In this document: in pieces, positions 1 to 64,000 of the stretch
Layout: the number at the start of each line of letters is the position of its first letter
Numbering within the stretch: the first letter of the stretch is position 1
Source: Neohoeflea coraliihabitans
GTDB taxonomy: Bacteria > Pseudomonadota > Alphaproteobacteria > Rhizobiales > Rhizobiaceae
Reading direction: 5' to 3'
Length of the DNA: 64,000 bases
NCBI RefSeq assembly: GCF_019334345.1
Contig: NZ_JAHWQX010000005.1
Location: 124,001 to 188,000 of the forward strand
The notes under the pieces: model-generated
Told to the model about the DNA's origin: nothing
What the model saw: only the letters and a program-made list of their open reading frames with translations
Database searches by the model: none
Program-made: the position numbers and the translations under genes

Positions 1-590
1 ACGCCGGTGGTGGTCTCCTCGGTGACGCCCTTCAAGGCATCGCGCTGACGGATGAAGAAGCCGGGTGACGCTTCAAGGCGCTTCTTGATCTGCGCAAAGA
101 GGATTTCCTCTTCCTCACTGCCCGGATTGGACAATACATCCTCTCCGGACTCGGCGCGGGCGCCAAGCAGGATATACATGGTGGCGTCACCGCCATCATC
201 CAGGATCATGTTGGATGGCTGACCGTCCGGCCACTGGAAGATCTGGTCCGTATAGCTCCAGTACTCCTCAAGCGTCTCGCCCTTGACCGCGAAAACGGGA
301 ACGCCGGTAGCGGCGATGGCGGCAGCAGCATGGTCCTGGGTGGAGAAAATGTTGCAGGACGCCCAGCGCACCTCGGCGCCGAGCGCCACCAGCGTTTCAA
401 TCAGCACCGCTGTCTGGATCGTCATATGCAGCGAGCCGGTGATGCGCGCGCCTTTCAGGGGCTGACTGTCACCAAATTCCTGCCGGCAGGCCATCAGGCC
501 CGGCATTTCGGTTTCGGCGACGATGATTTCCTTACGGCCATAAGCGGCAAGGCCAATATCGGCAACCTTGTGATCTTCTGTAGGGGCCAT
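1..590 (-). CDS. ahcY: Adenosylhomocysteinase (S-adenosylhomocysteine hydrolase), N-terminal part
   Basis: Reading leftwards from the ATG at 588-590 gives about 196 codons of an open frame that leaves the window, so the C-terminal part is missing. The translation begins [20 protein letters not shown] and contains [32 protein letters not shown] and [18 protein letters not shown], the classic N-terminal substrate-domain signature of SAH hydrolase. The enzyme splits S-adenosylhomocysteine into adenosine and homocysteine in the cytoplasm and relieves product inhibition of methyltransferases. A GGAGAA ribosome binding site lies 5 bases before the start. It is transcribed in the same direction as ptsH, 169 bp downstream of it, with a 22-bp palindrome in the gap that could be its operator. 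The ahcY-ptsH neighbourhood is typical of Rhizobiales. Confidence 0.97.
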
Positions 591-681
591 GAAGTTCTCC
601 GGCACTGGGATCGCCCGCGCGGTCCATCCGGCGCGGGATTGTGGCCGTGCCTTAGCAGGTTTCGCCAGGGGTGACAATGCC

Positions 682-703
682 CACATAAAGATGTCTTTAT
701 GTG
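682..703. promoter_or_regulatory. Perfect palindrome upstream of ahcY, candidate SahR-type operator
   Basis: Arms CACATAAAG (682-690) and CTTTATGTG (695-703) are perfect inverted repeats around a 4-base centre (ATGT). The site lies 92 bp upstream of the ahcY start codon in the ptsH-ahcY gap. SahR, an ArsR-family repressor sensing S-adenosylhomocysteine, is known to control ahcY and methionine-cycle genes in Proteobacteria, so assignment to SahR is plausible but is inference: the regulator gene is not in this window and the motif match is from memory. Confidence 0.5.
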
Positions 704-759
704 TTGATGCCCCTTCTAAGCGGCCTTCTGCGCCGCTTGATTGCGGGCCATCTGGAAGC

Positions 760-1038
760 TCAGGCCTCCTCGCCGAAACGGGAAGCGACGAGTTCATCGA
801 GGGCGGTGAGAACTTCCTCGGCCTGTCGGCCAGAGGCTTCGACGATAATGGTCGATCCGGGTGAGGCGGCGAGTAGCATCAGTCCCATGATGGAGGTGCC
901 GCCGACGGTGGTCCCATCGCGGGAGACGCGCACTTCGGCCTGAAAGGTCTCGGCAATCTGCACAAAGCGGGCCGAGGCGCGGGCATGCAGGCCGCGCTTG
1001 TTGACGATTGCCATTTCGCGCTTTTTCACCGCGGTCAT
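760..1038 (-). CDS. ptsH: HPr-like phosphocarrier protein of the PTS
   Basis: 92 residues, full length for HPr. The phosphoacceptor histidine is in GLHARASA (His18), and the regulatory serine region GGTSIMGLM (Ser49) is the usual target of HPr kinase. In alphaproteobacteria this protein belongs to a regulatory phosphotransfer chain with no sugar permease, receiving phosphate from EI-Ntr and passing it to EIIA proteins. The start codon overlaps the stop of the upstream EIIA gene (ATGA), implying translational coupling. A second in-frame ATG at codon 9 is possible. The presence of hprK two genes upstream fits Ser phosphorylation control. Confidence 0.95.
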
Positions 1039-1436
1039 TTTCCCGTCAGCAAGCTACTGGCAACGTTGATGTATTTGCGGCCGGCCTCCTGGGCCTCGTG
1101 AAGGGCGCGCCGCATGTCGTTGGCGGTCCGGATGCCGGCCAGCTTGATCAACATCGGCAGATTGACCCCTGCGATGACTTCAACGCGGCCGTCATCCATC
1201 ACCGAGATCGACAGATTGGATGGAGTGCCACCGAACATGTCGGTGAGAATGATCACTCCGTGGCCGTCCTCGGCACGCGAGACCGCTTCGACAATATCGA
1301 GCCGACGCTGATCCATGTCGTCTTCGGGCCCGATGCATACGGTTTCAAACCCCGTCTGCGGACCGACCACATGTTCCAGCGCGTGCCGGAACTCCTCAGC
1401 CAGCTTGCCGTGGGTGACAAGCACCAGACCGATCAT
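1035..1436 (-). CDS. PTS EIIA component, mannose family (ManX-like)
   Basis: 133 residues forming a single EIIA-Man domain. The phosphorylatable histidine is His9 in LVLVTHG, and the family motif LTDMFGGTPSN is present near residues 64-76. Without EIIB/C/D partners nearby it is probably regulatory, taking phosphate from HPr. It sits between hprK and ptsH, as in Sinorhizobium and Agrobacterium. It overlaps ptsH by 4 bp. The 176 bp between it and hprK contains no convincing gene. Confidence 0.93.
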   Translation of the reverse strand: MIGLVLVTHGKLAEEFRHALEHVVGPQTGFETVCIGPEDDMDQRRLDIVEAVSRAEDGHGVIILTDMFGGTPSNLSISVMDDGRVEVIAGVNLPMLIKLAGIRTANDMRRALHEAQEAGRKYINVASSLLTGK

Positions 1437-1612
1437 TTCGCCTCCAATCGCGTTTCCGCTTTTTCACGCCGCTCCAGGCCGATCTTCGGTCGCAACAACC
1501 GCGGAGGGCGTATCGGGGCGCCATCTTGGCGCGCTTGCTGCGATTATCAAGCCAAAATGTCATCAGATTGTCTTTTTTCAGGGCACTCGCAGAGCAGCCG
1601 CGAGAGGCCGCT

Positions 1613-2101
1613 TCAGAGCCGAGGGACAACGCCGGCGATGGAAAGCACCTCGAGGGGATCAATGCGGGCGGCATAATCAATCCTGAGAAGCGGCAGCACT
1701 CGGTCGCCGAGCGATACGGTCTCATCCTCTGGCGGCAAGCGCCCCTCGCCGACCGGCTGTCCCGGGGCGATCACCGCAGTCAGCCGAGCCCGAGATTGGC
1801 AGGACATGGAGAATATGCCGGTGCCCCTGATTTCGGCGCGGCCGGCGATCGGCTGCGGGCAGCTGGCGAGGACCCGGCCGGCGACCATCGACACGATCAC
1901 GCCGTCATCGGCGATGAGCGCCGCATGCCAGCCGCGACTGCGCGCGCCGGCGAGGCAGCGCAGAGCCAGCGACGTCTTGCCGGCGCCGGATGGACCGCAA
2001 ATCAACAGCCCGCTCTCTCCCACACTTATAGCCGTGGCATGAATGGTGGTCGGAAGATCGCTTCCCGGCGGCACGATGATGGGTGAATGCTGAGCTGTCA
2101 C
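1613..2101 (-). CDS. hprK: HPr kinase, short alphaproteobacterial form
   Basis: 162 residues from a GTG whose last bases overlap the chvG stop (GTGA). This start gives a protein beginning at the conserved region and is preferred to an ATG 15 codons upstream inside chvG. The Walker A is ICGPSGAGKTSLALR. The N-terminal domain found in Firmicute HprK/P is absent, as is normal for the roughly 150-residue alphaproteobacterial form. It should phosphorylate the regulatory Ser of HPr, tying PTS phosphorylation to the ATP/metabolite state. Overlap with chvG suggests co-translation with the envelope sensor kinase. Confidence 0.92.
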   Translation of the reverse strand: MTAQHSPIIVPPGSDLPTTIHATAISVGESGLLICGPSGAGKTSLALRCLAGARSRGWHAALIADDGVIVSMVAGRVLASCPQPIAGRAEIRGTGIFSMSCQSRARLTAVIAPGQPVGEGRLPPEDETVSLGDRVLPLLRIDYAARIDPLEVLSIAGVVPRL

Positions 2102-3993
2102 GGATCGGCCGCCGGAAGTTCGACCACGAAGCGGGCACCGGCCCAACGATTTGCCGCCGCAACGGGTGCGCCGGCTTTGGGCGACCCCTTCGGCAGCGAC
2201 CGGGGGATGTTCTCGGCGTAAAGGCGTCCGCCATGCGCCTCGATGATCTGGCGACTGATCGATAGCCCAAGTCCGGAATTCTGGCCGAACTCTTCACCGT
2301 CGGGGCGATCGGTGTAGAAGCGCTCGAACACCCGCTCGATGTTCTCGGCTCGAATACCCGGGCCGTTGTCCTCGACTGTAATGACCACCTTGCCGCGACT
2401 GCGGCGCAAGCTCACGAGAATGCGGCCATTTTCGGTGGGCACGAAGGAGCGCGCATTCTCGATCAGGTTGGTGATCACCTGTCCAAGCCGAAGATCATGA
2501 CCGTACACCCGGAAGGAACCCCTGGCACCGGATTTGGGCTCCGGGCGGGCAGGGGACAGCTCATCGGTACGACCATCGATATGCAGTTCGATGGTGGCCT
2601 CGCGGCCACGCGAGGCGCCGACCTGGCGGGCAATGGAAACGAGGTCGGCCAGCAGGTTGCGCATGTCCACCGCGGCACTGTCCTGACGGGCGAGTTCCGC
2701 ATCAAGGCGTGACGCATCAGAAATGTCGCTGATCAGACGGTCCATGCGGCGCACATCATGTTCGATGACGTCAAGCAGGCGCTTTTGCGATTCAGCGGTG
2801 CGCGCGACCGGGAGGGTTTCGACGGCGCTGCGCAAAGATGTCAGCGGGTTTTTCAGCTCGTGACTGACATCGGCGGCGAAACTCTCGATGGCATCAATGC
2901 GATCATACAGCGCGTTTGTCATGTCGCGCAGCGCCACCGAGAGATTGCCGATTTCATCCTGCCGCTCGGAGAAGTCGGGGATCTCCTCGCGCACTCGGGC
3001 GCCGCGCCGAACCCGCACCGCAGCCGCTGCCAGACGGCGCAACGGCGTTGCAATGGTGCTTGCCAGGAGCAGTGACAGGACGATGTTGACGGTGGCCGCG
3101 ATGCCGAAGACGCGGAAGATGGCCATGCGCTCGGCATGGACGATCTTGTCGATGTCGCCGGCACGGGTGGACAGCAGAAGGACGCCCAGCACAGCGCGGA
3201 AGCGCTGGATCGGCACGGCCACGGAAACGATCAGTTCGCCCTTTTCGTTGACCCGAACGACTGCCCCCCGGCTTCCGGTCAGCGCATTCATCACTTCGGG
3301 ATAAATCGATCCGTCCGCTCCCGGCGGTTCACGGTAGAGCGGCAGATCGCGGCGCTGAAACAGACGGTTGATCCATGCCGAAAGGCGATCGCCAAGGCTG
3401 CGCGATTGCTGCGGCGTCGTCGGCGGCAACTCGAAGCGCAGCACCTGACCGCTGGAATAGAGAAAGCGCGAATCAAGCAGCAGACTGGCATCCTCGTCAT
3501 AGATGCGGGCCCGCGTTCGGGTCGGAGAGATCAGGCGGCGCAGAACCGGCGCGACGCGCTCGGGATTGATCGGGAAATCCAAATCGTTGCTGGTCGGCGT
3601 GATCGTCTGCCCGGCCTGCAATTCAAGCAGTTTCTGCGGATCGATGGTGATGGAGTTGGTATCGACCGAGGCCGAGGCGGCCATCGCGCCGGCGATAATC
3701 TCGCCTTGGGTCAGAAGACTTTCGACACGCGCATCGATCAGGCCCTCGCGGAACTGGTTGAGGTAGAGAATTCCGGAGACGAGGACGAAAAGCGCCAGCA
3801 GGTTGAGCGACAGGATACGCCGCGTCAGACTGGAAAAGAGGACGTGACCGAAGATTCGGCGAATCATCGTTACCGGGCGGGTCAGGCCGTGCGAGCGGCC
3901 GGCGGCGACGCCGGCGCCATTGCGCCGCCCGTCTCGGTTGGCGCCGGTCTCGTCGGTGTCAGCGGTCATCGCGGCATTCCCATGAGCACCCAC
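2098..3993 (-). CDS. chvG: ChvG/ExoS-type sensor histidine kinase
   Basis: Up to 631 residues; the first ~40 are low-complexity and the true start may be an internal ATG near residue 43. Membrane segments are near 58-78 and 293-313, bracketing a periplasmic sensor domain of about 210 residues. A HAMP linker follows, then the H box FAADVSHELKNPLTSL with His378, and an HATPase_c domain with N box (NLIENA), DNGPG and GLGLSIS motifs. In Rhizobiales ChvG senses acid and envelope stress and phosphorylates ChvI, controlling exopolysaccharide, motility and host-associated genes. It lies 105 bp downstream of chvI and overlaps hprK. Confidence 0.95.
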   Translation of the reverse strand: MGAHGNAAMTADTDETGANRDGRRNGAGVAAGRSHGLTRPVTMIRRIFGHVLFSSLTRRILSLNLLALFVLVSGILYLNQFREGLIDARVESLLTQGEIIAGAMAASASVDTNSITIDPQKLLELQAGQTITPTSNDLDFPINPERVAPVLRRLISPTRTRARIYDEDASLLLDSRFLYSSGQVLRFELPPTTPQQSRSLGDRLSAWINRLFQRRDLPLYREPPGADGSIYPEVMNALTGSRGAVVRVNEKGELIVSVAVPIQRFRAVLGVLLLSTRAGDIDKIVHAERMAIFRVFGIAATVNIVLSLLLASTIATPLRRLAAAAVRVRRGARVREEIPDFSERQDEIGNLSVALRDMTNALYDRIDAIESFAADVSHELKNPLTSLRSAVETLPVARTAESQKRLLDVIEHDVRRMDRLISDISDASRLDAELARQDSAAVDMRNLLADLVSIARQVGASRGREATIELHIDGRTDELSPARPEPKSGARGSFRVYGHDLRLGQVITNLIENARSFVPTENGRILVSLRRSRGKVVITVEDNGPGIRAENIERVFERFYTDRPDGEEFGQNSGLGLSISRQIIEAHGGRLYAENIPRSLPKGSPKAGAPVAAANRWAGARFVVELPAADP

Positions 3994-4098
3994 CCGGTCC
4001 GCGCCGGCTTGTGGCCGGAAAGCACCGCATCGACAGTCGCCGGGCCTGGCCGCAAGACAGTGTCCTCTCGTCGATCAACAGCGTGGATTGCGCTTTCG

Positions 4099-4809
4099 TC
4101 AGCCCATCTCCCTGAAGCGATAGCCCACGCCGTAAAGCGTTTCGATCATATCGAAGTCATTGTCGACGAGCTTGAATTTCTTGCGCAGGCGCTTGATGTG
4201 GCTGTCGATGGTGCGATCGTCGACATAGACCTGTTCGTCATAGGCCGCATCCATCAGGGCATCACGGCTCTTGACGACACCAGGGCGCTGGGCCAGGGAC
4301 TGCAAAATGAGAAACTCCGTGACCGTCAACGTCACCGGCTGCTCTTTCCAGGTGCAGGTGTGGCGCTCCTGATCCATGACAAGGCTGCCGCGCTCGAGAG
4401 TCTTTGACGGCGACGAGGGGGCACGCCCCTGGGCGGCGCTCTCCCTGTTTGCGGCGCGGCGCAACACCGCCTTGACCCGTTCGACGAGAAGCCTTTGGGA
4501 AAACGGCTTGGTGATGAAGTCGTCGGCTCCCATCTTCAGGCCGAAGAGTTCATCGATCTCCTCATCTTTCGAAGTCAGGAAGATCACCGGGATATCCGAT
4601 TTCTGGCGCAAGCGGCGCAACAGTTCCATGCCATCCATGCGTGGCATCTTGATATCGAAGATCGCCAATTGCGGTGGACGCGCCGAGAGGCCATCGAGCG
4701 CGGAAGCACCATCGGTGTAGGTTTCGACGCGATATCCCTCGGCTTCCAAGGCAATGGAGACCGACGTCAGGATATTGCGGTCGTCATCGACGAGCGCGAT
4801 GGTTTGCAT
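4099..4809 (-). CDS. chvI: ChvI-type OmpR-family response regulator
   Basis: 236 residues. The receiver domain starts [20 protein letters not shown] and has the phosphoacceptor Asp52 in [13 protein letters not shown]; the switch Thr and Lys are in [10 protein letters not shown] and [11 protein letters not shown]-terminal winged-helix domain contains [20 protein letters not shown] and ends [11 protein letters not shown]. It is the partner of ChvG and a DNA-binding activator. Divergent transcription from pckA across a 474-bp gap is the standard rhizobial arrangement. Confidence 0.96.
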
Positions 4810-5283
4810 AAAAGTACTCCGTCATTCTTGCGGCCCTTACATGCCGGGCCGTCCTGCTTTTTCGGCTCATCCTGCTTTTGACCGCTGTCGCCGGCGGGTC
4901 ACGTTTCGCTCGGCCTCAAAGGAACCTCCAAGCAAGCGACCGAAGCGCGTTTGATCGCGGGCAGGGCCGATCGTGACACTGTCCCTGAGGGTAAACTGAG
5001 AACAAAATGTGGCACAGATTTACCTAGGTGTCATTCCGCGGAAGACCAGATGTCCAACCGGAAAAGTGATTTAAACCGATTGAAACCTAACTAAACTTTT
5101 TTAAATCGATTAATAGTCTGATTTCATTAGGTATTCCAATGATTGCTTGTTGTTTTTGCGGGCGAGCAACTGTACAGAATTCCGCGGTTTTAAATTTGGC
5201 CCGCCCGGGACTCTGACCTGTCCGAGGTCTCCCGCCCCGACCTTCTGCCCTGCAGCGGGAGGGCCGCATGCAAAGGATGGCAC
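4810..5283. other. Divergent chvI / pckA intergenic region
   Basis: 474 bp without a supported gene. It must hold the promoters of chvI (leftwards) and pckA (rightwards). The part near 5020-5160 is clearly more AT-rich than its surroundings and contains TTAAATCGATTAAT at 5101-5114. A pckA ribosome binding site AAAGGA is at about 5271-5276. I could not assign -10/-35 elements or an operator with confidence. Confidence 0.5.
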
Positions 5284-6897
5284 ATGTTCGACGAGCTCGG
5301 AATACGCAATCGCGCCGCGGGCATCGCCCTCGCCGGCCTGCAGGACGCCGGTACGGTACGCTACAATCTGCGCGCGGCTGAACTGGTCGAGCATGCCATT
5401 GCGCAGGGAGAAGCGCAGCTGACGGCGCACGGCGCCTTGCGTGCCCTGACCGGACAGCACACCGGCCGTTCGCCAAAGGACAAGTTCGTGGTCCGCGACG
5501 CCACCACCGAGGACAGCGTGTGGTGGGACAACAACCAGCCGATGGATCCGGAAGCATTTGAGCGTCTGCACGCCGACATGCTGGCCCATGCGAAGGGCAT
5601 GGACCTTTACGTTCAGGACCTTGTTGGTGGCGCTGACGAGGCGCATGCGCTCAAATCGCGCGTTATCACCGAATTCGCCTGGCACTCGCTGTTTATCCGC
5701 AACCTGTTGATCCGGCCGGACGCCGCCGATCTGGAAAGCTATGTGCCGGAACTGACGATCATCGATCTGCCAAGCTTTGCCGCCGATCCGGCACGGCACG
5801 GCTGCCGGTCCGAAACGGTCATCGCAGTGAATTTCGATCGGCGCATCGTGCTGATCGGCGGCACCTCCTATGCCGGTGAAATGAAGAAATCGGTGTTCAC
5901 CGTGCTCAACTACCTGCTGCCGGAGAAAAACGTCATGCCCATGCATTGCTCGGCGAATGTCGGCGATGATGGCGATGCGGCCGTGTTCTTCGGCCTGTCG
6001 GGGACCGGCAAGACGACGCTCTCGGCCGATCCGAAGCGGACCCTGATCGGCGATGACGAACATGGCTGGGGCCCTGATGGCATCTTCAATTTCGAAGGCG
6101 GCTGCTATGCCAAGACCATACGGCTGTCACGCCAGGCGGAACCGGAGATCTACAGCACCACCGAACGCTTCGGCACGGTATTGGAGAATGTGGTGCTCGA
6201 TGACAATCGCGTGCCGGACTTTGATGACGGGTCGCTGACCGAAAACACACGCTGCGCCTATCCGCTGCATTTCATCGCCAATGCCAGCGATGACGGCCGC
6301 GCCGGCCATCCAAAGAACATCATCATGCTGACGGCCGATGCCTTCGGGGTCATGCCCCCGATCGCCAAGCTGACGCCGGAACAGGCCATGTATCACTTCC
6401 TCTCCGGTTACACCGCCAAGGTTGCCGGCACGGAGAAGGGCGTGATCGAGCCGGAGGCGACCTTCTCCACCTGCTTCGGGGCACCTTTCATGCCGCGCCA
6501 CCCTTCGGAATACGGCAATCTGCTGCGTGACCTGATCGCTGAGCACAATGTCGACTGCTGGCTGGTCAATACCGGCTGGACCGGCGGCGCCTACGGCGTC
6601 GGCGAGCGCATGCCGATCAAGGCGACACGCACGCTTCTGGGCGCGGCGCTGGACGGGTCACTGAATGCGGCCGAGCTGCGCACCGATCCGAATTTCGGCT
6701 TTCAGGTGCCGCTGGCAGTCAGCGGCGTTGATGCGGCCATACTCGACCCACGCTCCACCTGGGCGGACAAGCAGGCATATGACGCCATGGCGAGCCGGCT
6801 TGTCAGCATGTTCACGGATAATTTCGCCCGCTTCGAAGCGCATGTCGACGGATCCGTGCGCGATGCAGCGCCGGGCTTACGCGCGGCAGCCGAGTAA
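5284..6897 (+). CDS. pckA: Phosphoenolpyruvate carboxykinase (ATP)
   Basis: 537 residues, typical for ATP-dependent PEPCK. It converts oxaloacetate plus ATP to PEP and CO2, the entry step of gluconeogenesis from dicarboxylates. Seen in the sequence: [16 protein letters not shown] near 55-70, [20 protein letters not shown] near 191-210, the kinase P-loop [11 protein letters not shown] (237-247), and the downstream DDEHGWG metal-binding segment. AAAGGATGGCAC gives a good ribosome binding site just before the ATG. It is divergent from chvIG, and PTS/ChvGI links to carbon status make the context sensible. Confidence 0.98.
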
Positions 6898-6924
6898 GCA
6901 AGCAAGCACCAACACCACGACCAG

Positions 6925-6955
6925 ACCGCCATGGGCCCTGCCGTCCCGTGGCGGT
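6925..6955 (+). terminator. Hairpin downstream of pckA, weak terminator candidate
   Basis: Arms 6925-6935 (ACCGCCATGGG) and 6945-6955 (CCCGTGGCGGT) can form an 11-bp stem with one G-U pair and a 9-base loop, 27 bp after the pckA stop. Only three T residues follow, so intrinsic termination is uncertain. Confidence 0.3.
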
Positions 6956-7097
6956 TTGGCAATTGCGGTTGCGGTCGTCAGCGCTCCGGCCTGGCCGGGG
7001 CGGCTCACAAATCCCCGAGAAACTTCTGCCATCTCGAATTGCCGGTCACCGGTGCGCATATGCTAGGAAAACAGCGAACGACGAGAATGAGGGTATC

Positions 7098-7535
7098 ATG
7101 TCGCAAGGCGCACTCTACGCGGCACGCAACATCGTCATTGCCGGCTGGGAGCTGAAGGAGAACTTCATCCACTCGGCAGGGCCTGGCGGGCAGAACGTCA
7201 ACAAGGTGGCGACGGCCGTGCAGCTGCAATTCGACATTCGCCAGTCCCCGAGCCTGCCGGAACGGGTCAAATCACGGTTGATCCGATTCGGCGGCAGCCG
7301 CGTCTCGAAGGAGGGCGTGCTGATGATCGAGGCGCGACGCCACCGGACGCAGGAACGCAATCGCGCCGATGCGAGGGACCGGCTCACCGAACTGATAGAT
7401 GCCGCCTCGGAGCCGCCGCCACCGCCGCGGCGCAAGACACGGCCAAGCCGCGGCGCCGTCGAACGGCGATTGAAATCAAAGTCGATTCGTGCCGATATCA
7501 AGAAAGGCCGCGGCCGCATCAAGAAAGATGACTAG
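7098..7535 (+). CDS. arfB: Alternative ribosome-rescue factor ArfB (YaeJ-type peptidyl-tRNA hydrolase)
   Basis: 145 residues from the ATG at 7098, preceded by GAGGG. The catalytic loop SAGPGGQNVNKVATAVQL carries the GGQ motif of class I release factors. The C-terminal tail is strongly basic (RRKTRPSR, KGRGRIKK), as expected for the segment that enters the empty mRNA channel of a stalled ribosome. It hydrolyses peptidyl-tRNA on non-stop ribosomes. A longer in-frame start 150 bp upstream exists but is not supported by homology. It probably shares a transcript with alkB, 87 bp downstream. Confidence 0.93.
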   Translation: MSQGALYAARNIVIAGWELKENFIHSAGPGGQNVNKVATAVQLQFDIRQSPSLPERVKSRLIRFGGSRVSKEGVLMIEARRHRTQERNRADARDRLTELIDAASEPPPPPRRKTRPSRGAVERRLKSKSIRADIKKGRGRIKKDD

Positions 7536-7622
7536 GGTCAGGACCACGACGGGACTGCTCGGCCGCACCGACGTCGGAATACTGCGCGAGGGATCGCCGA
7601 TGGCAGGGGAAGGCGTAGCGTC

Positions 7623-8237
7623 ATGATGGTTCTCCCCAGGGGCGTGCGGCATATTCCCGGTCATCTTGACCGCGACAGTCAGAAGGCTCTGGTCGAGGAC
7701 ATTCGCGCCGTGGTCGAGGCCGCGCCGCTGTTTCAGCCGATCATGCCGCGGTCAGGCCGGCCCTTCTCTGTAAAGATGACCAATTGCGGGCCGCTTGGCT
7801 GGGTGGCAGATCGCAAGGGATATCGCTACCAGCCGCATCATCCGGTGACTGGCCGCCCATGGCCGCCCATGCCGGGGCGGCTGATGGCGCTGTGGGCAGA
7901 GCTCTCTGGCCATGACCAGCCGCCCGAGGCCTGCCTTGTCAATTTCTATCGCGACACCGCGCGCATGGGTCTGCATCAGGACAAGGACGAATCGGACCTT
8001 GGCGCTCCGGTTCTGTCTGTTTCGTTGGGGGATTCCTGCCTGTTCCGGGTTGGCCAGGTGGCGGGACCGTCACCTTCGAAATCATTCCGCCTCGATAGCG
8101 GCGACATTGTTGTGCTCGGCGGCGAAAGCAGGCTGGTCTATCACGGCGTCGATCGGATCTATCCGGATACCTCGACGCTTCTCAAGCACGGCGGACGCAT
8201 CAATCTGACGCTGCGCCGGGTGAACGCGTCGGATTAA
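7623..8237 (+). CDS. alkB: AlkB-type alpha-ketoglutarate-dependent dioxygenase
   Basis: 204 residues. The Fe(II) ligands are visible in GLHQDKDESD (HxD) and in VYHGVDR, and the 2-oxoglutarate-binding arginines in GGRINLTLRRV at the C-terminus. The substrate-lid region MTNCGPLGWVADRKGYRYQ matches bacterial AlkB. It reverses 1-methyladenine and 3-methylcytosine damage in DNA/RNA by oxidative demethylation. It is convergent with the PAP2-type gene, 18 bp away. No adjacent ada gene or Ada box is seen. Confidence 0.95.
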   Translation: MMVLPRGVRHIPGHLDRDSQKALVEDIRAVVEAAPLFQPIMPRSGRPFSVKMTNCGPLGWVADRKGYRYQPHHPVTGRPWPPMPGRLMALWAELSGHDQPPEACLVNFYRDTARMGLHQDKDESDLGAPVLSVSLGDSCLFRVGQVAGPSPSKSFRLDSGDIVVLGGESRLVYHGVDRIYPDTSTLLKHGGRINLTLRRVNASD

Positions 8238-8255
8238 TCTCGGCGCCTGCCTGCC

Positions 8256-9203
8256 TTAACGTGCCGGAACAAGCGGCCCGGCCAGCGGGACTGAAAGCCG
8301 GTCGCTTTTCATGGCCATTATCCGGCGGACGGCCAGTACGGTGATCAGGGCAAGGGGAATGCTTGCCAGAGCGTCGATGAAATAATGGTTGGCGTTCGAC
8401 ACCGTCGCCAACGCCATGGCAAGATTGACGATGAAAAACGGATAGCGCAGCAGGCGATAGGGCCATGTGGCCCAGATGGCCAGATAAGCGACGCCGGCAT
8501 GCACCGAGGGGAAGGTGAGGATGCCGGAGACGGAACCGAGTTCGATGTGAAAGCTGTCGCTGGCGCGCACCGCTACGAAATGGTCGAAGAACTCGAAGGC
8601 AAAGACGGTGTTGAGATTGGCAAATTCGCTGCCGTCATACCCATAGTAAAGATAGGTTCCGTGGGCCGGAAACCAGATGGCGATCGCGGCTGCGATGAGC
8701 GTGAACAGGGCATAGGCGATGATGAAGGCATGCGCCCGGCGCGAATCGCGGAACAGCAGGAGAAGCAACAACGGCACGATGAGCAGCTGGATCGTGAAAG
8801 AACTGTAGGCCAGGGTGAACGCGTCAGCCAGCCAGGGAAGTCCGTCAACAAATCGGATATAGGCCAGCCAGTCGAAGCCGAGGCCTGCATCGAGCGCGGC
8901 GAGAAAGTCATCCGCTAGCGGCCGGTTGAAGCTCATGGCCATGTAGTTGGCCATGATCATCGGCAAAAGCACCAGATATAGGCCGGCGAACAGGCTGGCG
9001 ACCGCGGACAACAGCAGGTAGCCGCGCCGCCGCATCACCCAGCCGATGATCGCGAGTGCCGCCGAAAGAGCCAGCGCGACCGCGAAGTCGCCATAGGCAA
9101 CACTCACCTTGGAAAAGCGTTGCGCGGCGAGCACGACCGCCCACAGGCCGACAAGAGCCAGATAAAAGCGGTTCTGAATGCCGTCCTGCGCAGCGTCTGA
9201 CAT
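8256..9203 (-). CDS. PAP2-superfamily membrane phosphatase/phosphotransferase
   Basis: 315 residues with about eight hydrophobic segments. The C-terminal half has FPSVHAGVAYLAIWATWPY and SNANHYFIDALAS, the two histidine motifs of the PAP2_3 (inositol-phosphotransferase-like) branch; the first motif normally reads PSxHa. This suggests a membrane enzyme acting on a lipid or polyprenyl phosphate, substrate unknown. It stands alone with a 92-bp AT-rich upstream gap before coaA. Confidence 0.8.
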   Translation of the reverse strand: MSDAAQDGIQNRFYLALVGLWAVVLAAQRFSKVSVAYGDFAVALALSAALAIIGWVMRRRGYLLLSAVASLFAGLYLVLLPMIMANYMAMSFNRPLADDFLAALDAGLGFDWLAYIRFVDGLPWLADAFTLAYSSFTIQLLIVPLLLLLLFRDSRRAHAFIIAYALFTLIAAAIAIWFPAHGTYLYYGYDGSEFANLNTVFAFEFFDHFVAVRASDSFHIELGSVSGILTFPSVHAGVAYLAIWATWPYRLLRYPFFIVNLAMALATVSNANHYFIDALASIPLALITVLAVRRIMAMKSDRLSVPLAGPLVPAR

Positions 9204-9295
9204 GGAGTCCCCCGTTTCAAATACCAGTGTCGTCTTAGGGGGATTTCGTTAAAAATTATTGGATCTGTTTGCCCAGGATTTGGAAGCCGCCTGGC

Positions 9296-10261
9296 TTATA
9301 GCTTGCGCAGGGCGACCCGGTTAATCAGGTGATCACGGCCCTTGCGGAGGATCAAATCAGCCCGTGGGCGGGTCGGCAATATGTTGTCGTGCAGGTTTTT
9401 CAGGTTGATGTTTTCCCAAAGGCTCTCGGCAACGGCCCGGGCTGCATCAGGCTGAATTGCGGCATAGCGGTGAAAGAAGCTTTCGGGATCGCGGAAGGCG
9501 GTCTCGCGCAGGCGCATGAAGCGCTCGACATACCAATGGTGGATGTCGGCTTCCTCGGCATCGATATAGATGGCGAAATCAAAGAAATCGGAAACGAAGG
9601 GGACGATCTTGCCATCCTCGGGCAGATCGCGCACCTGCAGCACATTGATGCCTTCGAAGATCAGGATGTCGGGCCGATCGACGACCGTGAACTCGCCCGG
9701 CAATACATCATAGGTCAGGTGAGAGTAGCTGGGCGCATGCACATTTGGCCGGCCAGCCTTGATATCGGAGAGAAAGCGCAGCACGGCGCCAACGTCATAG
9801 CTTTCCGGAAAGCCCTTGCGATCCATCAGGTCTTCACGGCGCAGGACCTCGTTGGGGTAAAGAAAGCCGTCGGTGGTGACCAGATCGACCTTCGGGCTGG
9901 ATGGCCAGCGTTTGAGAAGTTCGGCGAGAATGCGCGCCGTTGTCGACTTGCCGACCGCCACCGAGCCGGCGATGCCGATGATGAAGGGTGTTTTCCAGGC
10001 CTGGTCGATGTTGAGAAAGCTCTTGCGCTGGTGGAACAGCAGTTGCGAGGATTCGACATGCGCCGACAGAAGGCGCGACAATGACAAATAGATGCGCCGG
10101 ATCTCGTCGAGGTCGACAGGATCGTTAAGCGAGCGCAGGCGGCGCACCTCTTCCTCGGTCAAGGTCAGCGGCGTATCGGCGCGAAATCGTGACCACTGTT
10201 CGGCGGTGAAGAAGCGGAACGGCGAGAAATCATCGTCGCGAAAGTGGTCAAGGGGTTCCAT
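9296..10261 (-). CDS. coaA: Pantothenate kinase, type I
   Basis: 321 residues from the ATG at 10259-10261 ([18 protein letters not shown]), which matches the usual N-terminus; in-frame ATGs at 10318 and 10363 would add 19 or 34 proline-rich residues. Walker A is [15 protein letters not shown], followed by [13 protein letters not shown] and [12 protein letters not shown]. It phosphorylates pantothenate, the first step of CoA synthesis, and is usually feedback-inhibited by CoA. It is last in the his operon, after hisE, as in other Rhizobiales. Confidence 0.95.
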
Positions 10262-10387
10262 AGGCGGTTCCGAAAGCGTTGCTGCGGGCTTTACGGGCAC
10301 CGGTCGGGACTGGGACATAGGGCTGAACTCTGGCGCCGGTTCCGGCACAAACTTCGGGCGCATTGGTCAAATGCGGTTGCGGGTGCG

Positions 10388-10762
10388 TCACTCGGACGTC
10401 CGTGCCGCCTTCTCGGCGAGGCCGCTCTGTCCGGTTCGCCTCTCCAGCTCCTGCAAGACCTCGGAGAGCGGCACATCGCTCATTCTTAGCACGACAAGCA
10501 AATGAAAGAGAAGATCGGCCGTTTCAGCAACCACAGCACCGCGCTCTCGGGAAAGCGCGGCAATCACCGTCTCGACCGCCTCTTCGCCCAGTTTCTTCGC
10601 AGCGCGTTCCATGCCGCCGGCGACCAGCTTTGCCGTCCAGGAGCTGTCGGGCGCTGCATTCGACCTGTCGGCAATGATCTGTTCGAGGTCGGCGAGGCTG
10701 AAGGATTTTGCTGCGTCAGCGTTCGAGCCGGAGGCAGGGTTCTTGTCGGCGGGCATGGGCAA
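10388..10762 (-). CDS. hisE: Phosphoribosyl-ATP pyrophosphatase
   Basis: 124 residues. The MazG-like helices carry [15 protein letters not shown] and [15 protein letters not shown], whose acidic residues bind Mg. It hydrolyses PR-ATP to PR-AMP, step 2 of histidine biosynthesis; the partner HisI is not in the window. About 20 extra residues precede the conserved core. It lies 15 bp after hisF and 24-126 bp before coaA depending on the coaA start. Confidence 0.95.
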
Positions 10763-10777
10763 GCTCCTGGGTGGCGC

Positions 10778-11554
10778 TCAGTCGAGACGCATCGGCAGGC
10801 CGGCGGCGGCCATATGCGCCTTGGCCTCAGCAATCGAATGGGTGCCAAAATGGAATATCGAGGCGGCAAGGACGGCGGTGGCGTGGCCGTCGCGAATGCC
10901 CTCGACCAGATGATCGAGGCTGCCAACCCCGCCGGAAGCGATCACCGGCACGCTGACGGTATCGGCCAGCGTACGGGTCAGAGCGATGTCGTAGCCGATC
11001 TTGGTGCCGTCGCGATCCATCGAGGTCAACAGGATCTCGCCGGCGCCGCGTGCCACCACCTGGCGGGCGAAGTCGATCGCATCGATGCCGGTCGGGGTAC
11101 GCCCGCCATGGGTGAAAATCTCCCACCGGTCGTCATCGCTGTCCGATGCGACCTTCTTGGCATCAATGGCCACAACGATGCATTGGTTGCCGAACTTGTC
11201 AGCCGCCTCGGCGACGAAGTCCGGATTCCTGACCGCCGCGGTGTTGATCGCCACCTTATCGGCACCGGCGAGCAGCAGCTTGCGGATGTCGGCAACCGTA
11301 CGAACGCCGCCACCCACGGTAAGGGGCATGAAACAGTGCTCAGCCGTGCGGGCGACGACGTCAAAGATCGTGTCGCGCTCGTCAGACGAGGCAGTGATGT
11401 CGAGAAAACACAATTCATCGGCGCCAGCGGCATCATAGGCACGAGCAGCCTCCACCGGATCACCGGCATCGACAAGATCTAGAAAATTGACGCCCTTAAC
11501 GACACGACCGTCCTTGACGTCGAGGCAGGGAATGACGCGTGCTTTCAAAGTCAT
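10778..11554 (-). CDS. hisF: Imidazole glycerol phosphate synthase subunit HisF (cyclase)
   Basis: 258 residues from the ATG at 11552-11554. The (beta/alpha)8 barrel begins [20 protein letters not shown] with the catalytic Asp in CLDVKDG; the second catalytic Asp is in [10 protein letters not shown], and phosphate loops are VGGGVR and ASGGVG. With HisH it makes IGP and AICAR. The start is odd: the first 43 bp are also present as an exact copy 125 bp upstream, where they overlap the hisA stop. The intact gene therefore starts at the downstream copy, whose ATG overlaps the stop of the short upstream stub. An ATG two codons earlier (11560) is also possible. Confidence 0.95.
11512..11554. repeat. 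43-bp direct repeat, copy within intact hisF
   Basis: Identical over 43 bp to 11637-11679, offset 125 bp. It begins exactly at the hisF ATG and ends in codon 15; bases flanking both copies differ on both sides. Confidence 0.95.
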
Positions 11555-11679
11555 ATGCATCCACTCCCGGCCGTGCCGTTTTTACTCCTTGCCCGTTCGC
11601 CGCGAGGGGGCGCGGCGCACGTGGCGGGACGGCCAACCTTGACGTCGAGGCAGGGAATGACGCGTGCTTTCAAAGTCAT
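11551..11679 (-). pseudogene. hisF 5'-end stub / 42-codon leader ORF between hisA and hisF
   Basis: The hisA stop overlaps an ATG (ATGA) preceded by AAAGGAGG, the expected ancestral hisF start. From it, 14 codons identical to hisF ([14 protein letters not shown]) run into 28 unrelated codons (VGRPATCAAPPRGE...AGSGCI) and stop at TGA 11551-11553. That TGA overlaps the ATG of intact hisF. The arrangement looks like a partial tandem duplication with an 82-bp non-homologous insert. The stub may act as a coupling leader that carries ribosomes from hisA to hisF. Whether the peptide itself has a role is unknown. Confidence 0.75.
11637..11679. repeat. 43-bp direct repeat, copy at the hisA/hisF junction
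   Basis: Exact copy of 11512-11554. Only this copy has the strong AAAGGAGG ribosome binding site and the ATGA overlap with hisA, so it occupies the ancestral position. Confidence 0.95.
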
Positions 11680-12431
11680 GCCTGCCTCCTTTCGCCGGCG
11701 CTCTTGAGAATGTCCAGCGCCTGGCGCGGATCGATACGGCCATCATAAAGGGCGCGGCCGGAAATCGCACCTTCGAGTTTGGCGGCATCCGGCTCGACCA
11801 TGCGGCGAATGTCGTCCAGCGAGGCCAGTCCACCCGAGGCGATGACAGGAATGGTCACTGCATCGGCGAGCGCGATGGTCGAGGGCCAGTTGATGCCGGC
11901 AAGGACGCCGTCACGATCGATATCGGTATAGATGATGGCCGCAACGCCGGCGCCCTCGAAGCGTCGCGCCAATTCGACCACCCCCAGTTCACTCGCCTCG
12001 GCCCAGCCCTCGACCGCCACCTTGCCACCCTTGGCATCGACGCCAACGGCGACCTGACCGGGGAAAGCCTTGCAGGCGGCGATTACCAGATCGGGATCGC
12101 GGACGGCGACCGTTCCGAGAATGACGCGCGCCAGTCCTTTGGCGAGCCAATTCTCGATGTCACGCAGGGTGCGTATACCGCCGCCAAGCTGCACGGGATT
12201 GCCTGTCGCCGCCAAGATGGCCTCGACTGCTGCGCCATTGACCGACTGACCCTCAAAAGCGCCATTCAGATCGACCACATGCAACCACTCGAATCCCATC
12301 GCCTCGAAGGCGCGCGCCTGGTCGGCGGGATTGTCATTGTAGACCGTGGCGCTGTCCATTTCGCCAAGCTTGAGGCGGACACACTGGCCATCTTTCAGGT
12401 CGATCGCTGGGAAGAGGATCTTCGCGGTCAT
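11676..12431 (-). CDS. hisA: ProFAR isomerase HisA
   Basis: 251 residues. The barrel starts [20 protein letters not shown] with the general-base Asp in PAIDLKDG; the catalytic acid Asp is in YTDIDRDG, and phosphate loops QLGGGIRT and IASGGLAS are present. It converts ProFAR to PRFAR for HisF/HisH. It starts 4 bp after hisH and its stop overlaps the start codon of the hisF stub. Confidence 0.96.
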
Positions 12432-12435
12432 CGGC

Positions 12436-13086
12436 TCACGGTTTCCATTGCAAGAAATTGGCGATCAGGGCGAGACCGAGGGCCTGGCTCTTTTCCGGGT
12501 GGAACTGCGTCCCGGCCATGTTGTCGCGGCATACCGCGGCTGTCACCGCGCCGCCATAGTCGGTGGTTGCCAGGACATCTTCGGCGCGGCTTGCGCACAG
12601 CTGGTAGGAGTGAACGAAATAAGCGTGCAGGCCATCGGGACCGCTCGGAATGCCGGCAAATAGCGGATGGGTACGGCTCACATTCAGCGTGTTCCATCCA
12701 ATCTGCGGGATCTTGAGCTGCGGATCATCGGGCGTGAGGGCGATCACATCGCCGGAAATCCAGTCGAGCCCCGGCGTGTCACTCTTCTCGCGGCCACGTG
12801 TCGCCATCAGCTGCATGCCGACACAGATTCCGAGAAAAGGGCGAGCTTTGTCGCGGACGCTCGTATGCAACGCTTCGACCATACCATCAACGGCATCCAA
12901 CCCGGCCCTGCAGTCGGCATAGGCGCCGACTCCGGGCAAGACAATGCGATCTGCAGCAGCGACCTCCTCGGCGCGGTCGGTCAGTATCACCTCAGCAGCG
13001 ATGCCGTTTTCCGCGGCCGCACGTTCGAAGGCGCGCGTCGCCGAACGCAGATTGCCGGATCCATAATCGATAATGGCGATTTTCAT
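12436..13086 (-). CDS. hisH: Imidazole glycerol phosphate synthase subunit HisH (glutaminase)
   Basis: 216 residues from the ATG at 13084-13086 ([15 protein letters not shown]), chosen over an upstream in-frame start with no homology. The class I glutamine amidotransferase nucleophile is the Cys in [10 protein letters not shown], and the His-Glu pair is in [11 protein letters not shown]. It supplies ammonia to HisF. A 63-bp gap separates it from the DUF2628 gene upstream. Confidence 0.96.
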
Positions 13087-13149
13087 TCCTGCCGCTTCAC
13101 TTCGCTGATCTGACTGCTGATTGATATTTAATGCTTGCCGCCGCAAGGG

Positions 13150-13674
13150 TCATTGCTGACGGCCCGACGGCACCAGGCCGATATATTCGCCCGGATCGTC
13201 AGGGGCCGCGTTCACGGCGAGATGGCGCCGCGGAGGCAAAGGGGGCGGACTGCCCTGCTGATGGCCAGCGCTCTGCTTCATTGCCGCCCGGAGGAGTGCT
13301 TCTTCGCTATCGGCGGCCTCAACACGGTCCAGCAGGTGATCCCCCTTGGCAAGCCGCGAGGCAACACGCCATTGCTGGCCCTCGAAACCGACAATCAGCG
13401 CCAATCCGAAAGACAGCAGGTAGAAAAAGCCGACCTGACCGGTGAGCGCCATGGCTGCCGCAATGACGATATCGACCGCCAGAACCGCAAGTCCGGCGAA
13501 CCAGGCGCGATGCCAGAGCAGCCACAGGCCGCGGAAAAGGAAACCCGCCAGGGTAAAGCGATCGCCGATCACGCGGAGCGGACCGTGCAGTTGCTCCTTA
13601 AGGGGCCTATGCGCCGATCCCCGCAGCTGCGAGTGCGGTCGATCCGCAGATGCGAGGATTGCATAAGACGTCAC
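13150..13674 (-). CDS. DUF2628 membrane protein of the his operon
   Basis: 174 residues from a GTG at 13672-13674 with AGGGAA upstream; the start begins VTSYAILASADRP. There are two or three hydrophobic segments in the middle (TLAGFLFRGLWLLWHRAWF, LAVLAVDIVIAAAM, FFYLLSFGLALIVGF) and a proline/arginine-rich C-terminal tail. The family is recurrently found between hisB and hisH in Rhizobiales, but its function is not known. Conserved position rather than sequence motif suggests co-regulation with histidine synthesis. Confidence 0.8.
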   Translation of the reverse strand: MTSYAILASADRPHSQLRGSAHRPLKEQLHGPLRVIGDRFTLAGFLFRGLWLLWHRAWFAGLAVLAVDIVIAAAMALTGQVGFFYLLSFGLALIVGFEGQQWRVASRLAKGDHLLDRVEAADSEEALLRAAMKQSAGHQQGSPPPLPPRRHLAVNAAPDDPGEYIGLVPSGRQQ

Positions 13675-13702
13675 GGCAGCAGGTTCCCTTGCAGCTGATC
13701 TG

Positions 13703-14311
13703 TCAGACCAGCATTCCCTTGGTGGAAGGCACGGCATCGGCCATGCGCGGGTCGATCTCGCAGGCTGCACGCAGCGCCCGCGCCACCGCCTTGAAGCAGG
13801 ATTCGGCAATATGATGGCTGTTGGCGCCGTAAAGATTGGCGATGTGCAGCGTCAAGGCGCCATGCTGCGCGAAGGCCTGGAAGAATTCGCGTACGAGTTC
13901 GGTGTCGAAGGTGCCGATGCGCTGGGCCGTGAAGGCGATGTCACAGACGAGGAAGGGTCGTCCGGAAACGTCGAGGGCCGCGCGTGACAGGGTTTCGTCC
14001 ATCGGCAGGTCAATCGAGGCATAGCGGCGAATGCCCTTGCGGTCCCCAAGCGCCTTGTGCAGCGCCTGGCCAAGCGCGATACCGACATCTTCAACGGTGT
14101 GGTGATCATCGATATGCAGATCGCCCCTGGCAGAAATCTCCATGTCGATCAGCGAGTGGCGTGCCAGCTGATCGAGCATGTGATCGAAAAAGCCGATGCC
14201 GGTTGCGATCTTGGCGCGACCAGTCCCATCGATGGTGACAGAAACCTGGATGTCGGTCTCATTGGTTTTCCGCGTGATGCTGGCGGAACGGTTGACGGCG
14301 GACTGGGTCAT
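13703..14311 (-). CDS. hisB: Imidazoleglycerol-phosphate dehydratase
   Basis: 202 residues from the ATG at 14309-14311 ([20 protein letters not shown]). The duplicated metal-binding motifs are [17 protein letters not shown] and [18 protein letters not shown]. It is the monofunctional dehydratase (no HisB phosphatase domain), step 6 of the pathway. It appears to be the first gene of the leftward his operon and is divergent from hslV, with 268 bp between the starts for both promoters. Confidence 0.96.
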
Positions 14312-14579
14312 CGGGCTGTCTCTCTGACGACCGCCGCGCAGGGCGATCTCGGGGTACCGGGCTCGGCCACCCTGCCAGGTCGATTGCCGGGCGGGGTGTC
14401 GCCGGCGCTCAATACCAGCCCTGCGGCGAAAATTCCAGATGGCACTGGTGCCTGTGCTGGTCAGAAGTCGGCTGCGTCCACACACCGTTTGCAATCGCTG
14501 TTTCGGCACTTACATAGGCGGAAGAGATTTTTCCGCCGGCAGCCGCCACGGCCTGCAACCGGCTAAGCGAGGATTAAAG

Positions 14580-15128
14580 ATGAGCGAGGCAAGCATGCAC
14601 GCCACGACGATCATCACTGTGCGTAAGGGCGGACAGGTGGTGATGGCGGGTGACGGCCAGGTCAGCCTGGGGCAGACCGTGATGAAGGGCAACGCCAAGA
14701 AAGTGCGGCGCATCGGCAAGGACGGCTCGGTCATTGCCGGTTTCGCCGGCGCCACGGCTGATGCCTTCACGCTGCTGGAACGGCTCGAGACCAAGCTCGA
14801 ACAGTATCCGGGCCAGTTGACGCGCGCTGCCGTCGAGCTGGCCAAGGACTGGCGCACCGACCGTTATCTCAGGCGCCTTGAAGCGATGATGCTCGTGGCC
14901 GACAAGACCGTGACCCTGGCACTGACAGGCAACGGTGATGTGCTCGAGCCGGAACATGGGACGATGGCCATCGGTTCAGGCGGAAATTATGCCTATGCGG
15001 CGGCGCGTGCCCTGATGGATACCGATCGCAACGCCGAGGAGGTGGCACGCCGGGCAATGGAAATCGCCGGCGAGATCTGCGTGTATACCAACGGCAACAT
15101 TCACATCGAAACTCTTGACGCCGAATAG
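14580..15128 (+). CDS. hslV: ATP-dependent protease subunit HslV (ClpQ)
   Basis: 182 residues from the ATG at 14580, with AGCGAGG upstream. The core begins [21 protein letters not shown], matching the mature N-terminus of the proteasome-like peptidase, whose catalytic residue is the N-terminal Thr. Here eight residues (MSEASMHA) precede that Thr, so either a short propeptide must be removed or the annotated start is too long; ATG at codon 6 would still leave MHA. It forms a dodecamer capped by HslU hexamers and degrades misfolded and regulatory proteins. Confidence 0.95.
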
Positions 15129-15215
15129 GCGGGCGGCGGAGCCACCGTGCCTGCCTGTCACGGCGAATACAGCAAGGGCTCAGACGGCCCGCGACGCAAA
15201 GACGAGACCCCAACC

Positions 15216-16523
15216 ATGACAACATTTTCTCCCCGCGAGACGGTGACCGAACTCGATCGCTTCATCATCGGTCAAAAGGAAGCCAAGCGCGCGGTCGCGA
15301 TCGCGCTGCGCAACCGCTGGCGTCGCCAGCAGCTCGACGGCCTTCTGAAAGAGGAGGTGATGCCGAAGAATATTCTGATGATCGGCCCCACCGGGGTGGG
15401 CAAAACCGAGATTTCGCGACGATTGGCGAAACTGGCCGGTGCTCCGTTCATCAAGGTCGAAGCCACCAAGTTCACAGAGGTCGGCTATGTCGGCCGCGAT
15501 GTCGAACAGATCATCCGCGATCTGGTCGAGGCGGCGATCGGTATCGTGCGCGATCGCAAGCGCAAGGAGGTCAACGCCAAGGCGCATATCAATGCCGAGC
15601 AACGGGTGCTTGATGCGCTGGTCGGTCCGACCGCATCACCGGCAACGCGGGATTCCTTTCGCAAGAAGCTGCGCGAGGGCCAGTTGGACGACAAGGAAAT
15701 CGAGGTGGAGGTGAGCGACACCGGCGGCGGCATGCCGAATTTCGAGCTTCCCGGCATGCCGGGCGCCAATATCGGCGTTCTCAACCTAGGCGACATGCTT
15801 GGCAAGGCGATGGGCGGCCGCGCCAAAAAGGTCAAGACGACCGTCAAGGATTCACACGACATGCTCGTCAATGACGAATCCGACAAGCTTCTCGACATGG
15901 AGCAGGTGCAGCAGGAAGCTTTGAAACTGGCAGAAAACGAGGGCATTGTCTTTATCGACGAGATCGACAAGATCGCAGCGCGTGACGGTGGCGCCGGTGC
16001 CGGCGTGTCGCGCGAAGGCGTGCAGCGCGATCTGTTGCCACTGGTCGAAGGTTCGACAGTTGCGACCAAATACGGGCCGGTGAAGACCGACCATGTCCTG
16101 TTCATCGCATCCGGCGCCTTTCATGTCAGCAAACCTTCAGACCTCCTCCCGGAACTGCAGGGTCGGTTGCCGATCCGTGTCGAGCTGCGTGCCCTGGAGA
16201 AGGAGGATTTCCGCCGCATCCTGACGGAGACGGAAGCCAGTCTGATCAAGCAATACATCGCGCTGATGGGAACCGAGGGTGTGACGCTCGAGTTCACTGA
16301 AGACGCAATAGACGCACTGGCCGAGGTGGCCGTTCACCTCAACGGGACGCTCGAGAACATTGGCGCTCGCCGGCTGCAGACGGTGATGGAGCGCGTTCTT
16401 GACGAGATTTCCTTCGAGGCACCGGACAGGTCAGGCTCGACAACCAAGATCGATTCGGATTATGTCCGCCAGCATGTGGGCGATCTGGCACAGGATGCCG
16501 ACCTGTCGCGCTATATCCTCTGA
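15216..16523 (+). CDS. hslU: HslU unfoldase (ClpY), ATPase of the HslUV protease
   Basis: 435 residues from ATG 15216 ([20 protein letters not shown]). AAA+ features: Walker A GPTGVGKT (57-64), pore motif GYVGRD, Walker [10 protein letters not shown], sensor region [12 protein letters not shown], and the C-terminal tail DLSRYIL that docks into HslV. The insertion domain between about 110 and 235 is present. It follows hslV by 87 bp and is probably in the same heat-shock transcript. Confidence 0.97.
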
Positions 16524-16626
16524 AAGCGCAGGTCCGATACACAAGTTGCACAGCGGGGTGGGTGTCGCATCCATCTCCTGCAGCGACCCGGCGGGTGCAC
16601 CCGTCGCAGCGAAAGGATCAGACCGC

Positions 16627-17616
16627 GTGGCCGTCAATCGTTCAAGAAGTTTTCTCTTCTCGTTGGCGCTCGGGCTGATCGCCCTGGGCGGGGGACTGCT
16701 TCCACCCGCAGCGGCGGCGACCCTGGTGCCGCCCGGTAATCGCCATGCTGAACAGCCGGCCATTCCGGGTGCTTCCGTGCGGCGCACCAAGCAGACCCGT
16801 TCGACCTTTGAGGCCAAGTACGAAAAAATTCGCGATCTTCTCGCCGGCGATGCACGGCTGCGGGAAAAAATCCGCACCGTGGCTCAAAACTACAAGATCG
16901 ATCCGATGCATATTGTCGGTGCACTGGTCGGCGAGCACACCTACAATGTTGATGCCTATGACCGGCTGCAGAGCTATTACGTCAAGGCTGTCGCCTATGC
17001 CGGCGAGCGCTTCCGATTTGAATATGATGGCGAAAAGGTCACTGATTTCGTCCAGCGACCTGAATTTTCGGTCTGTGACGATTCAGCAGGATCGCGGGCC
17101 GTGTGGAGCTGCCGGGAGGAGGTCTGGAACAGCACGTTCCGCGGCAAGACCGTCGACGGCAAAAGCTTCCCGAACAACCGGTTCAACGCAGTTTTCTTCG
17201 AACCCTTCTACGCGGGGCAAACATTCGGCCTCGGGCAGTTGAGCCCGCTTACGGCCCTGAAAAATGCCGATCGCGCCGTTCAGATCTCGAGAATCAGGCC
17301 GTTCTCCGCCGAGCGCGCGGCCGGCGTTTACGAAGCGATCATGGATCCGGATTCCACCCTGGCCCTTATGGCTGCGGGCATCAGCGCCGACATCGAGGAT
17401 TATCGCCGAATTGCGGACTTCGACATCTCGGCAAACCCGGGGATTACAGCAACCCTGTACAATGTCGGGGAGGCAACACGGCGCGCGCGCGAACTTGCCG
17501 CCACGAATGCCAAACGCGCCAAGCGCGGCCAGAAAGCGAAGCTGCCCGTGGAAAATTACTATGGCTGGCTGGTCAACGACAAGGAAGCGGAACTGCGCGC
17601 CATTATCGGCAATTAA
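16627..17616 (+). CDS. Exported DUF1402 protein
   Basis: 329 residues from a GTG at 16627 with AAAGGA upstream. The N-terminus (VAVNRSRSFLFSLALGLIAL then PPAAAATLVP) is a typical Sec signal peptide with an AAA-type cleavage site near residue 32. The mature part includes IDPMHIVGALVGEHTYNVDAY and FGLGQLSPLTAL, reminiscent of lytic-transglycosylase-like folds (conserved Glu in GEH and a GLGQLSP segment), and this resemblance is only an inference. It belongs to DUF1402, common next to hslU in Rhizobiales; function unknown. The stop overlaps the stop of the convergent XRE gene. Confidence 0.75.
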   Translation: MAVNRSRSFLFSLALGLIALGGGLLPPAAAATLVPPGNRHAEQPAIPGASVRRTKQTRSTFEAKYEKIRDLLAGDARLREKIRTVAQNYKIDPMHIVGALVGEHTYNVDAYDRLQSYYVKAVAYAGERFRFEYDGEKVTDFVQRPEFSVCDDSAGSRAVWSCREEVWNSTFRGKTVDGKSFPNNRFNAVFFEPFYAGQTFGLGQLSPLTALKNADRAVQISRIRPFSAERAAGVYEAIMDPDSTLALMAAGISADIEDYRRIADFDISANPGITATLYNVGEATRRARELAATNAKRAKRGQKAKLPVENYYGWLVNDKEAELRAIIGN

Positions 17617-17993
17617 GCATCGCTCTCCGGCTCGCTTCTTTCACATGCATCCAGCCACTTTTCGAGTTCGTCGAGCGCTGCGTTGGACAAGGCCGGAAAG
17701 CTTTCGGCCAGGCGGTTGGCGAGGAGAGCAGCGCGCGGGGTCAACTCCCTCGCAGAAATGACAATGCGCGGCTGTGACAGCATGGCAAGGCGCTCGAGCT
17801 CCTCGGCTTCGTCCCAGATGATGTTGAAATATCCGATGATGCGCTGCACCAGCTGCCAGTTGGGTGCGGAGCGCTGGCCGTGTTCCAGCGCGGAGAGATA
17901 AGCGGCTGAGACGCCCAGGTCGTGCGCCATGCGGCGCTGTGTTATGCCTCTTTCGGCGCGCAACCGCCGCACCGCCGCACCGAACGGCGTCAT
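17613..17993 (-). CDS. XRE-family helix-turn-helix regulator
   Basis: 126 residues from ATG 17991-17993 (MTPFGAAVRRLRAERGITQR). The HTH_3 domain covers about residues 5-60 with QRRMAHDLGVSAAYLSALEHGQR. The C-terminal half is helical with no recognised ligand domain. Its start overlaps the stop of the Smr gene by 4 bp, so it is the last gene of the Tim44-mltA-smr operon. Its regulatory targets are not evident. The stop codons of this gene and DUF1402 overlap tail to tail (17613-17616). Confidence 0.88.
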   Translation of the reverse strand: MTPFGAAVRRLRAERGITQRRMAHDLGVSAAYLSALEHGQRSAPNWQLVQRIIGYFNIIWDEAEELERLAMLSQPRIVISARELTPRAALLANRLAESFPALSNAALDELEKWLDACERSEPESDA

Positions 17994-18592
17994 CGGTTGA
18001 TATCGCGGCGCCGGCGCAGGCGGACATACAGCGCCCCCTCGCCGCCATGACCGCGTGCCGAGGTTTCCACACCCGAAACGAGGAGGCGGAACTGCGGCTG
18101 GGTGAACCATTCGGGGATCACACGGCGCAACACACCCGCACTTCCGCCCGAGCGCCCCTTGCCGGTGATCACCAGGACGTGGCGCAGGCCGCGATCCCGC
18201 GCCTCGAGAAGAAAGTTGTAAAGCAACGGGTAGGCCTCGGTGCGGCGCAGGCCGTGAAGGTCGAGGCGAGCCTCGATGGCAAGCCGCCCGGTCTTGATCT
18301 TGCGCCAGGTGGGTTTTTCAATCGGGTGCAATGCCGGCTGGCTTGAAAAGCCATGATCCTGCGTTTCAGCTTTACGCGTTCCGGACCGCGGGGTGAGGAC
18401 CGGGGCCGCCCTGACAACCTTGGATGACGGCGTCGCGGGCTTGCTTCCTTGCCCGGCCATCAATTCGGCCATGGTCTCAGAGGCCGCCGCGTGCGGGGAA
18501 GGCGCATCATGCAACGGCGCCACCGTCCGGGTCACCCTATCCCAGACGACACGATCGTCATGCGACAGTCCCTTCCTACCCTTAGCGCTCAT
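17990..18592 (-). CDS. Smr/MutS2-domain protein
   Basis: 200 residues from ATG 18590-18592. The first ~100 residues are low-complexity linker; the Smr domain follows with ARLDLHGLRRTEAYPLLYNF (LDLHG motif) and VLVITGKGRSGGSAGVLRR (TGKG), the usual signatures. Smr domains bind or cleave nucleic acids. It overlaps mltA by 11 bp and the XRE gene by 4 bp, implying tight co-translation. The role of its constant association with MltA in Rhizobiales is unclear. Confidence 0.9.
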   Translation of the reverse strand: MSAKGRKGLSHDDRVVWDRVTRTVAPLHDAPSPHAAASETMAELMAGQGSKPATPSSKVVRAAPVLTPRSGTRKAETQDHGFSSQPALHPIEKPTWRKIKTGRLAIEARLDLHGLRRTEAYPLLYNFLLEARDRGLRHVLVITGKGRSGGSAGVLRRVIPEWFTQPQFRLLVSGVETSARGHGGEGALYVRLRRRRDINR

Positions 18593-19733
18593 GATCGGGC
18601 TCCTGCCCCGCCGGCGCGGGACTCGCCGCACCGCGCGGCAACAACACAATAAAATCTGCCACAGCGTTGACGGCACCGGCAAGCTCTGCCGCCCGGTCCC
18701 CGCTGCCGGTAAACAGATCGCCGCGCGCCGGGCCGACGATCGCCGAGCCCGTATCCTGCGCTATCATAAGGCGTGCGAAGGAGCGCTCGCAGTCAAAATC
18801 CCGCAAAGCCGGGGCGGTGACAAAGAACGGCGTGCCGAAACTGTGCAGAACACGATCGATGGCCAGCGACCGGCCGGGCTCCAGCTGAACCTTGGCGGCG
18901 GCGACCGGACCGAGACCATCGTCGGCCAACTCGATCTCCTTGAAGAAAATATAGGAGCGGTTCTCCCACATCAGGGCGTCGGCCTCGTCAGGATGGGCCG
19001 TCAGCCATGAGTGGATCGATTGCATCGACACCTTTGCCGCCGGGATTGCGCCGCGCTCGGCGAGCAACCGCCCGATGGCGGTGAACGGATGACCGGATTT
19101 GGCGGCATATGTGATGCGCGTGATCTCTCCGTTCTCGAGGCGCAATCGTGCAGCGCCTTGAATCTGCGCAAAGAACACGTCCGCCTTCGAAGCTGCATAG
19201 GCGATCTCGAGGTCTTGACCGGCGAATGCACCGCGATCGATTGCCTGCCTGTCGGGGCAGGTTGTCAAACCGGAGGGCGTGCGCAGCGCATAGGCAAAAT
19301 CCTCGGGAAAGTCGGGCGGCAGATCGGCGGAAGGATGGCCGGGCCGGACCGCTTCCAGTCCCGCAGGCCGGCGCAGGAAGGGATAGCGCCAGGTGGCGTC
19401 CGGACGGCGGCGGGCATCGACGATGGGTTCGTAGAACGCCGTGACCCTGCCCGGCTCACCCTCGTCTGGCAGAATGCGAAGGGGTGTGAAATAAGTCTCG
19501 AAGAAACGGCGGGCAGAGTCAGCCGGGACCGCTTCGGGATCAAGGGCCATGGCGGCCTGGAAGGCCGGTTTGAAAGCGGCTGATGGCGGCGCGGCGGCGG
19601 CCTGGCGATAGGGCCGGACATTTAGGGCATGTTCAGCTGAACGGCGAAAGGCACGCAATGCGCCGACCATATTGTCCTCGGCCCAGCCGCAGATGCTCGC
19701 GAACGCGCACGGGTGCAGCTGAAAGCGGCTCAC
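18582..19733 (-). CDS. mltA: Membrane-bound lytic murein transglycosylase A-like protein
   Basis: 383 residues. MltA domain: RVTAFYEPIVDARRR, LEIAYAASKADVFFAQIQG, and MWENRSYIFF. The 3D domain follows with RLMIAQDTGSAIVGPARGD and LFTGSGDRAAELAG, containing the catalytic-type Asp. The enzyme cleaves glycan strands to 1,6-anhydroMurNAc. No clear signal peptide or lipobox is visible at the chosen start, and an internal start or unusual export should be considered. It overlaps the Tim44 gene by 4 bp. Confidence 0.9.
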   Translation of the reverse strand: MSRFQLHPCAFASICGWAEDNMVGALRAFRRSAEHALNVRPYRQAAAAPPSAAFKPAFQAAMALDPEAVPADSARRFFETYFTPLRILPDEGEPGRVTAFYEPIVDARRRPDATWRYPFLRRPAGLEAVRPGHPSADLPPDFPEDFAYALRTPSGLTTCPDRQAIDRGAFAGQDLEIAYAASKADVFFAQIQGAARLRLENGEITRITYAAKSGHPFTAIGRLLAERGAIPAAKVSMQSIHSWLTAHPDEADALMWENRSYIFFKEIELADDGLGPVAAAKVQLEPGRSLAIDRVLHSFGTPFFVTAPALRDFDCERSFARLMIAQDTGSAIVGPARGDLFTGSGDRAAELAGAVNAVADFIVLLPRGAASPAPAGQEPDHER

Positions 19734-20443
19734 TGATCCGCTTCAGTCGCGATCAGACGCCAGTTGGGATCACGCGAACGGGTGTCGCGGGCAAAAGTCC
19801 ACACATCGTTGACTTCCGATACTTCTTCGGTGTCGCCCTCAATGACCTTGCCATCGGAATCGAAGGTGGCGGAGATCAACTGGCTGATGATGCGCACCGT
19901 GACATTGGCTTCGCTGCCCTTCATCTCCACCTGGATGATGTCCGTCTTTTCGATGCCGACAAAGTTTGAACGAGCGGTCTCGCCGCGCCGCTCGCGCTCC
20001 TCGATCGCGGCAGCAAAGCCCTCATACACGTCGCGGGACAACAGACTGCGCAGGGTCTTGCGATCCCCCTCCGCATAGGCGGCGACAATCATTTCATAGG
20101 CAATGCCGGCACCCTTGACGAACTCCTTCGGGTCGAAGCTCGGATCTGCCGCCTTGAGAGCGCGCAGGCCGTCGTTGAGTTCGGTGCCGGGGGTGGCGTA
20201 GGTGTCGATCGCCGCCATGTCATCGACCGCTGTTTCGCTGTCCTTGTTCAGCGACGGCAAGGTCACGACCTTCGGATCGTCGCTGGGCAAGGGCGGAGCC
20301 TGGGTCGGGACGCGCCGGGCGCGTTTGCGTTCAATGCGGCTTTGATCACTGTCGTCCTTTCGACCGAGAACGGACCGCAACTGGATGAAAATCACCACGG
20401 CTGCGATGAAAAAAATGACGGTGACGATGTCGAACGAACCCAT
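19730..20443 (-). CDS. Tim44/TimA-family membrane-anchored protein
   Basis: 237 residues from ATG 20441-20443 (MGSFDIVTVIFFIAAVVIFI); an ATG five codons earlier is equally possible. One N-terminal transmembrane segment (about 4-24), a charged linker, then a Tim44-like domain from about 95 on with AYEMIVAAYAEGDRKTLRSL and VRIISQLISATFD. Related alphaproteobacterial proteins are inner-membrane factors. The gene heads the leftward operon with mltA, smr and the XRE gene and is divergent from fxsA (141 bp between starts). Confidence 0.88.
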   Translation of the reverse strand: MGSFDIVTVIFFIAAVVIFIQLRSVLGRKDDSDQSRIERKRARRVPTQAPPLPSDDPKVVTLPSLNKDSETAVDDMAAIDTYATPGTELNDGLRALKAADPSFDPKEFVKGAGIAYEMIVAAYAEGDRKTLRSLLSRDVYEGFAAAIEERERRGETARSNFVGIEKTDIIQVEMKGSEANVTVRIISQLISATFDSDGKVIEGDTEEVSEVNDVWTFARDTRSRDPNWRLIATEADQ

Positions 20444-20584
20444 TCCCGCTACTTTCATTTTGGTTCTTGTATGCCATGCATATAATCGCCACATGCCCTG
20501 CAATCAATTTGCAGCGGCCGCAAATCAGTGTTCAGGGCAGATTTTCCTGGTTTGCGCAGCACTGACCGGCCCCGGGAGAGCCTG

Positions 20585-21169
20585 ATGCGACTGAGCCTAT
20601 TGCCACTGGTGCTGATCGTCATTCCCATTGCCGAAATCGCCACCTTCATCCTCATCGGCGGCGAGATTGGCGTGTTTTCGACGCTGGGCCTGATCCTGCT
20701 GACCGCATTGGTGGGGAGTTTCTTGCTGCGACAACAGGGTCTGGGCATCCTCAATCGGGTGCGCAGCGAGACCGAGGCCGGTCACGTGCCTGGCCGCGAC
20801 CTGGTGCATGGCGCGATGATCCTGGTGGCTGGCGTGTTGCTGCTGACGCCCGGTTTCGTGACCGACACCATGGGCTTTCTTCTGTTCGTGCCGGCGGTCC
20901 GCGACTGGGCCTGGGGTCATCTCAAGAGCCGCGTGGTCGTCATGGCAACGGGCCGCGGTAGCGGATCGTTCGGCGGCGCTGCGCCCGGCGGGCCGGGCGC
21001 GAACCATCCGCGCGGCAGCACAAAAGACGGCTCGTATGGTGGCAGAGGCGTGGATGGGCCGGTGGTCGATCTTGGCAGCGAAGACTATACCGAGGGGAGC
21101 AAGGATGCCGATTCTCCCTGGTTTGACGAGGAAACCTCCCGGAAAGGCGGCCAGAAAGACGGGTTGTAA
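20585..21169 (+). CDS. fxsA: FxsA-family membrane protein
   Basis: 194 residues from ATG 20585, with GGGAGA upstream. Three or four membrane segments lie in the first ~115 residues (LLPLVLIVIPIAEIATFILI, LGLILLTALVGSFLLRQQG, AMILVAGVLLLTPGFVTDT), matching FxsA. The C-terminal ~75 residues are a Gly/Ser-rich and then acidic soluble tail. In E. coli FxsA overproduction suppresses F-exclusion of phage T7; the native role is unknown. secB follows 82 bp downstream, as in other Rhizobiales. Confidence 0.9.
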   Translation: MRLSLLPLVLIVIPIAEIATFILIGGEIGVFSTLGLILLTALVGSFLLRQQGLGILNRVRSETEAGHVPGRDLVHGAMILVAGVLLLTPGFVTDTMGFLLFVPAVRDWAWGHLKSRVVVMATGRGSGSFGGAAPGGPGANHPRGSTKDGSYGGRGVDGPVVDLGSEDYTEGSKDADSPWFDEETSRKGGQKDGL

Positions 21170-21251
21170 GCTTATCGGTGAAATGCTAGCCCGAGCGACG
21201 TGATTTTTTGGAGCCGATCGCGCTTCCAAGTTTGAGAAAAGGGATTGCCTG

Positions 21252-21806
21252 ATGGCAGAGGACACGACCAAGGAGACGGCCACCAGCGGAGCGGAAGCGA
21301 AGGCTGGCGCGCAGCCGACGCTGAATGTGCAGACGCAGTATGTGAAGGATCTTTCCTTCGAGAATCCGGGTGCGCCGAAATCGCTTTCCAGCCGCAACAA
21401 TTCGCCGGCCATCTCGGTCAACGTCAACGTCAATGCCAATCCACTGTCCGAGAACGAGTTCGACGTCATTCTGACGCTGAATGCGGAAGCCAAGGATGGC
21501 GACAACATCGTCTTCAATGTGGAGCTGGTCTATGGCGGGGTGTTCCGTATCGCCAATTTCCCGCAGGAACACATGCTGCCGCTGTTGTTCATCGAGTGCC
21601 CGCGCCTGCTGTTCCCCTTCGCCCGGCAGATCGTTGCCGATGCGACCCGCAATGGCGGCTTCCCGCCGCTGATGATCGATCCGATCGATTTCGCGCAAAT
21701 GTTCCAGCAGCGCATGGCCGCCGAGCAGGCGAAGCAGCAGCGCGAAGGCGGCAGCAACGGCAATGGCGCCGCGCCAGCCGCGGGCAACGGACAGCCAAGC
21801 AATTGA
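21252..21806 (+). CDS. secB: Protein-export chaperone SecB
   Basis: 184 residues, a little longer than the E. coli protein because of N-terminal (~20) and Gly/Asn-rich C-terminal (~25) extensions. Core motifs are [39 protein letters not shown] and [20 protein letters not shown]. The tetramer keeps precursors unfolded and hands them to SecA. A strong terminator follows 60 bp after the stop. Confidence 0.97.
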
Positions 21807-21866
21807 TCTGATCAGGGATCGGACTTTTATCGATCCGAGCCCGCTGTTGTCGTTTTAAAGCAAAAT

Positions 21867-21896
21867 GCCCGCGAACTGGTTTCGCGGGCGTTTTTT
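21867..21896 (+). terminator. Rho-independent terminator after secB
   Basis: Stem GCCCGCGAA (21867-21875) / TTCGCGGGC (21881-21889), 9 bp perfect with a 5-base loop, followed by G and six T. It ends the fxsA-secB transcript and separates it from convergent dnaQ. Confidence 0.92.
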
Positions 21897-21922
21897 GTTG
21901 CCGGCCCGGCGAAGATGATCGC

Positions 21923-22630
21923 TCAGGCGGAAGGGGCCGCGACGCGCCACAGCGCCTTGTCGCCAAGTCGTGCGATCAGGCGCTCATGAGCGGCGACTTC
22001 CGCGGCGGACAGGCGCGAAGGCAAGGGTGCCGGTCGCCCGCCGATCGCCTCGATTTCGATCGTCTCGACAGTCATGGCGGCGGTGTTTTCAGTCTCCGCC
22101 ACCAGGCCAAGGGCCGCCTGGCGGCCGCCAAGCAGTTCGATATAGACATCGGCAAGCAACTCGGCATCAAGCAACGCGCCATGTTTGGTGCGATGCGCAT
22201 TGTCGATGCCATAGCGACGACACAGGGCGTCAAGACTGTTTGGCCCCATCGGGTGGCGCCGTCTGGCGATCGCCAGGGTGTCAACGACATGTGCGGGATC
22301 CACCGGCGGCAAGCCGAGGCGGCGGAATTCGGCATTGATGAAACCGATGTCGAAAGTGGCGTTGTGGGCCACCCATTTGGCGCCCTCGAAAAATGCACAG
22401 ACCTCTTCCGCAATCCTGTCGAAAGTCGGCTTGTCAGTAAGGAATTCTGCAGTGATGCCATGCACCGCCAAGGCATCAGGATGGATCGGGCAGCCGGCCG
22501 GGTTGATGTAAAAATGCACGCTGCGGCCCGTCGGAAACTGGTTGTCGAGCTCAATGCCACCGATCTCGATGATCCTGTCGGTGCCATTATCGAGCCCGGT
22601 GGTCTCCGTATCGAACACGATCTCGCGCAT
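21923..22630 (-). CDS. dnaQ: DNA polymerase III epsilon subunit (3'-5' proofreading exonuclease)
   Basis: 235 residues. DEDDh exonuclease: Exo I MREIVFDTETTGLDNGTDRI, Exo II VAHNATFDIGFINAEF, Exo III with HGALLDAELLADVYIEL. The C-terminal ~60 residues would hold the alpha-subunit contact. It is 10 bp downstream of coaE, the order coaE-dnaQ being standard in alphaproteobacteria. Confidence 0.96.
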   Translation of the reverse strand: MREIVFDTETTGLDNGTDRIIEIGGIELDNQFPTGRSVHFYINPAGCPIHPDALAVHGITAEFLTDKPTFDRIAEEVCAFFEGAKWVAHNATFDIGFINAEFRRLGLPPVDPAHVVDTLAIARRRHPMGPNSLDALCRRYGIDNAHRTKHGALLDAELLADVYIELLGGRQAALGLVAETENTAAMTVETIEIEAIGGRPAPLPSRLSAAEVAAHERLIARLGDKALWRVAAPSA

Positions 22631-22640
22631 ATATCCGCTC

Positions 22641-23225
22641 CTAAATCAGGTCGAGGGCCGCAAGAACAGCATCGACCTGGGCCTCGGCGGCCTCGAGCCC
22701 CTCGTCGGTTTCGATGATGAAATCGGCCCTTTTCCTCTTTTCGGCGTCGGGAACCTGACGCGCAAGGATGGCCGCGAATTTTTCCTCACTCATCCCCGGC
22801 CTTTGCAGAACCCGCTGACGCTGCGTTTCGGGATCGCAGCTAACGACAACGATGTGGTCGACGCGGTCGGACGCACCGGTCTCGAACAAGAGCGGAATGT
22901 CCAGCAGCACAGCGGCGGTGCCGAGGTCACGGTGGCGTGTCAGAAACGCCTTCTCTTTCTGCCGCACCAAGGGATGAACAATGGCCTCCAGACGTTTAAA
23001 GCCCTCCGGATTGTCGACCAGGATGCGGCCCAGACGTGCGCGGTCGACCACGCCATTGTGGGTCGATCCGGGAAAAGCCGCTTCGACGAGCGGAGCGGCT
23101 TCGCCCTCATAGAGGTCGTGGACGACCTGGTCTGCATCGTTGACCGGAATGCCGCGAGCGGCAAACATCTTCGCCGTCGTCGATTTGCCGGTGCCGATGG
23201 AGCCGGTCATACCCAGGATGATCAT
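22641..23225 (-). CDS. coaE: Dephospho-CoA kinase
   Basis: 194 residues. Walker A ILGMTGSIGTGKSTTAKMF at the N-terminus, followed by GIPVNDADQVVHDLY and, later, LDIPLLFETGASDRVDHIVV. It performs the last step of CoA synthesis. It lies 46 bp after aroE and 10 bp before dnaQ in one leftward unit. Confidence 0.96.
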   Translation of the reverse strand: MIILGMTGSIGTGKSTTAKMFAARGIPVNDADQVVHDLYEGEAAPLVEAAFPGSTHNGVVDRARLGRILVDNPEGFKRLEAIVHPLVRQKEKAFLTRHRDLGTAAVLLDIPLLFETGASDRVDHIVVVSCDPETQRQRVLQRPGMSEEKFAAILARQVPDAEKRKRADFIIETDEGLEAAEAQVDAVLAALDLI

Positions 23226-23271
23226 TGCCCCCTGCTCCTCGTTCGTGCCCGTCGCATTCTCTGGCGCGCCT

Positions 23272-24114
23272 TCACTGCGCCAAATCGGCGAGAATTGTCT
23301 GGCGCAGCGCTGGCGTCACCTCGGGCCGGCGGCCGAACCATTTCTCAAATCCCGGAACCGCCTGATGCAACAGCATGCCGAGGCCGTCAACCGTGGGACG
23401 ACCCTGCCGTTCTGCCTGATCGAGAAACGGTGTGCGAAGGGGCACGTACACAATATCGGTCACCAGCCCCTCCGGCGTCATGACCGAAAAATCGAGATCC
23501 GGTACAGTGCCGCCGCCCATCCCCAGGGACGATGTATTGACGAACAGATCGGCACCGCGCAGGGCAGACTGCAGGGCCTCCATCGGCGCGGGTTCGACGC
23601 CTTTGAATTGTGGCGCCAGGGATGCAGCGCGCTCCAGCGTGCGATTCACCAGGATGATCTGTGCAAAGCCGCGTTGCTCGAGGGCGTGGAGGACAGCCCG
23701 GCTTGCCCCGCCGGCACCGAGGACAACGGCTTTTCTTCCGCGATCCCAGCCGGTTGCTTCGGCGTCCAGATTGGCGCAGAACCCATAGGCGTCGGTATTG
23801 GTGGCGCAGAGCCGACCGTCTTCCATCCACAACGTGTTGCCGGAACCGATCGCACGTGTGATGTCATCGCTGTGGTCCGCCAGATGCAGGACCGCTTCCT
23901 TGTGCGGGATGGTGATGTTGCCGCCGACAAATCCCGCCTTTCCGCTTTTGATTTCGGCTATGAACCCCGGCAGTTTTTCCGCAGACACGGCGATTGGCTG
24001 ATAGGTGCCTTCGATCTTAAATTCCTTGAGCCAGTGACGGTGGATGAGGGGCGACCGTGAATGAGCGATCGGATCACCGATAACGAAGGCGCGGGGTTGC
24101 AATCTATCCATCAA
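23272..24114 (-). CDS. aroE: Shikimate dehydrogenase
   Basis: 280 residues. Substrate-binding N-terminal domain: [20 protein letters not shown] and [17 protein letters not shown] with the catalytic Lys in PHK. The NADP domain has [15 protein letters not shown] and NRT. It reduces 3-dehydroshikimate to shikimate. The start overlaps the end of maf by 11 bp. Confidence 0.96.
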
Positions 24115-24700
24115 TTGCCCCGAGGCGGCGCAGTTCGGCGAGAAGCGGCAAAAGTGGCAGACCGATAATGGTGAAAAGGTCGCCTTCTATACTTTCGAAC
24201 AGTTGCACCCCCTCCCCTTCGATCTGATAGGCGCCGACACTTTCCAGCACCTTGTCACCGACATTGGCAAGGTGACGTCCAATGAAACCCGGATCGAGTT
24301 CGCGCATGGTCAGCCGCGCCGTTTCGAGATGGCGCCACACAACTTCACTGCCACGTGCCAGTACGACCGCACTGTGGAGCTGGTGCGTTTTGCCGGAGAG
24401 TTCAAGAAGACGCCGTCGGGCCCCGTCCATATCCACCGGCTTGTGCAAGGCGAGATCGTCAAGCGCCAGGGTCTGGTCGCAACCGATCGTCCAGGCGCCA
24501 GCATTGCGTTCGGCAACATTGCTGGCCTTGGCTTCGGCGAGAATAAGCGCCAGTTCGTCCGGCGTGACACCACTGCCGGCTACAGTCCGCTCAACTGCGC
24601 GCTCGTCGATCTCGGCGGCTATGGGCGTCACATCGATACCGGCATTTGCCAGCATATCGCGGCGAAAGGTGCTTTGAGAGGCAAGAATGATTCGTGTCAT
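24104..24700 (-). CDS. maf: Maf-like nucleotide pyrophosphatase
   Basis: 198 residues from ATG 24698-24700 ([20 protein letters not shown]), preceded by GGAGTGGACC. The family signature [11 protein letters not shown], the RAVE-like DERAVERTV, and the catalytic Asp in GCDQTLALD are present. Maf proteins hydrolyse modified or canonical NTPs and are linked to septation control. It lies 19 bp after ppsR and overlaps aroE. Confidence 0.93.
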
Positions 24701-24719
24701 GGTCCACTCCTGTCTAGCG

Positions 24720-25544
24720 TCATTTAGAACGCAGAGCGAGGATTGCAGCGGCCGTCTCTTCAATTGACCGGCGGGTCACGTCGATCAGCGGCCAGCCGTT
24801 TTTCTCGCACAGGGTTCTGGCATATTTTATCTCCTCAGCGATAAGGGCGCGGTCGGTGTAAAGTTCCCCCTGAAAGCCCGGCGTTTTGCCGAGAATGCGG
24901 TTTTGCCGGACGTGGGCAATGCGATCGACCGATGCAATCAGTCCGACGACCAGCGGCTTGCTTGCCTTGTCGAGTCCCGCCGGGAGCGGAACATCCTGCA
25001 CGATTGGGATATTGGCCGTCTTGATGCCGCGATTGGCAAGATAGATGCTCGTCGGTGTTTTGGATGTGCGCGAAATGCCGACAATAATGACGTCGGCTTC
25101 ATCGAAATCGGCTGGCAGCTGACCGTCGTCGTGATCCATGGTGAAGTTGAGGGCGTCGATGCGGCGGAAATACTCTTCGTTCATGGCGTGCTGAGCGCCG
25201 ACGCGGCGGCGATTCGGGGCGCCAAGATAGTTCTGGAACACCTGCAGAACCGGCTCGAGGACCGACACGCAAGGCAGCCCCATGTCGCGGCACTTCAACT
25301 CGATGATCGAGGCGAGATCGGTTTCGATGAGCGTGTACAATACGATGCCGGGCGCGCCATCAATGGCGTCGAGCACCGAAATAAGCTGTCGGCGGTTGCG
25401 GATCAGGGGATAGACATGTTCAAGCGCCTGGGCGCCACGGAATTGGGCCGCGGCAGCGCGGCCCGCTGCAATCAGCGTTTCCCCGGTGGAATCGGAGATC
25501 AGATGGAGATGAAAGTAGTTTTTGACCTGATCCACAGCATACAT
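24720..25544 (-). CDS. ppsR: Pyruvate, phosphate dikinase / PEP synthase regulatory protein (DUF299)
   Basis: 274 residues. It opens [15 protein letters not shown], has a P-loop-like [19 protein letters not shown], and [16 protein letters not shown] near the C-terminus, all family-typical. The bifunctional kinase/pyrophosphorylase phosphorylates PPDK or PEP synthase using ADP. It borders the origin, as in many alphaproteobacteria, and its 5' end contains a one-mismatch DnaA box (25528-25536). Confidence 0.94.
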
Positions 25545-25893
25545 CCACGCTTGTGCATAAATAGGGAGAGCCGCGAGCTAAGGGTCCCGGCGCTGGTTTG
25601 GCAAGGCAAAGGTCGCTGGTTTTCCACACCGGGGCCGGTTCGGTGTTGTTTCCGAGCCGGTTCTGCGCGCTCCTGTGGATAATAAGCGTCCGGCGATCGG
25701 AATGCATGATCCGCAGGCGATTCTGTCAGTGATACCAAGTGATTGCAAAACTACCGGACGAGGCGGCGCTCACCGGAAAACGATCCTCTCGCTGTGGATT
25801 TCCTGTGACTCGACTGGGGATTGCGGTTAATCCCTGGAACAAACAGACTCTAAGAATCAGAATCCTTTTCAATAGAATTAAGTTTAAGGAAAG
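25545..25893. other. Candidate chromosomal replication origin (oriC) between ppsR and hemE
   Basis: 349 bp without a gene. DnaA-box-like 9-mers: 25528-25536 TGATCCACA, 25552-25560 (reverse TTATGCACA), 25620-25628 TTTTCCACA, 25674-25682 (reverse TTATCCACA, perfect), 25793-25801 (reverse AAATCCACA) and 25895-25903 (reverse CCATCCACA). An AT-rich stretch at about 25838-25895 next to hemE could be the unwinding element. Five GANTC (CcrM) sites are at 25719, 25807, 25846, 25854 and 25860. Location beside hemE and about 7 kb from parAB matches the mapped origins of Caulobacter and Sinorhizobium. Confidence 0.82.
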
Positions 25894-26934
25894 ATGTGGA
25901 TGGCAGCGCAGCGGAAACTGATGAGAGTGTTGGCTGGTGAGGCTGTGGCTCCACCTCCCATCTGGCTGATGCGCCAGGCGGGGCGCTATCTGCCGGAATA
26001 CCGAGCGACACGTGCCACGGCGAACGGCTTTCTCGATCTGTGCTATACGCCTGAATTGGCTGTTGAAGTGACGATGCAGCCGATTCGGCGTTTTGGCTTT
26101 GATGCGGCAATTCTGTTTTCCGACATCCTGGTGATCCCTGACATTCTCGATCGCGGCGTACATTTCGTCGAGGGTGAAGGACCGCGGATGACGCCGCTGG
26201 CTGTCGAAGACATTGGAACGCTGCCCCGTCCCTCGGTGGATGAAATACTGGCTCCCGTGTTCGAGACGTTGCGGCGATTGCGGCGCGAGCTGCCCGAGGA
26301 AACCACGCTTCTGGGGTTCTGTGGTGCGCCCTGGACGGTGGCGACCTACATGCTGGCCGGGCGCGGGACGTCCGATCAGGCGCCGGCGCGACTGTTCGCG
26401 ATGCGCCATGCTGCCGAGTTTGATCAGCTTCTTGCCCTGATTGCGGATCTTTCGGCCGACTATCTGATCAGCCAGATCGATGCGGGGGCGGATGCCGTGC
26501 AGATCTTCGATTCCTGGGCGGGCGTGCTCGACGAGACCTCCTTTGACCGCTTCTGTGTGCGGCCGATGGCGAGGATTGTGGAGAAGGTGCGGAGGGCCCG
26601 GCCGGGGACGCGTATCATCGGATTTGCCAAGGGCGCGGGTGCACTGCTGGAGGATTATCGGCAGCGCACCGGCGTCGATTGTGTGGGTCTTGACTGGACG
26701 GTGCCGCGCAAGCTGGCGCGTGCGATCCAGGCGGACGGGGCGGTGCAGGGCAATCTTGATCCGTTGCTGATGGTGGCTGGCGGGGCGGCGCTCGATGCGG
26801 GGATCGACCGGGTGCTTGCCGATCTGGGCGAAGGGCCCTTCATCTTCAATCTCGGACACGGGATCACGCCGCAGGCGGATCCGGACAATGTGGCGCGTCT
26901 GGTGCAGCGGGTGCGCGCGTGGGGTGGCGCGTGA
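25894..26934 (+). CDS. hemE: Uroporphyrinogen decarboxylase
   Basis: 346 residues. Signature segments: [19 protein letters not shown] near 22-40, [19 protein letters not shown] with the catalytic Asp, and [17 protein letters not shown]. It decarboxylates the four acetate arms of uroporphyrinogen III. The start lies at the right edge of oriC, so its promoter overlaps the origin as in Caulobacter. The stop overlaps the hemJ GTG (GTGA). In-frame ATG at codon 3 is an alternative start. Confidence 0.96.
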
Positions 26935-27485
26935 GCCGGGATAGCTCGTTGCGGGCGACATCTGCCAAGGAAGGCCGTCGGGCGGCTGCACGGGCCGCTG
27001 TGTGGGGTGCTGGTACACTTCTCCTTGCTGCGGCAGCGATCTGGTTGCAACCGGACTGGCTGTACGGCTGGCTGAAGGTGATCCATATCGTGGCGCTGAT
27101 TTCCTGGATGGTCGGCTTGTTCTATCTGCCGCGGCTGTTCGTCTACCATGCCGATTGTGCGCCGGATTCCGAGACGGCTCGGACGCTCGCCGTCATGGAA
27201 GGCAGACTGCTGACCGTGATCATGCGCCCCGCCATGCTGGTGACATGGGCGGCCGGGTTGATGCTTGCCTGGCTGGGCTTCGGGTTTGCCGGAGGCTGGC
27301 TCTGGGCCAAGATCGTTTTGGTGGTTGGATTGACCGGTTTCCATGGCTACCTGGCCAGGGCAGCGAAGAGATTTGCATCTGGTGAAGATGCCGGGACGGC
27401 GCGGCAGTGGCGGATGCGCAACGAGGTTCCAACCATCCTTCTGATCCTGATCGTGGCGCTCGTGGTTCTGAAGCCATCGCTCTGA
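26931..27485 (+). CDS. hemJ: HemJ-type protoporphyrinogen IX oxidase (TIGR00701 family)
   Basis: 184 residues from a GTG that overlaps the hemE stop. Four membrane segments; conserved histidine/arginine-containing stretches [27 protein letters not shown], and [16 protein letters not shown] fit HemJ. It oxidises protoporphyrinogen to protoporphyrin in the inner membrane and replaces HemG/HemY in many alphaproteobacteria. Overlap with hemE makes a two-gene haem unit. Confidence 0.88.
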
Positions 27486-27550
27486 GCTGTGCGGTGATTC
27501 TCGGACGGGTCCGGCGGAAAGAACGGTGCAGACCTCTTGAGGGCTTGCAG

Positions 27551-27566
27551 CGTTTCACGTGAATCG
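27551..27566. promoter_or_regulatory. parS-like site 1 (hemJ-rho gap)
   Basis: CGTTTCACGTGAATCG matches the parS consensus TGTTTCACGTGAAACA at 13 of 16 positions and keeps the central CACGTG. It is intergenic, 1.7 kb from oriC. Probably a weak ParB site. Confidence 0.55.
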
Positions 27567-27675
27567 CTATTTAGAAGCACTCCTTCCTCCGGATGTTCTG
27601 TGACGCTGCGGCCAACCGGCCGACATTTGCCCGGTGCATCCCCCCTTCTGCCACATCTGAACATACGGATTTTCC

Positions 27676-28941
27676 ATGCAGGAAATGAAGCTTCAAGAGC
27701 TCAAGAACAAGACGCCGACCGATCTGCTCGAATTCGCCGAATCGGTCGAGGTCGAGAATGCCAGCGTGATGCGCAAGCAGGAGCTGATGTTTGCGATTCT
27801 CAAGAAGCTGGCAGCGCAGGATGTCGAAATCATCGGCGAAGGCGTGGTCGAGGTTCTGCAGGATGGGTTCGGCTTCATGCGCTCGCCAACCGCCAATTAC
27901 CTGCCGGGACCGGATGATATCTATATCTCGCCTTCGCAGATCCGGCGGTTTTCGCTGAAGACCGGGGATACGGTCGAGGGACCGATTCGCGGACCGAAGG
28001 AGGGCGAGCGATATTTTGCCCTGCTGAAGGTTAACACCATCAATTTCGAGGGTCCGGAGAACATCCGGCACAAGGTGCATTTTGACAATCTGACGCCGCT
28101 TTATCCGAATGAGCGGTTCAAGATGGAACTGGACAACCCGACCACCAAGGACCTCTCCCCACGAGTCATCGACCTGGTGGCACCCCTCGGCAAGGGGCAA
28201 CGCGGCCTGATCGTCGCGCCGCCGCGAACCGGCAAGACGGTTCTGCTTCAGAATATTGCGCATTCGATCACCGCCAATCATCCCGAATGCTATCTTCTGG
28301 TCCTGCTGATCGATGAACGGCCGGAAGAAGTCACGGACATGCAGCGCTCGGTGAAGGGGGAGGTGATTTCCTCGACCTTCGACGAACCGGCGGTGCGGCA
28401 CGTGCAGGTCGCCGAGATGGTGATCGAGAAAGCCAAGAGGCTGGTGGAACATGGCCGTGACGTGGTCATCCTGCTGGATTCCATTACCCGTCTGGGCCGC
28501 GCCTATAACACCGTCGTGCCGTCTTCAGGGAAGGTGCTGACCGGCGGCGTGGATGCCAATGCGCTGCAGCGCCCGAAGCGGTTCTTTGGTGCCGCGCGCA
28601 ATATCGAGGAAGGCGGATCGCTGACCATCATCGCCACGGCCCTGATCGATACGGGCTCGCGCATGGATGAAGTGATCTTCGAAGAGTTCAAGGGTACCGG
28701 CAATTCCGAGATCGTTCTGGATCGCAAGGTGGCTGACAAGCGCATCTTCCCGTCGATGGATATCCTGAAGTCGGGCACCCGCAAGGAAGATCTGCTGATC
28801 CAGCGTCAGGACCTGCAGAAGATCTTTGTCCTGCGGCGTATCCTGGCGCCGATGGGAACCACGGACGCGATCGAGTTCCTGATCGACAAGTTGAAGCAGA
28901 CGAAGACCAACAGCGACTTCTTTGATTCGATGAACACCTGA
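27676..28941 (+). CDS. rho: Transcription termination factor Rho
   Basis: 421 residues, standard length. N-terminal RNA-binding domain ([20 protein letters not shown] and [20 protein letters not shown]), Walker [32 protein letters not shown], Walker [17 protein letters not shown], and the R-loop GTRKEDLL. The hexameric helicase ends untranslated transcripts. Position between hemJ and mnmE is the normal rhizobial origin order. Confidence 0.98.
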
Positions 28942-28966
28942 TCATCCTTCCTGTGAGGAGCGATTC

Positions 28967-30295
28967 GTGTCCGAAACGATCTTCGCGTTGTCCTCTGGAC
29001 GTCCGCCGGCCGGCCTAGCTGTACTCCGGGTTTCCGGGCCCCGGACTCGATTCGTCATCGAAACGATCTATGGCTCGCTGCCCAAGCCGCGTAGAGCCAC
29101 GCTTGGGTCCTTCCGCGACATGGATGGCGGATTGCTGGATCGTGGCCTTCTGCTGTTCTTTCCCGGCCCGAATTCCTTCACCGGTGAGGATTGCTGCGAG
29201 TTTCATCTGCACGGTGGCCAAGCGGTAGTGCACCGATTTCTCGAGGTATTATCGGGTATCGAGGGCAGCCGCTCGGCATCAGCCGGGGAGTTTACCCGTC
29301 GTGCGTTCGGCAATGGCAAGCTTGATCTCACCGAGGTCGAGGGTTTGGCAGACCTGCTCGCGGCGGAAACAGAGATGCAGCGGCAGGCGGCGCTGGAGCA
29401 GGCTGGCGGGGAATTTCGCAAACAGTGCCAGGCGTGGATGGCGCAATTGACGCGGGCACGAGCTTCGATCGAGGCCGAGCTCGATTTCGCCGATGAAGAG
29501 GATATTCCAGGCTCTGTTTCCGATCGCATCTGGCCGGAACTCTTTTCGCTCCGGCAGGAATTGAACACGTTTCTCACTGGGACGCAGTGGGGCGAAATTG
29601 TACGTGACGGTTTCAAGGTCGCAATCATGGGGCCGCCGAATGCAGGCAAGTCGACCTTGTTGAACGCCTTGGCGGCGCGGGATGTAGCCATTGTTTCACA
29701 GGAGCCCGGAACAACACGGGATCTGATCGAGGTCCGGCTTTCCTTGGGTGGTTTCCTGGTCCTTCTGACAGACACAGCGGGGCTACGCGACGCCGCTGAT
29801 CCCATTGAGGCGGAAGGGGTCCGGCGATCACGCATCGCCGCGGAGGCGGCGGACCTGGTGCTGCTTGTTTCTGATGAAAATGAGACTCCGTCAGGCTCTA
29901 TTCAAGGCCTTGAGGCTTTGGCTCCAGCGAAGATCCTGCGCGTACGGAACAAATGCGATCTGTTGCCTGCGGAGGTCGGCCGGGATCAGTACGACGCATA
30001 TATCTCGGCGCGTAGTGGCGAAGGATTGGACCGTCTGGTCGATCGTATTCTGGACGAGGTTCGAAAACAGATGCCGAAGGGCGCGTTTGCCGGCGCAAAT
30101 CGTGTCCGCCACAAAGAGTTGCTTCAAACGGCGGTCTCGCGTATCGATGCCGCCCTAGAGGCGAAGGCAAACGGTCCGGAGATTGTCGGGTTCGAATTGC
30201 GGGAAGCCGCGCGTGCCATCGGACAGATTACCGGACAAGTCGGCGTGGAAGCCTTGCTCGGCGCAATATTTTCTGAGTTTTGCGTCGGCAAGTGA
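28967..30295 (+). CDS. mnmE: tRNA modification GTPase MnmE
   Basis: 442 residues. N-terminal folate-binding domain starts ETIFALSSGRPPAGLAVLRV; G domain has GPPNAGKSTLLNALAARD (G1), GTTRDLIEV (G2), DTAGLRD (G3) and NKCD (G4). It ends in FCVGK, the conserved CxGK tail. With MnmG it installs cmnm5 groups on U34. The TGA stop (30293-30295) is embedded in a parS site. Confidence 0.97.
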   Translation: MSETIFALSSGRPPAGLAVLRVSGPRTRFVIETIYGSLPKPRRATLGSFRDMDGGLLDRGLLLFFPGPNSFTGEDCCEFHLHGGQAVVHRFLEVLSGIEGSRSASAGEFTRRAFGNGKLDLTEVEGLADLLAAETEMQRQAALEQAGGEFRKQCQAWMAQLTRARASIEAELDFADEEDIPGSVSDRIWPELFSLRQELNTFLTGTQWGEIVRDGFKVAIMGPPNAGKSTLLNALAARDVAIVSQEPGTTRDLIEVRLSLGGFLVLLTDTAGLRDAADPIEAEGVRRSRIAAEAADLVLLVSDENETPSGSIQGLEALAPAKILRVRNKCDLLPAEVGRDQYDAYISARSGEGLDRLVDRILDEVRKQMPKGAFAGANRVRHKELLQTAVSRIDAALEAKANGPEIVGFELREAARAIGQITGQVGVEALLGAIFSEFCVGK

Positions 30296-30308
30296 TTCAC
30301 GTGAAACA
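30293..30308. promoter_or_regulatory. parS-like site 2 (mnmE stop)
   Basis: TGATTCACGTGAAACA differs from consensus parS at one position; its first three bases are the mnmE stop codon. Confidence 0.85.
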
Positions 30309-30333
30309 CAGGATTATGTCACGCCGCCCCGCG

Positions 30334-30349
30334 CGTCTCACGTGAAACA
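30334..30349. promoter_or_regulatory. parS-like site 3 (mnmE-mnmG gap)
   Basis: CGTCTCACGTGAAACA, two mismatches to consensus, 41 bp from site 2 and 31 bp before mnmG. Confidence 0.75.
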
Positions 30350-30379
30350 TTCGTCCGGTAGTCAGGGGAAAGCAAGTGC

Positions 30380-32275
30380 ATGGATGAGCTTATGTCCTAT
30401 GATGTGATCGTAATTGGCGGCGGCCATGCGGGCAGCGAAGCTGCGGCGGCAGCGGCGCGTTGTGGCGTGCGTACTGCCCTTATCACGCACAGTATCCAGA
30501 CGATCGGCGCGATGTCCTGCAATCCGGCGATTGGGGGTCTTGGTAAGGGACACCTCGTGCGGGAAATTGATGCACTCGACGGCATCATGGGTCGCGCAGC
30601 GGATGCGGCCGGCATCCAATTTCGCTTGCTGAACCGACGGAAGGGACCGGCAGTCAGGGGGCCGCGCACACAGGCGGATCGCAAGCTTTATCGCCGGGCG
30701 ATTTTGACTGCTCTTCAGTCTGAGCCCCTTCTCGATTTGGTGGCAGGGGAAGTTTCCGATCTGCTTCTGGATGGGGATGACGAAGTTAGAGGCGTCATTC
30801 TGGCCGACGGCCGGCGGCTGTCCGCGCCATCGGTGGTGGTGACCACTGGTACTTTTTTGCGCGGCATGATCCATGTGGGCGACCGAACTGTTCCAGCCGG
30901 CCGGGTCGGAGAAAAGCCGTCGGTGGGACTTGCCCAGACCCTTGATCGATGCGGGTTTCAGCTGGGTCGTTTGAAGACCGGCACACCGGCAAGGCTGATC
31001 GGAACCAGCATCGATTGGTCGAAGGTCAGCTGGCAGGAGGCTGACGCGGAGCCGGTGCCCTTCTCCTTTATGACGGAACGAATCAGGCAACCGCAAATTC
31101 GTTGCGGGATCACCCGCACAACCGGCGAGACCCATCGCATCATTGAAGAAAATCTAGCGAAATCCGCGGTGTATGGTGGCCGGATTTCGGGAGTCGGGCC
31201 GCGCTATTGCCCCTCGATCGAGGACAAGATCGTCCGCTTTGGCGAACGAGACGGCCATCAGATCTTCCTGGAACCGGAAGGGCTCGACGACGACACCATT
31301 TACCCGAACGGGATCTCGACGTCTCTTCCGGAAGATGTCCAGCTTGCCTTCCTGCGCAGTATTCCGGGCCTGGAGAATGTGCAGGTCAAGCAGTATGGCT
31401 ATGCCATCGAATACGACCATGTCGATCCGCGGGAGTTGAATAGCTCCTTGGAAACCCGCCGAGTGAGAGGCCTTTTCCTGGCGGGACAGATCAACGGGAC
31501 CACCGGCTATGAGGAGGCCGCCGGCCAAGGCCTGATTGCCGGATTGAACGCCGCCCGTCGCGCTCAAGACAGCTCTGAAGTCATATTCAGCAGGACGGAC
31601 TCCTACCTCGGTGTGATGGTCGACGATCTGACCACGCATGGGGTCAGCGAACCTTATCGGATGTTCACCTCGCGCGCGGAATATCGGCTGTCACTGCGCG
31701 CGGATAATGCGGATATGCGTCTAACGCCGCTTGGGGCAGCCCTCGGGTGTGTGCGCGCCGAACGATTGCAGCGTTTTGAACACTACGCAAGTGCGGTCAA
31801 GGTTTGCACGACTCGAGCAAAGGAGCTGCGTCTGTCGCCAAGTGAAGCGGCTTCGTTCGGTCTCAAACTGAACAAGGACGGCGTCCGGCGGTCGGCGTTT
31901 ACCCTTCTGTCCTATCCGGATATTCACCTGGAGCAGCTTGTGGAGATCTGGCCGGAGCTCGGATCGTTCGACTCGAAGGTTCTGGACGCGATGGCAATTG
32001 ATGCTGCCTATGCCGTCTATCTCGAACGGCAACGTCAGGATGCGGATGGGCTCCGCCGGGAGGAGAATCGGGTAATACCGCCTGATTTCGATTTTGCTGC
32101 ACTCGCGGGCTTGTCGAAAGAGTTGGCTGCCAAACTCGTGGCAGTGCAACCGGAATCGGTTGGACAAATGGAACGAATCGAAGGGATGACGCCGGCGGCG
32201 GTCAGCCTGGTCCTGGTCGCATTGAAGCGACATGCCCTTCTGAAGAGGCCGCTTGTCGGAGCCAATCATGCGTAA
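30380..32275 (+). CDS. mnmG: tRNA uridine-5-carboxymethylaminomethyl modification enzyme MnmG (GidA)
   Basis: 631 residues; an ATG at codon 5 ([20 protein letters not shown]) may be the true start. FAD Rossmann motif [10 protein letters not shown], conserved [40 protein letters not shown] and the C-terminal MnmE-binding helices with [11 protein letters not shown]. It works with MnmE and lies 84 bp downstream of it. Overlaps rsmG by 8 bp. Confidence 0.97.
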
Positions 32276-32903
32276 TGCCGGCCAACGCTCTGCAGATTCC
32301 TCTTTTGTTTCACGTGAAACATTGGAACGTCTGGACATCTATGCCGAGCTTCTCAAAAAGTGGCAAGCCTCTATCAATCTGGTCTCCGCTGACACACTGG
32401 ATCAGCTTTGGGAGCGGCATTTTAAGGATTCCCTGCAGCTCGCAAAGCTCTGCCCGCAGCCCCTCAATTGGATCGATATGGGCAGCGGGGCCGGATTTCC
32501 CGGTTTGCCGATGGCGATCTGTCTGACCGAATTTGATCAGGGTTGGGTCCATCTGATTGAAAGCAACAATAAAAAGGCGGCATTCTTGCGGGCGGTTATT
32601 GCCGCAACCGGGGCACGGGCGTCGGTCCACGCCCAGAGGATTGAAGAGGCAGTGAGCCAGCTCGATGCGCCGGACGCCATTTCGGCACGCGCCCTCGCGC
32701 CGTTGCCCAATCTGTGCGCTCTAGCGGCCCCTTTTGCGGCCCGCCGCGCAGATCTGTCCTGCTGGTTTCATAAAGGCTTGGGATATCCGCAGGAAGTTGA
32801 AGCTGCGCGTAGGTTTTGGGAGTTCGATCTGGTAGAACATCCCTCAACAGTGCGTGACGGCGCAGCGATCCTGGAAATTACTCAGCTTGCACCGCGCCAG
32901 TGA
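32268..32903 (+). CDS. rsmG: 16S rRNA m7G527 methyltransferase RsmG (GidB)
   Basis: 211 residues from ATG 32268; a TTG five codons earlier is the alternative. Motifs: [23 protein letters not shown] motif [17 protein letters not shown], and [11 protein letters not shown]. It methylates G527 of 16S rRNA. Codons 13-18 contain a perfect parS palindrome encoding SFVSRET. The stop overlaps the possible GTG start of parA. Confidence 0.95.
32306..32321. promoter_or_regulatory. parS site 4, perfect consensus, inside rsmG
   Basis: TGTTTCACGTGAAACA, all 16 positions match the bacterial parS palindrome. It lies within the 5' coding part of rsmG, 590 bp before parA and 6.5 kb from oriC. Confidence 0.95.
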
Positions 32904-33709
32904 CCAAGCAAGGCTACAAGATGGCTGCCAACCGGATTATCACAATCGCAAATCAAAAAGGTGGGGTCGGGAAGACCACCACCGCGATCAATCTTGCCAC
33001 CTCCCTGGCCGCAATCGGCGAAGAGGTGCTGATCATTGACCTTGATCCACAGGGCAATGCCAGCACCGGGCTTGGCATCGATCGCCGGGATCGGAGCGTC
33101 TCAGCCTATGATCTCCTGGCCGGCGGGGCCAGCATCGCCGAGACCGCAATGGCCTCTGTCGTACCGCATCTGTCGATTGTCCCATCGACCATGGATCTTC
33201 TTGGCGTCGAAATGGAGATCGCCGGGCGGGAGGATCGCGTCTATCGCCTGAAGAAAGCCCTGAGCGGCGAGGATGCAGCCCGCTATTCCTATATCCTTGT
33301 CGATTGCCCGCCCTCCCTCAATCTTCTGACCATGAACGCCATGGCGGCCGCCCATTCGGTGCTTGTGCCGCTGCAATGCGAATTTTTCGCGCTTGAAGGC
33401 CTGAGTCAGCTTCTGGAGACGGTGAGCCAGGTGCGCGACACGGTCAATCCCGGCCTGGATATCCAGGGAATCGTTATGACTATGTATGATGCACGTAATA
33501 ATCTTGCGCAACAGGTTGTGGAAGACGTCCGCTCGCATCTCGGGGACAAGGTCTACCGGACCCTCATCCCGCGCAATGTGAGGGTGTCAGAGGCGCCGTC
33601 CTACGGCAAGCCGGCCATTCTCTACGACCTCAAATGCGCGGGGAGCCAAGCCTACCTGCAACTGGCTTCGGAAGTGATTCAAAGGGAACGCAGCCGCAAA
33701 GCGGCTTGA
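32900..33709 (+). CDS. parA: Chromosome-partitioning ATPase ParA
   Basis: Up to 269 residues from the GTG at 32900 that overlaps the rsmG stop; an ATG at 32921 (MAANRIITIANQKGGVGKTT) is a good alternative. Deviant Walker A QKGGVGKTT, switch I region DLDPQGNAST, Walker B ILVDCPPSL. It forms DNA-bound dimers that pull ParB-parS complexes towards the pole after origin firing. Immediately upstream of parB. Confidence 0.97.
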   Translation: MTKQGYKMAANRIITIANQKGGVGKTTTAINLATSLAAIGEEVLIIDLDPQGNASTGLGIDRRDRSVSAYDLLAGGASIAETAMASVVPHLSIVPSTMDLLGVEMEIAGREDRVYRLKKALSGEDAARYSYILVDCPPSLNLLTMNAMAAAHSVLVPLQCEFFALEGLSQLLETVSQVRDTVNPGLDIQGIVMTMYDARNNLAQQVVEDVRSHLGDKVYRTLIPRNVRVSEAPSYGKPAILYDLKCAGSQAYLQLASEVIQRERSRKAA

Positions 33710-33742
33710 TCCGATACAACATAAGTGGCGGTGGACCTCAAA

Positions 33743-34636
33743 ATGGCAGACGATCCTTCAAAAAAGCGTCTTGGGCGCGGCCTCGCCGCCCTGATCGGCG
33801 AAATAGACCAGCCGGCCAACGGGCCTGAAACGCCGGCAGGAGTGCGGGCCGACCGGCGGGTGCCGATCGAGCATGTGGCGCGCAATCCGCATAACCCCCG
33901 GCGTGCCTTCGAAAAAAGCGAACTTGAAGAACTGGCGGCCTCGATCCGCAAGCACGGAATCGTTCAGCCCGTCCTTGTACGCCCGGTCGACAATGGACGC
34001 TTCGAGATCATCGCGGGGGAACGGCGCTGGCGCGCCGCGCAGATGGCCGGGCTGATCGATATTCCCGTGCTGGTGCGGGACGTTGATGATCGGACAGCGC
34101 TGGAGATCGCCATTGTCGAGAACGTGCAGCGCTCCGATCTCAACCCCGTCGATGAGGCACTGGGCTACGAGCAACTGATCGCGCAATACAGCTATACGCA
34201 GAACGATCTCGGTGAGGTCATCGGGAAGAGCCGAAGCCATGTCGCCAACAGCCTTCGGCTTCTCAAATTGCCGCACGAGGTCCGTGAAATGGTGTCGATC
34301 GGCTCTCTGTCGGCCGGGCATGCCCGCGCGCTCGTCTCGACGCCGGATCCCTTCCGCCTGGCGCGAAAGATCGTTGCCGAAGGCCTTTCCGTCCGTGAAG
34401 CTGAAAAACTGGCGCAGGACGCCGTCGGCAACAGCACACCCGATTCTCCAAAGCCGCAAGCCGCGGCCGCCCCGGCCAAGGATGCGGACACGCTCGCCCT
34501 GGAGCGCAATCTGACTGATCTGCTCGGATTGAAGGTTCAAGTCAACCACAAGGGTCAGGGGGGGCAGCTGAAGGTTGACTATAAAAGCCTAGACCAGCTG
34601 GAGACGCTCTGTCGGCTTCTCGGCGCAGACCTTTAA
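33743..34636 (+). CDS. parB: Chromosome-partitioning protein ParB (CTPase)
   Basis: 297 residues from ATG 33743, preceded by GGTGGA; a GTG six codons earlier is less likely. N-terminal ParA-activating KKRLGRGLAALIGE; CTP-binding region with HNPRRAF and the arginine patch AGERRWRAAQMAG; HTH QNDLGEVIGKSRSHVANSLR for parS; C-terminal dimer domain. It loads at parS and slides along DNA as a clamp. Four parS-like sites lie within 6.5 kb. Confidence 0.97.
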   Translation: MADDPSKKRLGRGLAALIGEIDQPANGPETPAGVRADRRVPIEHVARNPHNPRRAFEKSELEELAASIRKHGIVQPVLVRPVDNGRFEIIAGERRWRAAQMAGLIDIPVLVRDVDDRTALEIAIVENVQRSDLNPVDEALGYEQLIAQYSYTQNDLGEVIGKSRSHVANSLRLLKLPHEVREMVSIGSLSAGHARALVSTPDPFRLARKIVAEGLSVREAEKLAQDAVGNSTPDSPKPQAAAAPAKDADTLALERNLTDLLGLKVQVNHKGQGGQLKVDYKSLDQLETLCRLLGADL

Positions 34637-34701
34637 GGCGCCGGCGCTCATCGCCCTGGACGTCTGCAGGACAGGCCCAGCGGCCCATGCGTCCCCTCAG
34701 G

Positions 34702-35751
34702 TCAATTGCGCCGGCTGTTCAATTTTCGCGAAATGAGGCATGTGCGCATCAGCGCATTTCGCGCCAGCGAAAATTCGATAGCCGGCTTACTACGTGTCTC
34801 GTAGACCGCCCGGTTAAGGCGGACAAGTTCACTGCGCAGGCTGTGTGACGTCCAGTTGCGCAATGCTCTTTCAAAGATCGGCTTGCGTTTGAAGTGCACG
34901 GCCCGGCCGCGGCTGCTCATCACCGCCGACAGCGGCCGGCCCTCGGTTTCCATCTCGCCGCGCATCAGGTCCATCAGGGTTAGTTGCTGAATGGTTCCGC
35001 GCAGTGCGAGGAAGACCGCGATCTTCGACTTTTCAATGCGATCAAGGGCCATGTCGAGACGGCCGATCTCGCCGGCGAGGACGGCATCCACGGCATCGTC
35101 CACGGATAGCGCGGCTACATCACCCATCGCGGCGAAAACGTCGTCATCGCTGACCATCTCCGTCCCGTGACAATACAAGGCAAGCTTTTGCAGCTCCTTG
35201 CGGCTGGCGAGCCGATCGCCGCCGAGAAGGGTGGTCAGGCGCTGGCGCGCCTCGCCGCTGACCGATAGCCCTGCGGCGCCCAACTCCTCGTCGATCAGCG
35301 CCTGGACCGCAGCCGCGTCGTCACTGTAGCAGGGAATGGCAACCATGTTGCGCGCAGCAGCCACCGCCTTGCGCAATCCTCCGGTTTTCTTGAGATCGCC
35401 GGCTTCCGCGATCAGTTTCGTGGTGCCGAGATCCGATTGCGCCAGGGCGTTGAAAGCGTCGACAATGCTGCGATCGTTGCCGGCATTCTTCAGCCAGACA
35501 AGGCGGTCTCCGCCAAACAGGCTGATTGCCTGCATCTCGTCCAGCAGCCGCGCCGGATCAGCAGAGATCTCGGAGGCCTCAAGGCGGACGACCGCGAAAT
35601 CGTCCTTCAGATCTATACCGGTGCGGGCAGCGAGCTGCGCCGCACGTTCGGAGACGAGGCCTCGATCGGGACCAAAAACCAAAGCGACAGGATAGGGATT
35701 GGCGGCGCGCCGCGCAAATGATGCAAATTCATGCGCTTTGATTTCGACCAT
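34702..35751 (-). CDS. holA: DNA polymerase III delta subunit
   Basis: 349 residues. It begins MVEIKAHEFASFARRAANPY and shows the delta features VALVFGPDRGLVSERAAQLA, LFGGDRLVWLKNAGND and LGGDRLASRKELQKLALYC. It is the wrench of the clamp loader that opens the beta ring. It is 14 bp downstream of lptE and convergent with parB. Confidence 0.94.
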   Translation of the reverse strand: MVEIKAHEFASFARRAANPYPVALVFGPDRGLVSERAAQLAARTGIDLKDDFAVVRLEASEISADPARLLDEMQAISLFGGDRLVWLKNAGNDRSIVDAFNALAQSDLGTTKLIAEAGDLKKTGGLRKAVAAARNMVAIPCYSDDAAAVQALIDEELGAAGLSVSGEARQRLTTLLGGDRLASRKELQKLALYCHGTEMVSDDDVFAAMGDVAALSVDDAVDAVLAGEIGRLDMALDRIEKSKIAVFLALRGTIQQLTLMDLMRGEMETEGRPLSAVMSSRGRAVHFKRKPIFERALRNWTSHSLRSELVRLNRAVYETRSKPAIEFSLARNALMRTCLISRKLNSRRN

Positions 35752-35765
35752 GATGGTGGCGGCCG

Positions 35766-36281
35766 CTAACGGCCAAGTGCTGCAAGCTTGCCTGAAATCT
35801 CGGCCTTGATGAAGGCGGCAGCCTCGCGGGAGGCCCGGTCCTCAGCATCGCGCAGGGCGCGGCGCTCACCAAACTCCTGGTCCGGGTTGTCGAATTCCGC
35901 ACTGGCCTTGCGCGATCCGGAGATGAGGGCTGTGTCCTCAGCGAGAGCGAAGAGTTGGTATTGAACCGTAACCACCACGCGGGCGGCAGTGAACTCATCA
36001 CTGGATCCGGCACGCAGCACGCCCTGCAATTGGGATGTCGCGTCCAGTTCGAGGCGGTATTGCGGATCGACCGGTGCGCCGGCGCCATCGTTGAAGGCGA
36101 AAATCAACTCGTTGCGTACGCGTTGCTCGACCCGGTTTTCGGCCTCGGCAATGGCGATTGCGTGCCTGGTCCCGTCACCGTCGGCATAGAGAGGGCGAAC
36201 CTGGCACCCGGCCAGCGGCAGAACCACAAGGGCGAGGGCGAGTGCAAGAGATGTACGGATTTGCGGCCTAGATGACGACAT
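35766..36281 (-). CDS. lptE: LPS-assembly lipoprotein LptE
   Basis: 171 residues from ATG 36279-36281. The signal peptide ends in a lipobox LAGC near residue 25 ([20 protein letters not shown]), so the mature protein is an outer-membrane lipoprotein. The remainder matches the LptE family in layout (RPLYAD after the lipid Cys, then a beta/alpha domain). It plugs LptD for lipopolysaccharide export. The start overlaps the leuS end by 14 bp; the order leuS-lptE-holA is conserved in alphaproteobacteria. Confidence 0.9.
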
Positions 36282-38880
36282 TGACGATCCTCTTCGGGAC
36301 GATGATGACCTTTTTAGGCTGTTTTCCATCGAGCGCAAGGCATACCGCGTCGAGTGCCAGCACCGCCGCCTCGATTTCTTCCGGCCCTGCGCTGGCTTCG
36401 ATCGCGAGATCAGCCCGCTTCTTGCCATTGATCTGAACAGGCAAGTGCAAGAGATCTTCAGCAATCAACGTTTCATCGTGCGCTGGCCAGGGTTCCAAGG
36501 CGATCATTGTCGACTTGCCGATCAGCCGCCAGCATTCCTCGGCAAAATGCGGCATCATCGGCGCAAGGATGCGCAGCAAATATTCGCAGGCCTGTTTGAC
36601 AGCCGCTTGCATCTCGGGCGTCGCGCGCCCGGCCCTCACCTCGCTCAAGGGCGCCGCCAGGGCATTGACCAGTTCGTAGATGCGGGCAACCGCCTTGTTG
36701 AAGGCGAGCTTTTCGATATCGGTTGCCACGGCGCTGACGGTCTTGTGCGCAAGGCGCGAAAGATCGCCGGCGGCGCCTTGATCGGCCGCGCCGGCCTGGA
36801 TGGCGGCCAATTGCGATGCGCTCTCGCCAAGCAGGCGCCAGATCTTCTGAACGAAGCGGTGGGCGCCCTCGACACCTGCAGCCGTCCAGATGACATCCCG
36901 TTCGGGAGGCGAGTCCGAGAGCATGAAAAAGCGCGCCGTATCGGCGCCATAGGTGGCGATGATGTCATCCGGATCGACAACGTTCTTCTTCGACTTCGAC
37001 ATCTTTTCGATGGCGCCGATGCGCACTGGTTCGCCGGTGCCAATGCGTTCGGCGGAACGGCCACCCTCCTTCTCGGAGATGTTGATTTCGGTTGGCGCCA
37101 GCCATTCGGGACGGCCATCTCTGTCAATCTGATAGGTCTCGTGAACCACCATCCCTTGCGTGAACATGCCGCGAAACGGCTCCTTCAGGTCGAGGTGGCC
37201 GGTTGCCTGCATGCCGCGGGTGAAGAAGCGCGAGTAGAGCAGATGCAGAATCGCGTGCTCAACCCCGCCGATATACAGATCGACCGGCAGCCAGGCATTG
37301 GCCGTCGCCGGAAGGGTCGGCGTGTCGGCACGCGGCGCTGTGAAGCGGGCGAAATACCAGGAGGAATCGACGAAGGTGTCCATGGTATCGGTTTCACGGC
37401 GCGCCTCTTTGCCACAGACGGGACATGGGACGTTGCGCCAGGTGGGATGCCGGTCGAGCGGATTGCCCGGCTTGTCAAAGAGGACGTCATCGGGCAGCCG
37501 GACTGGCAGATCGGATTTGGGCACGGGAACAACGCCGCAATCATCGCAATGGATGACGGGGATCGGACACCCCCAGTAGCGCTGACGTGAGATGCCCCAG
37601 TCGCGCAGGCGAAAGTTGGTTTCCGCCACAGCCAGACCCTTGCCGGCAAGGATCTCGATCGCCTTTTCGATCGCCGCGTCCTTGCGCAAGCCGGACAAAG
37701 GCCCGGAATTGATCAGCACGCCGTCATCGACAAAGGCGGTATCGCTGACGGCAACCGGCTGGTCGGGTGCGTCGAGCGGTGCCAGGACCGGAGTCACCTC
37801 GAGACCGTATTTGCGGGCGAATTCGAGGTCCCGCTGATCGTGGGCAGGACAACCGAAGACAGCCCCGGTCCCGTAGTCCATGAGCACGAAGTTGGCGGCA
37901 TAGACCGGCAGTTGCTTGCCTTCAATAAACGGATGCGCGACGGTGAGACCAAGGTCGAAGCCGCGCTTCTCGGCCTTTTCGACTTCGGCGGCCGATGTTC
38001 CCAGCTTTCGACACTCGGCGATAAACTCGCGCAGTTCAGGCACGCTTTCGGCCCGTTCAAGCGCCACGGGATGTTCGGCGGAGATTGCGAGAAAGGAGGC
38101 GCCATAAAGCGTATCCGGCCGGGTGGAAAAGCAAACGATGGAATCGGCAGTGCCATCCTGGCGTTCAACCAGCGGGAAGGTTACGCGGGCGCCGCGCGAC
38201 CGGCCGATCCAGTTGCGCTGCATCAGGCGGACCTTTTCCGGCCAGCCGTCGAGCTCGTCGAGGGATTCGAGAAGGTCGGTTGCATATTCGGTGATGCGGA
38301 AAAACCATTGCACCAGCTCTCGCTGTTCAACGACGGCACCCGATCGCCAGCCGCGGCCGTTTTCAACCTGTTCGTTGGCAAGGACCGTCATGTCGACCGG
38401 ATCCCAGTTGACCTTCGATTTGCGGCGGTAAACGAGGCCGGCCTCGAGGAAATCAAGGAAGAGGGCCTGTTGCTGGTGGTAATATTCGACATCGCAGGTG
38501 GCGAATTCGCGCGACCAGTCGAGCGATAGTCCCATCGACTTGAGCTGACGACGCATCGTGTCGATGTTGGAATAGGTCCAGCCCTTCGGATGCGTGTTGT
38601 TGTCGCGCGCGGCGTTTTCCGCCGGCATGCCGAACGCGTCCCAGCCCATGGGATGCAAGACATTGTAGCCCTTGGCGCGGCGGTAGCGGGCGACGACATC
38701 GCCCATGGCATAGTTGCGCACATGCCCCATGTGAATGCGCCCCGAGGGATAGGGGAACATCTCGAGCATATAATACTTTGGCTTCGGATCGTCATTGTCG
38801 ATCTCGAAAATGCGCGCCTCGTCCCACGCCTTTTGCCAGCGCGGTTCCACTTCCCGCGGATTGTAGCGTTCAATTGCCAT
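36268..38880 (-). CDS. leuS: Leucyl-tRNA synthetase
   Basis: 870 residues from ATG 38878-38880 ([20 protein letters not shown]). Class I motifs HMGH (50-53 in [10 protein letters not shown]) and KMSKSKKN are present, with the editing domain between and the anticodon domain at the C-terminus. Upstream in-frame codons to 38976 lack homology and are excluded. First gene of leuS-lptE-holA. Confidence 0.97.
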
Positions 38881-39099
38881 ATCGATATTTCCACAAAAGG
38901 GTCGGATTGCGAGGGGACCTTCACCATGAAACAGCGGTAGCGTCAACCGCGCTGCGCACTGCTGCCGGCAGGGCACGAAGGCGGGCTGGGCTCGGCCAGC
39001 CTCATGGCTTGCATGGCTGGACCGCGCCGTGCGCCGACGTTTGATCTTTGCCGAGTGCCGGCGGCTGCGCTATGCAAAGGCGAACAAAGGGAGTCCCGA

Positions 39100-39771
39100 G
39101 TGTCAGCGAACGCCAATCTCGAAGCCATCAAGGAACGGATCAATGCAGCGGAACGCCAGGCCGGCCGCACGGCTGGTGCGGTGCGCCTGATCGCCGTTTC
39201 GAAAACCCACTCGGCCGATGCCATCGTGCTGTTGCTTGAAGCCGGCCAGCGGGTTTTCGGGGAAAACAGGGTGCAGGAAGCGCAATCGAAATGGCCGGAG
39301 CTGAAAGCGCGTTTCGAAGGTGTTGAATTGCATCTGATCGGACCGTTGCAATCCAACAAGGCGGCGGCGGCGGTCGCCCTGTTCGACGCGATCCAAAGTG
39401 TTGATCGCCACAAGATCGCCCGGGCGATTGCCGTTGAGATGCAGGCCCAGGACCGCTCCCTGGCGCTTTTCGTCCAGGTGAATACCGGTGACGAGGCGCA
39501 AAAGGCCGGCATTGCGCCGGAGGATGCGGTGGTGTTCGTCAACTGGTGCCGCGACGAACTTGGATTGCAGATCGCCGGGCTGATGTGCATTCCGCCCCTG
39601 AACGAGAATCCCGGGCCGCATTTTGCCTTGCTGGCAAAACTGGCGCACCAGGCCGGTGTCGAGCGGCTGTCGATGGGCATGTCGGGCGACTATGAGACCG
39701 CGGTCGGATTTGGCGCCACGGAGGTGCGGGTCGGCAGCGCAATCTTTGGCGCGCGCGACTACACGGAATAA
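39100..39771 (+). CDS. YggS/PLPBP-family pyridoxal-phosphate homeostasis protein
   Basis: 223 residues from GTG 39100 with AAGGGAG upstream. The PLP lysine is in VRLIAVSKTHSADAIVLL; further family blocks are FGENRVQEAQSKW, LHLIGPLQSNK, and LSMGMSGDYETAVGFGATEV ending in R(V)GSAIFGARDY. It binds PLP and affects B6 and amino-acid homeostasis without known catalysis. Divergent from leuS, 219 bp apart. Confidence 0.93.
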   Translation: MSANANLEAIKERINAAERQAGRTAGAVRLIAVSKTHSADAIVLLLEAGQRVFGENRVQEAQSKWPELKARFEGVELHLIGPLQSNKAAAAVALFDAIQSVDRHKIARAIAVEMQAQDRSLALFVQVNTGDEAQKAGIAPEDAVVFVNWCRDELGLQIAGLMCIPPLNENPGPHFALLAKLAHQAGVERLSMGMSGDYETAVGFGATEVRVGSAIFGARDYTE

Positions 39772-39912
39772 CGGCGGAGCGTGTTTGCCCGTGCTTGGAC
39801 CTTGGTCGCGGTTCGCGTTGCCGCGCAGACGCGTTAGGCTGAACGCCGTTGTGTGCTTGTCCCGGACTCCGGTCGAGCGTGGATGCAGCGCAAATGCCAG
39901 TGGGAGGTGGAG

Positions 39913-41835
39913 ATGCAAGGCGCGTATCGGCAGGCTTACGAGAACTGGAAATCTGATCCGGAGGGGTTCTGGCGCAAGGCTGCCGAGGCCATAGACTGGT
40001 TCGAGGCGCCGCAACGCATATTCGATGGCCAGGCCGGTGCCTATGGGCGCTGGTTTCCCGATGCGACGACCAACACCTGCTTCAATTGTGTCGATCGCCA
40101 TGTTCGCGACGGCCGCGGCGACCAGGCGGCCTTGATCCACGACAGCCCAGTGACGGGCAGCCAGCGGTCAATCAGTTTTCACGAATTGCTCGGCGAGGTC
40201 AGTGCGCTGGCGGCGGGCATGAAGGAATTGGGCATCGGCAAGGGCGATCGGGTGATCATTTACATGCCGATGGTGCCGGAAGCGATCATCGCGATGCTGG
40301 CCTGCGCGCGTCTGGGCGCCGTGCATTCCGTGGTGTTTGGCGGTTTCGCTGCCTCCGAACTTGCAACCCGTATCGCCGATTGCGGCGCACGGCTGGTGAT
40401 CTCGGCCTCCTGTGGCATCGAGCCCGGCCGAGTGGTCGCCTACAAGCCGCTTCTCGATCAGGCCCTGGACATTGCCGGTGCGACGTCGATGCCGACAATC
40501 ATCCTGCAGCGCGAAGCCAGTCCTTGCAGCCTGATGGACGGGCGCGATCAGGATTTTGAAGCCGTTCTGGCCCGGCATCGGGGCAAACAGGTGGAGTGTG
40601 TTGCGGTGGCGGCGACCGACCCCTTGTATATCCTGTATACGTCTGGAACGACCGGCAAACCGAAGGGTGTGGTGCGCGACAATGGGGGGCACATGGTGGC
40701 GCTCCACTGGTCGATGCACGCGGTCTATGGCGTCAAGCCGGGAGAGGTCTACTGGGCGGCATCCGATATCGGCTGGGTGGTCGGCCATTCCTACATCGTC
40801 TACGCACCGTTGCTGCATGGCAATACCAGCATCGTGTTCGAGGGCAAGCCGGTCGGCACGCCGGACGCAGGCACGTTCTGGCGGGTGATCAACGAGCACA
40901 AGGTGGCGGCGCTGTTTACGGCGCCGACGGCCTTCCGTGCGATCCGCAAGGACGATCCGGAGGGCGCCCTGATAGCACGGCACGATCTTTCCTCGCTGCG
41001 CACCCTGTTTCTGGCCGGCGAGCGCGCCGATCCGGATACCGTGCAATGGGCCGAGCAGAAATTGCAGATTCCGGTGATCGACCATTGGTGGCAGACGGAA
41101 ACCGGCTGGACCATCGCCGGCAACCCTGTTGGTCTGCAGCAGCTGCCGGTGAAACACGGGTCGGCGGCGGTCGCCATGCCGGGCTATGATGTGCAGGTGC
41201 TCGATGATGCCGGCCATAAGGTGGCTGCGGGAACGCTCGGCAACATCGCCATCAAATTGCCGCTGCCGCCCGGCTGTCTGCCGGAACTGTGGAACGCGCA
41301 ATCCCGGTTTCGCGAGAGCTATCTCGATGAATTCGCCGGCTATTACAAGACGTCAGATGCTGGCTATATCGACACGGATGGCTACCTGTTCATCATGGCG
41401 CGCACCGATGACATCATCAATGTTGCCGGTCACCGGCTGTCGACCGGTGGGATGGAGGAAGCCATCTCCGGGCATCCGGACGTCGCGGAATGCGCGGTCA
41501 TCGGCGTTGCGGATGCGATGAAGGGGCAGGTGCCGGTCGGCTTTCTCGTGCTCAATTCCGGTGTCGGCCGCGATACGGCAACCATCGAAGCCGAAGTGAT
41601 TGCCCGGGTTCGAGAGAGGATCGGGCCGGTTGCGGCCTTCAAGACGGCGGTGGTCGTGCAGCGGCTGCCGAAGACGCGGTCCGGCAAGATATTGCGGGCG
41701 ACGATGCAAAAGATTGCCGAAGGTGCCGACTGGAAAATGCCGGCGACAATCGACGACCCAGCCATTCTCGATGAAATTGGCGCTGCCCTCGGCCGACACG
41801 GGTATGGACCGACACAGGCGGCGACGGACGCTTGA
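39913..41835 (+). CDS. Acyl-CoA synthetase, propionyl-CoA synthetase (PrpE) type
   Basis: 640 residues from ATG 39913, preceded by GGGAGGTGG. AMP-binding core: YTSGTTGKPKGVVRDNGGHM (A3), WWQTETGW, YYKTSDAGYIDTDGYLFIMA, and C-terminal [10 protein letters not shown] with the catalytic and acetylatable Lys. The VVRDNGGHMVAL segment is typical of PrpE rather than Acs. It would activate propionate or another short-chain acid to its CoA ester. A short-chain dehydrogenase overlaps its vicinity, with 68 bp between. Confidence 0.88.
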   Translation: MQGAYRQAYENWKSDPEGFWRKAAEAIDWFEAPQRIFDGQAGAYGRWFPDATTNTCFNCVDRHVRDGRGDQAALIHDSPVTGSQRSISFHELLGEVSALAAGMKELGIGKGDRVIIYMPMVPEAIIAMLACARLGAVHSVVFGGFAASELATRIADCGARLVISASCGIEPGRVVAYKPLLDQALDIAGATSMPTIILQREASPCSLMDGRDQDFEAVLARHRGKQVECVAVAATDPLYILYTSGTTGKPKGVVRDNGGHMVALHWSMHAVYGVKPGEVYWAASDIGWVVGHSYIVYAPLLHGNTSIVFEGKPVGTPDAGTFWRVINEHKVAALFTAPTAFRAIRKDDPEGALIARHDLSSLRTLFLAGERADPDTVQWAEQKLQIPVIDHWWQTETGWTIAGNPVGLQQLPVKHGSAAVAMPGYDVQVLDDAGHKVAAGTLGNIAIKLPLPPGCLPELWNAQSRFRESYLDEFAGYYKTSDAGYIDTDGYLFIMARTDDIINVAGHRLSTGGMEEAISGHPDVAECAVIGVADAMKGQVPVGFLVLNSGVGRDTATIEAEVIARVRERIGPVAAFKTAVVVQRLPKTRSGKILRATMQKIAEGADWKMPATIDDPAILDEIGAALGRHGYGPTQAATDA

Positions 41836-41903
41836 CGGCAGCCGCTGCCGGTGCATGTGTTGAGACCATAGGATCGGCTTCAACGAGATATGGAAGGCAT
41901 GCC

Positions 41904-42689
41904 ATGCGGCTTGACGGAGAAACGGCGATCGTCACCGGCGGCGCCAAGGGGATCGGTCTGGCGATTGCCCGGCGTCTGGCCACCGAGGGCGCCCGGGTGG
42001 TGATCGCCGATATCGAGACCGAGGCTGGCAAGGAAGCGGCCGAGGACCTGTCGGCAATCGGCACGGCGACATTTGTCGAAGCCGATGTGTCGGAGCGGCT
42101 CGATGTGCACAATCTGGTTACCGGCGTGACCAATAATTTCGGGCCGATCGGCATCCTGATCAACAATGCCGGCATCGGCCATTCCGCGCCGTTTCTCGAT
42201 CTTGCCGAAGACGATTTCGACCGGGTGCTGCGCATCAATCTGAAAAGCGCATTCCTGTGCGGACAGGCGGTGGCGCGGCATATGGTCGATACGGTCAAAC
42301 AGGGGGGCAAGGCGGGCCGCATCGTCAACATGTCGTCAATCAACGACAGTCTGGCGATCGCCGATCAGCTGCCCTATTGCGTGTCGAAAGGCGGCGTCAA
42401 ACAGCTCACGCGGGTAATGGCCGTGGCGCTGGCGCCACACGGGATCAGGGTGAATGGCATCGGCCCGGGGTCGATCCAGACCGAGATGCTGGCGCCGATC
42501 GAAAATGATGAGGATATGCGACGGATGGTTCTGTCGCGCACGCCGCTCGGGCGGGTCGGCGACCCGGCGGAGATTGCCGCGGTGGCGGCCTTTCTCGCTT
42601 CCGAGGATTCGAGCTATCTGACCGGGCAGATCATCTATGCGGATGGTGGCCGCCTGCCGCTCAATCATACCATGCCGACTGGCGCGTGA
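41904..42689 (+). CDS. Short-chain dehydrogenase/reductase
   Basis: 261 residues from ATG 41904, with GGAAGG upstream. Rossmann motif TGGAKGIGLA, NNAG at about 87-90, and catalytic Ser-Tyr-Lys in NMSSIN...YCVSKGG. C-terminal YADGGRLPLNH. Substrate cannot be deduced; proximity to the PrpE-like gene suggests short-chain acyl or hydroxyacid metabolism. A bidirectional terminator follows. Confidence 0.88.
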   Translation: MRLDGETAIVTGGAKGIGLAIARRLATEGARVVIADIETEAGKEAAEDLSAIGTATFVEADVSERLDVHNLVTGVTNNFGPIGILINNAGIGHSAPFLDLAEDDFDRVLRINLKSAFLCGQAVARHMVDTVKQGGKAGRIVNMSSINDSLAIADQLPYCVSKGGVKQLTRVMAVALAPHGIRVNGIGPGSIQTEMLAPIENDEDMRRMVLSRTPLGRVGDPAEIAAVAAFLASEDSSYLTGQIIYADGGRLPLNHTMPTGA

Positions 42690-42699
42690 GCGCATGTAA

Positions 42700-42720
42700 A
42701 AGCCGGGCAGCGCCCGGCTT
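42700..42720. terminator. Bidirectional terminator between the SDR and trcR genes
   Basis: Perfect 9-bp stem AAGCCGGGC (42700-42708) / GCCCGGCTT (42712-42720) with a 3-base loop, between convergent stops. Short T runs occur on the minus-strand side (TTTTA) and A-rich sequence on the other. Confidence 0.7.
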
Positions 42721-42742
42721 CCAAAAACATGCGTGCGGTTGA

Positions 42743-43444
42743 TCAGTTCTCGCTGTCATCCTCGTCGTCGGGACGGCTTTTCATCGACGACAGCTTGGCA
42801 AACACCGCATCGGCGTCGATTTCCTGCTCGGCACTCTCTTCGCTTGCGCCTTCCGGCACATTCTCGGTCTCGCGGGCCGGAACGAGGACGCTGTCGCTTT
42901 CAGCTTCGGGCGTTGCGCCCCTGCTCTTGGCGGCGCGCTCGACTTCGAGATCGAGATCGATCTGGGTGCAAAGGCCGAGAGTGACCGGGTCCATCGGCGT
43001 CAGATTGGCGGAATTCCAGTGGCTGCGGTTGCGGATCTGTTCAATAGTGTTCTTGGTCGTTCCGACAAGGCGCGAAATCTGCGCATCCTTGAGTTCCGAG
43101 TGGTTGCGGACCAGCCAGAGAATGGCGTTGGGGCGATCCTGACGCTTGGACACCGGCGTATAGCGCGGTCCCTTGCGCTTGGCTTCCGGTACCCGCACCT
43201 TCGGTTCGGAGAGTTTCAGCTTGTACTCGGTGTCCGCCTCGCCGCGCGCGATCTCTTCACGCGACAGCTGGCCGGTGGAAACCGGGTCGAGGCCCTTGAT
43301 GCCCTGCGCCGATTCGCCGTCGGCAATCGCCTTGACTTCAAGCGGATGCAATTTGCAGAACTGAGCAATCTGATCGAAGCTGAGGGCGGTGTTGTCGACC
43401 AGCCAGACGGCGGTCGCCTTGGGCATGAGTAGCTGCTGGGCCAT
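42743..43444 (-). CDS. trcR: DUF1013 / TrcR-like cell-cycle transcriptional regulator
   Basis: 233 residues from ATG 43442-43444 (MAQQLLMPKATAVWLVDNTA), with AGGAGAG upstream. Two helix-turn-helix-like regions, LSFDQIAQFCKLHPLEVKAI and AQISRLVGTTKNTIEQIRNR, and an acidic C-terminal tail. The family is restricted to alphaproteobacteria and annotated as cell-cycle regulator TrcR. A good promoter is seen 75-105 bp upstream. Confidence 0.85.
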   Translation of the reverse strand: MAQQLLMPKATAVWLVDNTALSFDQIAQFCKLHPLEVKAIADGESAQGIKGLDPVSTGQLSREEIARGEADTEYKLKLSEPKVRVPEAKRKGPRYTPVSKRQDRPNAILWLVRNHSELKDAQISRLVGTTKNTIEQIRNRSHWNSANLTPMDPVTLGLCTQIDLDLEVERAAKSRGATPEAESDSVLVPARETENVPEGASEESAEQEIDADAVFAKLSSMKSRPDDEDDSEN

Positions 43445-43520
43445 AAATGGAACTCTCCTGTCCGCCCGCTCCGGGGGCGCGAGCCGTGGAAAACATAATA
43501 CTAATTCCGGGGATGGCGTC

Positions 43521-43549
43521 CCTATAAACCTTCCGGGCAGCAATTGCAA
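43521..43549 (-). promoter_or_regulatory. Likely sigma-70 promoter of trcR
   Basis: On the minus strand, -35 TTGCAA (43549-43544), 17-bp spacer, -10 TATAGG (43526-43521). It lies 77 bp upstream of the trcR start. Confidence 0.55.
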
Positions 43550-43747
43550 TTGACCTTTCAAATCCTAATAGTAGCGATGAAAACGAGGATGGCAGGCGGC
43601 CGGTATCGAGGTGTTGCCGGCCATAAGAAAGGCCCCTTGGCGTTCCTTGCGATGGTCTAATTCCATCATCGGCAGGAGGCTGATAAGAAGATCCGATGAC
43701 GGATTGCATGCCGCGCTTGCAAGTGCGGCACGGGTGAGGAGAAAAGA

Positions 43748-45697
<1,950 letters not shown>

Positions 45698-45808
45698 TCG
45701 GTGCCGGCGACGGGGTCAGCCGCCCGTCAGAGCGGTTTGGAGCACACGTCTTTAAGGGCTTGCGCCGCCGCCGCGACGCAGGCAGACTGCGGGTCTCATC
45801 AACGCAGT

Positions 45809-45823
45809 GAAAGGAGGTGATCC
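45809..45823 (+). promoter_or_regulatory. Extended, perfectly matched Shine-Dalgarno
   Basis: GAAAGGAGGTGATCC is complementary over 15 bases to the expected 3' tail of alphaproteobacterial 16S rRNA (GGATCACCTCCTTTC). GGAGG is 7 bases from the ATG at 45825. Such long complementarity is rare in ordinary genes. Confidence 0.85.
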
Positions 45824-45824
45824 G

Positions 45825-45890
45825 ATGTCGAGTGATTTCCAGGTTCCGGTCCAGTCGAAGCGGGTCGAACTCCGTCGGAGCAGCCTCTGA
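45825..45890 (+). CDS. Candidate 21-residue small protein downstream of acsA
   Basis: ATG to TGA gives MSSDFQVPVQSKRVELRRSS plus a final Leu. The peptide is basic at the C-terminal half. It is preceded by a perfect extended ribosome binding site, and followed by a hairpin (45915-45935) and a UUCG terminator, so it looks like a self-contained short transcript or the tail of the acsA mRNA. I do not recognise the peptide. Alternative: a non-coding RNA that titrates or binds the 16S tail. Codon use is ordinary (mostly GC-rich). Confidence 0.55.
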   Translation: MSSDFQVPVQSKRVELRRSSL

Positions 45891-45968
45891 CGGTGCGCGA
45901 TACGTGACAACCGGCGAGCGCCCGCGCGGCGTTCGGGTTTGACGACCGGCCGGTTCCGGAATTGCGAG

Positions 45969-46001
45969 GGCCGCTTTCTCTTCGGAGGAAGCGGCCTTTT
46001 T
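45969..46001 (+). terminator. Strong terminator with UUCG tetraloop
   Basis: Stem 45969-45980 / 45985-45996, 12 bp with one G-U pair, closed by C(UUCG)G, then five T. Ends the acsA/short-ORF transcript. Confidence 0.93.
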
Positions 46002-46170
46002 CATGCGCAGAGGGGGAAGAGTACGGCGGTCGAAGAGCCGGTACTATTCATTTTATTTAGCCGGATTCAGCCCATCAACTTAGCCGGAGTCCAATCAACG
46101 GCCTGGAATGCATCAGAGGGCCGATAACAAGGCCTCTAAAATCTTCGCGCGAGACCGGGCCGGGTCGTCC
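46002..46170. other. Spacer between terminator and DUF1674 gene
   Basis: About 170 bp with no supported gene. TAGCCGGA occurs at two nearby places (46059 and 46082). An imperfect inverted repeat (AGAGG..CC / GGCCTCT) at 46116-46137 has no T tail, so I do not call a terminator for the leftward gene. Confidence 0.4.
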
Positions 46171-46401
46171 TTAAAAATCGATTGCGCGGCCATTGATCTC
46201 CCAGTCGCCGTAGCGGGCCGGGTCTGCGCCGCCGCGGCCGCCAATTTCTTCCGGTTGCGACGCTTCGGCCTGCTGCTTCTCAGCGGCGCGGCGGGCTTCC
46301 GCCTCGGCCAAGGCGCGCCGGGCGGCCGGCGAAAGTGGTTTGGCGCGGACGGCGTCCTGCGGTGGTGCGGCCGTCTCGCTTTTCGGTGAGGTGTCGGGCA
46401 T
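46171..46401 (-). CDS. DUF1674 protein, succinate dehydrogenase assembly factor 4-like
   Basis: 76 residues. The Ala/Glu-rich N-terminal helix is followed by the family C-terminus GGADPARYGDWEINGRAIDF, whose RYGDWE..G..DF pattern defines SDHAF4/DUF1674. Mitochondrial SDHAF4 protects flavinated SdhA during complex II assembly; the bacterial protein is probably equivalent, by inference. Divergent from htpX, 94 bp apart. Confidence 0.88.
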   Translation of the reverse strand: MPDTSPKSETAAPPQDAVRAKPLSPAARRALAEAEARRAAEKQQAEASQPEEIGGRGGADPARYGDWEINGRAIDF

Positions 46402-46495
46402 TATTGAAGAACCTTGTGGTGTTTCCCATCTTTTAAAGCGTGCAGGCCCTCAAAACTAGTGGGGCGTGTTTTGGCGAGACAGGAGTGAAGTGACG

Positions 46496-47470
46496 ATGAA
46501 CATGGTGCGCACGGCGATGTTGCTGGCGGTGATGACCGCGCTGTTCATGGGTGTCGGCTATCTGATCGGCGGCACGGGCGGTATGGCGGTCGCCTTTGTC
46601 ATTGCTGCCGGGATGAACCTTTTCTCCTACTGGAACGCCGACAAGATGGTGTTGAAGATGCACCGCGCCGTCGAAGTCGATGAGCGTACGGCCCCGGAGT
46701 TCTACCAGCTGGTGGCCGGGCTGGCGCAAAATGCCGGCCTGCCAATGCCCAAGGTCTATGTCATCGACAATGCGCAGCCGAACGCCTTTGCCACCGGGCG
46801 CAACCCGGAGAACGCGGCGGTGGCGGCGACCACCGGTCTGCTCAATTCGCTGAGCAACGAGGAAGTGGCAGCCGTGATGGCGCATGAACTGGCGCATGTG
46901 GAGCATCGCGACACGCTGACGATGACGATCACCGCCACGCTGGCCGGGGCGATCTCCATGCTCGGCAATTTCGCCTTCTTCTTTGGCGGCAACCGCAACA
47001 ATAACGGGCTCGGCATTATCGGTGTGCTGGCGGCGATGATCGTTGCGCCGCTGGCGGCGATGATGGTGCAGATGGCGATCAGCCGGACGCGGGAATATTC
47101 GGCCGACCGGCGCGGGGCGGAAATCTGCGGTCAGCCGATGTGGCTGGCTTCCGCCTTGCAGAAAATCGCCATGGGCGCCAAAAGGGTGGTCAATGAGGAG
47201 GCCGAGCGCAATCCGGCGACGGCACATATGTTTATCATCAACCCGCTGAACGGCCAGAATATGGACAATCTGTTTTCGACCCATCCGGCCACGGAAAACC
47301 GCATCGCCGCCCTGCAGGCGATGGCGGCCGAATTCTCTGGTCGCGCGGTAGCGCAGGCGGCGCCGCCTTCCCCGGTTGCAGACCGGGCCGGGCCGCGTTC
47401 TTCGGGCCAAGGTTCATCCGGACCCTGGGGTCGTGGCGGGGCTGACCGGCGGCGCGGTCCCTGGTCGTGA
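46496..47470 (+). CDS. htpX: Membrane zinc protease HtpX
   Basis: 324 residues from ATG 46496 with AGGAG upstream. Two N-terminal membrane segments, the zinc motif [15 protein letters not shown] (HExxH), two further hydrophobic segments, and [12 protein letters not shown] supplying the third ligand. [13 protein letters not shown] is the family C-terminal block, followed by a ~45-residue Pro/Gly/Arg tail. M48 peptidase for membrane protein quality control. Stop overlaps the GTG of rsmB. Confidence 0.95.
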
Positions 47471-48879
47471 GCGCCGATAGGTCGGGTTCGCATTCGCGCA
47501 GCAAAGGTTCACCCGGCTCGCGCCGCAAACCAGCTTCTGCCGCACAAGGCCGGCGCGAGGCGGTGACCAAGCCGGGGCTGGAGGCGCGCATTGCGGCAAC
47601 GCGGCTGCTCGGCGCGGTGATCGACGGGCGCGCTTCGCTCGACGGATTGCTGGACCGCAAAGGCGGCAATCCACATTTTCTGGCGCTGAGCGAGCCAGAT
47701 CGGCAACTGGTGCGGGCCATCCTCGCCGCAGCGCTACGGCACCTGACGGTGCTCGAGGCGCTGATCGACCGGCTGACCGACAAGCCGCTGCCCGAGGGCG
47801 CGCGGTCGCTGCGGCATCTCCTGGTGGTGGCGCTGACGCAGATCCTGCATCTTGACGTGGCCGATCATGCCGCCGTCGACCTGGCCGTCAGCCAGGCCCA
47901 GATCGATCCGCGCAACAAGCGCTTTGCCAGTCTGGTCAATGCGGTGCTGCGGCGCCTCATCCGCGAGCGCGAGACGCTTTTGAGCGATCTTGATGCGGTA
48001 TCGCCGTTTCCCGACTGGTATATGGGCCGGCTTGCCGCCAGCCACGCGCCGGCGACCGTCGATGCCATCGCCAGGGCCCTGAAGGTGCCAGCACCGCTCG
48101 ATCTGAGCGTGAAGTCGGACGCAGCAGGCTGGGCGGAGCGGCTCGGCGGTACGGTGATCGCCACAGGGTCGGTGCGATTGCCGCCGGGCGGGCCGCCGGT
48201 TCCGGAACTGGCGGGGTTCGAGACGGGCGAGTGGTGGGTGCAGGATGCGGCCGCCAGCCTGCCGGCACGGTTGTTCAGCGATTTATCCGGCAAGCGCGTT
48301 GCCGATCTCTGCGCAGCGCCGGGCGGGAAGACGGCGCAATTGATCCTGCAGGGTGGCGTGGTGACGGCCTTCGATCAGTCGGCCAGCCGTTTGCAACGGC
48401 TCGAGGACAATCTGGCACGGCTGGGTCTGTCGGCACATGTGGTGCGTGCGCGGGCGCAGGAGGTTGTGGACGAAGAGGGTTTCGATGCGGTGCTTCTGGA
48501 TGCGCCCTGCTCCTCGACCGGAACGGTGCGGCGGCACCCGGATGTCGTCTGGACCAAGTCTTTCACGGATGTGGAGACGCTGGCGCGGGTGCAGCGGCAG
48601 CTGCTCGATCACGCTGCGCGCCTTGTCCGGCCGGGCGGCGAACTGGTGTTTTCCAATTGCTCGCTCGATCCGCTGGAAGGCGAAGAGCTGGTTGCCGGCT
48701 TTCTCGCCGATCATCCGGCCTGGCGGATAAAACCGATTCTGCCCGCCAACTGGCCGGGGCTGGAGGAGACGATTACCGGCAAGGGCGAAATGCGCACCCA
48801 CCCGGCGCAGCTTGCGCATGAGGATGAGCGGCTTGCCGGGCTCGACGGCTTTTATGCGGTGGTGCTGACACATTCGTGA
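47467..48879 (+). CDS. rsmB: 16S rRNA m5C methyltransferase RsmB/Sun family
   Basis: 470 residues from GTG 47467, overlapping the htpX stop. N-terminal NusB-like domain ([35 protein letters not shown]), then SAM-binding [15 protein letters not shown], and the two cysteines in [18 protein letters not shown] and [14 protein letters not shown]. It methylates C967-type positions of 16S rRNA. The order htpX-rsmB-heparinase-like-purH is conserved in Rhizobiales. Confidence 0.94.
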
Positions 48880-48986
48880 AAGGGTTTGTTAACCATAAAC
48901 CGACAGAACTGGTAGGAATTTACAGTTCCGCCTGATTCTTGCCGTGGCCGAGGCGGGCAGGCGGAAGCCCAAACAAGGACGCCTGT

Positions 48987-50723
48987 TTGAACGTGCCGTT
49001 TTCAGACACCCATCGCAGCGCGCTCTTCCTCTTTGCCGAGGCGTGGCACCGTGTTGCCCGGCGGCTGGCGCTTGGGCGGATTGCGACAATGCGCTTTACC
49101 GGCTCGACGCCGGATCGGTTGCTGGTGGCACCGATCGATCTGCGCGTGGCCGATTCGCATATCGCAACGGAAATCTACGGCGGTCACTTCTCACTGGGCG
49201 GCACGCGGCTGGTTACCGAAGGCCTCAGTCCGTTTCAGCTGCCGGCGCCATCGCAGTCGTTTTTCGAGGCTCTGCACAGTTTCGGATGGCTGCGGCACAT
49301 GCGGGCCGCGGATCACGACCTGGCGGCGGCCAATGCGCGCAGCCTGGTCGATGACTGGATCAATCACCAGGGGCGGCACATCGGGGGACCGGCCTATCAG
49401 CCGGAAATCCTCGCGCCGCGGCTGATCGCCTGGTTGTCCCACTCACCCGTCGTGTTGCGCGGTGCCGATCACGGATTTTATCGGCGCTTTCTGAAAAGCA
49501 TTGCCCTGCAGATGCGGGTGTTGCGGCATGTCGGACGCAGCACGCCTGACGGCGCGGTGCGCTTTAAGGTGCGCATTGCCCTGGCGATGGCCAGCCTGTG
49601 TCTGCCCTGTGCGCCCGGGCCGATGAAGACGGCGGCACGCCAGCTTGACGAGGAGTTTGAACGCCAGATCCTGCCCGATGGCGGACATGTGTCGCGCAAT
49701 CCGCAGGTGCTGCTCGAACTCCTGACCGACCTTCTTCCGCTCAGACAGACCTACATCAATGTCGGCGTACGGCCGCCGCTGCGCATGGCGCCGGGCATCG
49801 ACAGGATGTTCGCGGCGCTGCGTTTTTTCCGGCATTCGAATGGAGAACTGGCGCTGTTCAACGGGGCCACCGCGTTGTCGGCTGACACGATGATGTCGGT
49901 GTTGCGGTACGACGATACGGGCGGCAAGCCGTTTCGCGAGGCGCCGCATTCGGGATTTCAGCGACTGACGGCAGGCGACAGCGTGGTAATCGCCGACACC
50001 GGCCGGCCGCTGCAGAGCCGGTTGGCGGAAACACCCTATGCGGGTTGTCTGGCGTTCGAATTCTCCTCGGGGCGCAGCCGGCTGATCGTCAATGCCGGCG
50101 GACCCCTGCGTGCCGTTCGCGATCATCAGCAGTTTGCGCGCACGACAGCAGCGCATTCGACGCTGACGTTGAATGATGATTCATCGCTGCGCTATTCGCG
50201 CTCGCGCTTCCTGGGTCCGGTGATGGTTGGCGGCATTGAGCTCGTCGAGGTGGTCAACGAGGACGCGGCGGATGGCAGCCGCGGATTTACCGCCACGCAT
50301 GATGGCTACCGGGCGGCGTTCGGCCGGCTGCATCGACGCACGCTGCGGCTGTCGGGCGATGGCACGCTGCTGCAGGGCTTTGACGTTCTGTTGGAGGCGG
50401 ATGGGACCGCGCTGGAGGCATGGGACGAGGAGGATGAGGCAGCGATCCGCTTTCACATTCATCCGAAGATCAAGCTCAGCGAATCGGAGGATGGCAGCAT
50501 TCTGCTCACGACGCCTGAGGGTGCCCAGTGGCAATTCAGTTGCGACACCGTCTGGCCGACGATCGAGAGCGATGTGCATTTTGCGGATATCGCCGGGGCC
50601 CGGGTCAGCGAGCAGATCGTGCTCGCATTCACGAAAGACGCCTATAGCGGTATCGAATGGCAACTGGCACGCATTGTCGCCGAGCCGACGACGCGGCGTT
50701 CCAGACTGTCCGGAAATAGCTGA
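48987..50723 (+). CDS. Heparinase II/III-like protein
   Basis: 578 residues from a TTG at 48987 with AAGGA upstream; an earlier TTG (48939) and a GTG (48993) are alternatives. N-terminal alpha/alpha toroid region (SFGWLRHMRA, DDWINHQGR, WLSHSPVVL), then the heparinase II/III C-terminal beta domain with HSTLTLNDDSSLRYS and LHRRTLRLSGDGTLLQGFDV. No signal peptide is visible. True substrate is unknown; the family's constant place between rsmB and purH suggests a housekeeping envelope role, not uptake of host polysaccharides. Confidence 0.8.
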   Translation: MNVPFSDTHRSALFLFAEAWHRVARRLALGRIATMRFTGSTPDRLLVAPIDLRVADSHIATEIYGGHFSLGGTRLVTEGLSPFQLPAPSQSFFEALHSFGWLRHMRAADHDLAAANARSLVDDWINHQGRHIGGPAYQPEILAPRLIAWLSHSPVVLRGADHGFYRRFLKSIALQMRVLRHVGRSTPDGAVRFKVRIALAMASLCLPCAPGPMKTAARQLDEEFERQILPDGGHVSRNPQVLLELLTDLLPLRQTYINVGVRPPLRMAPGIDRMFAALRFFRHSNGELALFNGATALSADTMMSVLRYDDTGGKPFREAPHSGFQRLTAGDSVVIADTGRPLQSRLAETPYAGCLAFEFSSGRSRLIVNAGGPLRAVRDHQQFARTTAAHSTLTLNDDSSLRYSRSRFLGPVMVGGIELVEVVNEDAADGSRGFTATHDGYRAAFGRLHRRTLRLSGDGTLLQGFDVLLEADGTALEAWDEEDEAAIRFHIHPKIKLSESEDGSILLTTPEGAQWQFSCDTVWPTIESDVHFADIAGARVSEQIVLAFTKDAYSGIEWQLARIVAEPTTRRSRLSGNS

Positions 50724-50801
50724 ACATAGCCGGACAGCGCTGGTTTGCAGCGCCTGAACGATATGCTAACCCCGCCCCGGGAACGAATGGGGATGCGGGT
50801 C

Positions 50802-52418
50802 ATGACGGTCAAATCCAAGAATCATCCGGCACCGGACGGCGTGCGTATCAGACGCGCGCTGCTGTCGGTTTCCGACAAGAGCGGGCTGGTGGCGTTCGCG
50901 CGGTCTCTGGCGGATGCCGGCGTCGAGCTGATTTCGACGGGCGGCACGGCCAAAGCGATCGCTGCCGCCGGGCTTGCCGTGCGCGACGTTTCGGAGCTGA
51001 CCGGTTTTCCGGAGATCATGGACGGCCGGGTCAAGACGCTGCATCCGAATGTGCACGGCGGCCTGCTGGCGATCCGCGACGATGGCGAGCATCGGGCGGC
51101 CATGGACGCGCATGGCATCGAGGCCATCGATCTCGCGGTGATCAATCTTTATCCCTTCGAAGAGGTGCGGGCCGCGGGCGGAGAGGCGGCCGAGATCATC
51201 GAGAATATCGATATTGGCGGGCCGGCGATGATCCGCGCCGCGGCAAAGAATCATGCCTATGTGACGATCGTGACCGATCCGGACGATTATGCGCGTGTCG
51301 CCGAAACGCTTGCGGAAAATGACGGAATGGTGCCGCTGGCGCTGCGCCGCGAACTGGCAGCGCTCGCCTACGGTCGGACAGCGGCCTATGACGCGGCGAT
51401 TTCAGGCTGGTTCGCCGGCGATCTGGGGATCGAGGCGCCGCGTCACCGGGGCTTTGGCGGCCAGCTTCGCGAGGTGATGCGCTACGGCGAAAACCCGCAT
51501 CAGAAGGCGGCCTTTTATGTCAATGGCGATCGCCGGCCGGGCGTGGCGACGGCTGAACTGCTGCAGGGCAAGAAACTGTCCTACAACAACATCAACGACA
51601 CCGACGCGGCATTTGAACTGGTCAGCGAGTTTGCCCTCGCGGACGGGCCGGCCTGCGCCATCATCAAGCATGCCAATCCTTGCGGTGTTGCCGTTGCATC
51701 CAGTCAGGCGGACGCCTATCGGCGGGCGCTCAGGTGCGATCCGACCTCGGCATTCGGCGGTATCCTGGCATTCAACTGTGAACTTGAGGCGGAGACGGCC
51801 GAGGAGATCGTCAAGCTGATGACGGAAGTGATCATTGCGCCCGCGGTGAGCGCTGCGGCGCAACAGATCATAGCGAAGAAGAAAAACCTGCGGCTGCTGG
51901 TCACCGGCGCGATGGCCGATCCGGCGGCAGCGGGGGTGCATGTCAAGAGCGTGGCCGGCGGGCTTTTGGTGCAGGAGCGCGACAACGGCCGGATCGCTCA
52001 GAGCGCCTTGCAGGTGGTCACCAAGAGAGCGCCCAGCGATGCTGAAATCGCCGATCTTCTGTTTGCCTTCCGGGTTGGCAAGCATGTCAAATCGAATGCC
52101 ATCGTCTATGCCCGCGACGGAGCGACCGTCGGCATCGGCGCCGGCCAGATGAGCCGGGTCGATTCGGCAAGAATTGCGGCGCGCAAGTCGGAAGATGCGG
52201 CGCTCGCCGCTGGCGAAGCGAAACCGCTGACCGCCGGCAGCGTCGTGGCGTCGGACGCGTTTTTCCCGTTCGCTGATGGCTTGCTCTCGGCCGTCGAGGC
52301 CGGCGCAACGGCGGTGATCCAGCCGGGCGGCTCGATGCGCGATGCTGAAGTGATCGCCGCCGCCGATGAGGCGGGCATCGCCATGGTGTTCACCGGGATG
52401 CGGCATTTCCGTCACTAG
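50802..52418 (+). CDS. purH: Bifunctional AICAR transformylase / IMP cyclohydrolase
   Basis: 538 residues from ATG 50802. N-terminal MGS-like IMP cyclohydrolase domain ([47 protein letters not shown]) and C-terminal AICAR transformylase ([33 protein letters not shown]). It carries out the last two steps of IMP synthesis. Start chosen by homology over three closely spaced ATGs. Confidence 0.96.
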
Positions 52419-52451
52419 AGGCCACCTTTGGTGGTCTTGGGCCGGGTGCAT

Positions 52452-55400
52452 TCAATGGAAGTTGCGTCCTTTCGGCATGACGGTGATGGTGGCACGGGGC
52501 ACACGCTGCTCTACCACCGGACGACGGATCTCGTCGGCGCGAGCCAGACTTTGCAGGCTGCTGCTTGCCTGGGAGCCGGGTTCTTCGCCGGCTTCTGCGC
52601 CCAGCCAAGCCAGTTGCGATGAAATGTCGGTGACCCGGTCGGCAACAACATGAATGACGCCGGCCTCGTTCTGCAGCCGACCGTCCACCTGCACCAGCCG
52701 GGCCCCGAGAATTTCCCTGCGGAACCGTTCGAAGATTTTTGGCCAGATGATGATGTTGGCAACGCCGGTTTCATCCTCAAGGGTCATGAAAATCACGCCC
52801 TTGGCCGACCCTGGCCGTTGTCGCACAAGCACCAGGCCAGCGACGCGAATCCGCCGACCGCTGCGCATCGTGTCCAGTTTGCGGTTCTCGACAATGGCGC
52901 GTTCGGCCAGATGCGGACGCACAAAGGCCACCGGATGGGCCTTCAACGAAAAGGACAAATAGCGGTAATCATTGATCACCTCCTCGCCCGGCGGCATGGG
53001 CGGCAGCTGCATTTCGGGTTCGTCGCCGGTGGCTGGTTGCGGTTCTGCCGCCAGGCCTTTTTGTTCGAACAGCGGCAGACGTTCGGCGGCGGTGGCAGGA
53101 TCGAGGGCCCGGGCCGCCCACAGCGCTTCGCGGCGTGACAGGCCGAGCGAAGAAAAGGCATCGGCATCGGCCAGCCGCTCGATGACGGAGCGGCCCAGCC
53201 CGGTGCGCAACCAGAGATCGCGCAGGGAATCATAGCCTGATCCGCGCCGCTCGATCAGCCGGCTCATGGCTTCCTCGGTCAGTCCCTTGACCTGGCGAAA
53301 GCCAAGCCGCACCGCTCTTTCGGTACAGATTACCCCAGCCATCGGGCGGTGTCGGCGCGCGATGCTGCCGGGGTTGAAGGCAGCCTTTTCCAGGGTGCAG
53401 TCCCAATCGGAATGGTTGATGTCGACCGGACGGATTTCGACGCCGTGCTCGCGGGCGTCACGGACCAGTTGCGCCGGGGCATAAAATCCCATCGGCTGGG
53501 CGTTGAGAATGGCAGCACAAAAGACATCGGGATAGCGTGCCTTGAGCCAGGATGAGGCATAGACCAGCAGCGCGAAAGAGGCGGCATGGCTTTCGGGAAA
53601 ACCGTATTCGCCAAAACCCTCGATCTGCTGAAAACAGCGTTCGGCGAAGGCGCGGTCATAGCCATTGCCGACCATGCCTTCGATCATCTTCGTCTGGAAT
53701 GTGTGGATGGTGCCGACGCGGCGGAAGGTGGCCATGGCGCGGCGTAACCGATCGGCCTCGGAGGGCGAGAAGCCGGCAGCGACGATGGCAATCTTCATCG
53801 CCTGCTCCTGAAACAGCGGCACACCAAGCGTCTTGCCGAGCACCTGGCGCAGCTCTTCCTTGGGAAAGGTGACGGGTTCCTTGCCTTCGCGGCGGCGCAG
53901 ATACGGATGCACCATGTCACCCTGGATCGGGCCGGGGCGGACGATCGCCACCTCGATGACCAGATCGTAGAATTCCTTCGGCTTGAGGCGTGGCAGCATC
54001 GACATCTGAGCCCGGCTCTCGATCTGGAAGACGCCGATCGTGTCGGCGCGCTGCATCATGGCGTAGACGTCGGGATCCTCCTTGGGCAGGGCGGCAAGGC
54101 TGAGCCGGCGGCCATATTCGGTTTCCAGCAGCTTGAGGCCGCGGGCCAGGCAGGAGAGCATGCCCAGTGCCAGAATGTCGATCTTCAGGATGCCCAGTGC
54201 GTCGAGATCATCCTTGTCCCATTCCACCATGGTGCGGCCTTCCATGGCGGTGTTCATCACCGGCACCACCTCATCAAGCCGGTCGCGGGTGATGACAAAG
54301 CCGCCGACATGCTGGGAAAGATGGCGCGGAAAACCGATCAGCCGATGCGCATGGTCGAGCACCTGGCGGGTGGTGCGGTCGGCCGTGTCGAGTCCGGCGA
54401 TGTTGGCCTCACGCGTGCCCATCGCTTCGGAAGACCAGCCCCAGACCGAGCCTGCCAGGGCGGAAATGGCATCTTCCGACAATCCGAAGGCCTTGCCGAC
54501 TTCCCGCGCCGCCGACCGCGCCCGATAGGTGATGACGGTGGCGGCGAGACCGGCATGTTCGCGGCCATAGCGCTGATAGATGTACTGGATGACTTCCTCG
54601 CGGCGTTCATGCTCGAAATCGACGTCGATATCGGGCGGCTCACGGCGCTCAGGCGAGATGAAGCGTTCAAACAGAAGATCGGCAAAGGCCGGATCGACCT
54701 CGGTGATGCCGATGCAGTAGCAGATGGTCGAATTGGCAGCCGAACCACGCCCCTGGCAAAGAATGCCGCGCGAGCGGGCAAAGCGGACAATATCCCAGAC
54801 CGTCAGGAAATAGGGGGCGTAGTCCAGTTCGGCGATCAAGGCCAGTTCATGGGCGATCTGGCGGTGGACAGCGGCCGGCACGCCCTGCGGATAGCGTTGG
54901 CGGGCGCCCTGGCTGGCGAGCCGCGCCAGCATCTCGTGCGGCGCGCCGTCGCCAAAGGTTTCGTCGGGATAATTGTAGCGCAGTTCATCGAGCGAGAAAG
55001 TGAGTTCCCCGGCAAAGCTCATGGTTTCGGCGATTGCCTCGGGACAGGAGCGGAGCAACCGGACCATTTCGCCGGCTCCCTTGAGATGCCGCTCGGCATG
55101 CGCTGCGAGCAGACGGCCGGCGCGGGTTACCGGAACATGATGGCGGATGGCGGTGAGAATGTCCTGGTCGGCGCGCCGGCCGGGATGATGATAGAGCACA
55201 TCATTGCTGGCCATTGGCCGGACATCGCACTGGTGCGCCAGATGAACCAGTTCGGCCAGCCGGGCGCGATCGGCGCCGTCATAGGTGGGCACCAGAGCCA
55301 GCCGTACAGCGCGGCCGAAGGCGGCGCCGAGCCGGTTCAGCACCGGCATCAGAGCGGCTTGCGAGACGCGGGCTGCCGGCAGAACCAGCAAATTGAGATC

Positions 55401-55784
55401 GGCGCCCCATTCGAGCAGGTCCTCAAGCGTCAGATGGCATTCCCCTTTGTCGGCGCGGCGATTGCCCGCAGTGAGCAGGCGGCACAGACGTCCCCAGCCA
55501 GCACGGTTCTTCGGATAGGCCAGGATATCCGGAGTGGCGTCGGCAAAAACGAGGCGGGCGCCGGGATGGAAGTGCAGGTGATCGACACCGGCCTCGCGCG
55601 TTGCCAGATGGGCGCGAACGACGCCGGCAACGGTATTGCGGTCGGCCAGACCAAAATGAGACAGGCCGAGACGCATGGCGGCCACGGTCAGTTCTTCCGG
55701 AGCGGAAGCCCCTTCGAGAAAGGAGAAGTGACTGCGGATGGCGAATTCGGCGTAAGCGCTCTCGAAATGTGCGGGAGTGTCCAT
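52452..55784 (-). CDS. dnaE2: Error-prone DNA polymerase DnaE2 (ImuC)
   Basis: 1110 residues, typical of DnaE2. PHP domain at the N-terminus ([17 protein letters not shown]), polymerase palm with [20 protein letters not shown] containing catalytic aspartates and [20 protein letters not shown], helix-hairpin-helix, and an OB fold near the C-terminus ([20 protein letters not shown]). Translesion polymerase of the SOS-induced ImuA-ImuB-DnaE2 mutasome. It starts 9 bp after imuB. Confidence 0.97.
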
Positions 55785-55793
55785 CGGCGGATC

Positions 55794-57470
55794 TCAAGCG
55801 AAAAAACCGTGCAGGAACCAGCGTGGCGTCGATGATTCCCTTTCGTAAAGCCCTTCGCGAAACAGCCAGTAGCGCCGCCCGGCCTCGTCCTCGACGCGGT
55901 AATAATCGCGGGTCGGAGCATTCTCGCCGTCATGCCACCATTCGGCGGCAATGCGTTCGGGACCTTCGGCGCGGGTGACGTGATGCGGGCTGCGGCGCCA
56001 GCGAAAGGTGACGGGAGGACCATCGGGAACTTCGGCCACCGCCGTCACCGGCTCGGGAGGGCGCAGCAAACGCAAGGGCCGCGCCGCGCCACTGACCGGC
56101 AGGAAAGTGCCGGCGTCATCTTCTCCTTTTGCAGATCCGCTCTGGGGAGAATTCAGTTTGTCGACATGGGGGACGTGATGCACCGATCGTTCGGGCACAT
56201 GGCTGTTGCCGGCCACCGGCACCTGAACGCGATCCGGGCCGAGGCGGGCAGCGAGCCGGTCGGCGAGAAGATGAAGGGGCAGATCGTCGCCCTGGGCAGC
56301 GCCCTCGAAATCGGTCTGACTGTCAGGCATCGGCTCGTAGTCGAGCACCGCCAGGCGAACCAGTTCAAAACCGTAGCCGGCATCGATTTCCTCATGCAGG
56401 CTGGCGATTCTTTCGGCGAAAAGCTGCTTGATCCGCAGGGGATCACGCAGCGGGCGGGCTGTGCCGACCCGGATGTGGCGCACGGCGCCATCAATGCGAA
56501 ACAGCGATAATTCTGCACGGCGCAGTCCGGCCGCGCGCCGGCTCAGCAAATCCTTCAGGCTTGCCGCCAGCTGGCCGCTCAGGGTGGTGATCGTCTCGAG
56601 ATCGATGAGCGGCTCGGCAAAGCGTCGTTCGGCGATCAACTCGGCCAAAGGCCGGCGGGGAGAAATCGGTTCCCCGTCCATGCCGGTCATGCGGTCGAGC
56701 CGCCGCAGCACCGTGCTGCCGAAGCGCCGGGCCAAGGGCGCGCGGGGGGCTGTCAACACGTCTTGCAGGCGCTTGAGTCCGACCCGCGCGAGGGCGGCGG
56801 TGGTTTCATCCGGCAGGCGCAGGCTGCTGATCGGCAGAGCCGGCATCAGGACGGCGATATCGGCGGGAGCGGCAATGCGGCCCGGTTGGTGGCGGGCCAA
56901 GGCCCAGGCCAGGGCCGGGGTCGGAGCGATGGCGCCCTGAACGGCAAAGCCAAAACCTTCAAGGCGTGTGATTGCGTCGTCAAGCATGGCGCGTTCACCG
57001 CCGAACAGATGAGCGCAGCCGGTGATGTCGAGGGCCAGCCCATCGGGACTATCGAGGCCGACCAGCGGCGTGTAGCGATCGGCCCAGTCGGCGAGCGCGA
57101 TGAGCAGCCGGTGATCGGCGGCGGGATCTGCCGGGGTCACATCGAGATCGGGACAGATGGCCCGCGCCTCGGCGACACCCTGGCCTATCCGCAAGCCACG
57201 GGTGGCGGCTTTCTCGTCGAGCGCGGCGAGCCGCAAAGCTCCCTTCAGCCGTTCGGCGCAGGCCAGCGGTTTGACGGCCGGGCGGCCGGCTTCAGGAGGC
57301 GCGGTCGAATGCCAGGAGGGTCCCAGGCGCTGGCGCCAGATCCTGTCGGTCGGAAGAGCGGGAAAAGCGAGAGCGAGAATCCGCCGGGTTTCCCCCAGCG
57401 GCAGTGAGGGCACCACCAGATCGGGTGTCTTCAGCGGTGCGGGTGGGGCGGATCTGGAAACGATGGTCAT
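55794..57470 (-). CDS. imuB: ImuB, Y-family polymerase-like mutasome adaptor
   Basis: 558 residues from ATG 57468-57470; upstream codons to 57524 are also open. The Y-family fold is recognisable (RRILALAFPALPTDRIWRQR, SPDGLALDITGCAHLFGGE, VLRRLDRM), but the N-terminal catalytic acidic residue of active Y-polymerases is missing, as known for ImuB. It links DnaE2 to the beta clamp. The 5' part overlaps imuA by about 180 bp in another frame. Confidence 0.93.
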   Translation of the reverse strand: MTIVSRSAPPAPLKTPDLVVPSLPLGETRRILALAFPALPTDRIWRQRLGPSWHSTAPPEAGRPAVKPLACAERLKGALRLAALDEKAATRGLRIGQGVAEARAICPDLDVTPADPAADHRLLIALADWADRYTPLVGLDSPDGLALDITGCAHLFGGERAMLDDAITRLEGFGFAVQGAIAPTPALAWALARHQPGRIAAPADIAVLMPALPISSLRLPDETTAALARVGLKRLQDVLTAPRAPLARRFGSTVLRRLDRMTGMDGEPISPRRPLAELIAERRFAEPLIDLETITTLSGQLAASLKDLLSRRAAGLRRAELSLFRIDGAVRHIRVGTARPLRDPLRIKQLFAERIASLHEEIDAGYGFELVRLAVLDYEPMPDSQTDFEGAAQGDDLPLHLLADRLAARLGPDRVQVPVAGNSHVPERSVHHVPHVDKLNSPQSGSAKGEDDAGTFLPVSGAARPLRLLRPPEPVTAVAEVPDGPPVTFRWRRSPHHVTRAEGPERIAAEWWHDGENAPTRDYYRVEDEAGRRYWLFREGLYERESSTPRWFLHGFFA

Positions 57471-58428
57471 GGGACAGCCATTCGAGAATGAGGGAAAGAC
57501 GGGCGGAGGCGCGGCTTTTTTCAAGAGTCACCTGCAACGCTGGCGCTCCGAGACTTCCGGCAAGAGGATGACCGGTGCGCGGGCCTTCAGAGCCGAGATG
57601 CCGCAGGGCGGCGGGCGCCGGACCAATGCAAAACCGCACCGGCGCGGCACTCGCCTCGGCGTCTGCTGCCTGACGCAGGAGCAGCAGCGGCTGGCGGCTG
57701 CTCCGGGCCCGGAAATGCAACCGGCGACTTTCGCTCAGGCCGAGCCGGGTCGGATTGCCGCGTATCTCGACAAGAATGATGGCGTTGTCCTTTTGTGGAG
57801 GCTGCTTTTCGTCCGACTGCCGAGGTGAAGAAGATGTGGTTGGAGCGCTGCTTGTGGAAAGGCTCTGGCAGGCGGTTGCGGCCGTTTCGGCTGCCCACAA
57901 GGCTTCCAGTTCGGTGCGCGGATGAATGACGAGCAGTTGCGGTGCCGGGGTGCCGGGACCGATGGCAAGAAGATCGAGCAAGCCGGGCAGCCAGAGATCC
58001 CCGCCTTCGCGCAGGGTTTGCGGGGCGCTGATCCAGACCAGCGGCCGCGGCTTTGCGGGCGCCTCACTGAAGCGGGCAATCAGCATGGCGGCAAAGGCGC
58101 TGACAAGGCCCCAGTCGCGGGTCTGTTCGCAGCGGATTTCGATCAGGCCGGCGCGGGGCAGGCCGCCCCCCAGGGCTGCATCGAAAGGAGCCACCCCGAG
58201 CGGCAGCTGGTCTGCCGCAGGGTCTGGCGCCGCGGCAAAACCCGCATCGCCGACCGGCAGGGAATGCGGCACCTCTGGTGTGAAAGCCACTGTCAAAAAA
58301 GCAGACTCTCTGAGGATATGAGGCGTCTTTGGCGGCACCACCAAGGTGGCAGCCGCCGCCTTGTCGAGGCTGGCAATGGCCTGGTGCAGCGCATGCCGAG
58401 AGCGCTGCGCCGCTTGCGGGGTCGCCAC
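57292..58428 (-). CDS. imuA: ImuA, SOS mutasome protein (RecA/SulA-like)
   Basis: 378 residues from a GTG at 58426-58428, with CAGGAG upstream. RecA-like core without a full Walker A: PLGVAPFDAALGGGLPRAGLIEI, LVWISAPQTLREGGDL, and the C-terminal LSLILEWLSHDHRFQIRPTR. First gene of the LexA-controlled imuA-imuB-dnaE2 operon; the last ~60 codons overlap imuB. A LexA box is 17 bp upstream of the start. Confidence 0.92.
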   Translation of the reverse strand: MATPQAAQRSRHALHQAIASLDKAAAATLVVPPKTPHILRESAFLTVAFTPEVPHSLPVGDAGFAAAPDPAADQLPLGVAPFDAALGGGLPRAGLIEIRCEQTRDWGLVSAFAAMLIARFSEAPAKPRPLVWISAPQTLREGGDLWLPGLLDLLAIGPGTPAPQLLVIHPRTELEALWAAETAATACQSLSTSSAPTTSSSPRQSDEKQPPQKDNAIILVEIRGNPTRLGLSESRRLHFRARSSRQPLLLLRQAADAEASAAPVRFCIGPAPAALRHLGSEGPRTGHPLAGSLGAPALQVTLEKSRASARLSLILEWLSHDHRFQIRPTRTAEDTRSGGALTAAGGNPADSRSRFSRSSDRQDLAPAPGTLLAFDRAS

Positions 58429-58444
58429 GGGTCTACTCCTGTAT

Positions 58445-58459
58445 GTTCCTGTTATGTTC
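58445..58459. promoter_or_regulatory. Alphaproteobacterial LexA (SOS) box of imuA
   Basis: GTTC-CTGTTAT-GTTC matches the alphaproteobacterial LexA motif GTTC-N7-GTTC exactly and lies 17 bp upstream of imuA. Confidence 0.93.
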
Positions 58460-58468
58460 TAATGGATT

Positions 58469-58492
58469 CCAGAGGGTGGGCGCCGAGTCAAG
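58469..58492 (-). promoter_or_regulatory. Possible imuA promoter -35 region
   Basis: On the minus strand TTGACT (58492-58487) is a good -35; the -10 would be near AATCCATT, just before the LexA box. The IS1595 end is only 11 bp further upstream, leaving this promoter intact. Confidence 0.45.
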
Positions 58493-58503
58493 CGGGGGAG
58501 ATG

Positions 58504-58537
58504 GGAATTTATTGGCGATATTATATTTGACAAACCC
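58504..58537. repeat. Left terminal inverted repeat of the IS1595 element
   Basis: Starts GGAATTTATTGGCG and ends TTGACAAACCC. It contains an inward-facing TTGACA (58527-58532) that, with GATAAC 17 bp downstream (58550-58555), can serve the transposase. Confidence 0.93.
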
Positions 58538-58587
58538 AACATGATATGCGATAACTAACTCAACAAGTTAGCGATTCGGTGAATTTC

Positions 58588-59550
58588 ATGTCCGTACTGA
58601 GCAAGGAATATTTTCATAACGAGGCAGCGGCCTTTGAGCATGTCGAGCGCATCCTGTGGCCTAAAGGCCCGGTCTGCCCGCACTGTGGAAATGACAAGCG
58701 TATTTACAAGCTGGAGGGTGTCCGCTCCAAGCCTTCGAAGAAGAACCCTGAGGGCGTCGAGCGTCACGGCCTGAAAAAGTGCGCGGCATGCCGGAAGCAG
58801 TTCACCGTTCGCATTGGCACCATCTTTGAGGAAAGCCACATACCGCTGCACAAGTGGCTGCAGGCCATTCACCTGATGTGTTCCAGCAAGAAGGGCATCA
58901 GTTCGAACCAGCTTCACCGCGTTCTTGAAATCACTCTCAAGAGCGCGTGGTTTCTGTCGCACCGGATCCGCGAGGCGATGCGCACTGGCGTTTTCGATAC
59001 CCCGCTCGGTGGCAATGGCAAGATCGTAGAGGCCGACGAAACTTTCATTGGTCGCAAGAAGGGCTTCCAGAAGAAGGGCGGCGGCGCTGGCCACAAGATG
59101 ACTGTCATGAGCCTTGTGGAGCGTGGCGGTGATGTTCGCTCGGTTGTCCTCGACCGCATCACGAAGGTAGGCATCAGCAAGGTCATTGCGGACAATGTTC
59201 ACCACGAAAGCCGGCTAATGACTGACACCGCTTCCTACTACATGAAGCGCGATTTCAACGTCGCCGGTCACGAAATGGTCAACCATTATCGGGGCGAATA
59301 CGTCCGCGAGGACGTCTACACGAACACGCTGGAAGGCTTCTACAGCATCTTCAAGCGAGGCATGAAGGGCGTTTATCAGCATTGCGCCGAGAAACACCTG
59401 CATCGTTATGCTGCTGAGTTCGATTTCAGGTACAACAACCGGACCGCTCGCGGTGTGAACGATAGCGAGCGGGCAATGAACGCGCTGATTGGCGTGAGCG
59501 GGAAACGGCTCACATACGATCAAGCTAATCCAGCCGGACAAGCGCTTTGA
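58588..59550 (+). CDS. IS1595-family transposase
   Basis: 320 residues from ATG 58588 (MSVLSKEYFHNEAAAFEHVE); a GTG three codons earlier is possible. N-terminal zinc ribbon: CPHCGNDK and CAACRKQFTVRIGTIFEESH. DDE/N catalytic domain: GKIVEADETFIGRKKG, the middle Asp in LMTDTASYYM, and YTNTLEGFYSIFKRGMKGVY. It ends with GKRLTYDQAN. Intact and apparently functional. Confidence 0.95.
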   Translation: MSVLSKEYFHNEAAAFEHVERILWPKGPVCPHCGNDKRIYKLEGVRSKPSKKNPEGVERHGLKKCAACRKQFTVRIGTIFEESHIPLHKWLQAIHLMCSSKKGISSNQLHRVLEITLKSAWFLSHRIREAMRTGVFDTPLGGNGKIVEADETFIGRKKGFQKKGGGAGHKMTVMSLVERGGDVRSVVLDRITKVGISKVIADNVHHESRLMTDTASYYMKRDFNVAGHEMVNHYRGEYVREDVYTNTLEGFYSIFKRGMKGVYQHCAEKHLHRYAAEFDFRYNNRTARGVNDSERAMNALIGVSGKRLTYDQANPAGQAL

Positions 59551-59581
59551 GCGTTGGGTGCAGTTAGATATCTGGCCACTA

Positions 59582-59606
59582 AAAACATTTCGTAAGCGGA
59601 ACGAAA
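59582..59606 (-). terminator. Possible terminator for the leftward DUF3800 transcript
   Basis: On the minus strand a 6-bp stem TTTCGT / ACGAAA (59606-59588) with a 7-base loop is followed by TGTTTTT. The stem is weak, so confidence is modest. Confidence 0.4.
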
Positions 59607-59616
59607 ACTAGAATCC

Positions 59617-59645
59617 TTGACGAGTCACGCAGAAGTCGCTATATA
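59617..59645 (+). promoter_or_regulatory. Candidate promoter in the transposase-DUF3800 gap
   Basis: TTGACG (59617-59622), 17-bp spacer, TATATA (59640-59645). Predicted transcript would start just before the three-way fold and run antisense to DUF3800. Confidence 0.45.
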
Positions 59646-59651
59646 CGGTTT

Positions 59652-59696
59652 GCCGGGGATACGTCGAAACGTATCAGGGCCAAAAGCCCACCCGGC
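59652..59696. other. Three-way-junction inverted-repeat structure, possible structured RNA
   Basis: Outer helix GCCGGG (59652-59657) / CCCGGC (59691-59696) encloses two hairpins: GATACGT / ACGTATC (59658-59664, 59669-59675; loop CGAA, or UUCG on the other strand) and GGGC / GCCC (59677-59680, 59686-59689). All stems are perfect. It lies 2 bp past the DUF3800 stop, so it is either the 3' UTR of that mRNA or the start of an opposing RNA. A DNA cruciform or recombination site is another possibility. Confidence 0.6.
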
Positions 59697-59698
59697 GG

Positions 59699-60463
59699 CT
59701 ACTCCCAACCATTCTTTGGAAATTTGACTAGGCCAAAGCCGTTGATTGAGCCGTCATCCTTCTTTCTGAAAGAGGGCTTTATGACTTCGAAGAATGTAGA
59801 GTCATTTTGATTGAATGCTCGGCCTATCGCCCCGGACACCATGTCTGCAATTTGCACGCCGATGCTCATATGTGACGGCGTAAGAAAAATGCATTCTACG
59901 AAATTATCGTAATTGCTGACATACGCATTTTCTACCTCGATCATGTCGAGGTGGTTAAGCCGAAAATTTTCGTCTTGTTTGCGTCCCCGATGATCTCCAA
60001 CAACGATGCCGAGCTGCGTATTGCCAACAGTTCGACTTAGATCTTGAAGATGGTACTGGAAGCGCTCTGATACCGGCTTGTACGTGTAATGATAAAGGGC
60101 TTCAGCATCCTCAACGATTGTGAGCCTGTAAGCGGCTACGACGCTAGCCACGCAAGCCACTATCTTCACGCTTTTGCGCTTTATGATAATATTGAAATAG
60201 TCGCGTCGAAAGCGATCCTTGGCCTCTTGGCTTAGGTGGGACACGGAGTTTGATGGATCTGTGTTCTGCGGTCCAAAATATCGCCATTTGATTTCGCCGC
60301 TTATGTTGTATTCTGGACGAGCGCATAATTGGCGAACTTCGGCGGCGATGCCGTGCCATTGTGACTCATGCATAATGACGCCCCCAATTACGAAATAGGG
60401 GTTCGACTTTTTTGAATCTGGCTTTGGCGGCGTACCGCTTTCATCAATAAAGCAGAAGTGCAT
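59699..60463 (-). CDS. DUF3800 protein, IS passenger
   Basis: 254 residues. Family hallmarks: N-terminal FCFIDESGTPP, internal GIVVGDHRGRKQD, and C-terminal GVQIADMVSGAIGRAF; the spaced acidic residues suggest an RNase-H-like nuclease fold, unproven. Codon use is more AT-rich than the host genes. DUF3800 genes are recurrent passengers of IS1595-type elements. Its start codon is 6 bp from that of the divergent 47-residue ORF. Confidence 0.85.
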   Translation of the reverse strand: MHFCFIDESGTPPKPDSKKSNPYFVIGGVIMHESQWHGIAAEVRQLCARPEYNISGEIKWRYFGPQNTDPSNSVSHLSQEAKDRFRRDYFNIIIKRKSVKIVACVASVVAAYRLTIVEDAEALYHYTYKPVSERFQYHLQDLSRTVGNTQLGIVVGDHRGRKQDENFRLNHLDMIEVENAYVSNYDNFVECIFLTPSHMSIGVQIADMVSGAIGRAFNQNDSTFFEVIKPSFRKKDDGSINGFGLVKFPKNGWE

Positions 60464-60469
60464 CTACAT

Positions 60470-60613
60470 ATGACACAACCAAGCGACAAAAAGAGTCAAG
60501 TGGACAAGTTCAAAGAGGCCGCTCGCGACCTGGAAACAGACGACGACGAGAAGCGCTTTGACGAGAAACTTAGGCGAGTAGCGAAGGGTACAGATAAAAA
60601 GCGGGAAGACTAG
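60470..60613 (+). CDS. 47-residue charged protein, IS passenger
   Basis: ATG 60470 to TAG 60613. Begins MTQPSDKKSQVDKFKEAARD and is extremely charged (Lys/Asp/Glu/Arg over half of residues), probably helical. Divergent from DUF3800 with 6 bp between start codons, so its leader lies in the DUF3800 5' coding region; GCAGAAG is a weak ribosome binding site. Its TAG stop is shared as CTAG with the convergent HNH gene. Function unknown; a partner of DUF3800 is conceivable. Confidence 0.65.
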   Translation: MTQPSDKKSQVDKFKEAARDLETDDDEKRFDEKLRRVAKGTDKKRED

Positions 60614-61122
60614 AGTTCGTGCAGGTCTAGCTCATCTATGAATGCCTTGCCTTTTTCGCTGATTGTAAGCAAGCAGGGCGCAGACTGCATTCCACCGATA
60701 AATACTCCGCCCTGTGGTTGCTGAACGTGCAGGTAGCCTGCGTCTAACAGTCTTTTTATCAGCAGCATGTTGAAGGCTGGCCATTGAGCGCCTTGGCCTT
60801 GTGGAAGCTTTGCGACCTCAAAAAGAACATCAATTTCGACTTGGGAGAACTTGTCATGCGCGAACCGCAGGTTGGCCTTGTAGAGCCGCAGACTCTTACG
60901 ATCAATCTCCCCTTTGTCGGCGCGCCTGTGGCAGTTCGGACAGAGGGCGATGAGGTTGTCATACTCATGCGCTTGACACTTCGCCCACTGGATAATGTGG
61001 TGAATATCGACCTCGATGTATCGGCAAGTGGGGATGGCGCACCGGTGCCCCGCTTCGACGAGAACGCGCCTCCTGATTTCAGCAGGTATTGGCGGGCGCC
61101 TCTCTCCGTCTGAGCAACTCAT
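60610..61122 (-). CDS. HNH endonuclease, IS passenger
   Basis: 170 residues from ATG 61120-61122 with AGGATCTATA upstream; a TTG six codons earlier is possible. HNH core: GHRCAIPTCRYIEVDIHHIIQ, then YDNLIALCPNCHRRADKGEI with the zinc cysteines and the catalytic His pair. The C-terminal half resembles a winged-helix. A nuclease that might help target or homing, by inference. Convergent and stop-overlapping with the 47-residue ORF. Confidence 0.85.
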   Translation of the reverse strand: MSCSDGERRPPIPAEIRRRVLVEAGHRCAIPTCRYIEVDIHHIIQWAKCQAHEYDNLIALCPNCHRRADKGEIDRKSLRLYKANLRFAHDKFSQVEIDVLFEVAKLPQGQGAQWPAFNMLLIKRLLDAGYLHVQQPQGGVFIGGMQSAPCLLTISEKGKAFIDELDLHEL

Positions 61123-61172
61123 TATAGATCCTAAACTCAATTAGAGATTCCCACATAAACATATTCTCACTC

Positions 61173-61206
61173 GGGTTTGTCAAATATAATATCGCCAATT
61201 TATTCC
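61173..61206. repeat. Right terminal inverted repeat of the IS1595 element
   Basis: Reverse complement begins GGAATAAATTGGCG and ends TTGACAAACCC; differs from the left end only at positions 6-7. Its inward TTGACA could contribute to HNH transcription. Confidence 0.93.
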
Positions 61207-61358
61207 AATGTCGGCATAAATATGCCTCCACCGAAGACGCGAAACCTTCACTTGTTGCCAGGGGAGGAAAGTAGCGCAGCCTGCGCCTTGACCCTCGCAA
61301 AAGCAGATGAGCTGTCTTATATGCGCTGCATGAGCACGACAGGGCGGCGCCGCTGAGC
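61207..61358. other. Right flank of the IS, upstream of the zincin gene
   Basis: 152 bp, no gene. Contains a 14-bp palindrome GGCATAAATATGCC at 61213-61226 immediately outside the IS, and must hold the promoter of the following peptidase gene. Confidence 0.4.
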
Positions 61359-61781
61359 ATGGCGCGTTTTGACCAGACCGGAGATTGGGAAGACCGCTAC
61401 GCGCCGGATTTGAAGACATTCGAATCCCTGGCGCTGTCGGCCTATGCGCAGCTTCCGGACCGTTTTCGCAGCCTCAGCACCGACTTGATCATCCAGGTCG
61501 AGGATTTCCCCAGCGACGAGATCTTCGAGGATATGGGTCTGGAAACCCCCTTCGATCTGCTCGGCCTGTTCGAAGGGCGGGGTCTGTCGGAACGGTTCAC
61601 CATCGAGACCGGCGAGATGGCCAACTGCATCCGTCTCTACCGGCGGCCTATACTCGACTATTGGGCGGAAAACGAGGAAACCCTCGGTGATATCATCACG
61701 CATGTGCTGATCCACGAGATCGGCCATCATTTCGGCCTTTCCGATGAGGATATGGAGCGCATCGAAGCCACTGTCGGCTGA
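61359..61781 (+). CDS. Zincin-like metallopeptidase domain protein
   Basis: 140 residues. The zinc motif HEIGHHFGLSD (HExxHxxGxxD) is at about 122-132, near the C-terminus, as in the short PF06262-type zincin family; no signal peptide. Upstream are the acidic segment VEDFPSDEIFEDMG and IRLYRRPILDYW. Function unknown; cytosolic. Convergent with the M20 gene, 36 bp apart. Confidence 0.85.
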   Translation: MARFDQTGDWEDRYAPDLKTFESLALSAYAQLPDRFRSLSTDLIIQVEDFPSDEIFEDMGLETPFDLLGLFEGRGLSERFTIETGEMANCIRLYRRPILDYWAENEETLGDIITHVLIHEIGHHFGLSDEDMERIEATVG

Positions 61782-61817
61782 GCCGCGCGTCAGCGTTTTC
61801 CAAAGATCGCTGGGCTC

Positions 61818-62999
61818 TCAACCGCAGAGCTGGCGCGCAATATCGCTAAACATCGCCACCCCGGAGACAAGCAGCGCGTCGGGGAAATCGTAGTCGGGAT
61901 TGTGCAGACCGGGATGGTCCTCGCCCGCGCCAAGGACGAACAGGGCCGAGGGGGCTGCCGCTCCGAAACGGCCGAAATCCTCGGACCAGCGGAATGGCGC
62001 ATCAATCGTTGCCCTTTGCAGAGCGAGATTATCGACTGCCGCCTCGATGATGGCGCTGGCGGCTGGATCATTGTGGCCGGCGGCAAAATTCTCGTGCCGC
62101 GTGATGTGCAAACCAAGACCGGCGGCTGAAGCGGCCTGGCGCGCGCGCGCCTCAGCGGCCGTCAACAATTGCGATTGCAGAGCATCATTGATGGCGCGGA
62201 TGGTCAGCCAGATCTCGGCGTCCCCCGGCGCGATGCCGAAAGCTGCTTCGCCCAAGCGGGCATGCGACAGGGTGATCAGAGATTGGCCCTCAGGGTGACC
62301 AAGGGTGCGTGGCAGCTCGGGCAGAACCTGCATCAAGGTGGCCAAGGTCTGGCCCGGACTGCACCCCTGCTCCGGCTGAGCGGCGTGGGCGGTGCGGCCC
62401 GTCAGCCGGATCGCCAGTCCTTCGGAGGCAAAAGTGAAGGGGCCGGGACGAATGCCTACGGCATGCAGCGGCAGGCCGGGCAGATTGTGCAGGGCAAAGG
62501 CGAAATCCGGCTTGATTTCTGAAAAGCGTGGATCGGCAAGCACGTCAGCGGCGCCGGCGCCGGTTTCTTCAGCCGGCTGGAACAGGAGGATGACCCGGCC
62601 GCGCGCCGGTCGCTGGGCGGCAAAGTGCGCGGCAAGGCCGCACAGGATCGCCATATGGCCGTCATGACCGCAAAGATGGCCCTTGCCGATACGTTCCGAC
62701 CGCCAGTCGAAATCTGAGATTTCCGTGATCGGCAATCCATCGAGCTCGCAGCGGAAGAGCAGCGTCGGTCCTTCACGTGCAGCCGCGCCGCTTGCGGCGA
62801 AGATGGCGGCCACACCATGCCCGCCAAGCCCGGTGAGCAGACGATCGGGGTCAAGTCCGGCAAGGTGGGCGGCGATGTGTGCGGCGGTCTCGGCCTCGGC
62901 ACCCGACAATTCCGGACGGCGGTGCAGTGCGCGGCGCAGAGACACGAGGCTGGCGGGGGCTTTGCCAAGGGCGCTTGAACTGCCGACAGAACCGGTCAT
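61818..62999 (-). CDS. M20-family amidohydrolase
   Basis: 393 residues from ATG 62997-62999. Metal ligands in GHLCGHDGHMAIL, the catalytic Glu pair in FQPAEETGAG, and HNLPGLPLHAVG, with a dimerisation domain in the middle and a C-terminal GAGEDHPGLHNPDYDFPD. Resembles the M20D group (hippurate/indole-acetyl-amino-acid hydrolases). Substrate unknown. Its start overlaps the DUF1737 stop by 4 bp. Confidence 0.93.
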   Translation of the reverse strand: MTGSVGSSSALGKAPASLVSLRRALHRRPELSGAEAETAAHIAAHLAGLDPDRLLTGLGGHGVAAIFAASGAAAREGPTLLFRCELDGLPITEISDFDWRSERIGKGHLCGHDGHMAILCGLAAHFAAQRPARGRVILLFQPAEETGAGAADVLADPRFSEIKPDFAFALHNLPGLPLHAVGIRPGPFTFASEGLAIRLTGRTAHAAQPEQGCSPGQTLATLMQVLPELPRTLGHPEGQSLITLSHARLGEAAFGIAPGDAEIWLTIRAINDALQSQLLTAAEARARQAASAAGLGLHITRHENFAAGHNDPAASAIIEAAVDNLALQRATIDAPFRWSEDFGRFGAAAPSALFVLGAGEDHPGLHNPDYDFPDALLVSGVAMFSDIARQLCG

Positions 63000-63202
63000 T
63001 GCGCACCGAGCTTGATATCGGGGCTGTATTCCTTGCCCTCGACATCCTTGCGCACCGCCTGACCGCATTGCATCTGCCCTGTGGCGGCGTTGAAGGCATA
63101 GGTCGGGGTGCCGTACAGTTCCCATCCGGCGTTCAGCGCCGCCGTGACCTTGTGACAGAAGGCGGAATCATCGGGGCCGGTGAGAAAACGGAAAAGTCGC
63201 AT
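62996..63202 (-). CDS. DUF1737 small protein
   Basis: 68 residues, full length for the family. Begins MRLFRFLTGPDDSAFCHKVT, with ALNAGWELYGTPTYAF. Unknown function; coupled to the M20 amidohydrolase by a 4-bp overlap and 22 bp after the CoA-ester lyase, so likely one operon. Confidence 0.88.
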   Translation of the reverse strand: MRLFRFLTGPDDSAFCHKVTAALNAGWELYGTPTYAFNAATGQMQCGQAVRKDVEGKEYSPDIKLGAQ

Positions 63203-63224
63203 GCACGCTCCTCTCTCTAGGACT

Positions 63225-64000
63225 TCAGAGTTCGTCGTCGGGCTTGTGGCCGGACGTCCGGCTCTCGCGACGCGCCTTCTCGATCAGCTTCGCCGCTGAT
63301 TGCGCATGCAGGCGCTCGACCATGCGGCCGTCGAGACTGAGAACGCCGACGCCAGCATTTTCAGGCTTGGCAAATGCCGCGACGATGGCGCGGGCCTCGC
63401 GCAATGCGTCGGACTCGACGCTGAAAACGTCATTGGCCACAGCGATCTGCGAGGGATGGATCAATGTCTTGCCATCAAAGCCCATGGCGCGCCCATCCCG
63501 GCATTCGGCGGCAAAACTCTCGGCATCGCGGAAATCGTTGAAGACGCCATCGAGCACATCGAGACCGTAGGCGCGGGCGGCAAGCAGAACCTGCATCAGC
63601 CATGCGGTCAATTGCGGGCGTCCCGGCGTCGGCGCGACATTGGTTTCCTTGACGAGATCGTTGGTGCCGAGAACCAGGCAGTCGAGACGGCACCCGGGCG
63701 TGCGCGCAGCGCGGGCAATATGACCGGCATTCATGACGCCACGCGGCGTTTCGATCATGGCCCACAGACGCAAGGTTGCGGGCGCATCGGTCTCATCAAG
63801 CGCCGCGTCAATGTCGCTGATGTCCTCCGGCTCCTCGACCTTTGGCACCAATATGGCATCGGGCCTGACAGCGCGGGCGGCGAGCAGATCCTCGTGGCCC
63901 CACGGGGTCGAAAGAGCGTTGATCCGGACGATGGTTTCGCGTCCCTCGGCAAGAGGCTCGGCCAGGAAAGAGCGCAATTCTTCGCGGGCTGCATTCTTCT
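63225..64000 (-). CDS. HpcH/HpaI-CitE-family CoA-ester lyase (malyl-CoA lyase-like), partial
   Basis: 258 codons to the window edge; the N-terminus lies outside. Visible motifs: VRINALSTPWGHEDL, LVPKVEEPEDI, AMIETPRGVMNAG, VLGTNDLVKETN, and GFDGKTLIHPSQI, all of the CitE-like family. It cleaves or forms 3-hydroxyacyl-CoA such as malyl-CoA or citramalyl-CoA. The start codon is not in view. Confidence 0.9.
   Translation of the reverse strand, partial: KNAAREELRSFLAEPLAEGRETIVRINALSTPWGHEDLLAARAVRPDAILVPKVEEPEDISDIDAALDETDAPATLRLWAMIETPRGVMNAGHIARAARTPGCRLDCLVLGTNDLVKETNVAPTPGRPQLTAWLMQVLLAARAYGLDVLDGVFNDFRDAESFAAECRDGRAMGFDGKTLIHPSQIAVANDVFSVESDALREARAIVAAFAKPENAGVGVLSLDGRMVERLHAQSAAKLIEKARRESRTSGHKPDDEL

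Follow-up and report, generated by a model that had tools for sequence, protein, structure and literature searches.

The 64,000-nt stretch of Neohoeflea coraliihabitans DNA analysed here, hereafter the window, very probably contains an autonomous small-RNA gene at positions 59617–59698 of the plus strand, as read from its sequence and from those of related loci. We interpret this region as a small-RNA gene, and not as a transposition site or an mRNA 3' element, because relatives carry three-way junctions on the strand opposite to a neighbouring DUF3800 gene, because the stems of these junctions covary, and because a P2-loop motif and a promoter signal accompany them. With its own promoter signal and a covarying fold next to DUF3800, the gene falls into the broad class of DUF3800-associated small RNAs. 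The best explanation of the whole, which we hold with moderate confidence, is that the RNA gene and DUF3800 would form a co-inherited module in which the RNA inhibits the protein.

The gene lies inside a transposon (58514–61196) with perfect 24-nt terminal inverted repeats (left, GGCGATATTATATTTGACAAACCC, 58514–58537, plus strand; right, 61173–61196, minus strand), and flanked by an 8-bp target-site duplication, AATTTATT, at 58506–58513 and 61197–61204. Its transposase (58588–59550, plus strand) matches PF12762 (1.9e-28), PF12760 (1.6e-11) and NF033547 (185 bits, for a cut-off of 75 bits). The element thus has the transposase, the terminal inverted repeats and the 8-bp duplication of the IS1595 family, and the name IS1595 given to it in an earlier reading of the DNA, based on sequence only, was correct. 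Besides the transposase, the transposon carries a DUF3800 protein gene (59699–60463, minus strand; PF12686, 3.6e-17), whose product is predicted to have an RNase H2-like fold, and an HNH endonuclease passenger (60610–61140, minus strand; PF01844, 2.4e-8), for which no similar gene was found among the other loci compared. A comparison of loci also revealed a charged 47-aa ORF divergent from DUF3800 (60470–60613, plus strand). This ORF is present in seven other loci (L008, L014, L027, L035, L069, L070 and L072), which amount to six distinct IS1595 elements with DUF3800, L008 and L014 being the same element; it was not found in L015, and the elements that have it carry differing RNA types. A search of plasmids with the whole element matched parts of the transposase only. 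The insertion place of the transposon is immediately upstream of an SOS-type promoter: a GTTC-N7-GTTC site, one of two in the whole window and one that we take to be the alphaproteobacterial LexA box motif, occurs at 58445–58459, between the insertion and the start of a minus-strand gene (57292–58428) that presumably heads an imuA-imuB-dnaE2-like cluster.

The fold lies within the element, 100 nt beyond the transposase stop. On the plus strand, P1 pairs GCCGGG (59652–59657) with CCCGGC (59691–59696) over 6 bp and is flanked by two G-T pairs (59650–59651/59697–59698); it encloses P2, 7 bp between GATACGT (59658–59664) and ACGTATC (59669–59675) with the loop CGAA, and P3, 4 bp between GGGC (59677–59680) and GCCC (59686–59689). 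The core (59652–59696) is 45 nt long, with A59676 and A59690 as its sole unpaired junction bases, and the stop codon of DUF3800 (59699–59701, minus strand) touches the fold. Based on the stems, the covariation and the shuffle tests, we annotate 59650–59698 (plus strand) as a putative DUF3800-associated three-way-junction small RNA. Upstream, a –35 box TTGACG (59617–59622) and a –10 box TATATA (59640–59645), separated by a 17-nt spacer, point at the fold; 6 nt separate the –10 box from the first stem, and the predicted start is at about 59652. The nested stems of 6, 7 and 4 bp past the DUF3800 stop and the TTGACG-N17-TATATA promoter, both noticed in the sequence-only reading, were therefore confirmed. 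By consensus this promoter is ordinary, and it owes its weight to the relatives, which share the signal; a sigma70 scan, which demands a T at the last –10 position, did not list it.

Folded as RNA, the 80-nt segment had a z-score of –2.64, with 1 of 200 shuffles equally good, and the reverse strand behaved similarly (z –2.51). A strict junction descriptor, requiring perfect stems of at least 6, 7 and 4 bp and at most 2 unpaired junction bases, matched once in the 64-kb window, at the coordinates of the fold itself, and gave 3 matches in 40 dinucleotide-shuffled windows (0.075 per window). An Rfam search with the window RNA returned no family over its cut-off. Membership in a known Rfam family was ruled out, the sub-threshold matches to InvR elsewhere in the element (18 bits) and to hammerhead-III on P2 (14.9 bits) being far below their cut-offs. 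A REP-like dispersed repeat was also rejected: the genome holds one other full copy, and the three remaining matches span 14–19 nt.

A DUF3800 protein scan of genome contigs yielded 23 relatives (L014–L036) from Alpha-, Beta- and Gammaproteobacteria, Actinobacteria, an Acidiferrales MAG and a Sedimentisphaerales MAG. In every one of the 23, the strand opposite to DUF3800 bears a junction built on the same plan, located at the gene's 3' end and, in 22 of them, between 1 nt inside and 45 nt past the stop; in L036, where the DUF3800 match is split over two frames, the covariance model R1 described below places the junction just beyond the end of the match. The same arrangement was found in six of six viral-contig loci, three of which (L038–L040) have one common sequence at the fold, read by eye. 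The automatic junction descriptor misplaced the folds of L018, L025, L036 and L038, and these were corrected from R1 for L036 and by eye for the others. Nucleotide searches gave no match for the window gap among phages and plasmids, nor for the RNA of L041 among E. coli, plasmids and phages (blastn), and the exact window core was absent from the viral contigs searched.

The sequence-only reading had suggested looking for covariation in related elements, and the stems do covary. In an alignment of 20 sequences from which the window's own clade was left out (A2), 95.5% of the cells are paired and 52 cells are changed on both sides, compared with 16.9 in shuffles; the covariation score is 0.443 vs 0.180 in shuffles, none of 500 being as high, and it collapses once the partners are slid by 1–3 columns. 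Counting pairs that show double changes gives a milder excess (9, compared with 6.6 in shuffles, and reached in 21 of 500 of them). All but one of the 20 rows have a P2 loop that starts with G-Y-C-R, as has the window (GTCG). Within the window clade (window, L008, L015 and L037), which comprises four sequences only and in which P3 of L037 is one column out of register, 97% of the pairs are kept and 4 are changed on both sides.

R1, built from the 20 A2 sequences and hence without the window's clade, recovered the held-out DUF3800-adjacent loci L036 (58.8 bits), L083 (65.5), L110 (60.1) and L111 (58.4). The window fold was its top match within the window, with 18.8 bits and an E-value of 0.28 in 255 kb; the closest relatives of the window (L008, L014, L015 and L037) and L027 were not reported at E ≤ 10. 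By these scores the window clade is a divergent branch, and it is therefore from position, strand, architecture, promoter and the covariation of its own four sequences that its homology to the other junctions is argued. Over 43 sources, R1 gave three matches of 12.7–13.6 bits away from DUF3800, two in the window and one in L025. Among 23 viral loci retrieved with an 18-nt pattern, nine matched at E ≤ 1; six of these scored strongly and lay next to DUF3800, five being on contigs already in the viral-contig set mentioned above. The weak viral matches L079, L081 and L090, near which no DUF3800 was detected, are probably due to chance. A search of 398 genomes with R1 gave no match, its filters being too strict, as the window's own genome with its known copy was also missed.

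Several observations indicate which strand is read. In the A2 stems, the proposed RNA strand shows 17 G-U against 2 A-C juxtapositions. Using a set of promoter weights and taking the best score in the 50 nt upstream of each of 30 loci, the summed score was 229, compared with 103 ± 11 in dinucleotide shuffles (maximum 128 of 200) and with 49 on the reverse strand. Promoters were individually significant (p ≤ 0.05) in 16 of the 30 loci, with p-values of 0.005 for the window and 0.385 for its nearest relative, L008. The end of the –10 box lies 6 nt from P1 in 14 loci and 4–8 nt from it in 26. Given this fixed distance, transcription probably begins with the first base of P1, leaving no space for a 5' guide. 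At the other end, a TTTT follows P1' within 12 nt in 9 of 29 relatives when the RNA strand is read, and in 1 of 29 when the opposite strand is; those nine junctions can also serve as terminators of their own RNA, and the window RNA has no such T-run. A simple bidirectional terminator was ruled out, the T-runs being found chiefly on one strand. In the P3 loops of the 26 rows with a correctly placed fold, read on the RNA strand, GNRA occurs in 11 and UACG in 4, both of them known loop classes; the window loop, CAAAA, is neither. Covarying stems, a promoter at fixed distance and the excess of G-U over A-C bear out the suggestion of the sequence-only reading that the transposon encodes an RNA.

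RNAs associated with DUF3800 are already described in Rfam (RF02915, RF02967 and RF02968), and the DUF3800 motifs were reportedly first presented by Weinberg et al. in 2017; the searched portions of the DUF3800 literature gave no stated function for the RNAs adjacent to this gene. The closest known RNA is RF02915 (DUF3800-VI); it and the window RNA share the P1-P2-P3 junction order and both adjoin a DUF3800 gene, P1 being 8 bp in the RF02915 model and 6 bp plus two G-U in the window. Judging from sequence scores, the window RNA is a divergent variant: RF02915 aligned at full length with the convergent relatives L016 (32.3 bits), L024 (31.8) and L035 (29.5), which approach its membership cut-off of 35 bits, and the window RNA, short of that cut-off, gave no match at E ≤ 10. 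RF02967 (DUF3800-VII) and RF02968 (DUF3800-IX) resemble the window RNA in being convergent with DUF3800 and located at its 3' end, but differ from it in sequence and have larger models (90 and 67 positions, respectively).

We examined six RF02915 loci scoring over the cut-off (L052, L044, L045, L046, L073 and L074). In these six the RNA precedes DUF3800 (in L074, a DUF3800-like start only) and is read in the same direction, whereas the RNA of the window sits past the gene's 3' end and faces it. Profile searches placed DUF3800 just behind the RNA and on its strand in five loci, L074 being the exception, and a terminator follows the RNA in all except L052, so that the order RNA, terminator and DUF3800 ORF is seen in four (L073, L044, L045 and L046). 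Promoter-like pairs precede all six RNAs, with less regularity (2–4 mismatches). Rfam 15 gives the type of RF02915 as Cis-reg and that of RF02967 and RF02968 as sRNA; because of the promoter-like pairs upstream and the terminators downstream, sRNA may be the better type for RF02915 as well, and we favour it for all these DUF3800 RNAs. In L074, two DUF3800-VI RNAs stand in tandem (1448–1551), 5 nt apart and followed by a terminator; only a DUF3800-like start was recognised there by eye, with no intact ORF, an arrangement reminiscent of repeated antitoxin RNAs next to a gene in decay. Two further loci, L075 and L076, gave RF02915 matches under the cut-off, and DUF3800 was not found in them.

The layout of RF02915 bears on two readings in which the RNA would act through the DUF3800 transcript. 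An mRNA-stabilising 3' element, one of the options of the sequence-only reading, disagrees with a promoter on the strand opposite to DUF3800 and with RF02915 RNAs lying upstream of the gene. A regulator acting in cis, either by silencing the DUF3800 mRNA through pairing with its 3' end or by hairpins that end convergent transcription, would suit a convergent RNA adjoining the stop codon and the bias of T-runs towards one strand. Such pairing, however, needs no covarying three-way junction, and the related RF02915 RNAs, on the same strand as DUF3800 and upstream of it, could not form antisense pairs with it; we consider this regulator improbable.

Whether the RNA belongs to the transposon or to DUF3800 can be judged from the exchange of modules among IS1595 elements. 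Complete elements with 8-bp duplications were delimited in the window, L014, L027, L069, L070 and L072. Among eight elements, the transposase of L072 is the nearest to that of the window (71%), yet the two DUF3800 proteins share only 19% identity; where the window has its RNA, L072 carries, in the same orientation, a DUF3800-VII RNA (RF02967; 47.4 bits, cut-off 36.2), with TTGATA-N17-TATCTT 7 nt upstream. Conversely, L015 has the most distant transposase of the eight (55%), a DUF3800 that is 63% identical and an RNA of the window's type. Likewise, L035 has an IS1595 transposase, yet shares its RNA type with L016 and L024, in whose fetched DNA no such transposase occurs. Across 27 loci, RNA and DUF3800 distances are correlated (Mantel r 0.69, 0 of 5000 permutations as high), a correlation that would also arise from joint inheritance without contact. 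Because the RNA type changes with DUF3800 within IS1595 and the distances correlate, we regard the RNA, from these comparisons, as the companion of DUF3800, the IS1595 transposon carrying the module as cargo. In the same slot, the gaps of L069 (1260–1383) and L070 (1066–1299), whose DUF3800 proteins are about 20% identical to that of the window, are predicted to fold and have no Rfam match; they are candidates for further DUF3800 RNA types.

A structure used in IS1595 transposition, or an IS-encoded regulator of the transposase, would agree with the position of the fold inside the element, beyond the transposase stop. The RNA type nevertheless follows DUF3800 and not the transposase, and no similar transposase was found in the fetched DNA of 19 of 23 relatives (some loci being short), in which the fold is present; this alternative appears highly improbable. 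Of what the sequence-only reading had put forward, the IS-encoded RNA is thus supported, the mRNA 3' element and the DNA structure for transposition are not, and recognition by DUF3800 survives as a conjecture.

The DUF3800 protein was modelled with AlphaFold2 from 28 sequences (mean pLDDT 91.2, pTM 0.90) and is predicted to adopt an RNase H2 fold. RNase H2 was the best fold match (Foldseek 4.5e-5 to 2dff; Z 12.3, rmsd 3.2 and 165 aligned residues with 3puf_D), the RNase H domains of Argonaute/Piwi proteins coming lower in the list (Z 7–8); a sequence search of solved structures gave nothing useful. Residues D7, E8, D157 and D207 are invariant in the 28 proteins and, by likeness to the DEDD residues of RNase H2, may form the active site. 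PADLOC matched the window protein to PDC-M04A (best 1.4e-11). The RNase H fold of DUF3800 and its tie to putative ncRNAs were noted in earlier reports (PMC10910872, PMC12669027).

We propose that a sigma70-type promoter would drive synthesis of an RNA from the first base of P1, folding into a three-way junction made of P1, P2 with its G-Y-C-R loop and a variable P3. The RNA gene, convergent with DUF3800, would form with it one co-inherited module carried as cargo by the IS1595 transposon. Acting in trans as the dedicated partner of DUF3800, a predicted RNase H2-fold nuclease, the RNA would bind the protein via the junction and the P2 loop and keep it inactive in the manner of an RNA antitoxin, so that protein and RNA together would work as an addiction or defence module carried by a mobile element. 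Promoter geometry, covariation, strand, cross-phylum linkage to DUF3800 and module swapping in IS1595 are read from the sequences; we infer transcription and direct binding to DUF3800, with inhibition as the most likely outcome. That the RNA is a dedicated partner of DUF3800 is likely. That it is an inhibitor or antitoxin, rather than an activator or cofactor, is a tentative proposal, made because of the type III-like layout of four RF02915 loci and of the AbiF precedent, and put slightly lower because of L074, with its tandem RNAs and no intact DUF3800.

The folds of ToxN and Abi_2 differ from the RNase H2 fold predicted for DUF3800. The parallel with ToxIN (type III) and AbiF/RCd22 lies in the pairing of a structured RNA with a nuclease or toxic protein on mobile elements. 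In the layout described for type III toxin-antitoxin loci (PMC5086642), RNA, terminator and ORF follow in the order seen in four of the six RF02915 loci. The window differs from it, its RNA being single-copy and convergent, whereas type III loci form an operon of tandem repeats, terminator and toxin ORF. RCd22, an RNA with two abiF motifs, is described as the RNA antitoxin of a prophage protein (PMC12373285). No literature on type III systems with a three-way junction was found.

The main rival to inhibition, which we judge rather unlikely, is a ribonucleoprotein effector in which the DUF3800 nuclease would use the RNA as an activating or structural cofactor. Linkage, swapping and fold speak equally for it, an RNA-activated enzyme fitting the same data; Argonaute/Piwi RNase H domains appear in the fold list, and DUF3800 is reported in Cas12a2 (V-A2) and VI-F loci, as an accessory nuclease in some CRISPR loci (PMC10910872, PMC12669027). 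A start at P1, on the other hand, leaves no 5' spacer, and any targeting would therefore need a 3' extension or the RNA structure itself. The T-runs after P1' in nine relatives leave no 3' guide, although in the window, which has no T-run, a 3' extension is possible. The RNAs of TnpB and IscB (IS200/IS605-type elements) are likewise structured and encoded in a transposon, next to a gene whose product has an RNase H fold. The window RNA differs from them in having no visible 5' guide, an element-internal position, its own promoter, an orientation facing the gene, and DUF3800 as its partner.

Besides the inhibitory module that we prefer, the genome offers a second copy of the RNA. The 130-nt segment at 59584–59713 (plus strand), which comprises the promoter, the RNA and the last DUF3800 codons, recurs at G000:C1:1316–1445 on the minus strand with 126 of 130 bases identical (97%), among prophage genes for replication initiation, RusA and tail proteins. 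The genome has a single DUF3800 match, and the prophage copy has none beside it. In 6 kb of the prophage no credible IS1595 end was found, the one weak match having 8 mismatches. The two copies agree at every position of promoter and RNA (0 of 82 changed) and differ at 4 of 48 positions of the flanks (Fisher p 0.017, for segment ends set by the alignment).

This copy could be a selected decoy that neutralises DUF3800 modules in a pseudo-ToxI manner, a doubtful proposal that would add to the inhibitory module. The unchanged promoter and RNA between changed flanks, the prophage genes around them and the single DUF3800 match are in its favour, and phage phiTE offers a precedent for phages using RNA antitoxin mimics (PMC3475682), RNA anti-CRISPRs being another case (PMC10651486). 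Against it, this is a single case with alignment-set ends, and by eye the copy retains the last codons of the DUF3800 gene; a decayed module is therefore as likely as a selected capture, and a recent IS exchange may also account for it. No other copy lacking DUF3800 was found in 394 and 297 family genomes (overlapping draws) by a search that detects close copies only, and a search for phages resembling the prophage matched only a RusA gene, in 4 records. The orphan RNA is directly adjoined by an element of about 78 nt (L006, about 1237–1313, minus strand), which is 77–81% conserved in three other family genomes (L103, 1501–1578; L104, 1501–1579; L107, 1501–1570) and shows apparent compensatory changes in its inner helix (GATGTTCGG/CCGAACATC and GATGTGAGGC/GCCTTACATC); judging from these sequences, it may be another structured prophage RNA, unrelated to the first.

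More broadly, DUF3800 and its RNA might represent a new RNase H2-fold toxin-antitoxin or anti-phage cassette moving among IS1595 elements, viral contigs and chromosomes of several phyla, with phages capturing its promoter-RNA half alone as an antidote, of which the prophage of this genome would be an example, an extension that we regard as unlikely on present grounds. If the RNA is independent, with a defined start, and belongs to the DUF3800 protein and not to the transposon, and if this protein is RNase H2-like, the question of what these RNAs do is narrowed. A direct experimental handle on it would be offered by this genome, in which a lone DUF3800 gene coexists with two identical copies of the RNA, one of them in a prophage.
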